Below the pieces are notes generated by a model. That model was not told the origin of the DNA. It saw only the letters and a list, made by a program, of their open reading frames with translations, and made no database searches. The position numbers and the translations under genes are program-made. Positions 1-64,000 of a DNA stretch of 64,000 nucleotides are shown piece by piece (the first letter of the stretch is position 1; each line of letters starts with the position of its first letter). Source of the DNA: Alphaproteobacteria bacterium (GTDB taxonomy: Bacteria > Pseudomonadota > Alphaproteobacteria > Rhodobacterales > Rhodobacteraceae); NCBI GenBank assembly GCA_030424645.1, contig JAUHWP010000001.1, positions 1 through 64,000 of the forward strand, in the 5' to 3' direction.

Positions 1-401
1 CCAATCTGCGCGTTTATCTGGACAATGAACCGATCGAGATCGGCGAGGTGTCGGAAAGCGGGCAGTGGCGGGTGCCGTTGCCCAAGGTGGACAGCGGCGT
101 CTATACGCTGCGCGTCGATGAACTGGGCCAGGACGGGTCGGTCACATCACGCACCGAAACGCCGTTCAAACGGGAAGAACCTGCCCAACTGGCCGCGGTC
201 GGCAGCGCCGAGGTTCAGACGCCCCAAGCGCGGGTCGAGGCGGTGACGGTGCAGCCGGGATCGACCTTGTGGGCCATCGCGCGCGAACATCTCGGCGAAG
301 GTCCGCTCTATGTCCGGGTCTTTGCCGCCAATCGCGAGCAGATTCGCGATCCCGACCTGATCTATCCCGGTCAGGTCTTTGCGATCCCCGAAGCGGAATA
401 G
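1..401 (+). CDS. LysM domain protein, C-terminal part
   Basis: The reading frame is open from the first bases (frame starting at base 3), so the ATG at 48 in the ORF track is internal and the true start lies upstream of the window. About 132 residues are visible. The first part looks like an Ig-like beta domain (VYLDNEPIEIGEV), and the last 50 residues form a LysM module (VQPGSTLWAIAREH, then DPDLIYPGQVFAIP). LysM modules bind peptidoglycan, so an envelope location is expected. In Rhodobacteraceae such modules often close long Ala/Pro-rich proteins; whether that holds here cannot be seen. Recognition of the LysM is firm, the rest of the protein is unknown. Confidence 0.8.
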   Translation, partial: NLRVYLDNEPIEIGEVSESGQWRVPLPKVDSGVYTLRVDELGQDGSVTSRTETPFKREEPAQLAAVGSAEVQTPQARVEAVTVQPGSTLWAIAREHLGEGPLYVRVFAANREQIRDPDLIYPGQVFAIPEAE

Positions 402-450
402 AGCGTTTCGACTTTATCAGATGTCTCAGGTCAAAAGATACGGCGCGTCG

Positions 451-804
451 TCAGGCGGGGTGGTGATCTTCCCGATGGTCCGTGTTTGCGTCCTGACCGG
501 TGCAGGCACAGATATCCGGGTCGCGCGCGCAGCAATCATTCAGCAGATAGGCGATGACACCGCCAAGCGCCTTGCAGTCCGCCGCATAGATCACGTGGCG
601 CGACGCCTTGCGCGAGGTCAGCAACCCCGCCGCCTCCAGTTGCGACAGGTGAAAGGACAGGCCCGAGGCCGAAACCCCCAGCGCTTCCGCGATTGCGCCG
701 GCGGCCAGCCCGTCTTTGCCACGGGGCACCAGCAGGCGCACGATTTCTAACCGTGTGTCATGTGCCATGGCGGACAGGGATTTGAGGACTCGACTCTGCT
801 CCAT
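451..804 (-). CDS. ArsR/SmtB-family metal-responsive repressor
   Basis: A 117-residue winged-helix regulator. The N-terminal helix LSAMAHDTRLEIVRLL and the recognition helix VSASGLSFHLSQLEAAGLL are typical of ArsR/SmtB proteins. Cysteines at 91, 92, 99 and 101 (NDCCARDPDICAC) form a C-terminal cluster like the As(III) site of Acidithiobacillus ferrooxidans-type ArsR, so a thiophilic metalloid sensor is the best guess; other soft metals are possible. It is divergent from the Atm1-type exporter, and an inverted repeat abuts its start codon, implying autorepression and control of the exporter. No Shine-Dalgarno is visible before the ATG at 804. The message may therefore be leaderless, or M13 may be used. 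Confidence 0.88.
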   Translation of the reverse strand: MEQSRVLKSLSAMAHDTRLEIVRLLVPRGKDGLAAGAIAEALGVSASGLSFHLSQLEAAGLLTSRKASRHVIYAADCKALGGVIAYLLNDCCARDPDICACTGQDANTDHREDHHPA

Positions 805-832
805 ATTTCAAATATCGGTGAAATATTGAAAT
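805..832. promoter_or_regulatory. Inverted-repeat operator between arsR and the ABC exporter
   Basis: The arms ATTTCAAATAT (805-815) and ATATTGAAAT (823-832) are an almost perfect inverted repeat, very AT-rich against a GC-rich background. It also contains TTCA-N8-TGAA, the kind of spaced palindrome bound by ArsR/SmtB dimers. It touches the arsR start codon and lies 14 bp before the first possible start of the exporter (62 bp before the preferred one). It could therefore repress both divergent genes. The function is inferred from position and symmetry. Confidence 0.6.
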
Positions 833-894
833 GACGCAAGCCCCGTATGATCCCGCTGCGCGGGCCACGTGGGCCGGCCCAGACAAGGTTTCAC

Positions 895-2724
895 ATGGCT
901 CCGTCCCGCATCACCTCGACCGAAGCGCCTAAGAACGGCTGGCGAACGATCAAGCGCGTTGCGCCTTACTTGTGGCCGGATGACAAGCCTTGGGTGAAGC
1001 GTCGCGTGGTCATCGCGCTGGTGATGCTTTTGTTGTCGAAGGTCATATCGGTCCTGACGCCGTTCCTTTACAAAGGGGCGGTTGATGTTCTGAGCGGCGA
1101 GGCCACCGGCGAGGCCTGGGCATTGGCCATGGGTGCCATCGGGCTGACGCTGGCCTATGGTCTGGCGCGGATCATGACCAACGGGTTTCAACAGCTGCGT
1201 GACGCCGTCTTTGCCCGCGTCGGCCAGCGTGCCCTGCGGCAACTGGCACTTGAGACCTTCACCCATATTCACCGCCTGTCGATGCGCTATCACATCACGC
1301 GCAAGACGGGCGGGCTGTCGCGGATCATCGAACGTGGCGTGAAAGGGGTCGAATTCCTGCTGCGCTTCATGCTGTTTTCCATGGGGCCGCTCGTGCTCGA
1401 GCTTCTGCTGATCTCGATCATCCTCTTCTTCGTGTTCGATGTCTGGTATCTGGCCGTCGTTGTGGGCACCATCGGCGCCTATGTCTGGTTCACCTTCAAA
1501 GTGACCGAATGGCGGGTGCGCATCCGCAAAGAGATGAACGATCAGGACACGGATGCCAACCAGAAGGCCATCGACAGTCTGCTGAATTTCGAAACCGTCA
1601 AGTATTTCGGTGCCGAAATGCGCGAGGCGGAACGCTATGACGTGGCGATGGCAGGGTATGAGCAGGCCGCGCTCAAGACCTCGTATTCGCTGGCGTTCCT
1701 TAATTTCGGTCAGGCGCTTCTGATCACGTTGGGCTTGGTCGGGGTTATGGTTCTGGCGGCGGTTGGCGTGCAGAAAGGTGACTTGACCGTCGGCGATTTC
1801 GTCATGGTCAACGCCTATATGATCCAGATCACCATGCCCCTGAACTTTCTGGGCACCGTCTATCGCGAGATTCGCCAGTCGCTTGTCGATATGGGCGAGA
1901 TGTTTGACCTGCTTGAGCAACCCGCCGAGGTGACGGACAAGCCCGGCGCCCCGGACATCAGGGTCACGGGCGGCGCGCTGCGGTTTGATGATCTTCGCTT
2001 TGGTTATGATCCAGAGCGTCCGATCCTGAAAGGCGTGTCGATTGATGTGCCCGCGGGCAAGACGGTTGCGATCGTCGGGCCGTCCGGGTCGGGAAAGTCC
2101 ACCATCGGGCGATTGCTGTTCCGGTTCTATGACGTGAACGGGGGCAGTCTGTCGATTGACGGGCAGGATGTGCGCGACGTGACACAAGACAGCCTGCACG
2201 GTGTCATTGGCGTGGTGCCGCAGGACACGGTGCTGTTCAATGACAGCGTCTATTACAACATCGCCTATGGGCGGCCCGAAGCCTCGCGCGAGGAGGTCGA
2301 AGCCGCGGCGAAAGCGGCCAAGATCCATGATTTCATCTCGGGGTTGCCCGATGGATACCAGACCCAAGTGGGCGAGCGGGGGCTGAAGCTGTCCGGTGGT
2401 GAAAAACAACGGGTGGGCATTGCCCGCACGCTGTTGAAGAACCCGCCGATCCTGTTGTTGGACGAAGCCACGTCGGCGCTGGACACCCAGACCGAACGGG
2501 ACATTCAGGAAAGCCTGCGCGAGATGGGCGAGGGGCGCACGGTGATCACCATCGCCCACCGGCTTTCGACGATTGTCGATGCCGACGAAATCGTCGTGCT
2601 TGAAGCCGGCGAGGTGGTGGAGCGCGGCAGCCATGATCTTCTGCTGGACAAGGGCGGGCGCTATGCCGCCATGTGGGCGCGTCAGGCCAGCGAAGACGAG
2701 GTAGCGGATATCGCAGCGGCGTGA
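895..2724 (+). CDS. Atm1/HMT1-type ABC exporter (fused permease-ATPase)
   Basis: A half-size ABC exporter of 609 residues from ATG 895 (625 from the ATG at 847). The start at 895 is preferred because AAGG lies just upstream, while 847 has no ribosome site. A six-helix ABC membrane domain is followed by an ATPase with Walker A GPSGSGKST, signature LSGGEKQR and Walker B ILLLDEATSALD. The coupling region (LNFGQALLITLGL, MVNAYMIQITMPLNFLGTVYREIRQ) closely resembles mitochondrial Atm1/ABCB7. That family exports glutathione-bound sulfur species or heavy-metal conjugates from the cytoplasm. The divergent ArsR-type gene suggests metal or metalloid induction. The family is firm; the substrate is inferred. 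Confidence 0.9.
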   Translation: MAPSRITSTEAPKNGWRTIKRVAPYLWPDDKPWVKRRVVIALVMLLLSKVISVLTPFLYKGAVDVLSGEATGEAWALAMGAIGLTLAYGLARIMTNGFQQLRDAVFARVGQRALRQLALETFTHIHRLSMRYHITRKTGGLSRIIERGVKGVEFLLRFMLFSMGPLVLELLLISIILFFVFDVWYLAVVVGTIGAYVWFTFKVTEWRVRIRKEMNDQDTDANQKAIDSLLNFETVKYFGAEMREAERYDVAMAGYEQAALKTSYSLAFLNFGQALLITLGLVGVMVLAAVGVQKGDLTVGDFVMVNAYMIQITMPLNFLGTVYREIRQSLVDMGEMFDLLEQPAEVTDKPGAPDIRVTGGALRFDDLRFGYDPERPILKGVSIDVPAGKTVAIVGPSGSGKSTIGRLLFRFYDVNGGSLSIDGQDVRDVTQDSLHGVIGVVPQDTVLFNDSVYYNIAYGRPEASREEVEAAAKAAKIHDFISGLPDGYQTQVGERGLKLSGGEKQRVGIARTLLKNPPILLLDEATSALDTQTERDIQESLREMGEGRTVITIAHRLSTIVDADEIVVLEAGEVVERGSHDLLLDKGGRYAAMWARQASEDEVADIAAA

Positions 2725-2790
2725 TGTGACGCGCGGGGCGGATGGGGCGCCTGATCACCGGCAGACAGGTCCCCAATGCCCCCGTTTCGG

Positions 2791-5700
2791 CTACTCGGCG
2801 GCCCGCAATGGCCCTTTTCGGCCCGGTTTTGGCTTGTCGGTATCCGTGGCGCCGGGCTGTTCGGTGTCGGTGGCGGCCTGGCCCGTGTCCTCGGCTTCGG
2901 CCTGAGTATCAGGCAGATCGGAGCCATCGGGATGTGCGGGGGCGGGGGGCGCCGACGGGTCTTGCCCGACCTCGCCCAGTTCCGATGCGCCGACCCATAC
3001 CACATCGGTCAGGGGTTGCTTGCGGGCGGCCTTGTCCAGCGCTGCATCCCGTGCCGTCTGGCCCGAACGGGCCGCAAGCGCCCGCAATCCATTGACCGAG
3101 CGATAGGCCCCGGCGGACACCCATATCCGCAGCGCCAGCATCGACGGCGTGAACACCAGCGTCAGAACCGTTGCGATCCCCAGCCCGAAGACGACCGCCG
3201 TCGCAAGCTGTTTCCACCACAGCGCGGTCGGCGCGTCGAGCGAATAGCCACCGTTGAAGAAATCCAGCGACAGGCCCAGCATCATCGGGGCCAGCCCGGC
3301 CATCGTGGTGATCGTGGTCAGAAGAACCGGGCGGATGCGGGCCTCGGCGGTGCGGGTGATCGCCTCGATCCGGGGCATGTAGCGGGCGTAATCCTGATAG
3401 GTGTCGATCAACACGATGTTGTTGTTCACCACGATCCCCGCCAGCGCGACGATCCCGGTGCCGGTCATGATGATCGAAAAGGGTTGCTGCATCACCATCA
3501 TCCCGATCAGGACACCCGTGGTTGACAGGACCACCGCCAGCAACACCAGAACCGAGTTATAAAGGCTGTTGAACTGCGCCAGCAGGATGATGAACATCAT
3601 CCCAAGCGCGCCGATGAAGGCCTGACCCAGGAAGGCCTGGCTTTCCGCCTGATCTTCCTGATCGCCGGTCCATTCATAGGTGACACCGGATGGCAGCCCG
3701 GCGTCCTCGATCCAGGTGGTCAGGGCGGCAATCCGGTCGCTTGGCGTGACAGGTGTTCGGGTCAGACCGACCCCGTCGCCGGTGGCCATGATCCGGTCTG
3801 CTTCGGCTGCCGGGACATATTGCTCTTCCCCATCAGGATCGGTCAGGCGGACCAGATCGTCCTGCACACCGGCTTTCACGTCGTAGTATCGGCTTTGATC
3901 GACGCGGTCGATCTGGGCAAGGCTGGGCACAGGCTTGCGGGTCACGAAGTTGGACATTGGCACCAGCCCCGTGGCAGTGCGGATCTTCAATCCGTCCAGC
4001 GTCGACAGGACCCGGTCTTTCCGGGGCAGGCGCACGCGGATCTCGATTTCCTCGTCTGAACTGTCAACCCGCATCGTGTCCAGAAGAATGCCGTTGGTGA
4101 CAAGCTGCACCATCCCCCCGACGGTGGCGACATCGGTGCCATAGCGCCCGGCTTCCTCGACATCCACTTCGATCTGCCAGTCGATACCGGGCAGGGGCAG
4201 CGTGTCTTCAATCCCGGTCAGGCCCGGGGTGGTGTTGAATTTGGCAATCGCCATGGTGGCGGCTTGTTCCAACATGTCCCAATTATCGCCTTTCAGGCGC
4301 AGATGCACGGGCTTGGCCGAGGCCGGGCCACGGTTCAGGTTCAGGACCTCGGTGCGGATGCCGGGCAGGGTGGCCAGACGTTCTTCCAACCGTGCCATGA
4401 CCGCGTCGCCATCATATTCCGGGTCGATTTCCGAGGTGGTGAAGGGGATCAGCCCCAGCAACGGTGCATCCTGCTCGATCGACGGTCGATCTTCCCACGC
4501 CACCAATTCGATCTGCAACTGGCCGATACTGTCGCGTGGCCCCATGGCCCCACCGGTGTTCTGGTTCAATCCACCGGAGCCGGCAAAGGCAAAGACGGTC
4601 TCGATGCCCTTGGTCGACAGGGCGATTTCTTCGGCCTGTTTGACCACCGCGTCCTGTTCTTCAAGGCTCAGGTTGCCGCGGGCGCGGACATAGACGATGG
4701 CCTGTTCGGGTTCGCTGTCGGCAAAGAATTCGACCCCCAGATTGTTGCGACCATAGAGCACGAAGGTGGAAACCACGAAGCCGATCACCAGGGCGATGGA
4801 TACAAGCGGCATGACCGGATTGCCGGAAACAAAGTGGATCAGGTGCCCAAACAGGGTCCGACGATACCCGCCCTGCACGGTTTTCGCTTCGCGGTGCCAG
4901 GTCAGCGACCCAAGCGTGACCGTCGTCGCCGTCGCGCCCAGCACGAACATCAATGCTCCGGGCAGGATTGCCATCGCGCCTTCGAAAGGCGGCGTGCCAC
5001 CGAACAGGTATCCGGGGTTCAGCAATTGGAAACCCGACAGCACCAGCACATAGGCCGACGGCAGCACCAGAAGCAGGCGCAGCCAGACGGGCAACCCGCG
5101 CATCGCATCCGACAGGAACCCTATGGCACGGCTGATCCGGCCGGACACGCCGCCCACCACAGGCAGATAGATCAACGCGACCAACAGCGACGCCATCAGC
5201 ACAAAGATCAGCGTCTTGGGCAACCAACCCATGAATTCGCCGGGGATGCCGGGCCAGAACAGCATGGGCAGGAAGGCACACAGTGTGGTCGCGGTCGAAC
5301 TGACGATGGGCCAGAACATCCGTTTTGCCGCCGCCGTATAGGCCGACATCGGTCCCACACCTTCGCTGATCTTCTTGTCGGCATATTCGACAACCACGAT
5401 GGCTCCGTCCACCAGCATCCCCACAGCAAGGATCAGCCCGAACATCACGATGTTCGAGATCGTGACCCCAAGCGCGCCGAACAGGGCGAAGGTCAGCAGG
5501 AACGAAGTCGGGATAGCAAATCCCACAAGCAGCGCGGGCCGGATCCCCAGCGCGCCCAGCACGACGATCATGACCAGGGAAATGGCGGTGATCACCGAAC
5601 CTTCCAACTGGCGCACCATGCTGTCGACCACATAGCTCTGGTCATTCGAGGTGCCGATCTTCACCGCCTGTTGCAGCTCGGCTGGCCAGGCGTTCCGGGT

Positions 5701-6612
5701 ATCCTCGACGATCCCGCGCACCTCGGCGGCGGTGTCGATCAGGTTATAGCCCTTGCGCTTCACGACCTGAAGCGCAACCGTCGTATCCCCGTTGAACCGC
5801 GCCGTGCCTTCACGATCTTCGAAGGTCAGCCGGATCGTCGCCAGATCGCCCAGCGTGACCACGCTGTCCTCGTTGACCTTGACCGGCAGGTCATAGACAT
5901 CCTGCACCTCGTCGAAGGATGACGGGATCTTGACCGCCGTCGATCCGGTCGGCGTCTTGATGTCGCCCGCCGCGATCAACTGGTTGTTGTTCTGCACGAC
6001 CCGGATCAGCTCGCCCGCCGTGACGTTATAGGCCTCCAGCTTCAGCGGGTCGATTTCGACCTCAAGCATTTCGTCGCGATAGCCGGTCAGGGATGCTTCC
6101 AGAACCGCGTCCAGCCCTTCAAGCCGGTCCTGCAATTCGCGCGCCAGACGGACCAACGTGCGTTCGGGCACGTTGCCGGTCAGGTTCACGATGATGATCG
6201 GGAATTCCGAGAAGTTGATCTCGGTCACGGAATAGCTGTCGAACCCTTGCGGAAACTTCCCTTCGGCCGAGTTCATGGCGTCGCGCACATCGGCCATGAC
6301 ATTGGTCTTGTTCCAGCCGAATTCGAACTCCATCGCCACGCCCGCATATCCCTCGGCGGCGGTGCCGGACATGGTCTTCAGCCCGTCTATGTCGGCCAGT
6401 TCTGTTTCCATCGGGCGCAGAAGCAGTTGTTCGGCGTCGGCGGCCGAGATGCCGGGAAAGGGGACCGAAACGAACAGGGCCGGGATTTCGATGTCCGGCT
6501 CGCCCTCTTTCGGCAGGCTGACATAGGCGATTGCGCCGGACAGGACCGACAGGATGACGAAGGCAATGACCATTCGGGCCCGACCGGCGGCCCAGTCGAT
6601 GATACCGATCAT
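2791..6612 (-). CDS. RND-family efflux pump inner-membrane protein (AcrB/HAE1-like)
   Basis: A proton-driven resistance-nodulation-division transporter of 1273 residues. The start is ATG 6612 (MIGIIDWAAGRARM), which overlaps the stop of the upstream fusion-protein gene by ATGA; the ORF-track start 34 codons earlier lies inside that gene. The first membrane helix is MVIAFVILSVLSGAIAYVSL, and TM4 carries the conserved Asp of the proton relay (LAVGMLVDGAIVVVE). The family is usually near 1030-1050 residues. The excess comes from extra hydrophobic segments in the middle (LLLVLPSAYVLVLSGF and following) and an acidic, Pro/Thr-rich C-terminal tail of about 75 residues. It should work with the adjacent periplasmic fusion protein and an outer-membrane channel that is not in this window. 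Confidence 0.92.
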   Translation of the reverse strand: MIGIIDWAAGRARMVIAFVILSVLSGAIAYVSLPKEGEPDIEIPALFVSVPFPGISAADAEQLLLRPMETELADIDGLKTMSGTAAEGYAGVAMEFEFGWNKTNVMADVRDAMNSAEGKFPQGFDSYSVTEINFSEFPIIIVNLTGNVPERTLVRLARELQDRLEGLDAVLEASLTGYRDEMLEVEIDPLKLEAYNVTAGELIRVVQNNNQLIAAGDIKTPTGSTAVKIPSSFDEVQDVYDLPVKVNEDSVVTLGDLATIRLTFEDREGTARFNGDTTVALQVVKRKGYNLIDTAAEVRGIVEDTRNAWPAELQQAVKIGTSNDQSYVVDSMVRQLEGSVITAISLVMIVVLGALGIRPALLVGFAIPTSFLLTFALFGALGVTISNIVMFGLILAVGMLVDGAIVVVEYADKKISEGVGPMSAYTAAAKRMFWPIVSSTATTLCAFLPMLFWPGIPGEFMGWLPKTLIFVLMASLLVALIYLPVVGGVSGRISRAIGFLSDAMRGLPVWLRLLLVLPSAYVLVLSGFQLLNPGYLFGGTPPFEGAMAILPGALMFVLGATATTVTLGSLTWHREAKTVQGGYRRTLFGHLIHFVSGNPVMPLVSIALVIGFVVSTFVLYGRNNLGVEFFADSEPEQAIVYVRARGNLSLEEQDAVVKQAEEIALSTKGIETVFAFAGSGGLNQNTGGAMGPRDSIGQLQIELVAWEDRPSIEQDAPLLGLIPFTTSEIDPEYDGDAVMARLEERLATLPGIRTEVLNLNRGPASAKPVHLRLKGDNWDMLEQAATMAIAKFNTTPGLTGIEDTLPLPGIDWQIEVDVEEAGRYGTDVATVGGMVQLVTNGILLDTMRVDSSDEEIEIRVRLPRKDRVLSTLDGLKIRTATGLVPMSNFVTRKPVPSLAQIDRVDQSRYYDVKAGVQDDLVRLTDPDGEEQYVPAAEADRIMATGDGVGLTRTPVTPSDRIAALTTWIEDAGLPSGVTYEWTGDQEDQAESQAFLGQAFIGALGMMFIILLAQFNSLYNSVLVLLAVVLSTTGVLIGMMVMQQPFSIIMTGTGIVALAGIVVNNNIVLIDTYQDYARYMPRIEAITRTAEARIRPVLLTTITTMAGLAPMMLGLSLDFFNGGYSLDAPTALWWKQLATAVVFGLGIATVLTLVFTPSMLALRIWVSAGAYRSVNGLRALAARSGQTARDAALDKAARKQPLTDVVWVGASELGEVGQDPSAPPAPAHPDGSDLPDTQAEAEDTGQAATDTEQPGATDTDKPKPGRKGPLRAAE

Positions 6613-7847
6613 ATGCCCGGCTCCTGATAGGTGACATCGACGGCCACACCGTCGGTCACGTAGTGTTGCCCGACGATGATCACATCGGTGTTGTCCGGCA
6701 GACCGGTGATCCATACCCCGTCCACGCTGTCACGCACCATGGCAACAGGGGCAAACCCCGCCAATCCGTCCGCTGTCACGATCCGCACACCCAGTTCCCC
6801 GTCATCATCCAGCGTCAGGGCGCTTTGCGGGACAAGATGTGCCATCAGCCCGTTGCCGGTGATGACGACTTCGGCGGTCTGGCCTGCCCGAATGACCGGG
6901 GCACCCTCGGGGCGTCCGATCTCGACCTCGACCCGGAAGGTGCGGGTGACGGGGTCTGCCGTATCCGCCACGAAGGTCACGGTGCCGGACAATTCGGCCC
7001 CGGCGGCAAGGCGCACATTGGCGGGCAGGCCGGTGCTCAGCTTGTCGACCTGAAGTTCCGAGACATACCCGACCACCCGCACCGGGTCGTATTGCACCAC
7101 GGTGGTGCAGACCGCGCCGGGCTGCAAAAGCGTGCCAATATCTGCCGTGTCGGTTTCCAGTATGCCGGGGAAGGGCGCGCGAATGTCCAGACGCTCGATC
7201 TCGCGCCGGGCGGCGGCCACGGCGGCTTCGGCAGACTGGATCGACGCCGCCGAACTTGCCGCGCCGGACTGGGCGGCGATAAAGCCTGCGCGCGCTGCCT
7301 CCACCGCGGCCCTGGTGTTGGCCACGCGCGTGTCCGAGGCAAAGCCGCCTTCGGACAGCTTGGTGGCTGCGGTCAGGTTGAACGTCGCCTCGTCCAGCCG
7401 GGCCTGGGCTTCGATCACGCGGGCGTCGGCCTCGGGGGCGCGGGCCTTGGCTTCGGCCAGGCGGGCGGTTGCTTCCGCCAGGCTGGCCTCGCGCGTGCCG
7501 GCATCGAGCTGGCACAGGATATCGCCTTCGTCGACAGGGTTGCCCTTTGCGATCTTGGCGGACACCACTTGCCCGGTCGTTTCGGCGCGCAGTTCGACAC
7601 GGCGGTTCGCCTCGGTGCGGCCGCGCAGAAGGACGGGCATCTCGATCTCGCGGGCGCTGCTGCTGAGCGCCACCACGGAAACACCGCTGCCGGGCTGTGG
7701 TTCGGCGGCGGTTTCGTCCTGCGGGGATTGCGCGCTGACCTCATCGACCGGTGTGCCCGCTGCGGTTTCAAGTGTGTCGCGTTGAAACACCAGAAAATAC
7801 AACCCCGCCACCACAAGGATCGCCGTGAGAATTGGGAAAAGGCGCAT
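6609..7847 (-). CDS. RND efflux periplasmic membrane-fusion protein (HlyD/AcrA type)
   Basis: A 412-residue adaptor starting at ATG 7847 (MRLFPILTAILVVAGL); the 65 codons ahead of it in the ORF track do not look coding. An N-terminal signal-anchor helix leads into a barrel-sandwich/lipoyl half motif (ETTGQVVSAKIAKGNPVDEGD). Next come an Ala-rich alpha-hairpin (EAKARAPEADARVIEAQARLDEA) and the beta-barrel. It bridges the inner-membrane pump to an outer-membrane factor. Its stop overlaps the start of the pump gene by 4 bp, so the two are translationally coupled. No TolC-like gene is adjacent, so the outer-membrane partner must be encoded elsewhere. Confidence 0.92.
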   Translation of the reverse strand: MRLFPILTAILVVAGLYFLVFQRDTLETAAGTPVDEVSAQSPQDETAAEPQPGSGVSVVALSSSAREIEMPVLLRGRTEANRRVELRAETTGQVVSAKIAKGNPVDEGDILCQLDAGTREASLAEATARLAEAKARAPEADARVIEAQARLDEATFNLTAATKLSEGGFASDTRVANTRAAVEAARAGFIAAQSGAASSAASIQSAEAAVAAARREIERLDIRAPFPGILETDTADIGTLLQPGAVCTTVVQYDPVRVVGYVSELQVDKLSTGLPANVRLAAGAELSGTVTFVADTADPVTRTFRVEVEIGRPEGAPVIRAGQTAEVVITGNGLMAHLVPQSALTLDDDGELGVRIVTADGLAGFAPVAMVRDSVDGVWITGLPDNTDVIIVGQHYVTDGVAVDVTYQEPGI

Positions 7848-8075
7848 AGGATTACCTGCCGACGTTAAACAAACTGGCGAAAGACTATGCTCAGTCGCCC
7901 GCGGGAACAAGTGTGGCTTCCCTGACCTGTGCAATCGACAGGAAAAGCAGCATACCCCCGAAAACCAGCCATCGACGGCATTCTGCCCATGACCGGCAAC
8001 GCGTTCGGGACCCCCCTTGGCATCCGGGCGTCGTTGGGGCAAAAGAAGGGCAGATTATGACCCGGAGGCACGACC

Positions 8076-8711
8076 GTGAGCGAGACCGATACTTTCATTG
8101 ATGAAGTCAGCGAAGAGGTGCGTCGCGACAAGCTGTATGCGTTGATGCGGAAATATGGCTGGATTGCGGTTCTGCTGGTCGTGCTGCTGGTCGGTGGTGC
8201 GGCCTTCAATGAATGGCGCAAGGCCAGCGATCGCGCCGCGGCACAGGCCTTGGGCGATGCCATTCTGGCCGCCGAGGAACAAGCCGATCCCGGTGCGCGG
8301 GCAGCCGCGCTGGCATCGCTTGAGGTTGACGGAGATGCAGCGGCGGTCGTTGCCATGCTGACGGCGGTCGAGGGCAACGCGGGCGTGGACGCCTTGAAGG
8401 CCCTGGCCGATGATCCCGGCATCGACAGCCTGTATCGCGATCTGGCCCAGTTGAAGCTTGTTTCGCGCACGGCGTCAGGACTGGATCCCGCCGAGCGGCG
8501 CGCGCGGCTGGAGCCCTTGGCCGTTGCCGGGGCACCGTTCCGAGTGCTGGCCGAAGAACAGCTGGCGCTGGTCGAGGTTGACGAGGGGCAGACAGAGGCC
8601 GCGATCACCCGCCTGAACGCCCTTTTGGTGGATGACGAGGCGTCTGGGGCCTTGCGTCGGCGCGCGTCTCAGTTGATTGTGGCGCTGGGCGGATCATTGG
8701 ACGCATCCTGA
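8076..8711 (+). CDS. YfgM-like membrane-anchored tetratricopeptide protein
   Basis: A 211-residue protein starting at GTG 8076, supported by GGAGG seven bases upstream. A short cytoplasmic N-terminus with acidic and basic residues (DEVSEEVRRDKLYALM) precedes one membrane helix (WIAVLLVVLLVGGAAF). An alpha-helical, Ala-rich periplasmic region of TPR type follows. In E. coli, YfgM interacts with SecYEG and periplasmic chaperones, and yfgM-bamB-der is the conserved gene order, which is also seen here. The assignment rests on topology plus synteny. Confidence 0.82.
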   Translation: MSETDTFIDEVSEEVRRDKLYALMRKYGWIAVLLVVLLVGGAAFNEWRKASDRAAAQALGDAILAAEEQADPGARAAALASLEVDGDAAAVVAMLTAVEGNAGVDALKALADDPGIDSLYRDLAQLKLVSRTASGLDPAERRARLEPLAVAGAPFRVLAEEQLALVEVDEGQTEAAITRLNALLVDDEASGALRRRASQLIVALGGSLDAS

Positions 8712-8772
8712 TGGTCCGCGCCGGGCCAGGGTCCGGTTCGATATGACATGTGGTATTCCGGGGGAACTTATT

Positions 8773-10122
8773 TTGAAGGTTAAGCATAGCGCCGGTATTT
8801 TGGTCTCGTTAAGCCTTTTGTCGGCATGTTCGCAACAGGAATACATCTTGCCGGGCGAGCGTGAGGATCTGCGCAGCCTGAACCCGCAAACCATGAGCGC
8901 CGGCGAACTGTCCGACGCTGCTGCCGCTGTCGAAGGGGCAGGGCAGGCTGATCGTGCGCAGCCGATTGCGCTGCCCGCAGCGGTCAATCATGCAAGCTGG
9001 ACCCATCTGGGTGGCAGCCTGACCCACCATGTGCAGCATCCGGCGTTGTCCCCAGCGCCTCAACTCCGCTTTGCGGTGTCGATCGGGCAGGGCAATGACC
9101 GCAAGCACCGGATCACCGCCGAACCCGTGGTCGCCGGGGGGCGCGTGTTCACCCTGGACAGCCGTGCACAGGTGGTGGCAACCTCGACCGCCGGGGCAAC
9201 GCTTTGGTCGCGGGATCTGACTCCGCCATCGGACCGCTCGGATGACGCGTCGGGCGGTGGATTGGCCTATGCCGATGGCACCGTCTATGTGACGTCGGGC
9301 TTTGGTCTGGTCAGTGCCCTTGATGCGGCGACTGGCAGGGTCAAGTGGCAGCAGAAAATGGATGCCTCGGGCTCTGGTGCGCCTGCCGTGTCGGGCGGGC
9401 TTGTCTATGTCGTCAGCCGCGACAACAGCGCCTGGGCCATTGAAACGGCGACCGGCCGGGTGAAATGGCGGCTGTCGGGCACCCCAAGCCAGGACGGTGT
9501 TGTCGGGGTCTCGTCGCCGGCGGTTACAGACCGTCTTGCGCTTCTGCCCTTCGCCTCGGGCGAGGTGGTGGCCGCCTTGAAAAAAGGCGGTGCGCGCGCA
9601 TGGTCCAGCCTGATCGCGGGCGAACGCGCGGGGCGTGGTTATTCGCTGGTGACGGATATCACGGGCGAACCCGTGGTGAAGGACGGTGTGATTTATACCG
9701 GCAACCCCGTGGGGCGCACCGTGGCCATCAACATGTCGGGCGAACGGCTTTGGACCGCCCGGGAAGGCGCGGTCAGCCCGGTTTGGGTCACGGGCGGATC
9801 GGTGTTCCTGGTTTCGGATGAAGCACAGCTTGTGCGGCTGGACGCCGCGACCGGCGAACGTATCTGGGGCGTGCCGCTGCCCTATTACACCAAGGCGAAA
9901 ACCCGCAAACGCAAGGCAATCTATGCCAATCTTGGTCCGGTTCTGGCCGGAGGGAAGCTGTGGGTGGCCTCCTCCGACGGGGTGATGCGCGGCTTCAATC
10001 CCGTGAACGGCGAACTGGTCGGACAGGTGGCCATTCCGGGCGGGGCCGCCACGCGCCCGGTCGTGGTGAATGGCACGGCCTATCTGGTATCGCGCGACGG
10101 CAAACTTCTGGCTTTGCGCTGA
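8773..10122 (+). CDS. bamB: Outer-membrane assembly lipoprotein BamB-like beta-propeller
   Basis: A PQQ-repeat beta-propeller lipoprotein of 449 residues. I place the start at TTG 8773, because GGGGGAA lies just upstream and translation from there gives a clean lipoprotein signal (KVKHSAGILVSLSLLSAC) with lipobox LSAC. The ORF-track start at 8677 overlaps the preceding gene and reads unlike protein. Repeated blades such as VSALDAATGRVKWQQ and WAIETATGRVKWRL mark the propeller. BamB belongs to the BAM complex that inserts outer-membrane proteins. The neighbouring yfgM-like and der genes match the E. coli order. Confidence 0.88.
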   Translation: MKVKHSAGILVSLSLLSACSQQEYILPGEREDLRSLNPQTMSAGELSDAAAAVEGAGQADRAQPIALPAAVNHASWTHLGGSLTHHVQHPALSPAPQLRFAVSIGQGNDRKHRITAEPVVAGGRVFTLDSRAQVVATSTAGATLWSRDLTPPSDRSDDASGGGLAYADGTVYVTSGFGLVSALDAATGRVKWQQKMDASGSGAPAVSGGLVYVVSRDNSAWAIETATGRVKWRLSGTPSQDGVVGVSSPAVTDRLALLPFASGEVVAALKKGGARAWSSLIAGERAGRGYSLVTDITGEPVVKDGVIYTGNPVGRTVAINMSGERLWTAREGAVSPVWVTGGSVFLVSDEAQLVRLDAATGERIWGVPLPYYTKAKTRKRKAIYANLGPVLAGGKLWVASSDGVMRGFNPVNGELVGQVAIPGGAATRPVVVNGTAYLVSRDGKLLALR

Positions 10123-10169
10123 CCTGCAAACCGTGTATGCGGGGCGCTTGACGTGACCCGGAGACCGAT

Positions 10170-11627
10170 ATGAGCTTCACCCTTGCCATCGTGGGACGCC
10201 CCAATGTGGGCAAGTCCACCCTGTTCAACCGGCTGGTTGGCAAACGCCTTGCGCTGGTCGACGACCAGCCCGGTGTGACCCGTGACCTGCGCGAGGGCGA
10301 GGCACGGCTGGGCGATCTGCGCTTTACCGTGATCGACAGCGCAGGGCTGGAAGAGGCCACCGACGAAAGCCTTCAGGGCCGGATGCGTCGCCTGACCGAA
10401 CGGGCGGTGGAAATGGCAGATGCCTGCCTGTTCCTGGTTGATGCCCGCGCCGGAATCCTGCCGTCGGACGAAGTGTTCGCCGACATCCTGCGCCGCAAGA
10501 ACGCGCATGTGATCCTTGCCGCCAACAAGTCCGAAGGCAAGGCCGGAGAAGCCGGGTATCTGGAAGCCTTTTCGCTGGGTCTTGGTGAACCGATCCGCCT
10601 GTCGGGCGAACATGGCGAGGGTATGGGCGAACTGTTGGATATCCTGCGCCCGATTGCCGAGAAATTCGAGGCCCGTGCCGCCGCCATGGCCCCGGAAACG
10701 GATGTCGATGTCAACGACGAGGCTGATGACGGCCCGCGCCTGCCGACGCGGGACAAGCCGTTGCAAGTGGCCGTTATTGGCCGTCCCAACGCGGGCAAAT
10801 CGACCCTGATCAACAAGCTGATCGGCGAAGAGCGTCTGCTGACCGGACCCGAGGCCGGGATCACCCGCGATGCGATTTCGCTGCGCTTCGACTGGGGCGG
10901 TGTTCCGACACGTATCTTCGACACGGCGGGGATGCGAAAACGCGCCAAGGTGCAGGAAAAGATTGAAAAACTTTCCGTTTCAGACGGGTTGCGCGCGGTG
11001 AAGTTCGCCGAGGTGGTCGTGGTGCTTCTGGATGCGGCCATCCCGTTTGAGCAACAGGATTTGCGCATCGCAGACCTTGCCGAACGTGAAGGCCGTGCGG
11101 TGGTGGTCGCGGTGAACAAGTGGGATGCCGAACCCGAAAAGCAGGCCAAGCTGAAAGAGTTGAAAGAGGCGTTTGACCGCCTTCTGCCACAGCTGCGTGG
11201 CGCGCCCCTGATCACCATATCGGCCAAGACGGGCCGGGGTCTTGACCGTTTGCAAGCCGCCGTGATGCGCGCGCATGAAATCTGGAACCGGCGGGTGAAA
11301 ACCGCGCAGTTGAATGGCTGGCTGGCCGAAATGATCTCGGCCCACCCGCCGCCTGCGCCGGGCGGGCGGCGGATCAAGCTGCGCTATATGACCCAGGTTA
11401 AAACGCGCCCGCCGGGCTTTGTCGTCATGTGCTCGCAACCTGACAAGCTGCCCGACAGCTATAGCCGCTATCTGGTCAATGGGCTGCGCGAAGATTTCGA
11501 CATGCCGGGCACCCCGATCCGCCTGACCATGCGCGGGCAGGGGGATCAGAACCCCTATAAGAACCGCAAGAAATCAACGCCGTCACGGTTGCGCAAGCAT
11601 CTGGGCAAGGGGCGCGCGGACGAATAA
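10170..11627 (+). CDS. der: Ribosome-assembly GTPase Der (EngA)
   Basis: A 485-residue protein with two tandem Era-like GTPase domains. G1 motifs are GRPNVGKST near residue 8 and GRPNAGKST near residue 206, and the G3 Asp appears as VIDSAG and IFDTAG. A C-terminal KH-like domain follows. Der acts in late 50S subunit maturation and is essential in most bacteria. The ATG at 10170 follows GGAG by six bases. Length and architecture are typical of the family. Confidence 0.97.
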
Positions 11628-11788
11628 ACCGCGCAAACCACGAAAAACAAACCGAACTCAGCGCCTCGCAGGTTGTCATGCCAGCGGGGCGCTGCCGTTT
11701 CTGCGCGTGCGAGTTTGCCAAACGGGTCATTTCGCTGTCATGATGACATCCTAGCCTGTTTCCAATCTTGTCATAAGCGGAGGTCCCC

Positions 11789-13747
11789 ATGTCTCTTACC
11801 CTATCGCGCCGCGGTTTCCTGGCCGGCACCGCGGGTTTCATCGCGCTGCATCCCTATTCCGTCCATGCGTCGCAGAATCAGGCGCATTTGCGGATCATGG
11901 AGACAACCGACCTGCATGTTCACGTCTTCCCTTATGACTATTATTCGGATCGCGAGGTTGACACGGTCGGGCTGGCGCGGACCGCATCCCTGATCGGGGA
12001 TATCCGGGCCGAGGCGACAAATTCGCTCTTGCTGGACAATGGTGATTTCCTGCAAGGCAACCCGATGGGCGACTACATCGCTTATGAGCGCGGGATGAGC
12101 GAAGGCGATACGCATCCGGTGATCAACGCGATGAACACGCTGGGGTTTGATGCGTCGACCTTGGGCAATCACGAATTCAACTATGGCCTTGATTTTCTGA
12201 TGAAATCCGTGGCGGGCGCCGGGTTCCCGATTGTTTGCGCCAATGTCGCCAAGACGCTGGGTGCCACACCGCGCGAAGACGAAACCCTTTTGCCGCCCTA
12301 TGTGATCGTGGATCGCGAAATCACCAATGGCGGTGGCACCGTGCAACCCATCCGTATCGGGTTCATCGGGTTCGTGCCGCCGCAGATCATGAACTGGGAC
12401 CGGCGGCATCTTGAAGGCAACGTCATGGCCCGCGATATTGTCGAGGCTGCGCGCGCTTACATCCCGCAGATGCGCGAAGAAGGGGCAGACCTGATCATTG
12501 CCCTGTCCCATTCGGGCATTGGCGCGGCGGATCACAGCGACGGCATGGAAAACGCCTCGATCCCCCTGGCGGCGGTCGAAGGGATCGACGCGGTGTTGAC
12601 GGGTCATTCCCACCTTGTGTTCCCCTCCGACACCTATGCCGACTTTGCCGGCGCGGATGTCGAGGCGGGCACCCTGATGGGCATTCCGGCCGTTATGGGC
12701 GGGTTCTGGGGCTCACATATGGGTCTGATTGACCTGATGCTGGAACATGATGGCGGGGCGTGGCGCGTGGTGTCGCACACCTGCGAAGCGCGCCCGATCT
12801 ATCAACGCAACGAGGATCGGTCGATCACGCCCCTGGTGGACAGCAGCGCCGAGGTTCTGGCGTCAGCGCAGAAAGAGCATGACGAGACCCTGGAATATGT
12901 GCGCCGCGCGGTTGGCAAGACCGATGCGCCGCTGCATTCCTATTTCGCGCTGGTCGCTGACGATCCGTCGGTGCAGATCGTATCGAACGCCCAGACCTGG
13001 TATATCGAACAGATGATGAAGGGCACGGAACACGAGGGGTTGCCGATCCTGTCTGCCGCCGCCCCGTTCAAGGCCGGAGGGCGCGGGGGACCGGATTACT
13101 ATACCGATGTTGCGGTGGGTGATGTGGCGATCAAGAATGTCGCGGACCTGTATCTGTATCCCAACACGGTGCGGGCGGTGCGGATCAACGGGGCCACGGT
13201 GCGTGAATGGCTGGAACGGTCGGCGGGCATGTTCAACCAGATCGAACCGGGGGCCGAGGACGCCGTGCTGCTGAACCCCGAGATGCCGTCTTACAATTTC
13301 GACGTGATCGACGGAGTGACCTATCAGATCGACCTGAGCCAGCCCGCCCGCTATAACGGCGATGGCGAGGTGGTAGCACCAGATGCCCATCGCATCGTCA
13401 ACCTTCAGTTCGACGGGCAACCGATTGATGAGGAACAGGAATTCATCATCGCGACCAACAACTACCGTGCGGGCGGCGGGGGGCATTTCCCTGGCGCTGG
13501 CGGTGACACGATCATCTTCGAAGGGCCGGACACCAACCGCGACGTGATCGTCCGTTACATCGTCGAGAAAGGCACGATCAATCCAAAAGCCGATGCCAAC
13601 TGGACCTTCGCGCCGATGGAAAACACCTCGGTCCTGTTTGAAACCGGACCAGCGGCGGCGAAACATGCGGCAAGCGTGGAAGGTGTCACCATGGAAGAGG
13701 CCGGGATGTCCGACAGTGGGTTTGCCTTGTTCCGTATCACCTTGTGA
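11789..13747 (+). CDS. cpdB: Bifunctional 2',3'-cyclic-nucleotide 2'-phosphodiesterase/3'-nucleotidase
   Basis: A 652-residue exported metallophosphoesterase that degrades cyclic and 3'-nucleotides in the periplasm, for phosphate and nucleoside scavenging. The N-terminus carries a twin-arginine-like signal ([11 protein letters not shown]). Metal-binding motifs are visible in order: [32 protein letters not shown] and GHSHLVFP. The C-terminal half is a 5'-nucleotidase domain that supplies the nucleotide pocket. The start ATG follows CGGAGG. The gene stands alone, with a roughly 160-bp spacer before it. Confidence 0.93.
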
Positions 13748-13760
13748 TCCCTCATGAAAA

Positions 13761-13784
13761 AGGGGCGACCGACTGGCCGCCCCT
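13761..13784 (-). terminator. Intrinsic terminator of the surE-pcm-nlpD-like operon
   Basis: A seven-base stem (AGGGGCG with CGCCCCT) is followed on the minus strand by a run of five T. It sits between the converging cpdB and LysM/LytM genes, where both ends need a stop; the T run favours the minus-strand gene. Confidence 0.65.
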
Positions 13785-13806
13785 GTTATGACCTGATCGC
13801 TTGGGA

Positions 13807-14982
13807 TCAGTTCAGATAGGGCATGGGATCGACCGGCTCGGTTCCTTTGAACACAAGGAACTGGATCGCGTTATACTGGTTCTTGGACGCCGACGCGATC
13901 TGCTGGCCGCGTTTCACCGACTGGCCCTTCTTCACACTGATGCCCTCGATGAAGCTATAGGCGCTTTGGGTGCCGTTGCCGTGGTCGATGACCACGATTT
14001 CTTCCCCTTCGACATCCTTGGACACCAGCCGCACCGTGCCGTTGGCCGCGGCTTTGACCGGATCCCCCTGTTTGGCCGACACCAGGATGTATCCAGCTTT
14101 CTCGGCATCGAACAGGCTGGTCACCTTGCCCGCAACCGGCAGCGACATACGGGCGGTGCTGGCCTCGGTGCGGTCCTCTTCCAGCTTGGGTGAGGCCGGG
14201 GCGGCAACCTTCTGCGGTGCGGCCTCATCCTCGGGCAGGGGCAGTGCCGAGGAAGGCGGCGTGGGGGTGGCGGACCCTTGGCCCGGCTGGCTGACGCTGG
14301 CGGTCTGAACCGGCGCGTCCACCTTCACCGGGATCAACAGATACTGGCCTTCGCGCACCGTCAGGCTGGAGCCAAGACCGTTCCAGTCGGCCAGTGCACG
14401 GACCGACACGCCATAGCTGCGCGCAATGGAATAGGCGGTTTCGCCGCGTTTCACCTGGTGGCGGGTCGGTTGTTCACCCGATGTCGCGGTAGCCGTCGGC
14501 GCGGGTGTCGTGCCATCGGCACGGTCGATGGCGTCACCCGCCAGGGTGGTGATGTCGATGCTGTCATTGGGTTGGATCACGCCGGTTGCCGGTTCGGCCA
14601 CGCGGCGGGGCAAGGCCAGAACCTCGCCTTCGCGCAAACGGGCGTCGACGGCGATCCCGTTAAAGCGGCCCAACTCGGCCGGGGCCATACCAATGCGGCT
14701 TGCGACCTGTGCGACCGTGTCGCCGCGTTTGGCCACCGCCACCTGATAGCTGGGATACGAGATCACGCCGCGCGCGTCGGCCTGCGGTCGTGCAGCCGTC
14801 GCGGCGTTTTGGGCGGCTTCCGTCGTGGACAAGCCCCCCGCTGCAAAGCGGCGCATATCCAGATCAAAGGGTTTGTCACAGGCCGTCAGCCCCACCAGAA
14901 CCCCGATCAGGGCGGCAGAGCGCATAGGGCGCCGCCGCAAGGTGCGGGGCGCACGCGTTTCGGTCGTGCATGAAAGTGGCAT
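13807..14982 (-). CDS. NlpD/EnvC-like lipoprotein: two LysM domains and a degenerate LytM (M23) domain
   Basis: A 391-residue lipoprotein. The start at 14982 is backed by GAGGAA seven bases upstream; a basic n-region leads to the lipobox LTAC. Two LysM modules follow (VAKRGDTVAQVASRIG and VKRGETAYSIARSYG), then a Pro/Ala linker and a C-terminal LytM fold. The HxxxD and HLH metal ligands of active M23 peptidases are absent: AGYILVSAKQG and NAIQFLVFKG stand in their places. A non-catalytic activator of cell-wall amidases, like E. coli NlpD or EnvC, is therefore more likely than an endopeptidase. The surE-pcm-nlpD order of E. coli is kept. Confidence 0.87.
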   Translation of the reverse strand: MPLSCTTETRAPRTLRRRPMRSAALIGVLVGLTACDKPFDLDMRRFAAGGLSTTEAAQNAATAARPQADARGVISYPSYQVAVAKRGDTVAQVASRIGMAPAELGRFNGIAVDARLREGEVLALPRRVAEPATGVIQPNDSIDITTLAGDAIDRADGTTPAPTATATSGEQPTRHQVKRGETAYSIARSYGVSVRALADWNGLGSSLTVREGQYLLIPVKVDAPVQTASVSQPGQGSATPTPPSSALPLPEDEAAPQKVAAPASPKLEEDRTEASTARMSLPVAGKVTSLFDAEKAGYILVSAKQGDPVKAAANGTVRLVSKDVEGEEIVVIDHGNGTQSAYSFIEGISVKKGQSVKRGQQIASASKNQYNAIQFLVFKGTEPVDPMPYLN

Positions 14983-15105
14983 TGCTCGTTCCTCAATCCA
15001 TTGGCCCGTTGTCAGGCTCTGGTTGTGACCCTGTTGTCGGGCCTTTTCACTGCTGTGCAGGGCAATGGCCCCGCGTTTCCGGCGTCCCGGATCATCCTGG
15101 TTGCG

Positions 15106-15759
15106 TCAGTCCTGCCCCAGCCCTTCCAAAAGGGGCACGAAACGCACCGGCAGAAGCTCGTCGTAATCGAACCCGTCTTCGCTGCGCGTCACCTTGATCA
15201 GGCTTTGCACGGCGTCGGACTGCCCCACCGGCACGATCATGATACCGCCAATGGCAAGCTGCGCCAAGAGGGGACCGGGCGGATCCTCGGCGGCGGCGGT
15301 CACAATGATGCGGTCGAACGGGGCCTGATCGGGCAATCCCCGCGATCCGTCGCCGGTGATGGCGGTGATATTGTGCAGGTCCATTGCTTCGAACAGCTCG
15401 CGCGCTTCGCGCACCAGCTTCTGGTGGCGGTCGACCGTATAGACCCGGCGCGCAAGCCGCGACAGGATGGCCGCCTGATACCCGGACCCGGTGCCCACCT
15501 CGAGCACCTTGTCACGCGGGTTGATCTGCGCGGCTTGTGTCATCAGGCCAACCACCGAGGGCTGCGAGATCGTCTGCCCACAGGAAATTGGCAAAGGCAT
15601 ATCCTCATAAGCGCGTTCGGCGAACAGGCCGCGCACGAAGGGGCCGCGGTCGATCTCTTCCATCGCGGACAGGACACGGGGGTTGGTCACGCCCTTCGAG
15701 CGCAGGGTAAACAGGAACTGCATCTTGCGTTCCGCGTCTGTTGCACCCGTGTCGCTCAT
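15106..15759 (-). CDS. pcm: Protein-L-isoaspartate O-methyltransferase
   Basis: A 217-residue SAM-dependent methyltransferase that repairs isoaspartyl residues in damaged proteins. Visible motifs are [15 protein letters not shown] (substrate pocket) and [15 protein letters not shown] (SAM-binding motif I), followed by the acidic residue in VYTVDRH. Its ATG overlaps the surE stop by four bases, so the two genes are translationally coupled, and nlpD-like follows downstream. Length and motifs are standard. Confidence 0.95.
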
Positions 15760-16553
15760 TCAAACAATGTCCCAAGTGCATCCAGATGGTCATGGGCGGT
15801 CAGGTCGGCGCGCATGGGTGTGACCGAGACATAGCCGTCAAGGTTGTGCGTCACATCCATGCCGGGTCCGGACGGATTGGCTTGCGGCCCGCCCTTGATC
15901 CACAGGAACTTGCGGCCCGAGGGGCTGTTCTGTGCCTCGATCCCGAAAAACGCGTCATGGCGCCAGCCTTGCGGGGCGGCCTTGATGCCTTTGACCTGAT
16001 CGGCGGCGACGGGTGGAAAGTTCACGTTGTAAAACAGCCGGTAATCGGCGCCGTGATCCCAGGGCGCGTCGGCCAGCAGCCGGCGCAGCACATCGCCGCC
16101 GAATGTGGCTGCGGCATCGAACATGTTGCCCAACCCCCTGGTCCCTGGCCCCATGTATTGCGACAGGGCAATGGCGGGCAGGCCCTGCAAGGCAGCTTCC
16201 ATCGCAGCCCCCAGCGTGCCCGAGTACAGCGCGTTCTCGGCCGAGTTGTTGCCCCGGTTCACGCCCGAGATTACCAGATCGGGACGGTCCGGCATCACGT
16301 CGTAGATGGCCGCAATCACGCAATCGGCGGGGCTGCCTTCGGCGGCAAACCGGCGCGGGCCGTGTTCGGCGATCATGAAGGGATGCGTATAGGATATGCA
16401 ATGCCCGACGCCGGATTGCTCGAACGCCGGGGCGACGGTCCATATTTCGGCCCGTTCGCCTGCAAGTTCTTGTGCGACCTCTTGCGCGATGGCTTCGGCC
16501 ACTTTCAACCCCGGCGCGTTGATCCCGTCGTCATTGGTGATGAGAATGCGCAT
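15756..16553 (-). CDS. surE: 5'/3'-nucleotidase SurE
   Basis: A 265-residue metal-dependent nucleoside monophosphate phosphatase, with start ATG 16553 ([10 protein letters not shown]), where the family always begins. The NDDG metal motif, [18 protein letters not shown] and the following helix are characteristic. SurE acts in nucleotide turnover and stationary-phase survival. It is the first gene of the surE-pcm-nlpD-like set. The 22 codons upstream in the ORF track are not family-like. Confidence 0.95.
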
Positions 16554-16686
16554 GGTTTGGCCCTTCTGCCCTTCTGCCCGTCGGTCCGGCCTTGAAATGG
16601 CGCGGTGTCGTTTTCTCAATAAGGCAGCTTGGCGCGCGCGGCAAGCGCGGCGCCGGGTTCGGACAGCCTGTCTTGGGAAACGTGGT

Positions 16687-17340
16687 TCAGGCCAGCCCGG
16701 CTTCGGACAGAATACGCCTGGCTTCCCCGTCGACGGGGGCCAGCTTGCTGCGGTCTTCGCCGGGGAAGAAACGGGCCCGCATCGAGGTCGCCAGCGGTTT
16801 CGGTTCGGCGATCACGACCCGTGGTCCCAGCTTGGCGTTTTCAGCAGCCCAGCTGCGCACCAGAGCCATTTGCGCGGCCTTGGTGGCACCGTAACCGGCA
16901 AAGAACTTCTCGCCCGCGTGGTCGTCGGCGAAGAACAGGGCGGTGCTGTCATCGGTCATCAGGGCGTTCACCATGAAGATCAAGGTCCGCGTGGCTTCCA
17001 CGTTGGTGTTCAGCGCCTGCGTCCAGCCCTTGTCGTCAAGGTCGGGCGTGGGCATCAGCGCCGGGCCATAGATCGCGGTATGTGCCCAGATATCGACCGG
17101 ACCCCAGCGGTCATGGATCGACCGGCACAGATGGGCCATGGCATCGCGGTTGGTGATGTCCATCGGCGCCAGCGTGGCCGAGCCGCCCTGTGCCTTGATC
17201 TTGTCGTCCAGCTCCTCCAGTGCGCCGGTGGTGCGGCCCACGGCGACGACGTGGTGCGTTCTGGACAGCTCAAGCGCCAAGGCGGCGCCAAGGCCGCGCG
17301 AGGCGCCGGTAACAAGGGCGATTTTCTGTGTCTCGGTCAT
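16687..17340 (-). CDS. Short-chain dehydrogenase/reductase
   Basis: A Rossmann-fold SDR of 217 residues (225 from the alternative start at 17364). The cofactor motif TGASRGLG and the active-site pair YGATK are present. In place of the usual NNAG the sequence reads AHTAIYG, so the central motif is divergent. The substrate cannot be read from sequence. It lies just downstream of purF on the same strand (41 bp from 17405 to 17364) and may be co-transcribed with it, though no purine role follows from that. Confidence 0.85.
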
Positions 17341-17404
17341 GGCTGCGTCATCGCATTCGTTCACGGCAGGGGCAAGGCGAAAGAAAAGGCGGGCATGGGC
17401 CGCG

Positions 17405-18889
17405 TCACTCTGCCGCTTTCAGTTCGAACCCTTTTTCGATCTGGTCGGCAGGCGTCACCGGGTATTCCCCCGAGAAACAGGCGTCGCAATACTGCGGGCA
17501 ATCCTTCTTGCGGCCTGTCGCTTCGCCGACCGCGCGATACAGCCCGTCGAGCGAGATGAATTTCAGGCTGTCGACCTTCAGATGCTCGCGCATCTCGTCC
17601 TCGCTCATCGTGGCGGCCAGCAGTTTTTCCCGCTCAGGCGTATCAACGCCATAGAAACAGGGCCAGGCCGTGGGGGGGCTGGCGATGCGGAAATGGACTT
17701 CCTTGGCGCCCGCATCCAGGAACATGTCCTTGATCTTGCGCGTTGTCGTGCCGCGCACCACGCTGTCATCGACCAGGATCACGCGTTTGCCTTTGATCAG
17801 GGCGCGATTGACGTTCAGCTTCAGGCGCACGCCCATGTCGCGAATTTGCTCGGTCGGTTCGATGAAGGTGCGGCCCATATACTGGTTGCGGATGATGCCC
17901 ATCGCGTAAGGAATGCCGCTTTCCTGACTGTATCCGATCGCCGCAGGCGTGCCGCTGTCGGGCACCGGGCAGACCAGATCGGCATCCACCGGGTTTTCCC
18001 GCGCCAGTTCCACCCCGATCTGGCGGCGGGTTTCGTAGACCGATTTGCCACCGATGATGCTGTCGGGACGTGAGAAATAGACATGCTCGAAGATGCAGAA
18101 TTTCGAAGGGCGCGGGCGGAAGGGAAAACTGCTTTCGACCTTGCCATCCGAGATCACGACCATCTCGCCCGGTTCGATTTCGCGCACCAGTTCGGCGCCG
18201 ATGATGTCCAGCGCGCAGCTTTCCGAACTCAGCACCCAGCCTTCGCCCAGACGGCCCAGCACCAGCGGACGCACCCCGTGCGGGTCGCGCACCCCCATCA
18301 GCTTGGTGCGGGTCATCGCGACCACCGAGAACGCCCCTTCGACGCGGCGCAGCGCGTCTTCCATCCGCTCGGGGATGTTGCGTTGCAGGGATCGCGCCAT
18401 CAGGTGGATGATACATTCGCTGTCCGACGAGCTTTGGAAGATCGACCCGCGTTCGATCAGTTCCTTGCGCAGCGCGTTGGCGTTGGTGATGTTGCCGTTA
18501 TGGGCAATCGCCGCGCCACCCATCGAAAATTCGCCAAAGAACGGTTGCACGTCGCGGATCACGGCGCCCTTGGATCCGGCGGTGGAATAGCGCACATGCC
18601 CGATGGCAAGCGGGCCGGGCAGGGTTTCCATCACGCTGGCCTTGGTAAAGTTGTCGCGGACATAACCAAATCGGCGGGCCGAGTTGAACCCCTGTTCCGG
18701 GTCGTGGCAGACGATGCCTCCCGCTTCCTGCCCGCGGTGCTGTAGCGCGTGAAGCCCCAGGGCCACGAAGTTCGCGGCCTCGGCCAAACCTATGACGCCA
18801 AAGACACCGCATTCTTCCTTGAGCTTGTCGTCATCGAAAGGATGTGCGGGGGGCAGGGATTTGGCAGCAGCAGACAAGGTGTCGGACAT
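17405..18889 (-). CDS. purF: Amidophosphoribosyltransferase
   Basis: The first enzyme of de novo purine synthesis, making 5-phosphoribosylamine from PRPP and glutamine; 494 residues. An N-terminal propeptide of about 26 residues precedes the nucleophile in KEECGVFGVIG, so Cys-1 is exposed by processing. The class II glutaminase domain (RYSTAG, IAHNGNITNA) is followed by the phosphoribosyltransferase domain with PRPP loop VILVDDSVVRGTT. C-terminal cysteines (CPQYCDACFSGEYP) match family members that carry an Fe-S cluster. cvpA lies upstream, as in E. coli, but a terminator separates them. Confidence 0.96.
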   Translation of the reverse strand: MSDTLSAAAKSLPPAHPFDDDKLKEECGVFGVIGLAEAANFVALGLHALQHRGQEAGGIVCHDPEQGFNSARRFGYVRDNFTKASVMETLPGPLAIGHVRYSTAGSKGAVIRDVQPFFGEFSMGGAAIAHNGNITNANALRKELIERGSIFQSSSDSECIIHLMARSLQRNIPERMEDALRRVEGAFSVVAMTRTKLMGVRDPHGVRPLVLGRLGEGWVLSSESCALDIIGAELVREIEPGEMVVISDGKVESSFPFRPRPSKFCIFEHVYFSRPDSIIGGKSVYETRRQIGVELARENPVDADLVCPVPDSGTPAAIGYSQESGIPYAMGIIRNQYMGRTFIEPTEQIRDMGVRLKLNVNRALIKGKRVILVDDSVVRGTTTRKIKDMFLDAGAKEVHFRIASPPTAWPCFYGVDTPEREKLLAATMSEDEMREHLKVDSLKFISLDGLYRAVGEATGRKKDCPQYCDACFSGEYPVTPADQIEKGFELKAAE

Positions 18890-19000
18890 GGGCAGGGGCT
18901 CCGATTCCGTGGCGTTGGCCCCCTCTTACTGGACCCGGTGGGATATGTCATCAAACGATCACAATCCGAGGGCGGATTTGCCATCACTTTGTTGCCAACG

Positions 19001-19023
19001 AAAAACGCACCCCGAAGGGTGCG
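19001..19023 (-). terminator. Intrinsic terminator after cvpA
   Basis: On the minus strand a perfect seven-base stem (CGCACCC/GGGTGCG) closes a TTCG tetraloop and is followed by five T. It is 28 bp beyond the cvpA stop and 111 bp before purF, so purF probably has its own promoter between 18890 and 19000. Confidence 0.85.
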
Positions 19024-19050
19024 CCTGTCTGACTTGCAGGTGCCGCCCGA

Positions 19051-19614
19051 TTACTGAAGGCCCGACGAGCAAGCCCCCACGAGTTCCTCGTATTTGCCGA
19101 CGATCCAGCCAGGGGCATCCTCGGGGATCTGTTCGTTGATCTTGTCCTGGGTGCGGGCAAAGATCTTGGCGGTGCGGCTGTCATCGACCATGGCAATCGT
19201 GTCCGTGGTGACGACGCGGTCATAAACCACCAGCGCGATGGCGACCAGCAGCAGGCCCCGCGCCACGCCGAAGATGAAGCCAAGCGCCTGATCCAGCCCG
19301 CCAAGCGCCGAGCGCTGCACCGCAGATGAAAACAGCGGCGTGAAGATCGACACGATCACCAGCGCCAGCGCAAAGACACCCGCAAAGGCCGCGATCATCG
19401 ACAATTCGCAACTGTCGGCGATGAAATCCTTCAGAACCGGGACTTCCTTGACCAGCGGCAAGGCGCGGGGGGCGAAGATATAGGCCAGAACGGCCGCTGC
19501 GATCCACCCGAGGATGGACATGCCTTCGCGCACGAACCCGCGCGAATAGGCCAGAATGGCCGAAATCAGGATGACCGCCGCAACGATCCCGTCAATCAAG
19601 GTGAAGCCTTCCAT
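19051..19614 (-). CDS. cvpA: CvpA-family membrane protein
   Basis: A 187-residue membrane protein with four hydrophobic segments: IDGIVAAVILISAILAYSRG, ILGWIAAAVLAYIFA, LSMIAAFAGVFALALVIVSIF and ARGLLLVAIALVVYDRV. The spacing with polar FVREG and GGLDQALG loops matches the CvpA/colicin V production family. The E. coli homologue sits beside purF and contributes to envelope robustness. It lies 51 bp downstream of radA and is probably co-transcribed with it. Confidence 0.9.
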   Translation of the reverse strand: MEGFTLIDGIVAAVILISAILAYSRGFVREGMSILGWIAAAVLAYIFAPRALPLVKEVPVLKDFIADSCELSMIAAFAGVFALALVIVSIFTPLFSSAVQRSALGGLDQALGFIFGVARGLLLVAIALVVYDRVVTTDTIAMVDDSRTAKIFARTQDKINEQIPEDAPGWIVGKYEELVGACSSGLQ

Positions 19615-19665
19615 GTCGTCTCACTTCGGTGCAGGCGTCGCCTGTAACCGTCCCTGTCTGTGGGG

Positions 19666-21033
19666 CTAACCCGCCCCGAAAATCTCACCGACGAACCCGG
19701 TCAGGTCCGCCATCTTCTGTATCGTCAACCCGGCACCGGCGCCGGTTTTGCTGCGCGCGGGCGCAATCGCGGACGTGAAACCAAGTTTTTGCGCTTCTTT
19801 CAACCGGTTTTCGGTCTGGCCCACAGGGCGCAACGCCCCTGATAGACTGATTTCGCCAAAAACCACAGTCTCTTTCGGGATTGCCACATCCTCGCGCGCG
19901 GAAAGTAGCGCCGCCGCCACAGCAAGGTCGGCAGCCGGTTCGGCGATCTTCATGCCGCCCGCGACGTTCAGATAGACATCCAGCCCCGCAAACGGAATCC
20001 CGCAGCGGGCTTCCAGAACGGCCAGGATCATGGCCAGTCGCCCGCTGTCCCAGCCCAGAACCGACCGGCGCGGCTGGCTTAGCGAGGAGGGCGCGACAAG
20101 GGCCTGAAATTCGACCAGCACGGGCCGTGTGCCTTCGATCCCGGCGAAAACCACCGATCCGGGGGCGGGATCTTCACGGTCGGACAGGAACAGGGCCGAG
20201 GGGTTCAGGACCTCGGCCAGCCCCTTGCCGGTCATCTCGAACACGCCGATTTCATCGGCGGGGCCGAAACGGTTTTTCACCGCGCGCAGGATGCGGAACT
20301 GATGGCCCCGTTCGCCTTCGAAATACAGCACCGTATCGACCATGTGTTCCACCACGCGGGGTCCGGCGATCTGGCCGTCCTTGGTGACATGGCCGACCAG
20401 AACAACGGATATCCCGCGCTTCTTGGCGAAGGAGGTAAGCTCGTGCGCGGCAGCCCGGACCTGGCTGACCGATCCCGGCGCACTGTCCACGTTATCGGCC
20501 CACATGGTCTGGATCGAGTCGATGATTGCCAGCGCCGGGCGTTCGGCGTCCAGCGTCGTCATGATGTCGCGCAGGTTGGTTTCGGCGGCCAGCTTTACCG
20601 GCGCTTTGGTCAGACCAAGCCGCTGCGCGCGCATTCGTACCTGTGCCGAGGCTTCTTCGCCCGAAATATAGACCGTGGGCAGGCCAGCGGTCGCAAATTT
20701 TGCTGCGGCTTGCAGAAGCAGGGTGGACTTGCCGATGCCGGGGTCGCCGCCGACAAGAATGGCCGATCCGGGGACAAGGCCGCCGCCCAGAACGCGGTCA
20801 AGCTCGCCCATCCCGCTTTCGGTGCGGGGTGGGGGCGTTTCATCGGTGGACAGGTCGGTCAGGACGATTGCCGCCCCGCGTTTGCCGCCCAGCGATTTCG
20901 ATGCAGGCCCGGCGCTGAGCGGCACGTCTTCAACGATCGAGTTCCATTCTCCGCAAGCCTCGCACCGGCCCGACCATTTGGACGAGGACGCGCCGCAGGC
21001 GTTGCAGGTGAAGGTCTTTTGAGCTTTTGCCAT
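19666..21033 (-). CDS. radA: DNA repair/recombination protein RadA (Sms)
   Basis: A 455-residue RecA-like branch-migration helicase. The order is a C4 zinc finger (CNACGASSSKWSGRCEAC), Walker A (GGDPGIGKSTLLLQ), the RadA-specific KNRFG motif (VKNRFGPADEIG) and a C-terminal Lon-protease-like domain without peptidase function. RadA processes recombination intermediates. It belongs to a minus-strand run with the pqiA-like gene upstream and cvpA downstream. All signature motifs are intact. Confidence 0.96.
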   Translation of the reverse strand: MAKAQKTFTCNACGASSSKWSGRCEACGEWNSIVEDVPLSAGPASKSLGGKRGAAIVLTDLSTDETPPPRTESGMGELDRVLGGGLVPGSAILVGGDPGIGKSTLLLQAAAKFATAGLPTVYISGEEASAQVRMRAQRLGLTKAPVKLAAETNLRDIMTTLDAERPALAIIDSIQTMWADNVDSAPGSVSQVRAAAHELTSFAKKRGISVVLVGHVTKDGQIAGPRVVEHMVDTVLYFEGERGHQFRILRAVKNRFGPADEIGVFEMTGKGLAEVLNPSALFLSDREDPAPGSVVFAGIEGTRPVLVEFQALVAPSSLSQPRRSVLGWDSGRLAMILAVLEARCGIPFAGLDVYLNVAGGMKIAEPAADLAVAAALLSAREDVAIPKETVVFGEISLSGALRPVGQTENRLKEAQKLGFTSAIAPARSKTGAGAGLTIQKMADLTGFVGEIFGAG

Positions 21034-21073
21034 GGGGCTTTTTGCCTGACGAAACCGAGGCTTGCAAGAGTTG

Positions 21074-21511
21074 TCAGACGCGCTGGCGTTTGGCTGTCGC
21101 GAAGCTCAATCCGATCGAGGTCAGGATGCAGGCGGTGAACAGGTAGAGACCCCATCCGGTCTCGATCTTTGCCATGCCGATGCCCTTCACGATGACGATG
21201 TAAAGCGCGATCAGGAAGATGTCGGCCATCGCCAGTTTGCCAAGGATATTGAACACCGGCAGCATCTTACGGCGCATCATGCCGAACTGGATCAGAGCCA
21301 GGCCCAGCACCTTCATGATCGGGGCGAAAATGGCAAAGAAGGTGACCAGCAGGGCAAGAATGACATCCGTGTCCCACAGGGCTTGCAGGCCCGAGACCAC
21401 GCTGACTTCGGTCAGACCAAAGAGCGGCAGGTTCAGACCCGCGCGCATAAGGGGGGCGAACCACGCGATGGGAAAGGCGATGAGGAGGGCGAGGTTGAGG
21501 TATTTGAGCAT
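21074..21511 (-). CDS. PqiA-like membrane protein
   Basis: A 145-residue integral membrane protein with four predicted helices, resembling one half of paraquat-inducible protein A (single PqiA domain). The segment VSVVSGLQALWDTDVILALLV and the following FAIFAPIMKVLGLAL are typical of that family. PqiA and its relatives accompany MCE lipid-transport proteins. That fits the mlaE/mlaF pair 100 bp upstream on the same strand. The biochemical role is not established, and no zinc-ribbon cysteines are present in this short form. Confidence 0.8.
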   Translation of the reverse strand: MLKYLNLALLIAFPIAWFAPLMRAGLNLPLFGLTEVSVVSGLQALWDTDVILALLVTFFAIFAPIMKVLGLALIQFGMMRRKMLPVFNILGKLAMADIFLIALYIVIVKGIGMAKIETGWGLYLFTACILTSIGLSFATAKRQRV

Positions 21512-21611
21512 GGTGATGTGTCGTCAGGATTGGCGAGGCTTAGAGTGTGATAGAGAATTGCGAAGATCCACAGGGTCGGCGCGGCTCGGCAGGTCTGCCG
21601 GACGTGTTTCT

Positions 21612-22358
21612 TTATCTTACCGCCTCAATCGGCCCCTCGGCGCTGCCGGAAATAAACTGCGTCAGGTAGGGATCGCCCGAGCTGTCCATGTCACCGACCG
21701 GTCCGGTCCATTGCACCTTGCCCGCGTGCAACATCGCCACCTTGTCGGCGATCACGCGGACGGATGACATGTCGTGGGTGATGGTCATGGCGGTGGCGCC
21801 CATTTCGACCACGATCTCGCGGATCAGGTCGTTGATGACGCCGGACATGATGGGGTCGAGGCCGGTGGTGGGCTCGTCGAAGAAGATGATTTCCGGCTCG
21901 GCGGCGATGGCGCGGGCAAGACCGACGCGTTTCTGCATGCCGCCCGATAGTTCGGCGGGGAAGAGGTCCGCCACATCCGGGGTCAGGCCGACCCGGCGCA
22001 GTTTCTCGATGGCGATCTCGCGTGCCTCGGTCTTGGGGCGGGCCAGCGATCCGCGCAGCAGGCGAAACGCCACATTTTGCCAGACCGACAGGCTGTCAAA
22101 CAGCGCGCCGCCTTGGAACAGCATCCCGAAACGGGCAAGGAAGGCGTCGCGTTCGACTTGCGAGGTATCCTCGCCATCCAGTGTGATCGTGCCGCTGTCC
22201 TGCGTCATCAGGCCAAGGATACATTTCAGAAGCACGGATTTCCCGGTGCCGGAGCCACCGATCACCACCATGCTTTCGCCGCGCGGGATGGTCAGGTTCA
22301 CACCTGCCAGCACCTGCTTGGGGCCAAACCCCTTATGGACATTCGTAAGTTCAATCAT
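21612..22358 (-). CDS. MlaF-like ABC ATPase for phospholipid transport
   Basis: A 248-residue ATPase with Walker A GGSGTGKSV, signature ELSGGMQKRVGLARAI and Walker B IIFFDEPTTGLDP. The ELSGGMQKR signature and GLDPIMSGVINDLI are typical of MlaF, the ATPase of the MCE-type phospholipid transporter at the inner membrane. Its ATG overlaps the mlaE stop (ATGA). The periplasmic MCE subunit MlaD and the MlaB/MlaC components are not adjacent. Confidence 0.9.
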   Translation of the reverse strand: MIELTNVHKGFGPKQVLAGVNLTIPRGESMVVIGGSGTGKSVLLKCILGLMTQDSGTITLDGEDTSQVERDAFLARFGMLFQGGALFDSLSVWQNVAFRLLRGSLARPKTEAREIAIEKLRRVGLTPDVADLFPAELSGGMQKRVGLARAIAAEPEIIFFDEPTTGLDPIMSGVINDLIREIVVEMGATAMTITHDMSSVRVIADKVAMLHAGKVQWTGPVGDMDSSGDPYLTQFISGSAEGPIEAVR

Positions 22359-23140
22359 GTGGCAAAGAAGAAGCTGGTGAGAAGGAAGTTGGCGGCAAGG
22401 ATCAGGACGGCAGCGGCCTCGACCGAGGTTTTGGTGGCTCGGCCCACGCCCTGCGCCCCGCGGCCCGAATTCATGCCGTGATAGCAGCCCATCACGGCGG
22501 CGATGAAGCCGAACACGGCGCCCTTGACCAGCGAGGACACGATGTCGGCCGTTTCAAGGAAGTTCCACGTATTGGTCAGGTAAGCCCCGGGCGCGAAGCC
22601 CAGCTGCTTGGTGCCGACGATATAGCCGCCCATGATGCCGATGATGTCGCCGATGCCCACCAGTGCAGGCACGACAAGGATCGCGGCCAGAACGCGCGGG
22701 GCGGTCAGGTATTTCATCGGGTGGGTGGACAGGGTGACAAGGGCGTCAATCTGCTCGGTCACTTTCATGGTCGCGACCTCGGCGGCGATGGACGAGGTGA
22801 CGCGGGCGGCAATCATCAGGCCCACCAGAACCGGCCCAAGTTCGCGCACCATGCCGATGGCGACGATCTGCGGCACCACGGCCTCGGCCGAGAAGCGCTG
22901 CCCCCCGGAGTAGATTTGCAGGGCCAGCGCCGCACCGGTGAAGATCGCCGTCAGGCCGACCACCGGCAGGCTGAAATAGCCGATATGCAGAAGCGCGTTC
23001 AGAAACTCGCGCGGATAGAAGGGCGGGCGGACGATATGGCCCAGCGACTGGCCCGCGAAGATGGACACACGCCCCACCATGGCCAGAAAGCCAAGTGTGA
23101 CGCGACCGAGGGCGGCCAATGGATAGGTAAGAGGTTTCAT
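22355..23140 (-). CDS. MlaE-like ABC permease for phospholipid transport
   Basis: A 261-residue permease of the MlaE family, with the conserved regions [55 protein letters not shown] and [13 protein letters not shown]. It would pair with the MlaF ATPase, whose gene it overlaps by four bases; its own start overlaps the alr stop in the same way. The complex moves phospholipids between the inner membrane and a periplasmic carrier. Residues 180-261 carry the last two helices. Confidence 0.92.
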
Positions 23141-24186
23141 CCGCGACCTCGCGCATAAAAGCGGGCATAGCGCGCGCCAAGCTGTGTCAGCACCTCATAG
23201 CCGATCGTGCCAGCCACGTCTGCCAGATCGTCGGGGGTCTGGTGCGCGCCCAGAAGGGTCAGGGCCTTGGGGTCTTCGGTCAGGTGGCCCACATCCACGG
23301 TGATCAGGTCCATCGACACGCGGCCCAGGATCGGGCAGGGCGTGTCCTGGTGAAACAGCACGGCCTGGTTCGAGATATGGCGCGTGATCCCATCGGCATA
23401 GCCACCGCTGACGGTGGCCACGCGGGTAGGATGTTCGGCAACCCATGTGTTGGAGTAACCGACGCTTTCGCCTGCTGCCAGATCGCGGATCTGTATGACG
23501 GGCAGCTCAAGTGTCACTACCGGGTCCGCATTGTCAAAAGGCAGCCCGCCGTAAAGGCCGATGCCCGGGCGGGTCAGGTCGAAATGGTAATCCGACCCCA
23601 TCAGGATACCGCCCGTGGCGGACAGGCTGCGCGGCACGTCTACGCCTTCGGTCATTTCGTGGAACGTGTCGAGCTGTTGGCGGTTCATCAGATGTGTGGG
23701 CTCGTCCGCGCAGGCCAGATGGCTCATGATCAGGCGCGGGGTCTGGGACAGCACAAGATCGCGCAGGGCGCCCCATTCGGTAGGCTCCATCCCCAGGCGG
23801 TTCATGCCGGTGTCAAGCTGGATACCGAACGGGTGGCCGGGCAGCGCCTCGAAATGGCGGGTCAGTTGTTCGACCGAGTTCAGCATCGGCACAAGGCCAA
23901 GATCGTGGATCATGTCTGTGTCGCCTGCCATGTGACCGGCAAAGACGCTGATTTCCGGCCCCGGTCCAAGGGCTTCGCGCAGGGCGGCGCCTTCTTCGGC
24001 CACGGCCACGAAGAACCGTCGTGCCCCGGCGGCGGCCAGCGCGCGGGCCACTTTGCCCACGCCAAGCCCATAGGCGTCTGCCTTGACCACCGCGGCGGTT
24101 TGCACCTCGGGGTCGGATTTCGCGTCCAGCGCCCGCCAGTTGGCGGCCACGGCGTCCAGATCAATGGTAAGTCTGCCTGTACTCAT
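23137..24186 (-). CDS. alr: Alanine racemase
   Basis: A PLP-dependent enzyme making D-alanine for peptidoglycan; 349 residues from ATG 24186 ([20 protein letters not shown]). The PLP lysine lies in [12 protein letters not shown] (Lys35), the second catalytic Tyr is probably in the VGYSNTW region, and GRVSMD is near the C-terminal beta domain. The 40 upstream codons of the ORF-track version lack family similarity. The stop overlaps mlaE by ATGA, giving an alr-mlaE-mlaF transcription unit. Confidence 0.94.
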
Positions 24187-24295
24187 GTGGGGGTTTTTGA
24201 CGTGTGGGGGGCGCAGGTCAAGGCCAAAAGCCGATCCGGTCAGCCCATGCGCATCTTTCCCCGCCAAGTGTTGTCCGGAACCGTCCGTTGATCGG

Positions 24296-25510
24296 TCAAT
24301 CAACAAGCGTGGTCACGATATCGCTGGATCCTTCCAGCGTGCGGTGCACCGGGCATCGGTCGGCCACTTCCAGCAGGCGGGATGTCTGATCGGCATCCAG
24401 ATCGCCTTGCAGGCAGATTTCGCGCTGGAACCGGTCGACCCGGTCGCGAGTGCCGGTTTCGGCGTCCTGTGCATGGACCTTGTCATGGCTCACATCCACG
24501 CGCACATGGTCCAATGGCCAGCCCTTGCGGCGGGCATACATACGAATGGTCATCGAGGTGCAGGCCGCCAACCCCGCCGCCAGAAACCCGTAAGGCGACA
24601 TGCCCTTGTTGGTGCCGCCATAGGCCTGCGGCTCGTCGGCAAACATGTGGTGGTTGGGACCCGACTGGATATCCTGCAGGAATCCGCGCGGGTCCGCTTC
24701 GCTGGCGCGCACGATGCCTTCGGGGGCGCCGGGGGGTGGGGCAGGCGGGGTCAGTTTGACGTATTTTGCCGCCCAGGCGGTGATCACATCGGCCACATAT
24801 TCTGCATCGTCGGGGCGGGTGATCAGGTGATCGGCTTCATCCAGTGTCACGAAGCTTTTGGGGTGTTTCGCGGCCATGAAGATGCGGGCGGCATTGTCGA
24901 TCGAAACCACCTCGTCCCGCGGGGCGTGAAGCACCAGAAGGGCGGGCTTCAGCTTTCCCAGAATGGTTTCCAGGTCATTTGCATTCACGTCTTCGACGAA
25001 TTCTTCGCTGACCCGGAAGGGACGACCGGCAAGCGATATCTCGGCACTGCCTTCGGCGCGGATGCGCGGAAGTGCTTCGCGGAAGTTCTCGACCACATGG
25101 GCGGGATCGAACGGGGCGCCGATGGTGACGACGGCCTTGATATCCGGCAACTGGCTGGCGGCCTTCAACACGGCCGCACCGCCAAGCGAATGCCCAATCA
25201 GAAGGCTTGGCGTCATGTCCTGATCAGACAGCGCTTTGGCGGCCAGCACGATGTCTTCGACATTGGACGAAAAATGCGTGTTCTCGAATTCACCTTCCGA
25301 ATGGCCCAGCCCGGTGAAGTCGAAGCGCAGCACTGCAATGCCGAGACCGGCCAGGCGTGCCGCGATCCGGCGGGCGGCAATGATGTCTTTTCCGCAGGTG
25401 AAACAATGGGCAAATACGGCCGTTGCCAGATGCGGCCCGTCCGGCAGATCCAGCCGTGCGGCAAGGGTATGACCTGCATGGCCGGTGAAGGTGAATTTTT
25501 CGGTCGTCAT
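24296..25510 (-). CDS. Alpha/beta hydrolase fused to OsmC-like domain
   Basis: A 404-residue two-domain protein from ATG 25510. Residues 1-250 form an alpha/beta hydrolase with the nucleophile elbow GHSLGG and the late Asp/His pair ([16 protein letters not shown]). Residues 270-404 are an OsmC/Ohr-type domain with the conserved cysteine in [14 protein letters not shown]. OsmC proteins reduce organic hydroperoxides with cysteine thiols, but the second thiol of classical Ohr is not obvious here. The same fusion occurs in many Proteobacteria; the substrate is unknown. Confidence 0.9.
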
Positions 25511-25638
25511 TGGCAGTTTCCCCCGGTGCGTGCTTGCACATTGGGCATCCACGGCTTAGCTCACAAGATCGGCGGAGCGTTGCTCACGCAGTGGTGATTG
25601 AATGTTCCTTTCATGAACGATGTAGGTAACAAAGGCGC

Positions 25639-26547
25639 ATGATTAAACGCGGTTTGAGAAACCTGTTGGTGCTGGCGCTTGTCGTGCTGGGGGCGGGCTA
25701 TCTGGGGCAGTATCACCCGGCGGGGGACAGCCTTGCCGTGTTCCGCCCGCAGATCGCGCTGCTGATTCTGCTGCTGGCGGTCTTGCTGTGGCTGGCGCGT
25801 GCGCGCGTGTGGGCGGTGCTGGGCATTGCGGCGGCGGGCTTGGCGCTGGGTCCCATATTCTGGATGAGCGGCGCGCTGAGCGCATCCGGCGGCACGGGGA
25901 TGAGCCTGTATCAGAAGAACATGCGTTTCCTGGTCGAAGACCCGACCCTGCTGTCGGCAGATGTGTTGGCCCGGCGCCCCGATTTCCTGACCCTGCAAGA
26001 GGTCAGCGGCGCAAACATGGCGGTGTTCGAACCGCTGGACGCGGTGTATCAGGCGCGGCAGTTTTGCCCCTTTGCGACCGTTGGCGGTGTGGCCGTTGCA
26101 TCCCGCTGGCCGATGGTGGCGGGGTCGGGGTTCTGTGCCGAAGCCGACGGCCTGGCCGCGATGCAGGTGATGACGCCCAAAGGCGCGGTCTGGGTGGTGT
26201 CGATCCATCTGCACTGGCCCTGGCCAAAAAGCCAACCGGCCCATATCGCACGCCTTTCGCCCATTCTGCAACGGCTTGCGCAGGGCGATACGGGTGCGCC
26301 GGTCGTGATTGGCGGTGATTTCAACATGGTGCCGTGGAGCGCCGCGATGAAGCGCCTGACCGAGGTCAGCGCGACCGAACGGATCGGACCACCGCATGTG
26401 ACCCTGACCAAGATGCGGGGCTGGATGCGGGTGCCGATTGATCATGTGCTGGTCAGCGGCGGGGATGGCAGTGTGCAGCGCATCGAGCGGCTTGGCTCGG
26501 ACCATTTCGGCCTGTTCGCCCGGTTTGCCTTGCCGTTTGGAAGCTGA
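25639..26547 (+). CDS. Membrane-anchored endonuclease/exonuclease/phosphatase (EEP) family protein
   Basis: A 302-residue protein with three N-terminal membrane helices (LLVLALVVLGAGYLG, IALLILLLAVLLWLA, VWAVLGIAAAGLALGPIF) and a catalytic EEP domain. The metal and catalytic residues are in order: LQEV, SIHLHWPWP, GGDFN, PIDHVLV and GSDHFGLFA. This topology is seen in putative membrane-tethered phosphoesterases of Proteobacteria. Substrate could be nucleic acid, inositol phosphate or phospholipid and cannot be read here. Its stop is 68 bp before the DUF3445 gene. Confidence 0.88.
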   Translation: MIKRGLRNLLVLALVVLGAGYLGQYHPAGDSLAVFRPQIALLILLLAVLLWLARARVWAVLGIAAAGLALGPIFWMSGALSASGGTGMSLYQKNMRFLVEDPTLLSADVLARRPDFLTLQEVSGANMAVFEPLDAVYQARQFCPFATVGGVAVASRWPMVAGSGFCAEADGLAAMQVMTPKGAVWVVSIHLHWPWPKSQPAHIARLSPILQRLAQGDTGAPVVIGGDFNMVPWSAAMKRLTEVSATERIGPPHVTLTKMRGWMRVPIDHVLVSGGDGSVQRIERLGSDHFGLFARFALPFGS

Positions 26548-26615
26548 CCTGCCAGCCTCTTGCCTTTCCCCCCTCGTCAGAGGAGTGTTGAGCACGCCAT
26601 CAGACGGAGAGTTCC

Positions 26616-27359
26616 ATGGTCGAAATTTGTCAGTCGAACCTGCCGATCCGCCCGTGGGAAGACGACCGGCTGCAACGATTGCCGGGGTTGCAACCGGTGT
26701 TGCCGGGGGAATGGCTTCTGCAAGACGATGCCTATGCCGCGCAAATGGCGCACCGGGTTTCCCTGATTCGGGACAAGCCCGACATCGTTCACCGGCTGAA
26801 CCATGCGGCAATCCCTGCCGCGGGCGAGTTGCTGGATACGGTTCTGACAGATTTGGCCGCGACAACCGGCTTCGTGGTGACAGAGAGCACCGTGACCTGC
26901 CCGGATGGTCGCGAGGTGCCGATAGACCGCGACGCACCGCTTCTGACATGTGGAAAGATGGTGCAGGAAGACCTTGTGTTGATGCAGAAAAAAGGGGACG
27001 AACACGTTCTGACAGGTGCCGTGCTATGCTTCCCTGCCAGCTGGTCGTTGGACGAGAAATACATGAAGCCGCTGATCCGCATTCATAAGCCGGTCGCGGA
27101 TTACACCGCCGATATCGCGAAGCGGGTTCAGCGGCTGTTCGACGGGATACAGGTCGGGCGACCGATGTGGCGGGCAAACTGCCTGACCTATGACGACCCG
27201 GAACTGCATCAGCCACGGCGCGAGGAGGACCGGCGGCAAACCACGCAGCATGGCCCGAAATGGACCAGGGTCGAGCGGCAGGGAATGCGGCGGCTTCCTG
27301 TCTCAGACGCGGTGGTGTTTTCGATCCATACCTATGTGGTCAGGAAACCTGCCGACTGA
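26616..27359 (+). CDS. DUF3445 protein, heme-dependent oxidative N-demethylase-like
   Basis: A 247-residue soluble protein matching the DUF3445 family, whose studied member is the alpha subunit of a heme-dependent oxidative N-demethylase. Recognisable blocks are LPGEWLLQDDAYAAQMAHR, LMQKKGDEHVLTGAVLCFPASWSLDEK, and IHKPVADYTADIAKRV followed by the RANCLTYDD block. No beta or gamma subunit genes are adjacent, so the stand-alone role is uncertain. The family is clear from its conserved Trp/Asp/Lys pattern. Confidence 0.85.
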   Translation: MVEICQSNLPIRPWEDDRLQRLPGLQPVLPGEWLLQDDAYAAQMAHRVSLIRDKPDIVHRLNHAAIPAAGELLDTVLTDLAATTGFVVTESTVTCPDGREVPIDRDAPLLTCGKMVQEDLVLMQKKGDEHVLTGAVLCFPASWSLDEKYMKPLIRIHKPVADYTADIAKRVQRLFDGIQVGRPMWRANCLTYDDPELHQPRREEDRRQTTQHGPKWTRVERQGMRRLPVSDAVVFSIHTYVVRKPAD

Positions 27360-27633
27360 GTCAGGCCATGGATGCGTTGGCGCTTTTGCCGGGAACAAAG
27401 CGTAGATCCGACAAAAATGGGCGGTAATCCCTGACAGGTTGAAACTTGACAGATGATGCCCTTCTTTGGTGCAGAATTGCACTTTTTTAACGGTCTTTTG
27501 CAATATTACTTGAAAAATCAGGGTGTATCACTATCGCTGGGTCGGACATGTAATATGTGTCGTGAACGCTTGGAGGCGATCGTGCCCGGTCGCGGTCCAT
27601 CCGGTTTGTAACTAGGTTTGAAAGGTTGATGTC

Positions 27634-27891
27634 ATGATACGCACTGGTTTTGTCTTGTTAAGCGCGACGATTGTTTTGTCGGGTTGCTTGCGCTCCAGCT
27701 ATGAAAGCACCCCGGTCGAGGTGAACACCCCGAAGGGCAAGGTGACTTGTCAGTTGTATACACCCGATCGCGTGCAGTGGGATGAGGCGATTGCCAAGCC
27801 CGCGAACATGTCGGAGAAAGAGGCCGACAACATCTGCATCGAAAAAGGTGCGAAGCAGTTGGAAGCCTATCGCGCGGCTCGCGGCGTGTAG
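27634..27891 (+). CDS. Small putative lipoprotein of unknown function
   Basis: An 85-residue protein with a signal sequence (MIRTGFVLLSATIVLSGC) ending in the lipobox LSGC, so a lipidated periplasmic protein is predicted. The mature part is short and polar with two further cysteines (VTCQLYT, NICIEKG) that could form a disulfide. The ATG follows AAAGG by about seven bases. I do not recognise the family. It is preceded by a 274-bp spacer and followed by a terminator shared with glnA. Confidence 0.75.
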   Translation: MIRTGFVLLSATIVLSGCLRSSYESTPVEVNTPKGKVTCQLYTPDRVQWDEAIAKPANMSEKEADNICIEKGAKQLEAYRAARGV

Positions 27892-27955
27892 ATTCACGCA
27901 GCCGGAAGATCGCGGCAAGCAGGAATGCCTTGTCGTATGACGATCCGGATAAGGA

Positions 27956-27981
27956 AAAGGGCGCCGAATGCGGCGCCCTTT
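27956..27981. terminator. Bidirectional intrinsic terminator between lipoprotein gene and glnA
   Basis: A perfect 11-base stem (AAAGGGCGCCG/CGGCGCCCTTT) closes a four-base loop. It is flanked by T-rich sequence on both strands and lies between two converging genes. Confidence 0.85.
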
Positions 27982-28000
27982 CGTATTCTTCAGTCCAGTA

Positions 28001-29407
28001 TCAGCAGCTGTAATACAGCTGATATTCGATCGGGTGGGGTGTGTGCTCGTAGGCGTAGACCTCTTCCCATTTCAGGGCCAGATAGCCTTCGATCTGATCC
28101 TTGGTGAACACGTCACCGGCCAGCAGGAAGTCATGGTCGGCCTTCAGGCTTTCCAGGGCTTCACGCAGGGACGCACAAACCGTGTCGATGCCTTCCAGCT
28201 CTTCCGCGGGCAGGTCATAGAGGTTCTTGTCCTGTGCGGGGCCTGGGTCGATCTTGTTTTTGATGCCGTCAATGCCAGCCATCAGAAGGGCCGCAAACGC
28301 CAGATAAGGGTTCGCGGACGGGTCGGGGAAGCGGGCCTCGACACGTTTGGCTTTCGGGCTTTCGGTCCACGGAATACGCACACAACCCGACCGGTTGCGG
28401 GCCGAATAGGCGCGCAGAACGGGGGCTTCGAAACCCGGGATCAGGCGCTTGTAGCTGTTGGTCGACGGGTTGGTGAAAGCGTTCAGCGTCTTGGCGTGTT
28501 TCAGGATACCACCAATGAACCACAGCGCTTCCTGGCTGAGATCGGCATATTTGTCGCCGGCAAAAAGCGGCTTGCCGTCTTTCCAGATCGACATGTTCAC
28601 GTGCATCCCGGTGCCGTTGTCGCCCGCGATGGGCTTGGGCATGAACGTCGCCGTCTTGCCATAGGCATGTGCTACGTTGTGGATGATATATTTGTACTTT
28701 TGCAGTTCGTCGGCCTGCTTGGTGACGCTGTCGAAAATCAGACCAAGCTCGTGCTGGCACGAGGCCACCTCGTGGTGGTGCTTGTCGGTCTTCATGCCGA
28801 TCTGCTTCATCGTGGTCAGCATTTCCGAGCGCAGATCCTGTGCGTCGTCAATCGGGTTGACCGGGAAATAACCGCCCTTGACGCCCGGACGGTGGCCGGT
28901 GTTGCCCATTTCATACTCGGTGTCCGAGTTCCAGGCCGCATCAACCGCGTCCACTTCGAACGACACCTTGTTCATGGTGTTCGAGAACCGCACGTCGTCG
29001 AACAGGAAAAACTCGGCTTCCGGCCCCATATAGGCCACATCGCCAATGCCCGAAGATTTCAGGTAGGCTTCGGCTTTTTCCGACGTGCCGCGCGGGTCGC
29101 GGCCATATTTCTCGCCGGTGTCCGGCTCGACGATGGTGCAATGCAGGCAGAGCGTCTTTTCTGCATAGAACGGGTCGATATAGGCGCTGTCGACGTCCGG
29201 CATCAGTTTCATGTCCGAGTTTTCAATCGACTTCCAGCCCGCGATGGACGAGCCGTCGAACATGAAGCCTTCTTCCAGAAAGTCCTCGTCGACCAGGTCG
29301 CAGTCTACGGTGACGTGTTGCAGCTTGCCACGCACATCGGTGAAGCGGATGTCGACATAGGCGATGTCTTCGTCCTTGATCATTGAAAGCACGTCTTTTG
29401 CACTCAT
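28001..29407 (-). CDS. glnA: Type I glutamine synthetase
   Basis: GSI-beta glutamine synthetase of 468 residues, forming glutamine from glutamate, ammonia and ATP. The start ATG 29407 (MSAKDVLSMIKDED) follows AGAGGAA; the 31 codons before it lie in the glnB-glnA spacer. Visible motifs are VDCDLVDEDFLEEGFMFDGSSI, the glutamate/ATP-binding region GDNGTGMHVNMS and the adenylylation site KNLYDLP, which implies GlnE control. glnB lies 40 bp upstream on the same strand, a standard alphaproteobacterial nitrogen operon. Confidence 0.97.
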   Translation of the reverse strand: MSAKDVLSMIKDEDIAYVDIRFTDVRGKLQHVTVDCDLVDEDFLEEGFMFDGSSIAGWKSIENSDMKLMPDVDSAYIDPFYAEKTLCLHCTIVEPDTGEKYGRDPRGTSEKAEAYLKSSGIGDVAYMGPEAEFFLFDDVRFSNTMNKVSFEVDAVDAAWNSDTEYEMGNTGHRPGVKGGYFPVNPIDDAQDLRSEMLTTMKQIGMKTDKHHHEVASCQHELGLIFDSVTKQADELQKYKYIIHNVAHAYGKTATFMPKPIAGDNGTGMHVNMSIWKDGKPLFAGDKYADLSQEALWFIGGILKHAKTLNAFTNPSTNSYKRLIPGFEAPVLRAYSARNRSGCVRIPWTESPKAKRVEARFPDPSANPYLAFAALLMAGIDGIKNKIDPGPAQDKNLYDLPAEELEGIDTVCASLREALESLKADHDFLLAGDVFTKDQIEGYLALKWEEVYAYEHTPHPIEYQLYYSC

Positions 29408-29447
29408 TTCGCTATTCCTCTGGTTCGTATCTTGTCTGTTTGTTGGA

Positions 29448-29921
<474 letters not shown>

Positions 29922-29953
29922 TCAAGATTTAAGCAAGTGGCGAAGGGTGAGCC

Positions 29954-31594
29954 GTGACCGAACTGCTGACAGCGGCCCAGATGAGGGCCATCGAGCAAGC
30001 CGCCATCGAGTCGGGCGAGGTCACCGGGCTTGAACTGATGGAGCGCGCAGGCCGGGGCGTGGTCGAGGCGATTTTCGAGGAATGGCCGGAACTGGCACAG
30101 GCGGGCCGAGGGGCCAGCCCCTCGGGCTCCCCGGGATATTTGGGGCCAGAAGAAACGGGGACGGCGTTCAAGGCCGTGGTGCTGTGCGGACCGGGGAACA
30201 ATGGTGGCGACGGGTTTGTGGTGGCGCGGTTGCTGAAGGATCGCGGGTGGCAGGTGGAGGTGTTGTTGTATGGCAACGCCGAGAAGCTGCCGCCGGATGC
30301 GCGGGTGAATTATGAGCGGTGGGTGGAGTTGGGGGAGGTGGGCGAACTAAAGGCAAGTTCTTTCCCCAACCTTTGGGATGTGCATTTTGATCTTGTATGC
30401 GATGCGCTTTTTGGGACGGGTTTGACGCGCCCGATCGAAGGTGACGCCGGCGAGGTCTTGAAGCAGTTGAGATTGGCGGTTTGGCCAGGTGATCGCGCGG
30501 GCCGTCCGTTTGAGAGATTTGTTTCGATAGATGTTCCAAGTGCGCTGTGTTCCGACAGCGGTCAGGTTCTTGAAGGATCGGCAGGCGGGCTTGCACATTT
30601 CCGGGCCGATCTGACGGTGTCCTTTCATCGCGCGAAGCTGGGCCATTTTCTGCAATACGGGCCGGAACTGACGGGAAAGCTGAGAATTGTGTCGCTTGGC
30701 CTTTCGGATGGTCCAGTTCGTTTCCGGGAAATCGTGCGAACAACGCGCTTTGTATCAGAGGGCGTTCGGGAAAAAGCGGAGGGGTTTCATAAATACGCCC
30801 ACGGTCATGCGCTTATTCTTGCAGGTGCGTCCGGCAAGGGGGGCGCGGCGCGGCTCTCGGCGCGCGGGGCGCTTCGGATCGGGGCGGGGTTGGTGACGGT
30901 TGCGCCAACCCCCGGTGCGCTTCAGGAAAACGCGGCGCGGTTGGATGCGATCATGTTGTCGCCTGTAGGGGATGCGCAGGCGTTGGAGGCAATGCTCGCG
31001 GATAAGCGGTTGAATGCGTTGTGTCTGGGGCCGGGGTTGGGGCAGGACCGGGCGCGCGAACTTGTGCCGGTCGCCCTCGCGGCCAAGCGGGCGACGGTGT
31101 TGGATGCGGATGCGTTGACTGCGTTTGCGGATCATCCCGCCGCGTTGTTCGAGATGGTGCATGAGACCTGCGTGCTGACGCCTCATGCGGGGGAATTTGC
31201 ACGGTTGTTCCCGGATATCTCGGAAAAGCTGAACGCCCCCGCCACCAAGGGTCCGGCCTATTCCAAGGTCGATGCAACGCGCGAGGCGGCTGCGCGGGCA
31301 GGCTGTGTCGTGCTGTTCAAGGGGCCGGATACAGTGATCGCGGCCCCGGATGGGCGGTGCTCGATCAACTGGGCAGCTTATGAGCGGTCTGCCCCGTGGC
31401 TGGCGACCGCCGGGTCAGGCGACGTGCTGGCTGGGTTCATCACCGGACTGATGGCGCGTGGGTTCGACCCGATGCAGGCAGCGGAATCGGCGGCGTGGCT
31501 GCATGTGGAATGCGCGTTGGAATTTGGTCCCGGCCTGATTGCCGAAGACCTGCCCGAGATGTTGCCGAGAGTGTTTCGTAAACTGGGTGTCTAG
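29954..31594 (+). CDS. nnr: Bifunctional NAD(P)H-hydrate epimerase/dehydratase
   Basis: A 546-residue fusion that repairs hydrated NAD(P)H. The N-terminal YjeF_N epimerase domain has GPGNNGGDGFVVARLL; the C-terminal YjeF_C ADP-dependent dehydratase domain has VLTPHAGEFARLF and TAGSGDVLAGFITGL. The start is GTG 29954 after AAGGGTGA. Between residues of the epimerase domain (around 50-65) the protein contains an unusual Gly/Ser/Pro stretch (GRGASPSGSPGYLGPEETG) encoded by a palindromic element. Both domains otherwise look intact. Confidence 0.93.
   Translation: MTELLTAAQMRAIEQAAIESGEVTGLELMERAGRGVVEAIFEEWPELAQAGRGASPSGSPGYLGPEETGTAFKAVVLCGPGNNGGDGFVVARLLKDRGWQVEVLLYGNAEKLPPDARVNYERWVELGEVGELKASSFPNLWDVHFDLVCDALFGTGLTRPIEGDAGEVLKQLRLAVWPGDRAGRPFERFVSIDVPSALCSDSGQVLEGSAGGLAHFRADLTVSFHRAKLGHFLQYGPELTGKLRIVSLGLSDGPVRFREIVRTTRFVSEGVREKAEGFHKYAHGHALILAGASGKGGAARLSARGALRIGAGLVTVAPTPGALQENAARLDAIMLSPVGDAQALEAMLADKRLNALCLGPGLGQDRARELVPVALAAKRATVLDADALTAFADHPAALFEMVHETCVLTPHAGEFARLFPDISEKLNAPATKGPAYSKVDATREAAARAGCVVLFKGPDTVIAAPDGRCSINWAAYERSAPWLATAGSGDVLAGFITGLMARGFDPMQAAESAAWLHVECALEFGPGLIAEDLPEMLPRVFRKLGV
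30104..30155. repeat. Palindromic element inserted in frame inside nnr
   Basis: An eight-base stem (CCGAGGGG/CCCCTCGG, 30106-30125) around CCAG is followed by CTCCCCGGGATATTTGGGG and CCAGAAGAAACGGGG. This layout resembles short extragenic repeats that I recall as widespread in Rhodobacteraceae (stem, then GGATATTT, then AGAAGAA). Only one copy is seen in this window, so its repeat nature is inferred. Here it lies in a coding region and keeps the frame open. Confidence 0.45.
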
Positions 31595-32094
31595 AAGCTG
31601 TGCTGCTTTTGCGGTGCCCCAAGCATTTGTAGTCCGCCTGCGCGAAACAGGGCGGGCGTTTCAAAATGCAACTGGAACAGCGGAAGGTCGGCGTCCAGCT
31701 TCATAGGCCGGATCAGTTGTCCGTCGACCATCGCACAGACTGGCACCAGCGCCTGATTGCGCCTGAACATGGCGCGGGCCAGCCAACCCGAAACCTGTAT
31801 GATCTGTTGCGATGCGAGGATCAGAGGGTTTTTTTGTCCGTCCCCTCGTCCTTCGATGAGCGCGTCGGGAGATATTCGACACAAATCATGTGCTGGGGCG
31901 ACAGCCACCGTGATCGCCGATATGCGTGCGCTGCTGCCGTCAGCGGTGATGATGCGATCGCCAGCGGCAAGTGTTTCAATCAATCGATTGCCGTGATGGG
32001 TCTGAATCACTGCCCCGGGGGCAAGGCCAGCGGTTGGAGCAGTGCTGCGCACATCCCCAGCCACCACGCCCCCCGGAAAGGGGTTGGGTGTCAT
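31591..32094 (-). CDS. Stand-alone Hint (hedgehog/intein) domain protein
   Basis: A 167-residue protein from ATG 32094 carrying a Hint-type fold: GLAPGAVIQTHHGNRLIETLAAGDRI at the start, the blade AHDLCRISPDALIEG, then NPLILASQQIIQVSGW in place of the usual LSPQHRVL block. Such Hint_2 domains in Rhodobacteraceae usually sit at the C-terminus of large secreted proteins. This one is free-standing, and the splice-junction cysteine expected at the first position is Ala/Gly-rich instead. Autoprocessing is therefore doubtful. It converges with nnr, with a four-base overlap of their ends. Confidence 0.75.
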   Translation of the reverse strand: MTPNPFPGGVVAGDVRSTAPTAGLAPGAVIQTHHGNRLIETLAAGDRIITADGSSARISAITVAVAPAHDLCRISPDALIEGRGDGQKNPLILASQQIIQVSGWLARAMFRRNQALVPVCAMVDGQLIRPMKLDADLPLFQLHFETPALFRAGGLQMLGAPQKQHSF

Positions 32095-32360
32095 CGTTAT
32101 CCTGCCTTCGTCTGTGGCCCGGTTTCCGGGCTCTGCTTGTTCCCAGCACGCTAGCAAGGTCGCGGGCAAAATCACCTGTTTTCTGGTGTTGCGTGACCGA
32201 CCCGGTCCAATCCCCGGCGGCCTGTGACCAATTCAACGCGATTTGCCGCCGATCCGGGGTGTTTGCAGGCGTTTTTCCTCTCGCATCCCGCCCATACTGG
32301 TGCTAGAAGGGCGCGAATTTGGGCGGCCCCTGCAAACAGTGCGGGCTGCCCACGGTTTTT

Positions 32361-32445
32361 GCGGGTGTGGCGAAATTGGTAGACGCACCAGATTTAGGTT
32401 CTGGCGCCGCGAGGCGTGGGGGTTCAAGTCCCTCCACCCGCACCA
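32361..32445 (+). tRNA. tRNA-Leu (UAG anticodon)
   Basis: An 85-nt tRNA with acceptor arms GCGGGTG/CACCCGC, discriminator A and an encoded CCA. The anticodon stem CCAGA/TCTGG encloses loop TTTAGGT, anticodon TAG, reading CUA-family leucine codons. The long variable arm (GCGCCGCGAGGCGT) and TTCAAGTC T-loop confirm a class II tRNA-Leu. It ends 21 bp before the trigger factor start. Confidence 0.97.
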
Positions 32446-32466
32446 AAGACGGAAAAGGACGAGACG

Positions 32467-33798
32467 ATGCAGGTCACCGAGACCCTGAATGAAGGTCTGA
32501 AACGCGGCTATAAGATTGTGGTTCCGGCCGCTGATCTGGACGCGAAAGTCAACGAAAAGCTGGCTGAAGCGCAGCCCGAAGTCGAAATGAAAGGCTTCCG
32601 CAAGGGTAAAGTGCCGATGGCGCTTTTGAAAAAGCAGTTTGGTCAGCGCCTGATGGGCGAAGCCATGCAGGAAGCTGTCGATGGTGCCATGAGCAAGCAT
32701 TTCGAAGACAGCGGCGATCGCCCGGCGATGCAGCCTGACGTGAAGATGACCAATGAAGACTGGAAAGAAGGCGACGACGTCGAGATCGAGATGAGCTATG
32801 AAGCTCTGCCCGAGATCCCCGAGGTCGACCTGAAAGGCATCACGCTTGAGAAACTGGTCGTGAAGGCCGGTGACGCGGATGTCGAAGAAGCGCTGGGCAG
32901 CCTTGCCGAAACCGCGCAGGACTTCAAAGACCGCAAGAAGGGGTCGAAAGCCAAGGACGGCGACCAGGTCGTGATCGACTTCCTGGGCAAGGTTGACGGC
33001 GAAGCGTTCGACGGCGGTGCGGCGGAAGATTACCCGCTGGCGCTGGGGTCTGGTTCGTTCATTCCGGGCTTCGAAGAGCAACTTGTCGGTGCGAAAGCCG
33101 GTGACGAGGTCGAAGTGAAGGTGACGTTCCCGGCCGAATACGGTGCTGAGAACTTGGCCGGCAAGGATGCCGTGTTCGAGTGCAAGGTGAAAGAGGTCAA
33201 GGAACCCGTTGCCGCCGAGATCAATGACGAGTTGGCCAAGAAGTTCGGTGCAGAAGACCTGGATGCCCTGAAAGGGCAGATTACCGAACGCCTGGAAGCC
33301 GAGTTTTCGGGTGCGGCGCGCGCCGTGATGAAGCGTGGTCTTCTGGACGCGCTGGACAAGTTGGTTGATTTCGATCTGCCGCCGTCGCTTCAGGATGCCG
33401 AAGCCAAGCAGATTGCGCATCAGCTGTGGCACGAGGAAAACCCGGATGTGGAAGGTCACGACCACCCCGAGATCGAGCCGACGGACGAGCACAATAAGCT
33501 GGCCGCGCGCCGCGTGCGTCTTGGTTTGCTGTTGGCCGAACTGGGCCAGAAAGCCGAGATCGAAGTAACCGATGCCGAAATGACCCAGGCGGTCATGAAC
33601 CAGGCGCGCCAATATCCCGGTCAGGAACGCCAGTTCTTCGAATTCGTTCAGCAGAACCCGCAGATGCGCCAGCAAATCCAGGCGCCGTTGTTCGAGGACA
33701 AGGTCATCGACTATGTCTTTGAACTGGCTGAAGTAAGCGAAAAAGAAGTGTCGAAAGACGACCTGCAAAAGGCTGTCGAGGCGCTGGAAGACGAATAA
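32467..33798 (+). CDS. tig: Trigger factor, ribosome-bound chaperone
   Basis: A 443-residue nascent-chain chaperone and peptidyl-prolyl isomerase. The N-terminal ribosome-binding domain contains the signature GFRKGKVP; the FKBP-type PPIase domain includes [20 protein letters not shown] and [16 protein letters not shown]; the C-terminal domain is helical. The start ATG 32467 follows AAGGA by eight bases; the ORF-track start overlaps the tRNA. Only 21 bp separate it from tRNA-Leu, so one transcript is likely cleaved to release the tRNA. A strong terminator follows. Confidence 0.96.
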
Positions 33799-33821
33799 GA
33801 CCGGCCTTGCCGTTCAATCAG

Positions 33822-33849
33822 AAAGGCCGCCTGTTCGGGCGGCCTTTTT
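33822..33849 (+). terminator. Intrinsic terminator of tig
   Basis: A ten-base stem (AAAGGCCGCC/GGCGGCCTTT) with a TGTTCG loop and a five-T run begins 24 bp after the tig stop. Confidence 0.9.
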
Positions 33850-33866
33850 CGTTTGTGGTGGGTGGT

Positions 33867-34364
33867 TCAGCCGGGGCGCAGGCCGGTTTCAACCAGAAGG
33901 CCCTGTCGCTTGGCCTCGTAATAGTAGCCCTTGGCATACCACTTCATCGCGCCTTCGACGCTGCCGCCCGACACGATATAGGCGCCGCGCAGGTATTTGC
34001 CCGCGTATTTAAGGTTCACGTCGGGGTTCAGCAGTTCGTTGGCGGGACCGCGATGGCCCATGGTGCGGGCGGTTTGCGGCAGGATTTGCAACAGCCCCCA
34101 ATACGGCCCGTTGCGCGCCCATGGGCGATGCGTGCTTTCGCGCACCGCCTGACGATGCACCAGTTCGCGCGGGATCTGGTAGTGGTCGGCCCACTTGTTG
34201 ATCAAGGCGCGCAGTTCTGGTGTTTCGTTGGGATAGAGCGGCGGGTTGAACGACCCGCGCACGGTGCTGCGTTTCGTTTTCTCTGCCCGATCTCGCCCCA
34301 TGCAGCCGGACAGGGCAAATGCAGGTAGGGCAAGAAGAAGCGTGCGGCGATGATAATGCGTCAT
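33867..34364 (-). CDS. Lytic transglycosylase lipoprotein (SLT domain)
   Basis: A 165-residue lipoprotein with lipobox LSGC (RRTLLLALPAFALSGC). The SLT/lysozyme-like domain has the catalytic Glu in RESTHRPWARNGPYWGLLQI, then NPDVNLKYAGKYLRGAYIV and AMKWYAKGYY. It cleaves glycan strands to form 1,6-anhydroMurNAc ends. It is shorter than classical Slt or MltC, close to the small LT domain lipoproteins of alphaproteobacteria. It faces away from the HPP/CBS gene, which is on the same strand 46 bp upstream. Confidence 0.88.
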   Translation of the reverse strand: MTHYHRRTLLLALPAFALSGCMGRDRAEKTKRSTVRGSFNPPLYPNETPELRALINKWADHYQIPRELVHRQAVRESTHRPWARNGPYWGLLQILPQTARTMGHRGPANELLNPDVNLKYAGKYLRGAYIVSGGSVEGAMKWYAKGYYYEAKRQGLLVETGLRPG

Positions 34365-34410
34365 GGCGTGATATTAGCGTGGTTTGCGGGCAGGGACAGC
34401 GCAATGACGG

Positions 34411-35607
34411 TCATGGGCGGATTGGTGCTTGTTGCCCTGAATCCGGCAGGGCAGGGTTCTGGAGGCTGCTACGGGCCAAGGCGGCGATCAGGTCCGTTCG
34501 CGTGACGATTCCGAGGATTCGTTCATGTTCGATCACCGGCACGGCATCGACATCGCCTTCGGCCATCAAGGGCAGAAGCGCGGCCACGGGGGTGTTTGGA
34601 TTGGCATGGGGAAGGTTTGTGTCCATGATTTCACGGGCGCGTATGGGGGTCGTGCGGTCACGTCGGAGCAAACGCGCCATGGCTTTTGCAAAACGATGGT
34701 CCTGCCGCAACGCTTCGTCCTGACCTTTGGAAATCAGGTGCATCTGAAAGATCACCCCAAGATATTCGTCTTTGTTCTGAACCACGGGCAGTGCGGTGAA
34801 ACGGTGTTGGCGAAACTGCTCAGCAACCTGTGACAGGCTGTCGTCTGGCCGCGCCGTGACAAGGTCTCGCGACATGATGTCGGTGGCGGTCAGTGGACCA
34901 GTCCGATGGGTTGCTGCCTGCATTTCGGCCGCACCGATCAGGCGGGCCAAATCCTCGACCCCAAGGTTGAAGGACTGTCGGTATTTTTCAAGAATACCAG
35001 TTAGTTCGTCTTTGGACAGGTCAAGACGCTCGACTGGCGAAGGGTCGGCTGTGCCATGCGTGTTCGGATCCTCGAACTGACGGAATGGATAGCGGCGCCC
35101 CGTGGCGCGGGCATAGAGTGTCGCAATAACGACAAGCAGGATGGTTCCGGCGGCAACAGGCGTCAGCGCGAAGCGAAAGCCCAGATCGGCCATGGCGTCG
35201 GGGTTCATGGCGGCGGTCATGGCGACGGCGCCGGCCGGAGGATGCACGGCGCGGCACAGACTGGTCAGCGTGATGGTAAGCGCGACCGCCACCGCAATCG
35301 CGATGGCCCGGTCCGGGATGCTCAGGCAGACCGCCACCCCGATCAGGGCGGCGATCATGTTTCCGACAACCGCCGACCACGGTTGTGCAAGCGGCGAGTT
35401 CGGGACCGCGAACAGCAAGACCGAGGTCGCCCCGAACGGGGCGATAAGATAGAGACCCAGCCGCAGGTCGACCGAGGGTGACAGAATGAACAGCCCAGCA
35501 ACCCCCAGCCCCAGAAAGGCACCCAGCCCAGCACGAAACGCTTCGACGGGCGAAGTGGTGGCAATCGCCGGACCGAGCATTCGCAGAATTCCGGATGTGG
35601 TGATCAT
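34411..35607 (-). CDS. HPP-family membrane protein with tandem CBS domains
   Basis: A 398-residue protein. The start at 35607 is preferred because GGAAGGGG sits seven bases upstream; the ORF-track start adds 11 residues without a ribosome site. Residues 1-170 hold about six membrane helices with the HPP signature CRAVHPPAGAVAMTAAMN. The rest contains two CBS domains (TATDIMSRDLVTARPDDSLS and REIMDTNLPHANPNTPVAALL). HPP proteins have been linked to nitrite transport in plastids and cyanobacteria. The CBS pair probably senses adenine nucleotides. The bacterial substrate is unknown. Confidence 0.88.
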   Translation of the reverse strand: MITTSGILRMLGPAIATTSPVEAFRAGLGAFLGLGVAGLFILSPSVDLRLGLYLIAPFGATSVLLFAVPNSPLAQPWSAVVGNMIAALIGVAVCLSIPDRAIAIAVAVALTITLTSLCRAVHPPAGAVAMTAAMNPDAMADLGFRFALTPVAAGTILLVVIATLYARATGRRYPFRQFEDPNTHGTADPSPVERLDLSKDELTGILEKYRQSFNLGVEDLARLIGAAEMQAATHRTGPLTATDIMSRDLVTARPDDSLSQVAEQFRQHRFTALPVVQNKDEYLGVIFQMHLISKGQDEALRQDHRFAKAMARLLRRDRTTPIRAREIMDTNLPHANPNTPVAALLPLMAEGDVDAVPVIEHERILGIVTRTDLIAALARSSLQNPALPDSGQQAPIRP

Positions 35608-35718
35608 GGCGCGCCCCTTCCGTGGCGGTTTGAGCGCCATGATGTGTCAAGGCGGTCTGGGGAAGTAAAGGGGGCAGGTGATGTTGGCTGGCCAATTATG
35701 TCGTATTGTGCAGGCAAC

Positions 35719-35750
35719 AAAAAAGGCCGCCCTGATCAGAGCGGCCTTTT
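35719..35750 (-). terminator. Intrinsic terminator of the rpsF-rpsR-rplI operon
   Basis: A perfect ten-base stem (AAAAGGCCGC/GCGGCCTTTT) is followed on the minus strand by T residues. It lies about 20 bp beyond the rplI stop. Confidence 0.88.
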
Positions 35751-35770
35751 AGTGATCTTGCGGCGAGGGA

Positions 35771-36400
35771 TCAGTCCTCGTCCGATGCCTCGTCGTCAGC
35801 GGCTTCTTCCTCGACGGCTTCGGCCAGATCTTCGTCTTCCGACGTGGCGGCGCCGATGTCGTCGAACAGCTCGGCGATTTCGAACTCGGCCTCGGCTTCA
35901 GCTTCGGCGGCGAGCTCCTGAATCGATTTGCCGGAGGCTTGCAGTTCGGCTTCTTCCTGCGAGCGGGCGACGTTCAGGTTGATTTCAACTTCGACCTCGG
36001 GGTGCAGGACGACGTGCACGGCGTGCAGGCCCAGCTCTTTGATCGGGGCTTTCAGAGCAACCTGTTTCTTGTCCAGCGAGAAGCCGGCTTCGGTGGCGAC
36101 ATCTGCGGCGTCACGCGGAGTGACCGAGCCGTAGAGAGCACCAGCGTCCGAGGCCGAGCGAATCACGATGAACTGTTCGCCGTCCAACTTGGCGGCCAGT
36201 GCTTCGGCTTCTTTCTTGGTTTCCAGATTGCGCGCCTCAAGCTGCGCTTTCTGTGCTTCGAACGAGGCGATGTTGGCGTCGGATGCCGACAGGGCCTTGC
36301 CCTGGGGCAGCAGGAAGTTGCGGGCAAAGCCCGGCTTCACGTCGACGACGTCGCCCATCTGACCAAGTTTGGCCACACGTTCCAGAAGGATAACTTGCAT
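35771..36400 (-). CDS. rplI: 50S ribosomal protein L9
   Basis: A 209-residue L9. The N-terminal rRNA-binding domain has [29 protein letters not shown], a long helix links the lobes and the C-terminal domain follows ([15 protein letters not shown]). An acidic extension of about 60 residues (ends [21 protein letters not shown]) makes it longer than the 149-residue E. coli protein; such acidic tails are common in alphaproteobacterial L9. Third gene of the rpsF-rpsR-rplI operon. Confidence 0.95.
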
Positions 36401-36412
36401 GATCAGATCTCC

Positions 36413-36640
36413 TTACTTCACGGCGTAGGGAAGCAGGGCGAGGAAGCGGGCGCGTTTGATGGCGCGCGACAGTTCGCGTTGCTTCTTGGCCGACACAGCG
36501 GTGATCCGCGAGGGGACGATCTTGCCACGCTCAGAGATGTAACGCTGCAGAAGGCGCGTGTCTTTATAGTCGATCTGCGGCGCGTTGTCGCCCGAGAAGG
36601 GGCATACTTTGCGACGGCGGAAAAATGGTTTGGCTGCCAT
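36413..36640 (-). CDS. rpsR: 30S ribosomal protein S18
   Basis: A 75-residue S18 with the N-terminal basic segment RRRKVCPF and the core [41 protein letters not shown]. It pairs with S6 on the platform of the 30S subunit. The gene lies 19 bp after rpsF and 12 bp before rplI. Confidence 0.97.
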
Positions 36641-36659
36641 GGGTTAGATCCTTTCGAAC

Positions 36660-37016
36660 TTAGCGGTCACGGCCACGGCGGTCGCCGCGTTCGTCGCGCT
36701 TTTGCATTTGGATCGACGGACCTTCGGCGTGTTCGTCAACCTTGATCGTCAGAACGCGCATGACATCGTCATGCAGGCGCATCAGGCGTTCCATTTCCTG
36801 AACGGCCGGTGCCGGGGCATCGGTTTTCAGGAAGGCATAGTGACCCTTGCGGTTCTTGTTGATCTTGTAGGCCATCGTTTTGACGCCCCAGTACTCGCTT
36901 TCAACGACTTTACCGCCGTTGTCACCCAGCACGGTGCCAAAATGTTCGATGAGGTTTTCAGCTTGCGTATTGGACAAGTCCTGACGCGAGATGAAGACAT
37001 GCTCGTAAAGCGGCAT
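36660..37016 (-). CDS. rpsF: 30S ribosomal protein S6
   Basis: A 118-residue S6 with MPLYEHVFISRQDLSN and the conserved YWGVKTMAYKINKNRKGHYAFL. The arginine-rich tail (RDERGDRRGRDR) is typical of alphaproteobacteria. Translation starts at ATG 37016 behind GGAG. It heads the operon; a hairpin in its leader may allow S6:S18 feedback. Confidence 0.97.
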   Translation of the reverse strand: MPLYEHVFISRQDLSNTQAENLIEHFGTVLGDNGGKVVESEYWGVKTMAYKINKNRKGHYAFLKTDAPAPAVQEMERLMRLHDDVMRVLTIKVDEHAEGPSIQMQKRDERGDRRGRDR

Positions 37017-37357
37017 GTGAGCTCCAGTTCTTTTTTCAAGCGCGCTTCAAAGGATGGGGTCTTGCGCCTTTCCGCCCCCATCCACGAGAGGCCACGCGGT
37101 TCATAAACACACGGAAAGGACGGTGCCTTATACACGTATGCCCCGGTGGTGCAAGGTTGTTTCGGTCGGGTGTGCGGCCTGCGGCACCATGGGCCGCTCC
37201 GCAACCGATCCCAAAGCGTTAACCATGTCATTGCCCGCGAAAGACCTGACATGTGCCCTAATCCCGTCACAGTTGCGTGCGAGCCATTTGGCTAAGGGAA
37301 AAGTGGCGTTTTCGTTGTCGATCCCGGTGGCATTGAATTGAAAAGGGCGGCTCAACG
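37017..37357. other. 341-bp divergent spacer between rpsF and the two-TM gene
   Basis: No credible gene is seen. It should hold the rpsF promoter (minus strand), a leader hairpin at 37052-37083 and the promoter of the plus-strand gene at 37358. Short ORFs here (75-147 aa) have no family-like composition. Confidence 0.6.
37052..37083 (-). promoter_or_regulatory. Hairpin in the rpsF leader
   Basis: Minus-strand arms GGATGGGG and CCCCATCC (8 bp, perfect) close a 16-nt loop that can form an inner GCG/CGC pair. It lies 36 bases before the rpsF start. In other bacteria the S6:S18 complex binds its own leader, but the conserved CCG bulge of that motif is not evident here, so the regulatory role is only suggested. 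Confidence 0.4.
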
Positions 37358-38008
37358 ATGCACGGTAGCACTCAACACACCAACCAATCCGATACAGCCG
37401 GTCAGAACCGGGGCGGTCCGGCGATTGTTCAGGCCCCTTGGGGGTATCGGTTGAGCGCGGTGGGGGCGGAAGCCGGTTTGTTGCGGATTACCCACGCTGC
37501 GGGCCGGTTTGTCGGTCTGGTTCTTTTGCTGATCATCGCGGGTGTCTGGTCCTATTCGGCAAACGCCTTTGCCGATCCGCTGATCATGGCGATGAAGCTT
37601 GGGCTGACCGGCCTTCTGTTCGTCGTCGGATGGATGTTGTTTTGGTATGGCCGCGATGCGCGCAAGGTCGAGGCCCAGGTGGACCTTGAGGGGTGTGAAC
37701 TGCGGATCGGGCACAGGGACGGTCTGAACCGGTTTCGGGCCGAGACCCGCATTCCGTTCAGCGACATCGGATCCTTTCTGATCCTGCGCACCAATGACGG
37801 CCCCGGCAATGCGGCGCTGTATGCGCGGATCGGCAGCGGGATGGACGCCTATGAGGTGATCGAGGGAAGCGAGGCGGCGCTGGAGCCGATACAGGCACGG
37901 CTTGTGACGGATCTGACCGGCGAGCGGCGCAAACGCGATCCGAAGAACCGCAGGATTTCGCGGGTCACAGGCAATGCGATTTCGCTGGCGCGGGTGTCGG
38001 CCCCGTAA
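37358..38008 (+). CDS. Two-TM membrane protein of unknown function, PH-like domain
   Basis: A 216-residue protein with a polar N-terminus, two closely spaced membrane helices (VGLVLLLIIAGVWSYSANAFA and LGLTGLLFVVGWMLFWYG) and a C-terminal beta-rich domain (VEAQVDLEGCELRIGHRDG, RIPFSDIGSFLILRT) resembling bacterial PH-like modules. I do not recognise a named family. The ATG follows AAAGGGCGG. It lies 133 bp upstream of fabD on the same strand, so a link with fatty-acid or envelope metabolism is possible but unproven. Confidence 0.75.
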   Translation: MHGSTQHTNQSDTAGQNRGGPAIVQAPWGYRLSAVGAEAGLLRITHAAGRFVGLVLLLIIAGVWSYSANAFADPLIMAMKLGLTGLLFVVGWMLFWYGRDARKVEAQVDLEGCELRIGHRDGLNRFRAETRIPFSDIGSFLILRTNDGPGNAALYARIGSGMDAYEVIEGSEAALEPIQARLVTDLTGERRKRDPKNRRISRVTGNAISLARVSAP

Positions 38009-38141
38009 ACCAGCCATAAGGCGAACCGGATCGGCGTGCGTCTTGACTGGCGGGCGCCGGTTTCCATTTCTGGCAAAGCGGATTGCACCAACCGGTCCTG
38101 CGCGCTATGCCCGTTGGGAAAGCTTAGCAACAGGAGAGCCC

Positions 38142-39083
38142 ATGAGCCGCGCATTCGTATTTCCCGGGCAGGGCGCCCAGAGCATCGGGATGGGCAAAGC
38201 CCTTGCCGACGCCTATCCGACGGCCAAGGCCGTGTTCGACGAGGTGGACGACGCCCTTGGTGAGAAGCTGTCGGCGCTGGTCTGGGAGGGCGAACAAGAG
38301 GCTTTGACACTGACGCAGAACGCGCAACCCGCGCTGATGGCGACGTCTTTGGCGGCCATGCGGGCGCTGGAAGCCGAAGGCGTTTCGGTCGAGGCGGCAT
38401 CTTATGTCGCCGGGCATTCGCTGGGCGAATACTCGGCGCTGGCGGCGGCGGGCACGTTCACGATTGCCGACACCGCGCGCTTGTTGCGAGCACGCGGCAA
38501 AGCCATGCAAGAGGCGGTTCCGGTCGGCATCGGTGCCATGGCTGCGCTTCTTGGTCTGGATTTCGAAACCGCGGAAGCCGTGGCCCTGGAAGCCGCCCAC
38601 GATCAGGTGTGCCAGGCCGCCAATGACAATGATCCGGCACAGGTGGTTGTGTCCGGCCACAAGGAAGCAGTGGAACGCGCCGTCGAAATTGCAAAGGCCA
38701 AAGGCGCACGCCGTGCGGTCCTGCTGCCAGTCAGCGCGCCCTTCCATTGCGCGCTGATGCAACCAGCCGCAGAAGCCATGGCCGAAGCGTTGTCGCATGT
38801 CGAGATGGAGCGTCCGGCGGTGCCCTTGGTCGCCAATGTGCGCGCAGCGGCGATTTCCGACCCGACCACGATCCGGTCGCTGCTGGTCGAGCAGGTGACC
38901 GGTTCGGTCCGCTGGCGCGAAAGCGTCGCTTGGATGGCAGCGCAGGGCGTGACCGAGATCTGGGAGATCGGCGCCGGCAAGGCGTTGTCCGGCATGATCC
39001 GGCGGATTGCGAAAGATGTTGAAACACGCGCTGTAGGCACGCCCGAAGACGTGGCCGCCGCGGTCGAGGCGCTGAATGGGTGA
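38142..39083 (+). CDS. fabD: Malonyl-CoA:ACP transacylase
   Basis: A 313-residue enzyme that loads malonate from CoA onto ACP for fatty-acid elongation. The start ATG 38142 (MSRAFVFPGQGAQSIGMG) follows AGGAGAG. The catalytic Ser is in AGHSLGEYSALAAAG, and the partner His is in SAPFHCALMQPA. The 56 codons before it in the ORF track are noncoding. First enzyme gene of fabD-fabG-acpP-fabF. Confidence 0.96.
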   Translation: MSRAFVFPGQGAQSIGMGKALADAYPTAKAVFDEVDDALGEKLSALVWEGEQEALTLTQNAQPALMATSLAAMRALEAEGVSVEAASYVAGHSLGEYSALAAAGTFTIADTARLLRARGKAMQEAVPVGIGAMAALLGLDFETAEAVALEAAHDQVCQAANDNDPAQVVVSGHKEAVERAVEIAKAKGARRAVLLPVSAPFHCALMQPAAEAMAEALSHVEMERPAVPLVANVRAAAISDPTTIRSLLVEQVTGSVRWRESVAWMAAQGVTEIWEIGAGKALSGMIRRIAKDVETRAVGTPEDVAAAVEALNG

Positions 39084-39165
39084 GCGGGTGCGGGGATTTT
39101 CGAGAATCCCTGTCATTCCCTTCGACGGGAATGGAGCCTGACGGGATATGAAGAAGGAACGATAA

Positions 39166-39903
39166 ATGTTTGATCTGTCTGGAAAGAATGCGCTGGTCAC
39201 GGGGGCTTCGGGCGGCATTGGCGGGGCCATCGCCAAGGCGCTTCACGCAGCGGGTGCGACCGTGGCGTTGTCCGGCACCCGTGTTGAACCGCTTGAGGCT
39301 TTGGCCGCCGAACTGGGAGAGCGGGCCCATGTTCTGCCTTGCAACCTGTCGGATGGTGCGGCCGTAGATGCCCTGCCGAAACAGGCCGTCGAGGCGATGG
39401 GGTCCGTCGATATTCTGGTAAACAACGCCGGGATCACACGGGACCAGATTTTCATGCGCATGTCGGATGAGGAATGGGATAGCGTGATCAATGTCAATCT
39501 GACCTCGACCATGCGGCTGTGTCGGGGCGTCATGCGCCCGATGATGAAATCGCGCTGGGGGCGGATCGTCAACATCAGCTCGATCGTTGGTGCGACCGGC
39601 AATCCGGGGCAGGTGAACTATGCCGCGTCAAAGGCGGGTATGGTCGGCCTGACAAAATCCATAGCCTACGAGGTTGCCAGCCGCGGCATTACGGCGAACT
39701 GCGTGGCCCCCGGTTTCATCGCGACGGCAATGACCGACAAGCTGACCGAGGACCAGAAAGACAAGATCAACGCGCAAATCCCCGCCGCCCGGATGGGAAC
39801 CCCGGAAGAGATCGCGGCGGCCGTGCTTTATCTTGCGTCGGCTGAGGCGGGCTATACCACTGGCGCCACAATCCATGTGAACGGTGGAATGGCAATGTTA
39901 TGA
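39166..39903 (+). CDS. fabG: 3-oxoacyl-ACP reductase
   Basis: A 245-residue SDR that reduces beta-ketoacyl-ACP with NADPH. It shows TGASGGIGGAIA (cofactor), NNAGITRDQIFMRM, a catalytic Ser in ISSIVGATGNPGQ and YAASKAG (Tyr/Lys), with a C-terminal TGATIHVNGGMAM, all typical of FabG. Start after AAGGAA. Follows fabD by 82 bp. Confidence 0.95.
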   Translation: MFDLSGKNALVTGASGGIGGAIAKALHAAGATVALSGTRVEPLEALAAELGERAHVLPCNLSDGAAVDALPKQAVEAMGSVDILVNNAGITRDQIFMRMSDEEWDSVINVNLTSTMRLCRGVMRPMMKSRWGRIVNISSIVGATGNPGQVNYAASKAGMVGLTKSIAYEVASRGITANCVAPGFIATAMTDKLTEDQKDKINAQIPAARMGTPEEIAAAVLYLASAEAGYTTGATIHVNGGMAML

Positions 39904-39959
39904 CGGGGTTGGCCGGGTGGGAACGCCGGGCCACCTGACCTATTGAAGGTCTAAAGCGT

Positions 39960-39987
39960 TTGCCTATCTAATGCGATGTGCTATAGG
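39960..39987 (+). promoter_or_regulatory. Possible acpP promoter
   Basis: TTGCCT and TATAGG are separated by 16 bases in the 210-bp spacer before acpP. The match is moderate and unsupported by other evidence. Confidence 0.35.
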
Positions 39988-40113
39988 CGGCGCATGTTTT
40001 TCTCCAACATACCTTTCGGGGTGGGGGATATTGGCGTAACACGCTGTAAACTAAGTGGCCCATCCCGGGTCTATCGAAAAAGGCCATGTGCCTGAAAAAC
40101 GTGAGGATTCATC

Positions 40114-40347
40114 ATGAGCGACGTCGCAGATCGCGTGAAAAAAATCGTTGTTGAGCACCTGGGTGTGGAAGAGGACAAGGTAACGGAATCGGCCTCGTTC
40201 ATCGACGACCTGGGCGCAGACAGCCTGGACACCGTCGAACTGGTCATGGCTTTCGAAGAAGAGTTCGGGATCGAGATCCCGGACGATGCAGCTGAGACCA
40301 TTCAGACTTTCGGCGACGCCGTGAAATTCATCTCGGAAGCTGTCTAA
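40114..40347 (+). CDS. acpP: Acyl carrier protein
   Basis: A 77-residue acidic four-helix protein carrying acyl chains on 4'-phosphopantetheine. The modified Ser37 is in [17 protein letters not shown]. Start ATG 40114 behind GAGGA. Set off from fabG by 210 bp with a likely own promoter and followed by a terminator, consistent with high, separate expression. Confidence 0.97.
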
Positions 40348-40370
40348 GCTTTCAGGATTATCCATCCCGG

Positions 40371-40404
40371 AAACGGCCTGCCATTCGGCGGGCCGTTTCT
40401 TTTT
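40371..40404 (+). terminator. Intrinsic terminator of acpP
   Basis: An eight-base outer stem (AAACGGCC/GGCCGTTT) with a further inner pairing is followed by CTTTTTG, 23 bp after the acpP stop. Confidence 0.85.
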
Positions 40405-40522
40405 GTGACGGTTTCTTTGGTCCACGCCGCTTTCGGTGTGCATTCAGCCGAATTTGGTCACGCTCGCGGGGATATGGTATTGTTTCACTAAACCACCGAT
40501 GGTTTGGCGAAGGAGGCGATCC

Positions 40523-41266
40523 ATGATCATCTATCCTACACTTGAGTTGCAGAACGGGCGTTGCGTGACGCTGCATCGTGGGCGCCTTGAAGAGCCCTCG
40601 ATATGGCATGTGGATCCGGTGGAAACGGCGCAAGGTTTCGCAGAGGCGGGAGCCGAGTGGATACATGTCACCGATTTCGATGCGGTGGATGGCACCGGAG
40701 AAAACACTGCGCTGATCGAAACCATAATCGAACACACAGGCTGCTCGGTCCAGGTCGCGGGCGGTATTCGCACCCGCGACAGGGTTGAAAGCTGGATCGA
40801 CAAGGGGGCCGGGCGGATCGTGCTGGGCACCATTGCCGCGCGCGACCCGGCCATGGTGAAAGAGCTTGCCAACCGTCATCCCGACCAGATCGTGTTGGCG
40901 GCCGATGTCTGGCAGGGCCAATTGATGACCGACGGTTGGCGCAATCCCGTGGCCATCACGCCCGAGGATTTTCTGGCGTCCTATGCCGATCTGCCCCTGG
41001 CCAGCGTGTTGATCACCGATATTGACAGTGACATTGAACAGCCGGATGCACAGCTGGGTTTGTTGAGCAAGCTGGCCGGATTGACCCGTCATCAGGTGAT
41101 TGCTGCGGGAACCGTGCACGAGCTGGACGATGTGGCGCGGCTGAAATACATCCCCAATATCGCGGGCACTTTGATCGGACGTGCGCTGTTCTCGAAAAAC
41201 GTGGATCTGGGCGAGGCACTCGCGGTGGCACGCCCGGCCCCTGAACCCAAGGCAGAGTTCATCTGA
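40523..41266 (+). CDS. HisA/HisF-like TIM-barrel protein, altered active site
   Basis: A 247-residue phosphoribosyl-isomerase-like barrel from ATG 40523, behind AAGGAGG. It follows HisA throughout: MIIYPTLELQNG, VQVAGGIRTRDRVE, IVLAADVWQGQLMTDGW, LITDIDSD and IAAGTVHELDDV. The first catalytic acid of HisA (Asp in PALDL) is Glu here; the second (AADV) is kept. The phosphate-binding RDG reads SDI, and the GG of the second site reads GT. It is not in a his operon but between acpP and fabF, with its own ribosome site and terminator. A diverged paralogue or neofunctionalised enzyme seems likelier than the histidine isomerase. Confidence 0.75.
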   Translation: MIIYPTLELQNGRCVTLHRGRLEEPSIWHVDPVETAQGFAEAGAEWIHVTDFDAVDGTGENTALIETIIEHTGCSVQVAGGIRTRDRVESWIDKGAGRIVLGTIAARDPAMVKELANRHPDQIVLAADVWQGQLMTDGWRNPVAITPEDFLASYADLPLASVLITDIDSDIEQPDAQLGLLSKLAGLTRHQVIAAGTVHELDDVARLKYIPNIAGTLIGRALFSKNVDLGEALAVARPAPEPKAEFI

Positions 41267-41283
41267 GGCGCGTGAAAACAAGG

Positions 41284-41312
41284 GGTTGGCCGGTGCGACC
41301 GGCCAACCTTTG
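41284..41312 (+). terminator. Intrinsic terminator after the HisA-like gene
   Basis: A perfect 11-base stem (GGTTGGCCGGT/ACCGGCCAACC) closes a GCG loop and is followed by TTTGATAT. The T tract is weak. Confidence 0.65.
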
Positions 41313-41439
41313 ATATCTGCTCTACCGGGCAGGATGGCAATGTTCGGCTTTTAGCCGACAGGTAGAATTCGTCTTGCCCCGACCGGCCCAGCCGCGCTAT
41401 CACCCTGTGACATTTGAAAACCTGGGAAAGGGCAGCAAA

Positions 41440-42702
41440 ATGCGTCGAGTGGTCGTGACAGGTCTGGGTATGGTTTCGCCTCTTGCGTGCGGGGTCGAGG
41501 AAACCTGGAAACGCATTCTGGATGGGCAGTCGGGCGCGGGTCCGATCACCAAGTTCGATGCGTCACGCGTGGCCACCAAATATGCCTGCGAAGTTCCGCT
41601 GGGCGACGGGTCGGACGGCACGTTCAACCCCGATGACTGGATGGAGCCGAAAGAGCGTCGCAAGGTCGATGATTTCATCCTGTACGGGCTGGCTGCGGCG
41701 GAAATGGCTGTAAAAGATGCCGACTGGTTGCCGGAGGATGAAGAAAGCCGGTTGCGCACGGGCGTGATGATCGGATCGGGGATCGGTGGCCTGGCGACCA
41801 TTGCCGAAACGTCGATCACGCTGAACGAGCGGGGCCCGCGCCGCGTGTCGCCGTTCTTTATTCCCGGTTCGTTGATCAACCTGGTGTCCGGCCAGGTGTC
41901 GATCAAGTTCGGCTTCAAGGGGCCGAACCATTCTGTCGTCACCGCCTGTTCGACCGGTGCGCACGCGATTGGCGATGCGTCGCGGCTGATTCAGACGGGT
42001 GATGCGGATGTGATGATTGCCGGTGGCGCAGAAGCCGCGATTTGCGAGCTTGGGATCGCCGGGTTCAACGCGTGCAAAGCGCTGTCCACCAAGGCCCAGA
42101 ACAACCCGCAAGCGGCCAGCCGTCCCTATGACGTCGATCGTGATGGCTTCGTGATGGGGGAAGGCGCTGGAATTGTTGTTCTGGAAGAATACGAGCACGC
42201 CAAGGCCCGCGGCGCAAAGATATATGCCGAGGTGTTGGGCTATGGTCTGTCGGGCGACGCCTATCACATCACTGCCCCGTCCGAGGATGGCGATGGGGGC
42301 TTTCGCGCGATGAAAGCCGCGCTGGCCAAGGCAGGGCTGGAGCCGTCTGAGATCGACTATATCAATGCGCATGGCACCTCGACCATGGCGGATACGATTG
42401 AACTGGCGGCGGTCGAACGTCTGCTGGGGGATGCGGCGGAAAAAGCGACGATGAGTTCCACGAAGAGCTCAATCGGGCACCTGCTGGGGGCCGCGGGTGC
42501 CGTCGAGGCGATTTTCTGCATCCTGGCATTGCGTGATCAGATCGCACCGCCGACGATCAATCTGGACAGCCCTGCCGTCGAGCCGCGCCTTAGCCTTGCC
42601 GCGAACAAGGCCGAGCCGCGTGAGATCAATACGGTTCTGTCCAACAGCTTTGGTTTTGGCGGCACCAATGCAAGCCTGATCATGGGCAAGGTCTCTGACT
42701 GA
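41440..42702 (+). CDS. fabF: 3-oxoacyl-ACP synthase II
   Basis: A 420-residue condensing enzyme that elongates acyl-ACP with malonyl-ACP. The start ATG 41440 (MRRVVVTGLGMVSPL) follows AAAGG. Catalytic triad: Cys in VTACSTGAHAIG, His in NAHGTSTMAD and His in SSIGHLLGAAG, with the Lys just before. Its stop overlaps the mltG start by one base (TGATG). Part of fabD-fabG-acpP-fabF. Confidence 0.96.
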   Translation: MRRVVVTGLGMVSPLACGVEETWKRILDGQSGAGPITKFDASRVATKYACEVPLGDGSDGTFNPDDWMEPKERRKVDDFILYGLAAAEMAVKDADWLPEDEESRLRTGVMIGSGIGGLATIAETSITLNERGPRRVSPFFIPGSLINLVSGQVSIKFGFKGPNHSVVTACSTGAHAIGDASRLIQTGDADVMIAGGAEAAICELGIAGFNACKALSTKAQNNPQAASRPYDVDRDGFVMGEGAGIVVLEEYEHAKARGAKIYAEVLGYGLSGDAYHITAPSEDGDGGFRAMKAALAKAGLEPSEIDYINAHGTSTMADTIELAAVERLLGDAAEKATMSSTKSSIGHLLGAAGAVEAIFCILALRDQIAPPTINLDSPAVEPRLSLAANKAEPREINTVLSNSFGFGGTNASLIMGKVSD

Positions 42703-43862
42703 TGTGGCGCAATATAGCCTCGAACGCGCTGAGCCTGTTCGTTGTCATCATGATTGTCGCAATCGGGATGATCGCGTGGGGCAAGCGCCAATACACCAAC
42801 CCCGGCCCGTTGACCGAAGCGATCTGTCTGCGGGTTGAAAGCGGGTCCAACTTTTCGCGGGTTGCCAACAGCCTGACCGATCAGGGTGCAATTTCGAATG
42901 CCACGATATTCCGTCTGGGGGTCGAGTATTCCGACAAGAAATCCGAGCTGAAAGCCGGATCGTTTCTGGTCGGGGAAGGGGCCTCGATGCAAGAGATCGT
43001 CGATGTGGTCACGCGCGGCGGCGCCTCGACCTGCGGCACTGAAGTCGTGTATCGGATCGGCGTTCTGGCCTCTGAGGTGCAGGTGCGGGAACTGGACCCG
43101 GCCACGCAGGCATATCAGGTGACGGCCGAGTTTGATCCGGCCGCCGCGGAAGGGTCCGCGCCCGAGACCTATGTCAAGGTGCGCAATGAAAGCGACACGC
43201 GCTATCGGATCGCTTTGGCGGAAGGGGTGACAAGCTGGCAGATCGTCGACAGCCTGAATCATGCGGATTTCCTGGCCGGGGATGTGACCGAAGTGCCAGC
43301 AGAAGGCACCTTGGCCCCCGACAGCTATGAAGTAAGAGTGGGGGCGGACCGTGCCGCGCTTCTGGCCAGCATGCAGGCCGCGCAGACCGAGATCCTTGCC
43401 CAGGCATGGGAAGCGCGCGCGCCGGATCTGCCCTATGACAGCCCGGAAGAAGCTTTGATCATGGCGTCGATCGTGGAAAAAGAAACGGGCGTGGCGGAAG
43501 AACGTCATCAGGTGGCCAGCGTCTTCGTCAACCGTCTGAACCAGGGGATGCGATTGCAGACAGACCCCACCGTTATCTACGGCGTGACCAAAGGGCAGGG
43601 CGCGCTTGGACGGGGATTGCGGCAAAGCGAACTGCGTTCGGAAACGCCGTATAACACCTATGTCATCGACGGGTTGCCACCCACACCGATTGCCAACCCC
43701 GGTCGGGCCGCCATCGAAGCCGCTTTGAACCCGGATGCAACGGATTACATCTTCTTCGTGGCCGACGGCTCGGGCGGGCACGCGTTTGCCACAACACTGG
43801 AAGAGCACAATCGCAATGTCGCGAAATGGCGCGAGATCGAGGCGGAGCGCGCGAACCAGTGA
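42702..43862 (+). CDS. mltG: Endolytic murein transglycosylase MltG
   Basis: A 386-residue single-pass membrane enzyme (LSLFVVIMIVAIGMIAWG) that cleaves nascent glycan strands and sets chain length. The YceG domain has the catalytic Glu in ASIVEKETGVAEERHQVASVF and the following RLNQGMRLQTDPTVIYG and NTYVIDGLPPTPIANPG. It overlaps the fabF stop by one base, the usual alphaproteobacterial fabF-mltG pair. It is the last gene before the GTA cluster. Confidence 0.94.
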   Translation: MWRNIASNALSLFVVIMIVAIGMIAWGKRQYTNPGPLTEAICLRVESGSNFSRVANSLTDQGAISNATIFRLGVEYSDKKSELKAGSFLVGEGASMQEIVDVVTRGGASTCGTEVVYRIGVLASEVQVRELDPATQAYQVTAEFDPAAAEGSAPETYVKVRNESDTRYRIALAEGVTSWQIVDSLNHADFLAGDVTEVPAEGTLAPDSYEVRVGADRAALLASMQAAQTEILAQAWEARAPDLPYDSPEEALIMASIVEKETGVAEERHQVASVFVNRLNQGMRLQTDPTVIYGVTKGQGALGRGLRQSELRSETPYNTYVIDGLPPTPIANPGRAAIEAALNPDATDYIFFVADGSGGHAFATTLEEHNRNVAKWREIEAERANQ

Positions 43863-43911
43863 TTTGGTAAACAAATCATGACTTTGCCGCACGCTGTTGC
43901 GGTAGGGCAGT

Positions 43912-43940
43912 TTGACAGAACGCGCGGTCCCTCGTAGGGT
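43912..43940 (+). promoter_or_regulatory. Sigma70-like promoter upstream of the GTA operon
   Basis: TTGACA and TAGGGT are spaced by exactly 17 bases. The -35 is consensus; the -10 matches three of six. The predicted RNA would start near 43947, about 100 bases before the first GTA gene and some 20 bases before an intrinsic terminator. In R. capsulatus the GTA operon is activated by GafA and needs CtrA; no binding sites for these were identified. Confidence 0.55.
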
Positions 43941-43967
43941 CTGACATACGCTAGAAGACGTGACTGT

Positions 43968-44001
43968 AACGGCCTTGGGCATCCGCCCGGGGCCGTTTTT
44001 T
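43968..44001 (+). terminator. Intrinsic terminator in the GTA leader
   Basis: AACGGCC/GGCCGTT outer stem with GGGC/GCCC inner stem is followed by a run of T. It ends mltG transcription and also lies between the predicted GTA promoter and GTA gene 1, so GTA transcripts from that promoter would have to read through it. Confidence 0.8.
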
Positions 44002-44044
44002 CATGTCGCTCGTGCGGAGAAGAGCATGAGAGGCAACGACAATA

Positions 44045-44395
44045 ATGACAATGATCACGCCCTTGGGGAAGGACGCGGCTTCGGAAGAGTATCTGAAGAT
44101 CGCGGACGCGTTTTTTCTGCGCGTTTTGAAAGAGCTGGACCGCCAGTTGAGCGCGGCGGAACTGGCCGATTGCGAGACCACACCGGGATTGGCGAAAGCC
44201 GTGACCGAGGTGCGCCGTGCCATGCAAACAGTATTCGAGGAAAGGAAACGTCTTGAACAAAGTGGTAGCAATGCCTTTGGCGGTGCCGGGTCAGGAGCAC
44301 TCGACCTTGCTGAGGCCCGGGATGAAATCGGGCGCAGACTGGCTTGCCTGCGCGACGCAAGAGGAGCAGGCAGCGTTTCTGAACAACCTGACTGA
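44045..44395 (+). CDS. GTA gene 1: small terminase subunit-like
   Basis: A 116-residue helical protein (KDAASEEYLKIADAFFLRVLKELDRQL) at the position of RcGTA orfg1, which encodes the small terminase that recognises DNA for packaging. In GTAs packaging is nearly sequence-independent. It overlaps the 5' end of the large terminase gene by about 140 bases. Start ATG 44045; ATG 44051 is also possible. Recognition relies on position and general helix pattern, with modest sequence support. Confidence 0.72.
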   Translation: MTMITPLGKDAASEEYLKIADAFFLRVLKELDRQLSAAELADCETTPGLAKAVTEVRRAMQTVFEERKRLEQSGSNAFGGAGSGALDLAEARDEIGRRLACLRDARGAGSVSEQPD

Positions 44396-45671
44396 CAATG
44401 CGCTTGCGGCCTTGCCCTATCTGTTCGAGTTCTGGGCGCTGGATCATCAGTTGCCGCCTCAGGGCGATTGGCGTTCGTGGGTGATCATGGGCGGGCGTGG
44501 GGCAGGCAAGACCCGGGCCGGATCGGAATGGGTGCGCGCCCAGGTCGAAGGGGCGGGTCCGTTTGACCCCGGTCGCTCGTCCCGGGTGGCATTGGTGGGG
44601 GAAACCATTGATCAGGTGCGCGAGGTCATGATCTTCGGCGACAGCGGGATCATGGCCTGCGCGCCACCCGACCGGCGCCCCGAGTGGCAGGCCGGGCGTC
44701 GCCGTCTGGTCTGGCCCAATGGCGCGGTGGCACAGGTGTTTTCGGCGCATGAGCCGGAAAGCCTGCGTGGTCCTCAGTTCGACGCGGCCTGGGCCGATGA
44801 ACTGGCCAAGTGGAAGAAGGCCGAGGACACATGGGACATGCTGCAATTCGGTTTGCGGCTGGGCGACCATCCGCGGCAATGTATCACCACCACGCCGCGC
44901 AATGTCGGGGTGTTGAAGGCGATCCTTGGGAACCCGTCGACCGTGGTGACACAAGCACCGACCGAGGCCAACCGGGCGTATCTGGCAAAAAGCTTTCTGG
45001 ACGAGGTGCGCAGCCGGTATGCCGGTTCGCATCTTGGGCGGCAGGAACTGGACGGCATGCTTGTCGAGGAAACCGAAGGCGCGCTGTGGGCCATGGCTAT
45101 GCTGGACAAGGTGCGTGTCGCGGGTGATCTGCCCGCGTTCGACCGGATCGTGGTGGCTGTCGATCCACCGGTTACGGGGCACAAGGGATCGGATGATTGC
45201 GGGATCATCGTGGCCGGTGTGGTGGCGCAAGGCATGCCGGGAAACTGGCGCGCGGTGGTGTTGGAAGATGCCAGCGTGTCTGCCGCCACCCCGTCCCAAT
45301 GGGCGGAAGCGGCGATTGCGGCCATGCAGCGTTACACTGCCGACCGTTTGGTGGCCGAGGTCAACCAGGGGGGCGACCTGGTGGAAAGCGTGATCCGGCA
45401 GGTCGACCCCACGGTTCCGTTTCGTGCAGTGCGCGCCAGGCGGGGCAAAAGCGCACGGGCCGAACCTGTCGCGGCCTTGTATGAACAGGGCAGGGTCACG
45501 CATGTGCCGGGGATGGACGTGCTTGAAGACCAGATGTGCCGCATGACGGTGCATGGATACGAAGGCAAGGGCAGCCCCGACCGCGTGGATGCGCTGGTCT
45601 GGGCCTTGCACGAGTTGATCATCGAACCCGTTGCCAAATGGCGCAGGCCGCAGGTGCGTTCGCTGGGTTAA
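44253..45671 (+). CDS. GTA gene 2: terminase large subunit
   Basis: The packaging ATPase-nuclease, with Walker A GGRGAGKTRAG, acidic Walker B in FDAAWADELAKWKKAEDTW, and the nuclease acid in IVVAVDPPVTGHKGSDDCG. The start is unsure: TTG 44253 has AGGAAA upstream (472 aa), ATG 44322 also fits, and ATG 44217 has no ribosome site. It overlaps gene 1 in a different frame. It packages host DNA fragments into the GTA capsid. Confidence 0.93.
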   Translation: MNKVVAMPLAVPGQEHSTLLRPGMKSGADWLACATQEEQAAFLNNLTDNALAALPYLFEFWALDHQLPPQGDWRSWVIMGGRGAGKTRAGSEWVRAQVEGAGPFDPGRSSRVALVGETIDQVREVMIFGDSGIMACAPPDRRPEWQAGRRRLVWPNGAVAQVFSAHEPESLRGPQFDAAWADELAKWKKAEDTWDMLQFGLRLGDHPRQCITTTPRNVGVLKAILGNPSTVVTQAPTEANRAYLAKSFLDEVRSRYAGSHLGRQELDGMLVEETEGALWAMAMLDKVRVAGDLPAFDRIVVAVDPPVTGHKGSDDCGIIVAGVVAQGMPGNWRAVVLEDASVSAATPSQWAEAAIAAMQRYTADRLVAEVNQGGDLVESVIRQVDPTVPFRAVRARRGKSARAEPVAALYEQGRVTHVPGMDVLEDQMCRMTVHGYEGKGSPDRVDALVWALHELIIEPVAKWRRPQVRSLG

Positions 45672-45685
45672 ACAGTTTTTTAACC
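45666..45685 (+). other. Hairpin across the terminase stop codon
   Basis: Perfect seven-base arms GGTTAAA/TTTAACC enclose CAGTTT and include the TerL stop codon. No long T run follows. It may mark partial termination or RNA stabilisation within the GTA operon. Confidence 0.35.
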
Positions 45686-45867
45686 CTCGGTGGCAGAGTG
45701 CAAAACATCGAAAGGCGGGGTTCACGGCCATCGCGGCCAAGGACCCCGGCCTGACCATCACTGAGACGAAAGTTTCGACGACCGGTGCTGCGAGATGCAG
45801 GTGTCGGGCGGGAAAGATTTGCCGGGGGTCACGCCCCTACAAGACAGAATACGAGGAGCACCAGCAT

Positions 45868-47064
45868 ATGGTATTCGACTTTCTGAAGCGGGGCGATGCA
45901 GCGCATATGGCGACCCGGTTGACCGAGACCAAGGCGTCCGCGACCGGGCCGGTCATCGCCTATGGTGGCGCCGGTCGCGTGGCCTGGAGTCCGCGCGATG
46001 TGGTTAGCCTGACCAAGACCGGATTTGCGGCCAACCCGGTCGGGTTCCGGTCGGTCAAGCTGATCGCGGAAGCCGCTGCCGCGCTGCCGCTGGTGATGCA
46101 GGACGATGCGCAGAGGTTTGAGACCCACCCGCTTCTGGACCTGTTGGCACGTCCGAATGCGGCGCAGGGCCGGGCCGAGCTGTTCGAAGCGTTCTTTGGT
46201 CAGCTATTGTTGACCGGGAACGGGTATCTTGAGGCCGTGCAGGGCGGTGACGATGTCACGCCGACCGAGCTGCACGTGCTGCGCTCGGACCGGATGAACC
46301 TGGTGCCTGGCGCGGATGGATGGCCGGTGGCCTATGATTATACGGTTGGCGCTCGCAAGCACCGTTTTCACGTGGCCGAGGGCAGGTCGCCGATCTGCCA
46401 CGTCAAGGCGTTCCACCCGCAGGACGACCATTACGGCTTGTCGCCGTTGCAGGCGGCTGCCACAGCCATTGATGTGCACAACGCAGCCAGCCGCTGGTCC
46501 AAGGCGCTGCTGGACAACGCCGCGCGACCGTCGGGCGCCATTGTTTACAACGGGGCCGACGGGCAGGCGCAATTGAGCGCGGATCAGTATGACCGGCTGC
46601 TGTCCGAGATGGAAAGCCATCATGTGGGCGCGCGCAATGCCGGACGCCCGATGCTGCTGGAGGGTGGGCTGGATTGGAAGCCGATGGGGTTCAGCCCCTC
46701 GGATATGGAATTCCAGAAAACGAAGGAAGCCGCCGCCCGCGAGATTGCGCAGGCCTTCGGGGTGCCGCCAATGCTGATCGGCATTCCGGGTGACGCCACC
46801 TACGCAAATTATCAGGAGGCCAGCCGCGCGTTTTACCGGCTGACGGTGGTGCCGCTTGTGTCGCGGGTTGCGGCCAGTGTGGGCCATTGGCTGGCCGGGT
46901 TCACCGGCGAGAACGTCGTCTTGAAGCCGGATCTGGACCAGGTCCCCGCGCTGGCGGCTGAACGGGACCAACAGTGGCGGCGCGTAGCCGAGGCCAGTTT
47001 CCTTTCGGATGCCGAGAAGCGTGGCTTGCTGGGTTTGCCCCCGCTGGCGTCTGACGATGTGTAA
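45868..47064 (+). CDS. GTA gene 3: HK97-type portal protein
   Basis: A 398-residue portal. The start ATG 45868 (MVFDFLKRGDAAHMATRL) follows GAGGAG; the frame is open 79 codons further upstream. Portal blocks seen are PVGFRSVKLIAEAAAALPLVM, FEAFFGQLLLTGNGYLEAV, FHPQDDHYGLSPLQAAA and EIAQAFGVPPMLIGIPGDATYANYQEA. It forms the 12-mer ring for DNA entry and exit in the GTA head. A 197-bp gap separates it from terminase. Confidence 0.93.
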   Translation: MVFDFLKRGDAAHMATRLTETKASATGPVIAYGGAGRVAWSPRDVVSLTKTGFAANPVGFRSVKLIAEAAAALPLVMQDDAQRFETHPLLDLLARPNAAQGRAELFEAFFGQLLLTGNGYLEAVQGGDDVTPTELHVLRSDRMNLVPGADGWPVAYDYTVGARKHRFHVAEGRSPICHVKAFHPQDDHYGLSPLQAAATAIDVHNAASRWSKALLDNAARPSGAIVYNGADGQAQLSADQYDRLLSEMESHHVGARNAGRPMLLEGGLDWKPMGFSPSDMEFQKTKEAAAREIAQAFGVPPMLIGIPGDATYANYQEASRAFYRLTVVPLVSRVAASVGHWLAGFTGENVVLKPDLDQVPALAAERDQQWRRVAEASFLSDAEKRGLLGLPPLASDDV

Positions 47065-47080
47065 CAAACGAGGAAAAGCC

Positions 47081-47653
47081 ATGAGTGATTTCCGGCCCGA
47101 TTTGGGGCTTGAGCATAAATTCGTCAAACTGGGCGACACCTCCGAGGTGGACGAGGGCATTCTGATCGAGGGCTATGCCAGCTTCTTTGATCAGTGCGAC
47201 ACGGGTGGCGATGTCGTGGTCGCGGGCGCCTATGGCAAATCCCTGCGCGCGCTGAAAAAGGCAGATCGCGGCGTGAAAATGCTGTGGCAGCATGATCCGG
47301 CCCAACCCATCGGCGTTTGGGATGAGGTCCGCGAGGATGCCCGTGGCCTCTATGTCAAGGGGCGCATTCTGACCGATGTTGCCAAGGGGCGTGAAGCGGC
47401 TGCGTTGATTGCAGCGGGGGCCATTGACGGGTTGTCGATTGGCTATCGCACCAAGCGGGCGACGAAGAACGACAAGGGCCAACGGCTTTTGACCGAGTTG
47501 GAGCTTTGGGAGGTGTCGCTTGTCACTTTCCCGATGCTTCCGACGGCGCGGGTGGGGGCGAAGGGCGATGCGTCCGGTGCCGATGAGACCACGTTGCGTA
47601 AACTGGCGGCTTCGATCACCGAAGCCCGCCATATGCTGGCCCGTCACCGTTGA
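47081..47653 (+). CDS. GTA gene 4: prohead protease
   Basis: A 190-residue HK97-family (S78) protease that cuts the capsid delta domain during head maturation. Start ATG 47081 after GAGGAAA. The catalytic His is in MLWQHDPAQPIGVW and the Ser in IDGLSIGYRTKRA, with Glu in LTELELWEVSLVTFPM. It follows the portal gene by 16 bp; a small ORFg3.5-like gene, found at this point in R. capsulatus, is not seen. Confidence 0.93.
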   Translation: MSDFRPDLGLEHKFVKLGDTSEVDEGILIEGYASFFDQCDTGGDVVVAGAYGKSLRALKKADRGVKMLWQHDPAQPIGVWDEVREDARGLYVKGRILTDVAKGREAAALIAAGAIDGLSIGYRTKRATKNDKGQRLLTELELWEVSLVTFPMLPTARVGAKGDASGADETTLRKLAASITEARHMLARHR

Positions 47654-47687
47654 GCCAGCGATCTGAACCCCTGAAAAGGACCCAAAG

Positions 47688-48902
47688 ATGAGCAAGAACG
47701 AGACGAAAGCTCAGGGCCAGTCGGCCGCGACTGGCGTGACACCGGCTGCCGAGGTGAAGACCGCGCTGGCTGGCTTCATGAGCGATATCAATGCGTTTCA
47801 TGACGATATTTCCACCAAACTTCAACAACAGGAAGAGCGACTGACCATGCTGGATCGCAAATCAAACTTCACATCCAAGTCCCCGGCGGCGCGTCCGCAT
47901 CTTGCCGCCGCTTCCGATCTGGAAGCCCCGCATCAGAAAGCGTTTGAAGCGTATCTGCGCTCGGGCGACGATGACGGGCTGCGCGGTCTGGAACTGGAAG
48001 GCAAGGCGATGTCGACCGCCGTTGCGGGTGATGGTGGCTATCTGGTCGACCCCCACACCGCAGAAACCATCCAAAGCGTGCTGAAATCCACCGCGTCGCT
48101 GCGTGCCGTGGCGAATGTGGTGAATGTCGAGGCGACATCCTATGACGTTCTGATCGACCATTCGGATGTCGGGTCGGGCTGGGCAACGGAAACCGACCCC
48201 TCGGTCGAGACCGGCACCCCGTCGATCGAGCGCATCACCATTCCGCTGCACGAGCTGTCGGCCCTGCCCAAGGCGTCGCAACGCCTGCTGGATGACAGCG
48301 CGTTCGAGATCGAGACCTGGCTGGCAGGCCGGATCGCGGACAAGTTCGCTCGCGCCGAAGCCGGTGCCTTCATTTCGGGTGATGGGATCGACAAGCCCAA
48401 GGGCATTCTGGCGCACCCCTCGGTGGACAATGACATCTGGACCTGGGGCAATCTGGGCTATGTCGTCACCGGCACGTCAGGTGATTTCGATGCCTCGAAC
48501 CCGGCAGATGCGATCATTGATCTGGTCTATGCGCTGGATGCCGAATACCGCGCGGGTGCGAAGTTCGTCATGAACTCGAAAACCGCGGGTGCGGTGCGCA
48601 AGATGAAGGACATGGATGGTCGCTTCCTGTGGTCGGATGGTCTGGCTGCTGGTGAACCGGCGCGTTTGCTGGGCTATCCGGTTTTGATTGCCGAAGACAT
48701 GCCAGACATTGACACGGATGCAACCCCGATTGCCTTTGGCGATTTCGGATCGGGCTATACGATTGCCGAACGTCCCGATACCCGTATCCTGCGCGACCCG
48801 TTCTCGGCCAAGCCGCATGTGCTGTTCTATGCAACCAAGCGTGTTGGCGGCGATGTCAGCGACTTTGCGGCGATCAAGCTTCTGAAGTTCTCGGTCTCGT
48901 AA
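47688..48902 (+). CDS. GTA gene 5: major capsid protein
   Basis: A 404-residue HK97-fold capsid protein. An N-terminal scaffold-like delta region (MSDINAFHDDISTKLQQQEERLTMLD) is likely removed by the protease before about residue 100. The mature part contains EGKAMSTAVAGDGGYLVDP, a match to the HK97 N-arm, and ends FYATKRVGGDVSDFAAIKLLKF. It is the best-conserved GTA gene and a good identity marker. Confidence 0.95.
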   Translation: MSKNETKAQGQSAATGVTPAAEVKTALAGFMSDINAFHDDISTKLQQQEERLTMLDRKSNFTSKSPAARPHLAAASDLEAPHQKAFEAYLRSGDDDGLRGLELEGKAMSTAVAGDGGYLVDPHTAETIQSVLKSTASLRAVANVVNVEATSYDVLIDHSDVGSGWATETDPSVETGTPSIERITIPLHELSALPKASQRLLDDSAFEIETWLAGRIADKFARAEAGAFISGDGIDKPKGILAHPSVDNDIWTWGNLGYVVTGTSGDFDASNPADAIIDLVYALDAEYRAGAKFVMNSKTAGAVRKMKDMDGRFLWSDGLAAGEPARLLGYPVLIAEDMPDIDTDATPIAFGDFGSGYTIAERPDTRILRDPFSAKPHVLFYATKRVGGDVSDFAAIKLLKFSVS

Positions 48903-48918
48903 GAGCCTGAACCCGAGA

Positions 48919-48947
48919 CCCGCACTGTGCCGTCTGGCAGGTGCGGG
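48919..48947 (+). other. Hairpin downstream of the GTA capsid gene
   Basis: CCCGCAC/GTGCGGG arms with an inner TGCC/GGCA pair form a strong stem 17 bp after the capsid stop, without a clear T run. It lies in a 168-bp spacer and could stabilise the capsid part of the transcript or weaken read-through to gene 6. Confidence 0.45.
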
Positions 48948-49070
48948 ACCGGGCGCGCGCCGGCCTACCCCCGTGTTGTCTAGCTGCTCCCCCTCCGTCC
49001 GAGCAACGCGGACGGTGCGCGCCCACCCTATCCCAAGTGACGTGAGGGGCCCGAATTTCGGAGATGAACC

Positions 49071-49676
49071 ATGATGTTAGTCGAGCAGACCACAGTGCCG
49101 GGCGCGGTCCTTCCGGTCGCCCAATTCAAGGACCACCTGCGGCTGGGCACCGGGTTTGCCGATGACGGGGTGCAGGATGCCGTGCTTGAGACCTGTCTGC
49201 GCGCGGCCATCGCCGCCATCGAGGCACGCACCGGCAAGATCCTTCTGTCCCGTAGCTTTACCTGGGCATTGTCGGCGTGGCGCGATCTGGCCAGTCAGGC
49301 CCTGCCGGTGGCGCCGGTCGGTCAGATCACCAGCCTGAAGATTATCGACCGCCTTGGGGGCGAAGAGGTGATCAATACGGCCCGCTATGTGCTGGAACCG
49401 GACATGCACCGACCACGGCTTGTATCGACCGGTCTGTGCTTGCCTGCCATCCCCGTCGGCGGGCAGATCGTGATCGGCTTCGAGGCCGGGTTCGGGGCCG
49501 GTTGGTCGGATATTCCCGCCGATCTGGCGCAGGCCGTGATGATGCTGGCGGCCAGCTACTACGATAATCGTGCGGATACCGGCGGTTCGGGGGGGGAAAG
49601 CCAGTGGCCCTCTGCGGTGGCGACCTTGATTCAGCGCTACCGCACCGTGCGTCTGTTCGGCGGAGGTGTGCGATGA
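49071..49676 (+). CDS. GTA gene 6: head-tail connector (gp6-like adaptor)
   Basis: A 201-residue adaptor with PVAQFKDHLRLGTGFADDGVQD and ACIEAR-type helices (CLRAAIAAIEARTGKILLSR), similar to HK97 gp6/gp15 adaptors. It ends with IPADLAQAVMMLAASYYDNRAD, a hallmark of the family. It sits on the portal ring. It overlaps gene 7 by ATGA. Confidence 0.9.
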   Translation: MMLVEQTTVPGAVLPVAQFKDHLRLGTGFADDGVQDAVLETCLRAAIAAIEARTGKILLSRSFTWALSAWRDLASQALPVAPVGQITSLKIIDRLGGEEVINTARYVLEPDMHRPRLVSTGLCLPAIPVGGQIVIGFEAGFGAGWSDIPADLAQAVMMLAASYYDNRADTGGSGGESQWPSAVATLIQRYRTVRLFGGGVR

Positions 49677-50011
49677 AACGCCCTGTCTTGAACCGCAAGC
49701 TGACCTTGGAAGCCCCGGTGCGCACGCCGGATGGGGCCGGGGGGTTCAGCCAAAGCTGGCAGGCTTTGGGCGAGCTGTGGGCCGAGATCACACCGCGCAC
49801 GGGCCGCGAACGGGCTGCCGGATTTGCGACGGTGTCGAGCATCGCTTTTCGCATCACGGTGCGGGCCGCCCCCGATGGCGCCCCGTCGCGTCCCGAGCCT
49901 GACCAACGGTTTCGCGCCGGGTCGCGGCTGTTTCGCATCCTTGCCGTGACCGAGGCCGACGCAGGCGCGCATTACCTGACCTGTTTCGCACAAGAGGAGG
50001 TGTCGGCATGA
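49673..50011 (+). CDS. GTA gene 7: head-closure protein
   Basis: A 112-residue head-tail adaptor with GAGGFSQSWQALGELWAEI and a beta barrel ending AHYLTCFAQEEVSA. The ORF-track frame begins upstream, but ATG 49673 overlaps the gene 6 stop (ATGA). It seals the head at the connector and meets the tail. Confidence 0.9.
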   Translation: MKRPVLNRKLTLEAPVRTPDGAGGFSQSWQALGELWAEITPRTGRERAAGFATVSSIAFRITVRAAPDGAPSRPEPDQRFRAGSRLFRILAVTEADAGAHYLTCFAQEEVSA

Positions 50012-50418
50012 GTTATGCTGTCTCGGCTGCCTTGCAACAGGCCGTGTATCAACGGCTGACGGCGGATGCGACTTTGTCCAGTCTGGTTTCGGGCGCGATT
50101 TACGATGCGGTGCCCGCAGGGATTATCACTGGCACCTATGTCAGCCTTGGTCCCGAAGATGTGCGTGAACGATCTGACATGACCGGACATGGCGCGCTGC
50201 ACGAGCTTACTGTCAGCGTGGTCACGGACGAAGCGGGTTTTCAAAGCGCCAAGGACGTGGCGGCCGCCGTCAGCGATGCGCTTGTGGATGCAACGATGAC
50301 ACTGGCGCGGGGCCAGCTTGTTTACCTGAATTTCCATCGTGCGCGGGCGCGGCGGGTCGAGGACGCCGATGTGCGCCGGATCGACCTGTTTTTCCGCGCG
50401 CGTGTTCAAGACGACTAA
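50008..50418 (+). CDS. GTA gene 8: tail terminator (DUF3168)
   Basis: A 136-residue DUF3168 protein with LQQAVYQRLTADATLSSLVSG and DAVPAGIITGTYVSLGPED, matching phage tail terminators such as lambda gpU relatives. ATGA overlap with gene 7. It caps the tail tube and joins it to the head. Confidence 0.9.
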   Translation: MSYAVSAALQQAVYQRLTADATLSSLVSGAIYDAVPAGIITGTYVSLGPEDVRERSDMTGHGALHELTVSVVTDEAGFQSAKDVAAAVSDALVDATMTLARGQLVYLNFHRARARRVEDADVRRIDLFFRARVQDD

Positions 50419-50440
50419 CCTTTAACTACGGAGTGATCCC

Positions 50441-50854
50441 ATGGCTGCGCAAAACGGCAAGGACCTTATGATCAAGCTCGACATGACCGACAGCGGCGTG
50501 TTCGAGACCATTGCGGGCCTTCGGGCCACACGCCTGAGCTTCAATGCGGAAAGCGTTGACGTGACCAGCCTGGAAAGCACCGGCGGCTGGCGCGAACTTC
50601 TGGGGGGCGCGGGGGTGAAATCCGCCTCGATCTCTGGCTCGGGGGTGTTCAAGGACGCCACGACGGACGAACGGGCGCGGCAAATCTTCTTTGACAACGA
50701 AGTGCCGAATTTTCAGGTCATTGTGCCGGACTTTGGCGTGGTGGAAGGCCCGTTCATGATCACCTCGATCGAGTATGCGGGCGCGCACAACGGCGAAGCC
50801 ACATATGAGCTGTCGATGGCGTCGGCAGGCATGTTGAGCTTCACGGCGCTTTGA
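50441..50854 (+). CDS. GTA gene 9: major tail tube protein
   Basis: A 137-residue protein (AAQNGKDLMIKLDMTDSG, VDVTSLESTGGWRELL), matching the siphophage tail-tube family TIGR02126 type of GTAs. It stacks into the tail through which DNA passes. Start ATG 50441 after GGAG. Length agrees with RcGTA. Confidence 0.92.
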   Translation: MAAQNGKDLMIKLDMTDSGVFETIAGLRATRLSFNAESVDVTSLESTGGWRELLGGAGVKSASISGSGVFKDATTDERARQIFFDNEVPNFQVIVPDFGVVEGPFMITSIEYAGAHNGEATYELSMASAGMLSFTAL

Positions 50855-50856
50855 CC

Positions 50857-51189
50857 ATGGCGAACCCGTGGACAGGCGAGGTCACGCTGACCATCGACGG
50901 CACACCGCATGTCATGAAGCTGACGCTTGGGGCGCTGGCCGAGTTGGAAGCTCAACTGGGCGAGGACACGATCATTGGGTTGGTGGAACGATTTGAAAGC
51001 GGGGCGTTTTCAAGTCGGGACGTCCTGGCTTTGATCGTGGCCGGGCTGCGCGGCGGTGGCTGGCAGGGCGGCGCACGGGATTTGCTGTCTGCCGAGATCG
51101 CAGGCGGTCCGGTCCATGCCGCACAAGCCGCCGGACAACTGCTGAGCCGCGCGTTCGCGACGCCTGCCTCTGACGGGGTGACCGAGTGA
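50857..51189 (+). CDS. GTA gene 10: tail assembly chaperone-like (GTA family)
   Basis: A 110-residue protein (MANPWTGEVTLTIDGTPHVMKLTLGALAELEAQLG) of the gene-transfer-agent tail chaperone family. ATG 50857 is preferred over the TTG two codons earlier that the ORF track uses. It should escort the tape measure protein. It is followed by a GTGA overlap with the next small gene. Confidence 0.9.
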   Translation: MANPWTGEVTLTIDGTPHVMKLTLGALAELEAQLGEDTIIGLVERFESGAFSSRDVLALIVAGLRGGGWQGGARDLLSAEIAGGPVHAAQAAGQLLSRAFATPASDGVTE

Positions 51190-51401
51190 CAGTTGGCCCG
51201 GCGTTTGACTGGCCCGGTCTGATGCGGCTTGGGCTTGGGCGACTTGGCTTGCGCCCAGACCAGTTCTGGGCGCTGACCCCGGTCGAACTGATGGTGATGG
51301 CTGGTCTTGATGATCAAGCCGCACCCTGCCTGCGGGCGCGGCTGGAAGAACTGGCGTTGGCGTTCCCGGACATCCCGAAACACCCGCATGAAGGAGATTG
51401 A
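51186..51401 (+). CDS. GTA gene 10.1: small tail chaperone (rcc01693 family)
   Basis: A 71-residue protein starting at GTG 51186 overlapping the gene 10 stop by GTGA. FDWPGLMRLGLGRLGLRPDQFWALTPVEL is the family signature. In siphophages a G/GT-like pair of chaperones precedes the tape measure; here two separate overlapping ORFs fill that role. It is too short for many gene finders. Confidence 0.88.
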   Translation: MTVGPAFDWPGLMRLGLGRLGLRPDQFWALTPVELMVMAGLDDQAAPCLRARLEELALAFPDIPKHPHEGD

Positions 51402-51403
51402 CC

Positions 51404-52057
51404 ATGAATGGTTTGGACAGCTTTGACGAACAGCTTGATGCGCTGGAAACTGCGCTTGGTGGCGCGCAGGCCATGACCGCCGGGTTTGTGTTCGAGCTGA
51501 AGGGAATGCACTCGACCGTGTCAGACTTGAGTGCAGACGTGAACACCTTGTCCTCGGGCATCTCGTCGGGGCTTCGCAAGGCGTTTGACGGGCTGGTCTT
51601 TGACGGCATGAAACTGTCGGATGCCCTGCGCGATGTGGCGCAGTCCATGTCGCAGGCGGCCTATAACGCGGCGATCAAGCCCGTTACCGGGCATTTTGGC
51701 GATATTCTGGGGCAGGCCGTGGGGGCTGTGACCAACGCGTTCCTGCCTTTTGAAAAGGGCGGGGCATTTTCGCAAGGTCGCGTGGTGCCTTTTGCCAAGG
51801 GCGGCGTTGTCTCAAGTGCGACGACCTTCCCGATGCGCGGGGCGACCGGCTTGATGGGCGAGGCGGGGCCGGAGGCGATCATGCCGCTGGCGCGTGGCGC
51901 CGATGGCCGCCTGGGTGTGCAGTCGGGTGGAGGCGGACGCCCCGTCAACATCACCATGAATATCACCACCCCGGACGTTGAGGGGTTCAAGCGGTCGCAA
52001 AGCCAGATTGCCGCGCAGATGTCGCGCGCGCTGTCTCGTGGCCAACGCCACCGCTAA
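51404..52057 (+). CDS. GTA gene 11: short tail tape measure protein
   Basis: A 217-residue tape measure from ATG 51404, selected because AAGGAG stands seven bases upstream. It carries a coiled-coil N-half (FDEQLDALETALG) and the C-terminal signature FAKGGVVSSATTFPMRG, then GLMGEAGPEAIMPLARG. Phage tape measures are often 600 residues or more; this length fits the short tails of RcGTA particles. Confidence 0.92.
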   Translation: MNGLDSFDEQLDALETALGGAQAMTAGFVFELKGMHSTVSDLSADVNTLSSGISSGLRKAFDGLVFDGMKLSDALRDVAQSMSQAAYNAAIKPVTGHFGDILGQAVGAVTNAFLPFEKGGAFSQGRVVPFAKGGVVSSATTFPMRGATGLMGEAGPEAIMPLARGADGRLGVQSGGGGRPVNITMNITTPDVEGFKRSQSQIAAQMSRALSRGQRHR

Positions 52058-52091
52058 TCCGCTGTCATTTCGAACCGAGGAGGGTTTCCCC

Positions 52092-52724
52092 ATGTCATTT
52101 CACGAGGTCCGGTTTCCGGCAAATCTGAGCTTTGGGTCCGTTGGTGGCCCGGAACGGCGCACCGAGGTTGTGACGCTGGCCAACGGGTTTGAAGAACGCA
52201 ACACACCGTGGGAGCATTCGCGTCGCCGCTATGACGCGGGGATCGGGATGCGATCGCTTGATGATGTTGAAACGCTGATTGCGTTCTTCGAGGCACGGCG
52301 CGGCCAGCTTGTCGGGTTTCGCTGGAAAGATTGGTCCGACTATAAAAGCAGCCTGCCGTCACAGCCCCCGGAATACACTGACCAGATCATCGCCTGGGGC
52401 GACGGGGAAACGGCGGAATTTCCGTTGATCAAGACCTATCGGTCGGGCCAGGAAACCTATGCACGTCCCATTCAGAAGCCGGTTGAAGGCACGGTCAAGC
52501 TGGGCTTGAAGGGCGACCCCCTGACCGAAGGCACGCATTTCACCGTCGACTATGCGACCGGGTTGGTGTCCTTCATGACCGCCCCGGAGACCGGGGCCGA
52601 GGTCACGGCGGGGTATGAATTCGACGTGCCGGTGCGGTTTGACACGGATCGCATCCACACTTCGGTTGCGTCCTTTCAGGCGGGCGATGCCCCCAATGTG
52701 CCAGTGGTGGAGGTGCGGGTCTGA
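52092..52724 (+). CDS. GTA gene 12: distal tail protein (DUF2460)
   Basis: A 210-residue DUF2460/TIGR02217 protein. The start ATG 52092 (MSFHEVRFPANLSFGSVGGP) follows GAGGAGG. Features include RRRYDAGIGMRSLDDVETLIAFFEARRGQ and the baseplate-like beta domain. It forms the ring at the tail tip. Its stop overlaps gene 13 by one base. Confidence 0.92.
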   Translation: MSFHEVRFPANLSFGSVGGPERRTEVVTLANGFEERNTPWEHSRRRYDAGIGMRSLDDVETLIAFFEARRGQLVGFRWKDWSDYKSSLPSQPPEYTDQIIAWGDGETAEFPLIKTYRSGQETYARPIQKPVEGTVKLGLKGDPLTEGTHFTVDYATGLVSFMTAPETGAEVTAGYEFDVPVRFDTDRIHTSVASFQAGDAPNVPVVEVRV

Positions 52725-53686
52725 TGGCGGTATCCCCCGAACTTGAGGCCCATTTGCGCCAAGGCGTCACCACCATGGCGCGGCTCTGGAAAGTCACCCG
52801 GCGCGATGGCGTCGTGCACGGGTTCACCGATCACGATCTGGATCTGGTGATTGACGATGTGACCTATCGCGCGGACACGGGCATGACGGCCCACGCGCTA
52901 AGCCAGACCACCGGCCTGTCCGTCGACAATACGGAAGCGTTGGGTGTGTTGAACGATAGCTCGATCACCGAGAAGGACATCCGCGCGGGTCGCTATGACG
53001 GGGCAGAGGTTGAAGCGTGGCTGGTCAACTGGACCGACACGAGCCAACGCTATTTGCGGTTTCGGGGCACCGTGGGCGAGCTTGCCCGCGAGGCGGGCGG
53101 CTTTCGGGCAGAGCTGAATGGTCTGTCCGAAAAGTTGAACCAGCCGCAGGGCCGCGTCTATCAGATGCCCTGTTCCGCTGTGCTGGGTGACGGATCCTGC
53201 CGGTTCAATCTGGGCCAGCCCGGATACCGCCTTGAGCTGCCGGTGGGCGACAACACCGATGAGACCGTCTTTCACTTTGCAGATATGGCGCTTTATCCCA
53301 ATCGCTGGTTCGAGCGGGGCAGGTTCACGGTGTTGACAGGTGCCGCAAAGGATCTGAGCGGCTTGATCAAGAACGACCGCAAAGGTGCAGGCGGCGCGCG
53401 GACGGTTGAGTTGTGGGAGTCCATACGAGAGCGTATAGAGCCGGGTGATATGATCCGCCTGGAGGCGGGCTGCGACAAGCTTCCTGCGACCTGCCGGGTC
53501 AAGTTCAACAACTTCCGCAATTTCCGCGGCTTTCCCGACATTCCCGGCGAGGATTGGTTGATGTCCTACCCCGTTGGGCACGGCAGAAACGATGGTGGGG
53601 ACGAACGTGAAGCGATTGACCTGTCCGATTGGTCGGTCCTCGGCGGGGACGAGACCAACCCGTTCTTCCCCTCGTCAAGTGATTGA
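52724..53686 (+). CDS. GTA gene 13: tail hub protein (DUF2163)
   Basis: A 320-residue DUF2163/TIGR02218 protein with the C-terminal phage_BR0599 region. Four cysteines (MPCSAVLGDGSCRF and EAGCDKLPATCRV) form a likely Fe-S or metal site; lambda gpL, its tail-tip relative, carries an Fe-S cluster. It forms the hub between distal tail and fibre. One-base overlap (TGATG) with gene 12. Confidence 0.92.
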   Translation: MAVSPELEAHLRQGVTTMARLWKVTRRDGVVHGFTDHDLDLVIDDVTYRADTGMTAHALSQTTGLSVDNTEALGVLNDSSITEKDIRAGRYDGAEVEAWLVNWTDTSQRYLRFRGTVGELAREAGGFRAELNGLSEKLNQPQGRVYQMPCSAVLGDGSCRFNLGQPGYRLELPVGDNTDETVFHFADMALYPNRWFERGRFTVLTGAAKDLSGLIKNDRKGAGGARTVELWESIRERIEPGDMIRLEAGCDKLPATCRVKFNNFRNFRGFPDIPGEDWLMSYPVGHGRNDGGDEREAIDLSDWSVLGGDETNPFFPSSSD

Positions 53687-53687
53687 G

Positions 53688-54134
53688 ATGACTGGTTTTC
53701 GGGACGAGATCGTGATCGAAGCACGACGCTGGATCGGGACGCCTTATGTGCATCAGGCGTCCTGCCGGGGCGGTGGCTGCGATTGCCTGGGCTTGATCCG
53801 GGGCGTGTGGCGGGCGGTGCTGGGCCATGAGCCTGCACGAGTGCCGGCCTATACCGCCGACTGGTCCGAGGCCGCGCGAGATGAAGTCCTGTGGGGTGCG
53901 GCCCGGCTGCACCTGGACGAGCGTCCCGTTCCCTTGGCCCGGCCGGGCGATGTGCTGCTGTTTCGGATGCAGGGCGGGGCCGTCGCCAAGCACCTTGGCA
54001 TTCAGACAAGCGCCGGGGCATCGCCGGCTTTTGTTCACGCCTACTCGGGCCACGGCGTGATCGAGAATTCACTTTCGGCCCCATGGGCCCGCCGCATCGT
54101 GGCGTGTTTTGCATTTCCTGAAAGGACCAACTGA
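53688..54134 (+). CDS. GTA gene 14: NlpC/P60 cell-wall peptidase
   Basis: A 148-residue peptidase with start ATG 53688. The catalytic Cys is in GGGCDCLGLIRGVW and the His in AKHLGIQT. It probably opens the recipient peptidoglycan or helps position the tail. It ends on the gene 15 start codon (TGATG). The ORF-track start lies within gene 13. Confidence 0.93.
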   Translation: MTGFRDEIVIEARRWIGTPYVHQASCRGGGCDCLGLIRGVWRAVLGHEPARVPAYTADWSEAARDEVLWGAARLHLDERPVPLARPGDVLLFRMQGGAVAKHLGIQTSAGASPAFVHAYSGHGVIENSLSAPWARRIVACFAFPERTN

Positions 54135-57100
54135 TGGCAACGATCTTATTATCCGCAGTCGGCGCCGCCGCCGGGGCTTCGATCGGTGGGGGCGTCCTTG
54201 GCCTGTCGTCGGTCGTGATCGGCAAGGCGATCGGGGCAACGGTCGGGCAAGTCATCGACAATCGCATCCTGGGCGAAGGCTCGGAACCGGTCGAGACGGG
54301 CAAGGTGGACCGGATGCGTCTGACGGGGGCGTCCGAAGGGGCGGCGATTCCGATGGTCTTTGGGCGTGCCCGGTTGGGCGGGCAGGTGATCTGGGCCACC
54401 CGGTTCAAGGAATCGGTGACAACGACCGGCGGCGGTGGGGGCAAGGGAATGCCGTCGCCGCCCGAACCCGAGGTGACGACCTATAGCTATTCGATCAGCC
54501 TAGCGATCGCCCTGTGCGAGGGCGAGATCACCCGCGTTGGCCGGATTTGGGCCGACGGCAACGAGGTGTCGCCGACCGATCTGAACATGCGCGTGTATAC
54601 CGGCACGGAAACCCAGTTGCCGGACCCGAAGATCGAAGCCGTAAAGGGGGCTGGCAAGGCGCCGGCCTATCGGGGGATCGCCTATGTGGTGATCGAAGAT
54701 TTGCCATTGGGTCCGTTTGGCAACCGCGTGCCACAGTTCAGTTTCGAGGTGTTCCGACCCGAGCAGCGCAACCAACCCAAAGAGGTGGCGCGCGGCACTC
54801 GGGCCGTTGCGCTGATCCCGGGCACTGGTGAATATTCGCTGGCCACAACACCGGTGTTCTATAAGAGCGCGCCGGGTGCGGTTGACGGGTCGAACATGAA
54901 CACGCCGTCGGGCTGGACCGATTTCAAGACATCTTATCGCATGATGCGGCAGGAAATGCCCAATTGCCGCAACACGGCCTTGGTGGTGTCGTGGTTTGGC
55001 GACGATCTGCGGTGCGGAGGCTGCCAGATCCGCCCGCGTGTTGAGCAACGCGCAGTGGATGGCGACAGCATGCCGTGGAGCGTGTCGGGCGTCAGCCGGG
55101 GGCAGGCCGGTCTGGTGCCGAAGGATGACAAGGGGCGCCCAATCTATGGCGGCACGCCGTCCGACAAGGCGGTGATGGAGGCGATTGCGCTTGCCTCGGC
55201 CAATGGGCGCAAGGCGACGTTCTATCCCTTCATCCTGATGGAGCAGATGAAGGGCAACACGCTGCCCGATCCGTGGACCGGCAATCTGGGGCAAGCGGTT
55301 TTGCCATGGCGCGGACGGATCACCACGTCCTATGCGCCGGGCCATGTCGCCTCGCCCGATGGCACGGCCGGGGCGGTGGCGCAGGTGAATGCGTTCTTCG
55401 GTGCCGCCCAGCCCGGCGATTTTACCGTGACCGGGGATGGTGTCAGCTATTCCGGCCCGACCGGCTTTTCCTATCGACGGTTTATCCTGCATTATGCACA
55501 TCTTTGCGCTGCGGCGGGCGGTGTCGATGCGTTCCTGATCGGGTCGGAGCTTCGCTCGCTCACGCAAATTCGCGGACCCGGCAACAGCTTCCCGGTGGTC
55601 GATCAGCTGATCGCTCTGGCGCAGGACGTGCGCACGATCCTAGGGGCGGGAACCAAGATTTCCTATGCCGCCGACTGGTCCGAATATTTCGGCTATCATC
55701 CGCAAGATGGGTCAGGCGATGTCTTCTATCACCTCGATCCGTTGTGGAGCCATCCCGAGATCGACTTTATCGGCATCGACAATTACATGCCGCTGTCGGA
55801 TTGGCGCGATGGGTTCGATCATGCCGATGCCCATCACGGGTCGATCTATGACCTTGCCTATCTTCAGTCGAATATCGAAGGGGGCGAGGGGTTTGACTGG
55901 TATTACAAGACCCTCGAAGCGCGGGCACTGCAAATCCGCACGCCGATCACGGATGGGGCGCATGACGAACCTTGGGTCTATCGTTACAAGGACATACGCA
56001 ACTGGTGGGAACGCTCGCACCATAACCGCGTGGGTGGGGTGCGTGATGCTGCCCCCACGGCTTGGTCGCCGGGATCGAAACCGTTTTGGTTCACTGAACT
56101 TGGTTGCGCGGCCATCGACAAGGGCACCAACCAGCCCAACAAGTTTCTGGACCCGAAAAGCTCGGAAAGCTCAAAGCCGCGATATTCGAACGGGCGTCGC
56201 GATGACCTGATACAGGCGCAGTATCTGCGGGCGATCTATGACTATTGGGCCAAGCCCGGCAACAACCCGACCCACAGCGCGACGGGCACTCAAATGCTGG
56301 ATATGACTCGCGCGCATGTCTGGGCTTGGGATGCGCGACCGTTCCCGCAGTTTCCCAACCGCAAGGGGTTGTGGAGCGACGGGGCCAATTATGATCGGGG
56401 GCATTGGCTGAACGGGCGGGTATCGGCGCGGTCGCTGGCATCGGTTGTGGCAGAGATCTGCGAAAGGTCCGGCGTCACCCGCTATGACGTGTCGAAGCTT
56501 TACGGTCTGGTGCGCGGCTATATCGTCGATCAGGTCGGCGGCGCCCGCGCGGCACTGCAGCCCCTGATGCTGGCCTATGGGTTCGAGGTGACGGAACGTG
56601 AAGGTACACTGATCTTCAAAACCCGCACCGGGCGGTCGGATCACGTGCTTGATCCCGACAAGATGGCGCTGTCACCGGATCGTGACACCACGCTGGAACG
56701 CGTGCGCGACCCGGAGGCCGAGATAGCTGGACGGGTGCGCCTGACCTATGTCGAGGGGGCCGGGGATTACGATGTCCGGTCGGTCGAGGCCACCTTCCCC
56801 GATGAAACCAACCGATCGGTCGCTGCGTCGGAAATTCCGCTGATCCTGACCCGGGTCGAGGCGCGCGCCATCGTAGAACGCTGGCTGTCGGAAGCCCGTG
56901 TGGCGCGGGACAAGGCGACGTTTACCCTGCCGCCGTCCGAACTGTCGAAAGGGGCCGGGGATGTGATCGCGCTGAACACCGAAGCAGGCACGGAACAATA
57001 CCGGATTGATCACGTCGATCATACCGGGGTGCAGACCCTGCGTGCGGTGCGGGTGGAGCCGGGGTTGTTCCAACCGTCGGACAGTGTCGAACCCGCCCCT

Positions 57101-58057
57101 GCCGTGAAGCCCTATATCCCACCGGCACCGGTTTTTCCCCTGTTCATGGACCTGCCACTTCTGACCGGGGACGAGGTGCCGCACCAGCCGCGTATTGCAG
57201 TGGCGGCCCGTCCTTGGCCGGGGCGCGTGGCGCTTTACAGTTCGGTCTCGGATAACGGCTATGCGGTGAACCGGATGATCTCTGACCCGTCGATTGTCGG
57301 GGTGACGCAAACGGTATTGCCCGGCGCGCCATCCGGCCTGATTGATCGCGGGCCGGCGCTGCGGGTCGCCCTGACAGATGGCACGCTGTCTGCCTGTTCT
57401 ATTGATGACATGCTGAACGGTGCCAATGTGGCGGTGATCGGGAATGGCGATCCCGACAATTGGGAGGTATTCCAGTTTGCCGGGGCCGAGCTGGTGGGCG
57501 AACGGACCTATGACCTGACCTTGCGTCTGCGCGGGCAGGCGGGCACGGATGCCACCGCGCCGCAAACCTGGCCGGTTGGCAGCTATGTTGTGTTGCTGGG
57601 GGGACATCAGGCGCAGGTCAGGCTGGCCTCGTCGGCCCGCGGGTTGACGCGTCATTACCGGATCGGCCCGGCCCGCAAGCCGCTGTCAGACCCGTCCTTC
57701 CTGCACCAACAGCATGCGTTCAAGGGGATTGGCCTGCGTCCCTATGCGCCGGTTCATCTATCGGCGTCCGAGACGTCTGGGGATCATGTGATCCGCTGGG
57801 TTCGCCGCACCCGTGTCGATGGCGATGCCTGGGGGGAGGGTGACGTGCCACTGGGCGAGCTTTCCGAACGCTACCGCCTGCGGGTGATCGACGGCGGGTC
57901 GGTCAAGCGCGAGGTTGAAATCACGACCGCAGAATGGAGCTATCAGGCCGTGATGCGTAGCGCGGACCTTGTCAGCGGCACCTACACCATCGAAGTGGCG
58001 CAGGTCTCGGACCGCTATGGTCCCGGACCATATGCCCGGCTGGACGTGGTGCTGTAG
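54134..58057 (+). CDS. GTA gene 15: fibre-hub (megatron) protein with GTA TIM-barrel domain
   Basis: A 1307-residue tail-tip protein. The N-terminus has a glycine-rich hydrophobic stretch (SAVGAAAGASIGGGVLGLSS). The middle holds the GTA TIM-barrel glycosidase-like domain (CAAAGGVDAFLIGSELRSL, IDFIGIDNYMPLSDWRDG, PFWFTELGCAAIDKG). The C-half resembles phage tail tip attachment proteins (VRLTYVEGAGDYDVRS). It should recognise or penetrate the recipient. It is the longest GTA gene and closes the canonical order. Confidence 0.94.
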   Translation: MATILLSAVGAAAGASIGGGVLGLSSVVIGKAIGATVGQVIDNRILGEGSEPVETGKVDRMRLTGASEGAAIPMVFGRARLGGQVIWATRFKESVTTTGGGGGKGMPSPPEPEVTTYSYSISLAIALCEGEITRVGRIWADGNEVSPTDLNMRVYTGTETQLPDPKIEAVKGAGKAPAYRGIAYVVIEDLPLGPFGNRVPQFSFEVFRPEQRNQPKEVARGTRAVALIPGTGEYSLATTPVFYKSAPGAVDGSNMNTPSGWTDFKTSYRMMRQEMPNCRNTALVVSWFGDDLRCGGCQIRPRVEQRAVDGDSMPWSVSGVSRGQAGLVPKDDKGRPIYGGTPSDKAVMEAIALASANGRKATFYPFILMEQMKGNTLPDPWTGNLGQAVLPWRGRITTSYAPGHVASPDGTAGAVAQVNAFFGAAQPGDFTVTGDGVSYSGPTGFSYRRFILHYAHLCAAAGGVDAFLIGSELRSLTQIRGPGNSFPVVDQLIALAQDVRTILGAGTKISYAADWSEYFGYHPQDGSGDVFYHLDPLWSHPEIDFIGIDNYMPLSDWRDGFDHADAHHGSIYDLAYLQSNIEGGEGFDWYYKTLEARALQIRTPITDGAHDEPWVYRYKDIRNWWERSHHNRVGGVRDAAPTAWSPGSKPFWFTELGCAAIDKGTNQPNKFLDPKSSESSKPRYSNGRRDDLIQAQYLRAIYDYWAKPGNNPTHSATGTQMLDMTRAHVWAWDARPFPQFPNRKGLWSDGANYDRGHWLNGRVSARSLASVVAEICERSGVTRYDVSKLYGLVRGYIVDQVGGARAALQPLMLAYGFEVTEREGTLIFKTRTGRSDHVLDPDKMALSPDRDTTLERVRDPEAEIAGRVRLTYVEGAGDYDVRSVEATFPDETNRSVAASEIPLILTRVEARAIVERWLSEARVARDKATFTLPPSELSKGAGDVIALNTEAGTEQYRIDHVDHTGVQTLRAVRVEPGLFQPSDSVEPAPAVKPYIPPAPVFPLFMDLPLLTGDEVPHQPRIAVAARPWPGRVALYSSVSDNGYAVNRMISDPSIVGVTQTVLPGAPSGLIDRGPALRVALTDGTLSACSIDDMLNGANVAVIGNGDPDNWEVFQFAGAELVGERTYDLTLRLRGQAGTDATAPQTWPVGSYVVLLGGHQAQVRLASSARGLTRHYRIGPARKPLSDPSFLHQQHAFKGIGLRPYAPVHLSASETSGDHVIRWVRRTRVDGDAWGEGDVPLGELSERYRLRVIDGGSVKREVEITTAEWSYQAVMRSADLVSGTYTIEVAQVSDRYGPGPYARLDVVL

Positions 58058-58060
58058 CCG

Positions 58061-58372
58061 ATGCGCCCCGTCCTGCCCGGAGATATTGCCGCCGCCGGAT
58101 GCGCACTTCTTGCGCTTCCGGCCCGCAAGCGTCCCGGCGTTATGCTGGAAATGTTGCACCGGGCCGAAGCGGCCGACCGATACCGGCGGGCGCTGGGCCG
58201 GGCGCACCCGGACTGGGGCAACGGAAGTCTGGGATCGGTCGCCATGTCTTTGCCGCGTGTGGCCGAACCGTTTCTGAACGATCCAGATTATGTCGACTGC
58301 ATGTTGGCGGTTTTCGCCGCCCTGAAGGCGCGCAATGACCGGCGCGTGCCGGTCAGCCGCTGGCGCAGCTGA
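58061..58372 (+). CDS. Conserved ORF after GTA gene 15, unknown function
   Basis: A 103-residue ORF whose ATG comes 3 bp after the gene 15 stop. Composition is protein-like: RPVLPGDIAAAGCALLALP, RKRPGVMLEMLHRAEAADRYRRALGRAHPDWGNGSL, then MSLPRVAEPFL. No named family is recognised; I think similar ORFs trail GTA clusters in relatives. It converges with the DksA-like gene, overlapping it by 20 bp. A GTA-linked role is inferred from spacing. Confidence 0.75.
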   Translation: MRPVLPGDIAAAGCALLALPARKRPGVMLEMLHRAEAADRYRRALGRAHPDWGNGSLGSVAMSLPRVAEPFLNDPDYVDCMLAVFAALKARNDRRVPVSRWRS

Positions 58373-58691
58373 CGCATTTGATGACGCAGGGGTCGAGATC
58401 AAGTCGCGGTGTTGGAATTTCCTCGCCGCAATCCTCGCAATATCCGAACTCGCCCGCGTCCATGCGGGCAAATGCGGCGTGGATGCGTTTGCGCTGGGCG
58501 GTGCGGCGCGCACCCGTGGCCTTGGCCATGGCCTGGTTCTGCAACGCGTCCATCCGGCTTAACCGACCCACGGCCTGCTGATCCAAGTCGACGGTCTTTT
58601 GCCCGGATGCCCCGCGCGTGTCGTCACGGTCCAGCGCGGCAAGGGCTTCGGTCAACTGTGCGCGATAGGCCGCGATTTCGGACTCATTCAT
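58353..58691 (-). CDS. DksA/TraR-family zinc-finger protein
   Basis: A 112-residue protein (119 if the ATG at 58712 is used) with a helical N-half containing QAVGRLSRMDALQNQAMAKA and a C4 zinc finger: CEDCGEEIPTPRLDLDPCVIKCVSC. DksA family proteins bind the RNA polymerase secondary channel. It is shorter than E. coli DksA (151 aa), and the acidic coiled-coil tip cannot be confirmed. Convergent with the last GTA-linked ORF. Confidence 0.87.
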   Translation of the reverse strand: MNESEIAAYRAQLTEALAALDRDDTRGASGQKTVDLDQQAVGRLSRMDALQNQAMAKATGARRTAQRKRIHAAFARMDAGEFGYCEDCGEEIPTPRLDLDPCVIKCVSCASG

Positions 58692-58776
58692 GTCAGATAT
58701 CCGTGATACCATGGGTTTGCATTTTGAACTCGGAGCCTATCTGGTGTAGGGAAGGCCTTCAACGTGAGGAAATACC

Positions 58777-59580
58777 ATGGCAGAGAAGCGCGCGATCGTC
58801 GCAAAAATTGAGCCCGTATGGGACCGGATCACTCGTGAAGCCCGTCAGGCCGTGATGGACGAGCCGCTGATGGGCGGACTTGTTCATGCCTGCGTGTTGC
58901 ATCATCGCACGCTGGAAAAGGCGCTGTCCTATCGCTTTGCCGCCAAGCTCAGCTCGAATGAGATGAGCATGGTGCTTCTGCGCGAGATCGCGGACGAGGC
59001 ATATGCGGAATGCCCCGAACTGGCCGACGCGGCACGCGCCGATATCACCGCCGTTCTGGACCGTGACCCGGCCACCCACCGCATGTTGCAACCGGTGCTT
59101 TATTTCAAAGGGTTTCAGGCCATGCAGGCCTATCGTCTTGGCCATTACCTGTGGTCTCAGGGGCGCAAGGACCTGGCTTATTTCATCCAGATGCGCTGTT
59201 CCGAGGTCTACGGCATCGACATCCATCCCGGCGCGCGGATCGGGCGCGGGATCATGATCGACCATGCCCATTCGATCGTCATCGGCGAAACCGCAGTGGT
59301 GGGCGACAATGTCTCGATGCTGCATTCGGTGACGCTGGGCGGCACCGGCAAGGAAGACGAAGACCGCCACCCCAAGATCGCAGATGGCGTCCTGATCGGT
59401 GCGGGCGCCAAGGTGCTTGGCAACATCAAGGTCGGCACCTGTTCCCGCATCGCGGCGGGGTCCGTGGTGCTGGAAGACGTGCCCTGCAACAAGACCGTTG
59501 CGGGTGTTCCGGCGCGGATCGTGGGGGAAGCGGGGTGCGATTGCCCGTCGATCAACATGGATCAGCGGCTGATACAATAG
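58777..59580 (+). CDS. cysE: Serine O-acetyltransferase
   Basis: A 267-residue acetyltransferase for cysteine synthesis. The helical N-domain (WDRITREARQAVMDEP) precedes a left-handed beta helix with HPGARIGRGIMIDHAHSIVIGETA, GTGKEDEDRHPKI and the loop LIGAGAKVLGNIKVG. The catalytic His is in DHAHS. Start ATG after GAGGAAA. cysE next to the GTA cluster is a known arrangement in R. capsulatus relatives, which supports the GTA identity. Confidence 0.95.
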   Translation: MAEKRAIVAKIEPVWDRITREARQAVMDEPLMGGLVHACVLHHRTLEKALSYRFAAKLSSNEMSMVLLREIADEAYAECPELADAARADITAVLDRDPATHRMLQPVLYFKGFQAMQAYRLGHYLWSQGRKDLAYFIQMRCSEVYGIDIHPGARIGRGIMIDHAHSIVIGETAVVGDNVSMLHSVTLGGTGKEDEDRHPKIADGVLIGAGAKVLGNIKVGTCSRIAAGSVVLEDVPCNKTVAGVPARIVGEAGCDCPSINMDQRLIQ

Positions 59581-59674
59581 CCATCGGCGGAAATCCGCAA
59601 ACTTGCGATAGATCAATGTTTTAATCCGCCGGCTTCATCTATACGAGAGCGTGAGCAATGATCGGAGTTCCGAG

Positions 59675-59743
59675 ATGAAGCAGATTTGGTTCGCGACCGT
59701 GGTTGGCTTTTCAGCGCTTTTCCTTGTCGCCGTGGCCGGTTAA
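59675..59743 (+). CDS. Putative 22-residue hydrophobic mini-protein
   Basis: An ATG preceded by GGAG at a good distance opens a 22-codon frame, MKQIWFATVVGFSALFLVAVAG, reading as one membrane helix with a Lys at the N-end. It ends with TAA 40 bp before a strong terminator. It is too short for the ORF track. Coding status is inferred from the ribosome site, hydrophobicity and terminator. A chance ORF is possible. Confidence 0.45.
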   Translation: MKQIWFATVVGFSALFLVAVAG

Positions 59744-59782
59744 CCGACGCGCCAAACCGGGTTTGAAACCCAAGAGGTTACG

Positions 59783-59814
59783 AAGGGCGACGCACTTGCG
59801 CCGCCCTTTTGTTT
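59783..59814 (+). terminator. Intrinsic terminator after the mini-ORF
   Basis: Outer stem AAGGGCG/CGCCCTT, inner stem CGCA/TGCG, then TTTTGTTTT. Strong on the plus strand; it may serve cysE and the mini-ORF. Confidence 0.85.
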
Positions 59815-59831
59815 TGCCCGGGCACTATGTG

Positions 59832-60164
59832 CTACGACATTTGATCGAATGCCTTGAGTGCACGCGCGCCATACATATACCCCGGGCCGCCACCCATCAT
59901 GATGGCGACGGACACGGTTTCCGCAACTTCGGCGCGCGTGGCACCAGCCTTGATCGCAGCACGCACATGAAAGCCGATACAATCGTTACATTGCTTGGCG
60001 ATCCCGATGGCGATGCATTGCAGCTCTTTGTCTTTGGTGGATAAAGCGCCGTTAGCCATGGCCGCGCGGTGCATTCCGGTAAACCCTTTCGCCGCGTCTG
60101 GATGGGCCGAACGAAACCTGTCCGTATTGGCCGATGTGTCATCCAGCAAAGTTATGAAATCCAT
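59832..60164 (-). CDS. Carboxymuconolactone decarboxylase/AhpD-like protein
   Basis: A 110-residue protein from ATG 60164 (MDFITLLDDTSANTDRF) behind AGGAGA. The CxxC motif with following His (QCNDCIGFHVRAAIKAG) and the YMYGARALKAF end match AhpD-like members of the family. Such proteins can act in peroxide or thiol redox; true carboxymuconolactone decarboxylases lack this CxxC arrangement. It lies downstream of the pdh operon. Confidence 0.88.
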   Translation of the reverse strand: MDFITLLDDTSANTDRFRSAHPDAAKGFTGMHRAAMANGALSTKDKELQCIAIGIAKQCNDCIGFHVRAAIKAGATRAEVAETVSVAIMMGGGPGYMYGARALKAFDQMS

Positions 60165-60265
60165 CTGCTTCTCCTGTGTTTTCAAGATGTTGGAAAAGCA
60201 CATGGCCCAAGGCGTTTGGGTTCGCCTTGAGCCATGTCAATAGATTGCAAGTTTTGAATGTGACG

Positions 60266-61576
60266 TTACGCCAGCATCGTCATCGGGTTTTCCAGATTCT
60301 CGACAATCGCGTTCAGCAGGTTTGCCCCGACGGCCCCGTCAATGACACGGTGGTCGACGGACATGGTGACGCTCATCACGGTGGCGACGGTCAATTCGCC
60401 GTCATCGCCGACCACGGGCTTCCTGATGCCGCTGCCGACGGCCAGAATGCCCGCGTGCGGCGGGTTCACGATGGCGTCGAAATTGTCGATGCCGAACATG
60501 CCCAGGTTCGAGATCGCGAAGCTGCCGCCCTGATATTCATGCGGGGCAAGCTTGCGGTCACGGGCGCGGGCGGCCAGATCCTTCATCTGGGCCGACAGGC
60601 TGGACAGGGATTTCTGGTCCGCGTCCTGCAGGACCGGCGTGAACAGCCCGCCTTCGATGGCGACGGCGACGGCCACGTCGGACGCCTTCATCTGCAACAC
60701 ACGATCCCCGGCCCAAACCGCGTTGGCCTCGGGCACCTGTTGCAGCGCGATGGCGACCGCCTTGATGATGAAATCATTGACCGACAGTTTCACGCTGCGC
60801 GCTTCCAACTGCTTGTTCAGCTGGCTGCGGAAGGCCAAAAGCGCGTCCAGCTTGATGTCGCGCCGCAGATAGAAATGCGGGATGGTCTGTTTGGCTTCCG
60901 ACAGGCGGGCGGCGATGGTCTTGCGCATCCCGTCCAGCTTGACCTCTTCAAACGCGCGACCCTCATACATGGCGGCCACGGCGTCAGCCGATACAGATGG
61001 GGCTGGGGCGGCCGCAGCGGGAGCACTGGCAGCAGCAGGTGCCGCTTTCGGTGCAGCGGTCGCGCCCTCCACATCGGCCTTGATGATCCGCCCCTTGGGG
61101 CCGGAGCCTTTGATCTGGGTCAGGTCCAACCCCTTCTCCGCCGCGATCCGCCGCGCCAATGGGGACGCGAAGATGCGGCTTCCATCAGCGGCTTGCGGGG
61201 CAGGGGCGGCCTTGCTTTCTGTCGGGGCTGAAGAGGCGTTGCCACCGGCCTGCGCCTTGTCTTCTTTGGCGTCCGGCTTGTCGTCCGACCCGCTGGCTGG
61301 TTCAGCCGGGGCCTGAATGTCGTCGGCGCTTTCGCCTTCTTCGACCAGAACGGCGATGGCGGTGTTCACCTTCACGCCCTCGGTCCCTTCGGCCACAAGG
61401 ATCTTGCCGATGATGCCTTCATCGACGGCTTCGAACTCCATCGTCGCCTTGTCGGTTTCGATCTCGGCCAGAAGGTCGCCCGACGCGACCTCGTCGCCTT
61501 CCTTGACCAGCCATTTGGCCAGCGTGCCTTCCTCCATCGTGGGGGACAGGGCGGGCATCAGAATTTCGGTTGCCAT
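60266..61576 (-). CDS. pdhC: Pyruvate dehydrogenase E2, dihydrolipoamide acetyltransferase
   Basis: The 436-residue core of pyruvate dehydrogenase. One lipoyl domain has [15 protein letters not shown] (lipoyl Lys). A peripheral subunit-binding domain follows ([18 protein letters not shown]), then the acetyltransferase domain ending [19 protein letters not shown] with its catalytic His. Start ATG behind AAGGAG. Last gene of pdhA-VOC-pdhB-pdhC. Confidence 0.96.
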
Positions 61577-61588
61577 GTCAGTGTCTCC

Positions 61589-62962
61589 TTAACGATAGGT
61601 TACGGCTTTGGCGGCGTCGATGACCTCTTTCGTGGTCACAAGCGCCAGTTTCTCAAGATTGGCGGCATAGGGCATCGGCACGTCCTTGCCGGTCAGGTTG
61701 ATCACCGGGGCGTCCAGGTAATCGAAGGCGCGTTCCATGATCTGGGCCGACAGGTGGTTGCCGATGGACGCCACCGGCCAGCCTTCTTCCACCGTGATGC
61801 AGCGGTTGGTTTTCATGACCGAGTTGATCACCGTGTCATAATCCAGCGGGCGCAGGGTGCGCAGGTCGATCACTTCGGCGGAAATGCCGTCTTCGGCCAG
61901 CGCATCGGCAGCCTCCAGCGCGTATTTCATACCAATGCCGAAGCTGACGATGGTTACGTCGGTGCCTTCGCGCCAGATGCGCGCCTTGCCGAACGGAACA
62001 GTGTAATCGTCCATCACCGGCACATCGAAGCTTTGCCCGTAAAGCAGTTCGTTTTCCAGGAACACGACCGGGTTTTCATCGCGGATCGCGGTTTTCAACA
62101 GACCCTTTGCATCCGCCGCCGAATAGGGCATCGCCACGTGCAGACCAGGGATTTGCGCATACCATGCCGCGTAGTCCTGGCTGTGCTGCGCGGCCACACG
62201 GGCCGCAGCGCCATTGGCACCGCGGAACACGATGGGGCAGGACATCTGGCCGCCCGACATATACCGCGTCTTGGCCGCGGTATTGATGATGTGGTCAATC
62301 GCCTGCATGGCGAAGTTGAAGGTCATGAATTCGACAATCGGTTTCAGACCGCCCATCGCGGCACCGGTGGCCAGCCCGGTAAAGCCGTGTTCGGTGATCG
62401 GCGTGTCGATCACGCGTTTGGCGCCGAACTCGTCCAGCAGGCCCTGACTGATCTTATAGGCGCCCTGATACTCGGCAACTTCCTCGCCCATCAGGAACAC
62501 GGTATCGTCTGCGCGCATTTCTTCGGCCATCGCGTCGCGCAACGCCTCGCGCACGGTGGTCGACCGCATTTCCGTGCCTTCGGGCACTTCCGGCTCGGCG
62601 GGGATCACCGGGGCAGCGGGTTTCGCAGCGACCTTGGTTTCCACCGGTGCCTCGGCAGCTTCGGGCATGTCGGCGCCGGGCTGGGTCGCCGCCGGGGTCG
62701 CGATGTCATCGGCGCTTTCGCCTTCTTCGATCAGGACGGCAATCGGCGTGTTCACCTTCACGCCCTCGGTGCCTTCTTCGACCAGGATCTTGCCGATGAT
62801 GCCCTCGTCCACGGCCTCGAACTCCATCGTGGCCTTGTCGGTTTCGATTTCGGCGATGATGTCACCCGATGCGACCTCGTCACCCTCTTTCACAAGCCAT
62901 TTTGCCAGCGTTCCCTCTTCCATCGTGGGGGACAGGGCGGGCATCAGTACTTCGGTTGCCAT
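61589..62962 (-). CDS. pdhB: Pyruvate dehydrogenase E1 beta with N-terminal lipoyl domain
   Basis: A 457-residue E1 beta. The first ~80 residues are a lipoyl domain ([15 protein letters not shown]) not found in classical E1 beta but common in alphaproteobacteria. The transketolase-like part has [24 protein letters not shown] and [20 protein letters not shown]. It forms the E1 with pdhA. The lipoyl domain is nearly identical to that of pdhC. Confidence 0.96.
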
Positions 62963-62965
62963 GGA

Positions 62966-63355
62966 TTAATGCTCCGTATTCAAGGATTTGATAAGGCCGA
63001 CGACATTTCCCTGTCCGTCCTCGACATAAGCACAGCGTCCGACGCCGGGATAATCCTGCGGCGGCAGCGCCTCGGCACCGCCATGCGCAAGTGCCCAGGC
63101 ATAGCGGTCGTCACAATCGTCGACGTCAAAGGTCACGGTGCAGCCCCGGATCGGTGCGCCCTTCTCGGGGCTGTCGCCCATGCGGCGCATCAACCCGCCG
63201 GTCACGGCTTTCCCCATGCCGATATCCTGCCCTTCGATCAGGTGATAGGCGATCTCTTCGCCGCCCTCCATCGGGTGAAACGTCCAGCCGAACAGCCCGC
63301 TATAGAACGCCTTGGCGGCGTCGACATCATGTGCGTGTATCTCGATATGGGGCAT
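62966..63355 (-). CDS. VOC-family (glyoxalase fold) protein in the pdh operon
   Basis: A 129-residue vicinal-oxygen-chelate protein: MPHIEIHAHDVDAAKAFYSGLFGW at the start and YVEDGQGNVVGLIKSL at the end. Its start shares a base with the pdhA stop (TGATG), and it is 3 bp from pdhB, so it is co-translated with the complex. Function unknown; a role in detoxifying or sensing keto-acid metabolites is only speculation. Confidence 0.9.
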   Translation of the reverse strand: MPHIEIHAHDVDAAKAFYSGLFGWTFHPMEGGEEIAYHLIEGQDIGMGKAVTGGLMRRMGDSPEKGAPIRGCTVTFDVDDCDDRYAWALAHGGAEALPPQDYPGVGRCAYVEDGQGNVVGLIKSLNTEH

Positions 63356-64000
63356 CAGGCATGGACCCCCAACCGCGTGTCATCTGCATAGATGTCGGTC
63401 CACAATTCTTCCAGAGCGGGTTCCGGGCTGTTTTTCGAGAATTCGGCAGCATCGTTCACGATGCCCTTGATCTCTTTGTCGATGGATTTCAACTCGTCCT
63501 CGGACGCGTGTTTGCCTTGCAGGATCAACTCGCGCACATGTTCGATGGCGTCGCGTTCCTCGCGGATCTTCTGCACCTCTTCGCGGGTGCGATACTTGGC
63601 CGGGTCAGACATCGAATGGCCGCGATAGCGATAGGTTTTCATCTCAAGGATATAAGGACCGTTGCCCGACCGGCAGTGTTCCGTGGCGCGCAGCCCGGCC
63701 TCTTTCACCGCCAGCACATCCATCCCGTCCACCGCCTCACCGGGGATGCCGAAGGCCTCGCCACGGGTATAGATGTCGGGGGTGGAACTGGAGCGTTGCA
63801 GTGAAGTGCCCATCGCATACTGGTTGTTTTCAACCACATAGATCACCGGCAATTGCCACAGCGACGCCATGTTGAAACTTTCGTAAACCTGACCCTGGTT
63901 GGCCGCACCGTCCCCGAAATAGGTGAAGGTCACGCCGCCGTTGTCCAGATATTTGTCGGCAAACGCCAACCCGGTGCCAATCGGCACCTGCGCGCCCACG
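63355..64000 (-). CDS. pdhA: Pyruvate dehydrogenase E1 alpha, C-terminal part
   Basis: The last 214 residues of E1 alpha; the start is beyond the window. The thiamine diphosphate motif GDGAANQGQVYESFNMASLW is visible, as is the phosphorylation-loop region of the family, YRYRGHSMSDPAKYRTREEV. It decarboxylates pyruvate with pdhB. First gene seen of the pdh operon. Confidence 0.95.
   Translation of the reverse strand, partial: VGAQVPIGTGLAFADKYLDNGGVTFTYFGDGAANQGQVYESFNMASLWQLPVIYVVENNQYAMGTSLQRSSSTPDIYTRGEAFGIPGEAVDGMDVLAVKEAGLRATEHCRSGNGPYILEMKTYRYRGHSMSDPAKYRTREEVQKIREERDAIEHVRELILQGKHASEDELKSIDKEIKGIVNDAAEFSKNSPEPALEELWTDIYADDTRLGVHA

Follow-up and report, generated by a model that had tools for sequence, protein, structure and literature searches.

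Architecture of the GTA leader

The window, i.e., the whole 64,000-nucleotide stretch of DNA analyzed here, belongs to a genome close to Aliiroseovarius, with a terL gene 86–88% identical to those of several Aliiroseovarius species. Gene transfer agents (GTAs) are domesticated viruses that carry host DNA from cell to cell. The GTA cluster of the window begins with terS (g1, small terminase subunit; 44,045–44,395, plus strand), which place and tblastn identify as the orthologue of R. capsulatus g1, and terL (g2, large terminase; 44,217–45,671, plus strand; Pfam Terminase_6N and 6C), the true start of which may be internal. The upstream neighbor is mltG (42,702–43,862, plus strand; Pfam YceG, NCBIfam TIGR00247), and the 182-base gap between mltG and terS holds a promoter motif followed by a hairpin with a T-run.

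All elements of this leader lie on the plus strand. The promoter is composed of a -35 element, TTGACA (43,912–43,917), a 17-base spacer, and a -10 element, TAGGGT (43,935–43,940; family consensus TA[GT]Ann). Within the spacer lies ACGCGCG (43,920–43,926; family consensus GCGnACG), by its position a candidate site for the GafA C-domain. Transcription is predicted to start at A43948, and the initially transcribed block GCTAGAA (43,950–43,956; family GCT[AG]G[AG]A), conserved across the aligned leaders, leads into the 5' arm of an outer stem, GACGTG (43,957–43,962). The leader terminator, t1 (43,968–44,001), comprises the stem-loop AACGGCCTTGGGCATCCGCCCGGGGCCGTT at 43,968–43,997, with 13 pairs and a predicted energy of -24.9 kcal/mol, and TTTT running to 44,001; it has the form of an intrinsic (Rho-independent) terminator, a GC-rich hairpin directly 5' of a coding-strand T-run. 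Downstream of t1 are the 3' arm of the outer stem, CATGTC (44,002–44,007), and a second hairpin, CTCGTGC...GCATGAG (44,009–44,030), which adjoins the Shine–Dalgarno-like GAGAGG (44,028–44,033) of terS and may influence its translation. Compared with shuffles, the complete leader has a folding z-score of -4.4.

The -10 element matches the consensus at three of six positions, and the promoter is missing from the list of a consensus scan; the observation therefore needed comparative support. Taken in isolation, the window promoter is weak evidence, and it is conservation that makes the case.

Two other structured sites were noted in the window. A further strong terminator-like hairpin, with 14 pairs and TTTTT, occurs on the plus strand at 40,369–40,400, and an AT-rich perfect inverted repeat, GGTTAAACAGTTTTTTAACC, atypical as a terminator, spans the terL stop (45,665–45,684), with similar repeats in L005 and L012.

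Conservation of the leader across Rhodobacterales

To assess conservation, the leaders of 80 related terL loci were retrieved and aligned, and a covariance model, R1, was built from the leaders of 51 relatives. In the window genome, R1 identified the GTA leader as the sole credible site (E 5.6e-26, model E-values being rough). The model matched 72 of the 80 related loci, and the comparison bore out the original prediction of TTGACA-N17-TAGGGT followed by t1 ahead of terS: the same layout recurs across the family, where its stems show compensatory changes. On a broader scale, of 395 Rhodobacterales genomes scanned with R1, 301 have the leader element; they span 122 of 140 genera, and the genome assigned to R. 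capsulatus is among them.

The 5' part of the family plan reads TTGAC(t), GCGnACG in the spacer, TA[GT]A, CA and GCT[AG]G[AG]AGA; the 3' part consists of a GC hairpin, five to eight T, CATGTC or CATTTC, the second hairpin, and terS. TTGAC is present in 70 of 77 plus-strand R1 matches, the few exceptions including chance partial matches. A set of 46 non-redundant leaders was selected on TTGAC, which is hence found in 100% of them by construction. Among these leaders, the C and G columns of the spacer element are 89–96% conserved, the TA of the -10 element is invariant, and an invariant A lies two bases 5' of GCTAG at the right distance from the -10 element. This is A43948 in the window, so that a start placed beforehand near 43,947 holds for the region and is shifted to the invariant base, and the expected size of the terminated RNA, about 55 nt, becomes a predicted ~54 nt. 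A simple sigma-dependent pause element was also considered for the GCT[AG]G[AG]A block and gained no clear support; the position matching the key A of a -10-like pause element may be A or G and is G in about half of the species.

The sequence of the t1 hairpin varies between genera while its pairing is kept, with a median energy of -21.7 kcal/mol over 70 scanned leaders (including one false site, L024). As a test unbiased toward the hairpin, a pattern that stops at GCT[AG]G, before the hairpin, was run against a viral collection. A hairpin with a T-run followed in 30 of 30 GTA loci found by this promoter-only pattern; by the same lax criterion, 83 of 600 dinucleotide shuffles also had one. Apart from two chance matches, all hits in the collection were GTA clusters, and the scan found no GTA leader in real phages. 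In the course of this search, some 30 contigs of the viral collection (L182–L184, L186–L212) were recognized as Rhodobacteraceae GTA clusters rather than phages, several with mltG attached.

In other alphaproteobacterial families, R1 gave partial matches only, to the generic terminator part. At terL loci outside the family, a nearby terminator was mostly absent, and many of these loci may be prophages rather than GTAs. No extra leader copies were found within host genomes, second R1 matches being generic terminators, and an Rfam search at the gathering score and at E up to 10 returned no credible family, the best weak match lying far below threshold. The leader layout is single-copy and always in cis with the GTA.

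Transcription start and the R. capsulatus orthologue

One genome (L146) was assigned to R. capsulatus on the basis of a capsid protein 100% identical to chain Rcc01687 of PDB 6tb9. Its leader follows the full family plan, with a hairpin of -17.7 kcal/mol and six T, and its predicted start lies ~94 nt upstream of g1. In this species, GafA was reported to bind a fragment 76–125 bp upstream of g1 that holds the -10 element and the RNA-seq start (Fogg 2019; PMC6363796), and the predicted start falls within this interval. The promoters of the window and of RcGTA are orthologous. Both GafA binding and the GafA dependence of the GTA are published for R. capsulatus (PMC6363796, PMC9638019); the binding was to a 50-bp fragment, and the conserved spacer element GCGnACG falls in the matching interval.

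Since the published R. capsulatus start is at the orthologous place, GTA transcription there begins upstream of the terminator. The RNA-seq start supports the original prediction that this promoter drives the GTA, and with it the claim that GTA transcripts must pass the terminator; a start downstream of the terminator, which would have spoken against both, is not what the orthologous system has. Text searches of PMC6363796 and PMC9638019 found no mention of a terminator between the RcGTA start and the first gene, and the leader terminator and its conservation appear to be new to the literature.

Covariation of the leader stems

RNAalifold returned no structure on the raw alignment because of gaps in the hairpin; pairs were therefore assigned by hand and then counted. 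For the t1 stem and the outer stem together, standard pairs occupy 89.4% of cells in alignment A1, compared with 81.3% for shuffled partners (none of the 500 shuffles reaches the observed value) and 39–61% when the arms are slid; both-side changes occur in 12 of the 13 pairs. Shuffle and covariation counts are uncorrected for relatedness, which the slid control keeps. The outer stem alone is paired in 89.5% of cells, with 5 of 6 pairs changed on both sides, and the second hairpin (44,009–44,030) in 90.5%, versus 21–66% when slid. All three predicted leader stems thus covary in the alignments.

The outer stem joins RNA 5' and 3' of t1, and so it would form only in readthrough RNA. Its conservation in turn suggests that RNA spanning t1 is made, matters, and is under selection.

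Loss of t1 and a second terminator after terL

The terminator is not retained everywhere. In two Roseovarius loci (L077, L078) and one Thalassovita locus (L054), t1 has been lost while the promoter block or the GCTGGA block is kept, which means that t1 is dispensable there and that a gate at this site is not universal. As natural t1 deletions, these three loci are useful experimentally. The clade around L102–L107, in which t1 is likewise dispensable, has a different hairpin without a T-run and retains the promoter and GafA. More broadly, a distinct GTA leader characterizes the clade of L098, L102, L103, L105, L106, L107 and L112; most of these loci carry, in place of t1, CTGTAACGGAAGTTTCCTTACAG-like hairpins, again without a T-run, near terS. 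The terL gene was still present in 20 of 20 model-negative or weak genomes tested, and some of the model-negative or weak genomes keep a diverged hairpin (L094, L108).

GafA (DUF6456) is encoded in the window genome and in 41 of 41 family genomes tested. Loss of t1 through loss of gafA was accordingly rejected on the basis of these genomes, which among the t1-less loci are those of the L102–L107 clade.

A scan of 71 loci from before terS onwards revealed two concentrations of terminators, one at the leader and one in the first 250 nt past the end of terL, with 31 in the latter bin versus 1–4 in later bins. This second conserved terminator, t2, likewise of the intrinsic type, is found in about 31 of the 71 loci and also in R. 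capsulatus, where it lies ~150 nt past the end of terL, just before the g3 start; it is absent from the window. It was noted in the interval from terL (g2) to the portal gene (g3) in L013, L021, L022, L025, L028, L029, L057, L060, L061 and L066, among others. Where t2 is present, the structural genes are preceded by two terminators, which argues for processive antitermination over a single leaky stop.

GafA and a proposed terminator gate

The closest characterized precedent is Caulobacter GafZ, a homologue of the GafA C-domain, which loads between the -35 and -10 elements, travels with RNA polymerase and NusA/E/G, and passes terGTA behind the first gene as well as rrnB T1; its authors suggested that GafA might share the antitermination activity (PMC11150451). 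Like the window locus, the Caulobacter crescentus GafYZ system combines a GTA core promoter, a DUF6456 factor, and an early intrinsic terminator to be passed. However, terGTA consists of three 150-bp repeats behind the first gene, and the leader is ~250 nt long (PMC11150451), whereas the window leader has a simple hairpin ~20 nt past the start. In Caulobacter the -35 element is degenerate (AATCAT) and GafY/IHF are needed to initiate; the consensus -35 of the window would fit control after initiation. The similarity of the spacer element GCGnACG to the Caulobacter palindrome is confined to the left half of the latter. Antitermination in GTAs is also the subject of a Bartonella paper, as it is cited in PMC13236601.

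A similar logic is known from lambda Q at pR'/tR' and from AlpA, where a terminator right behind the promoter yields a short leader RNA by default and the factor loads from a DNA element inside the promoter (partly general knowledge, partly PMC11150451). No homology to these systems is claimed for the window leader, and GafZ itself is reported to have no sequence or structure similarity to Q or AlpA (PMC11150451).

Considering the architecture of the leader, we regard as probable a terminator gate in which termination at t1 is the default and GafA confers processive antitermination. RNA polymerase would start at A43948 from the promoter with its consensus -35 element and, by default, would stop at t1 and release the ~54-nt RNA. 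GafA, when present, would bind the promoter between the -35 element and the start and join RNA polymerase, and the GafA-loaded polymerase would pass t1, and t2 behind terL where present, and transcribe the entire GTA operon. The outer stem around t1 and the second hairpin near the terS Shine–Dalgarno could then fold in the readthrough RNA. Antitermination has been demonstrated in Caulobacter; for the window leader, we infer that t1 stops transcription in vivo, that GafA is dispensable for promoter firing, and that the antiterminator of the family is GafA. On the other side, GafA has been described as an activator that recruits polymerase via omega (PMC9638019), and such recruitment may suffice without antitermination. 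As suggested at the outset, such a gate may relate to the activation of GTAs in only a few cells; the published model places this variability upstream, at the control of gafA.

Alternative explanations

Two alternatives turn on the relation of t1 to upstream genes. In five loci (L014, L025, L027, L057, L061), mltG is followed by its own hairpin and T-run, upstream of the GTA promoter. Six loci (L019, L030, L039, L048, L060, L069) have the leader, and mltG was not found within 3 kb upstream of it; in L039, which has the highest-scoring leader among the fetched loci, a bicarbonate transporter gene (Sbt_1) lies upstream in divergent orientation. Thus, t1 is independent of mltG or of a co-directional upstream gene.

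The alternative that survives best, though we consider it unlikely, is that t1 mainly insulates the GTA by blocking readthrough from upstream genes (mltG, fabF), with GafA-driven polymerase passing it through strong initiation or because the terminator is leaky. The co-directional mltG upstream in the window and many relatives agrees with this, as does the fact that Aliiroseovarius usually lacks another terminator between mltG and the GTA promoter. An insulator, however, would more naturally be expected 5' of the promoter, the constant spacing between t1 and the start ties t1 to the promoter, and neither the separate mltG terminators of L025, L027, L057 and L061 nor the divergent gene of L039 is what this explanation predicts.

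A different role for the leader, which we rate as quite improbable, is that the readthrough RNA, through its outer stem and second hairpin, constitutes a cis-acting antitermination RNA like the put/EAR elements. The leader RNA would then work with GafA so that polymerase passes later terminators, e.g., t2, and if this were true, a promoter-loaded protein and an RNA element together would control the GTA across a whole bacterial family.

The ~54-nt RNA could also be the functional product, a regulator or sponge, with readthrough as ordinary leakage. The precedent comes from the same family: the R. sphaeroides small RNA UpsM arises from a promoter and an intrinsic terminator in the 5' leader of dcw, whose downstream genes are reached by readthrough of about 1 in 100 (PMC5089854). 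The conserved 5' block GCT[AG]G[AG]AGA is in line with such a role. UpsM differs, however, in its operon, in its much longer leader (206-nt RNA), and in having no known antiterminator (PMC5089854). Moreover, the outer stem, present only in readthrough RNA, largely accounts for the conserved positions +10 to +15, the element invariably occurs in cis to the GTA, and the second operon terminator would be left unexplained, which makes a small-RNA function very unlikely.

A classical attenuator or riboswitch, in which the leader RNA switches between terminator and antiterminator folds, is barely credible: the leader is structured, with conserved stems, but these are nested and compatible rather than forming a mutually exclusive antiterminator fold, and the ~20 nt between start and hairpin offer no segment that pairs with the terminator arms. 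Finally, that t1 is the ordinary 3' terminator of mltG, by chance behind the GTA promoter, as had been allowed at the outset, agrees with its position 106 nt 3' of the mltG stop but is refuted as a full explanation by the loci without mltG, the divergent gene of L039, and the separate mltG terminators of relatives, and retains next to no probability.

Implications for GTA expression

The terminator gate, with GafA as antiterminator, thus remains the reading that we favor, and under it the GTA genes of most Rhodobacteraceae can probably be expressed only when RNA polymerase is helped past a stop in the leader, within ~50 nt of the promoter. No GTA promoter is better studied than that of RcGTA. 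If t1 works, reporter fusions and qPCR downstream of it cannot separate activation from antitermination, and GafA-dependent expression would need rereading. The question raised by the Caulobacter work, whether GafA is an antiterminator, becomes testable in R. capsulatus by a small mutation of the hairpin. If t1 works, antitermination would be a common, phage-like logic of alphaproteobacterial GTAs.
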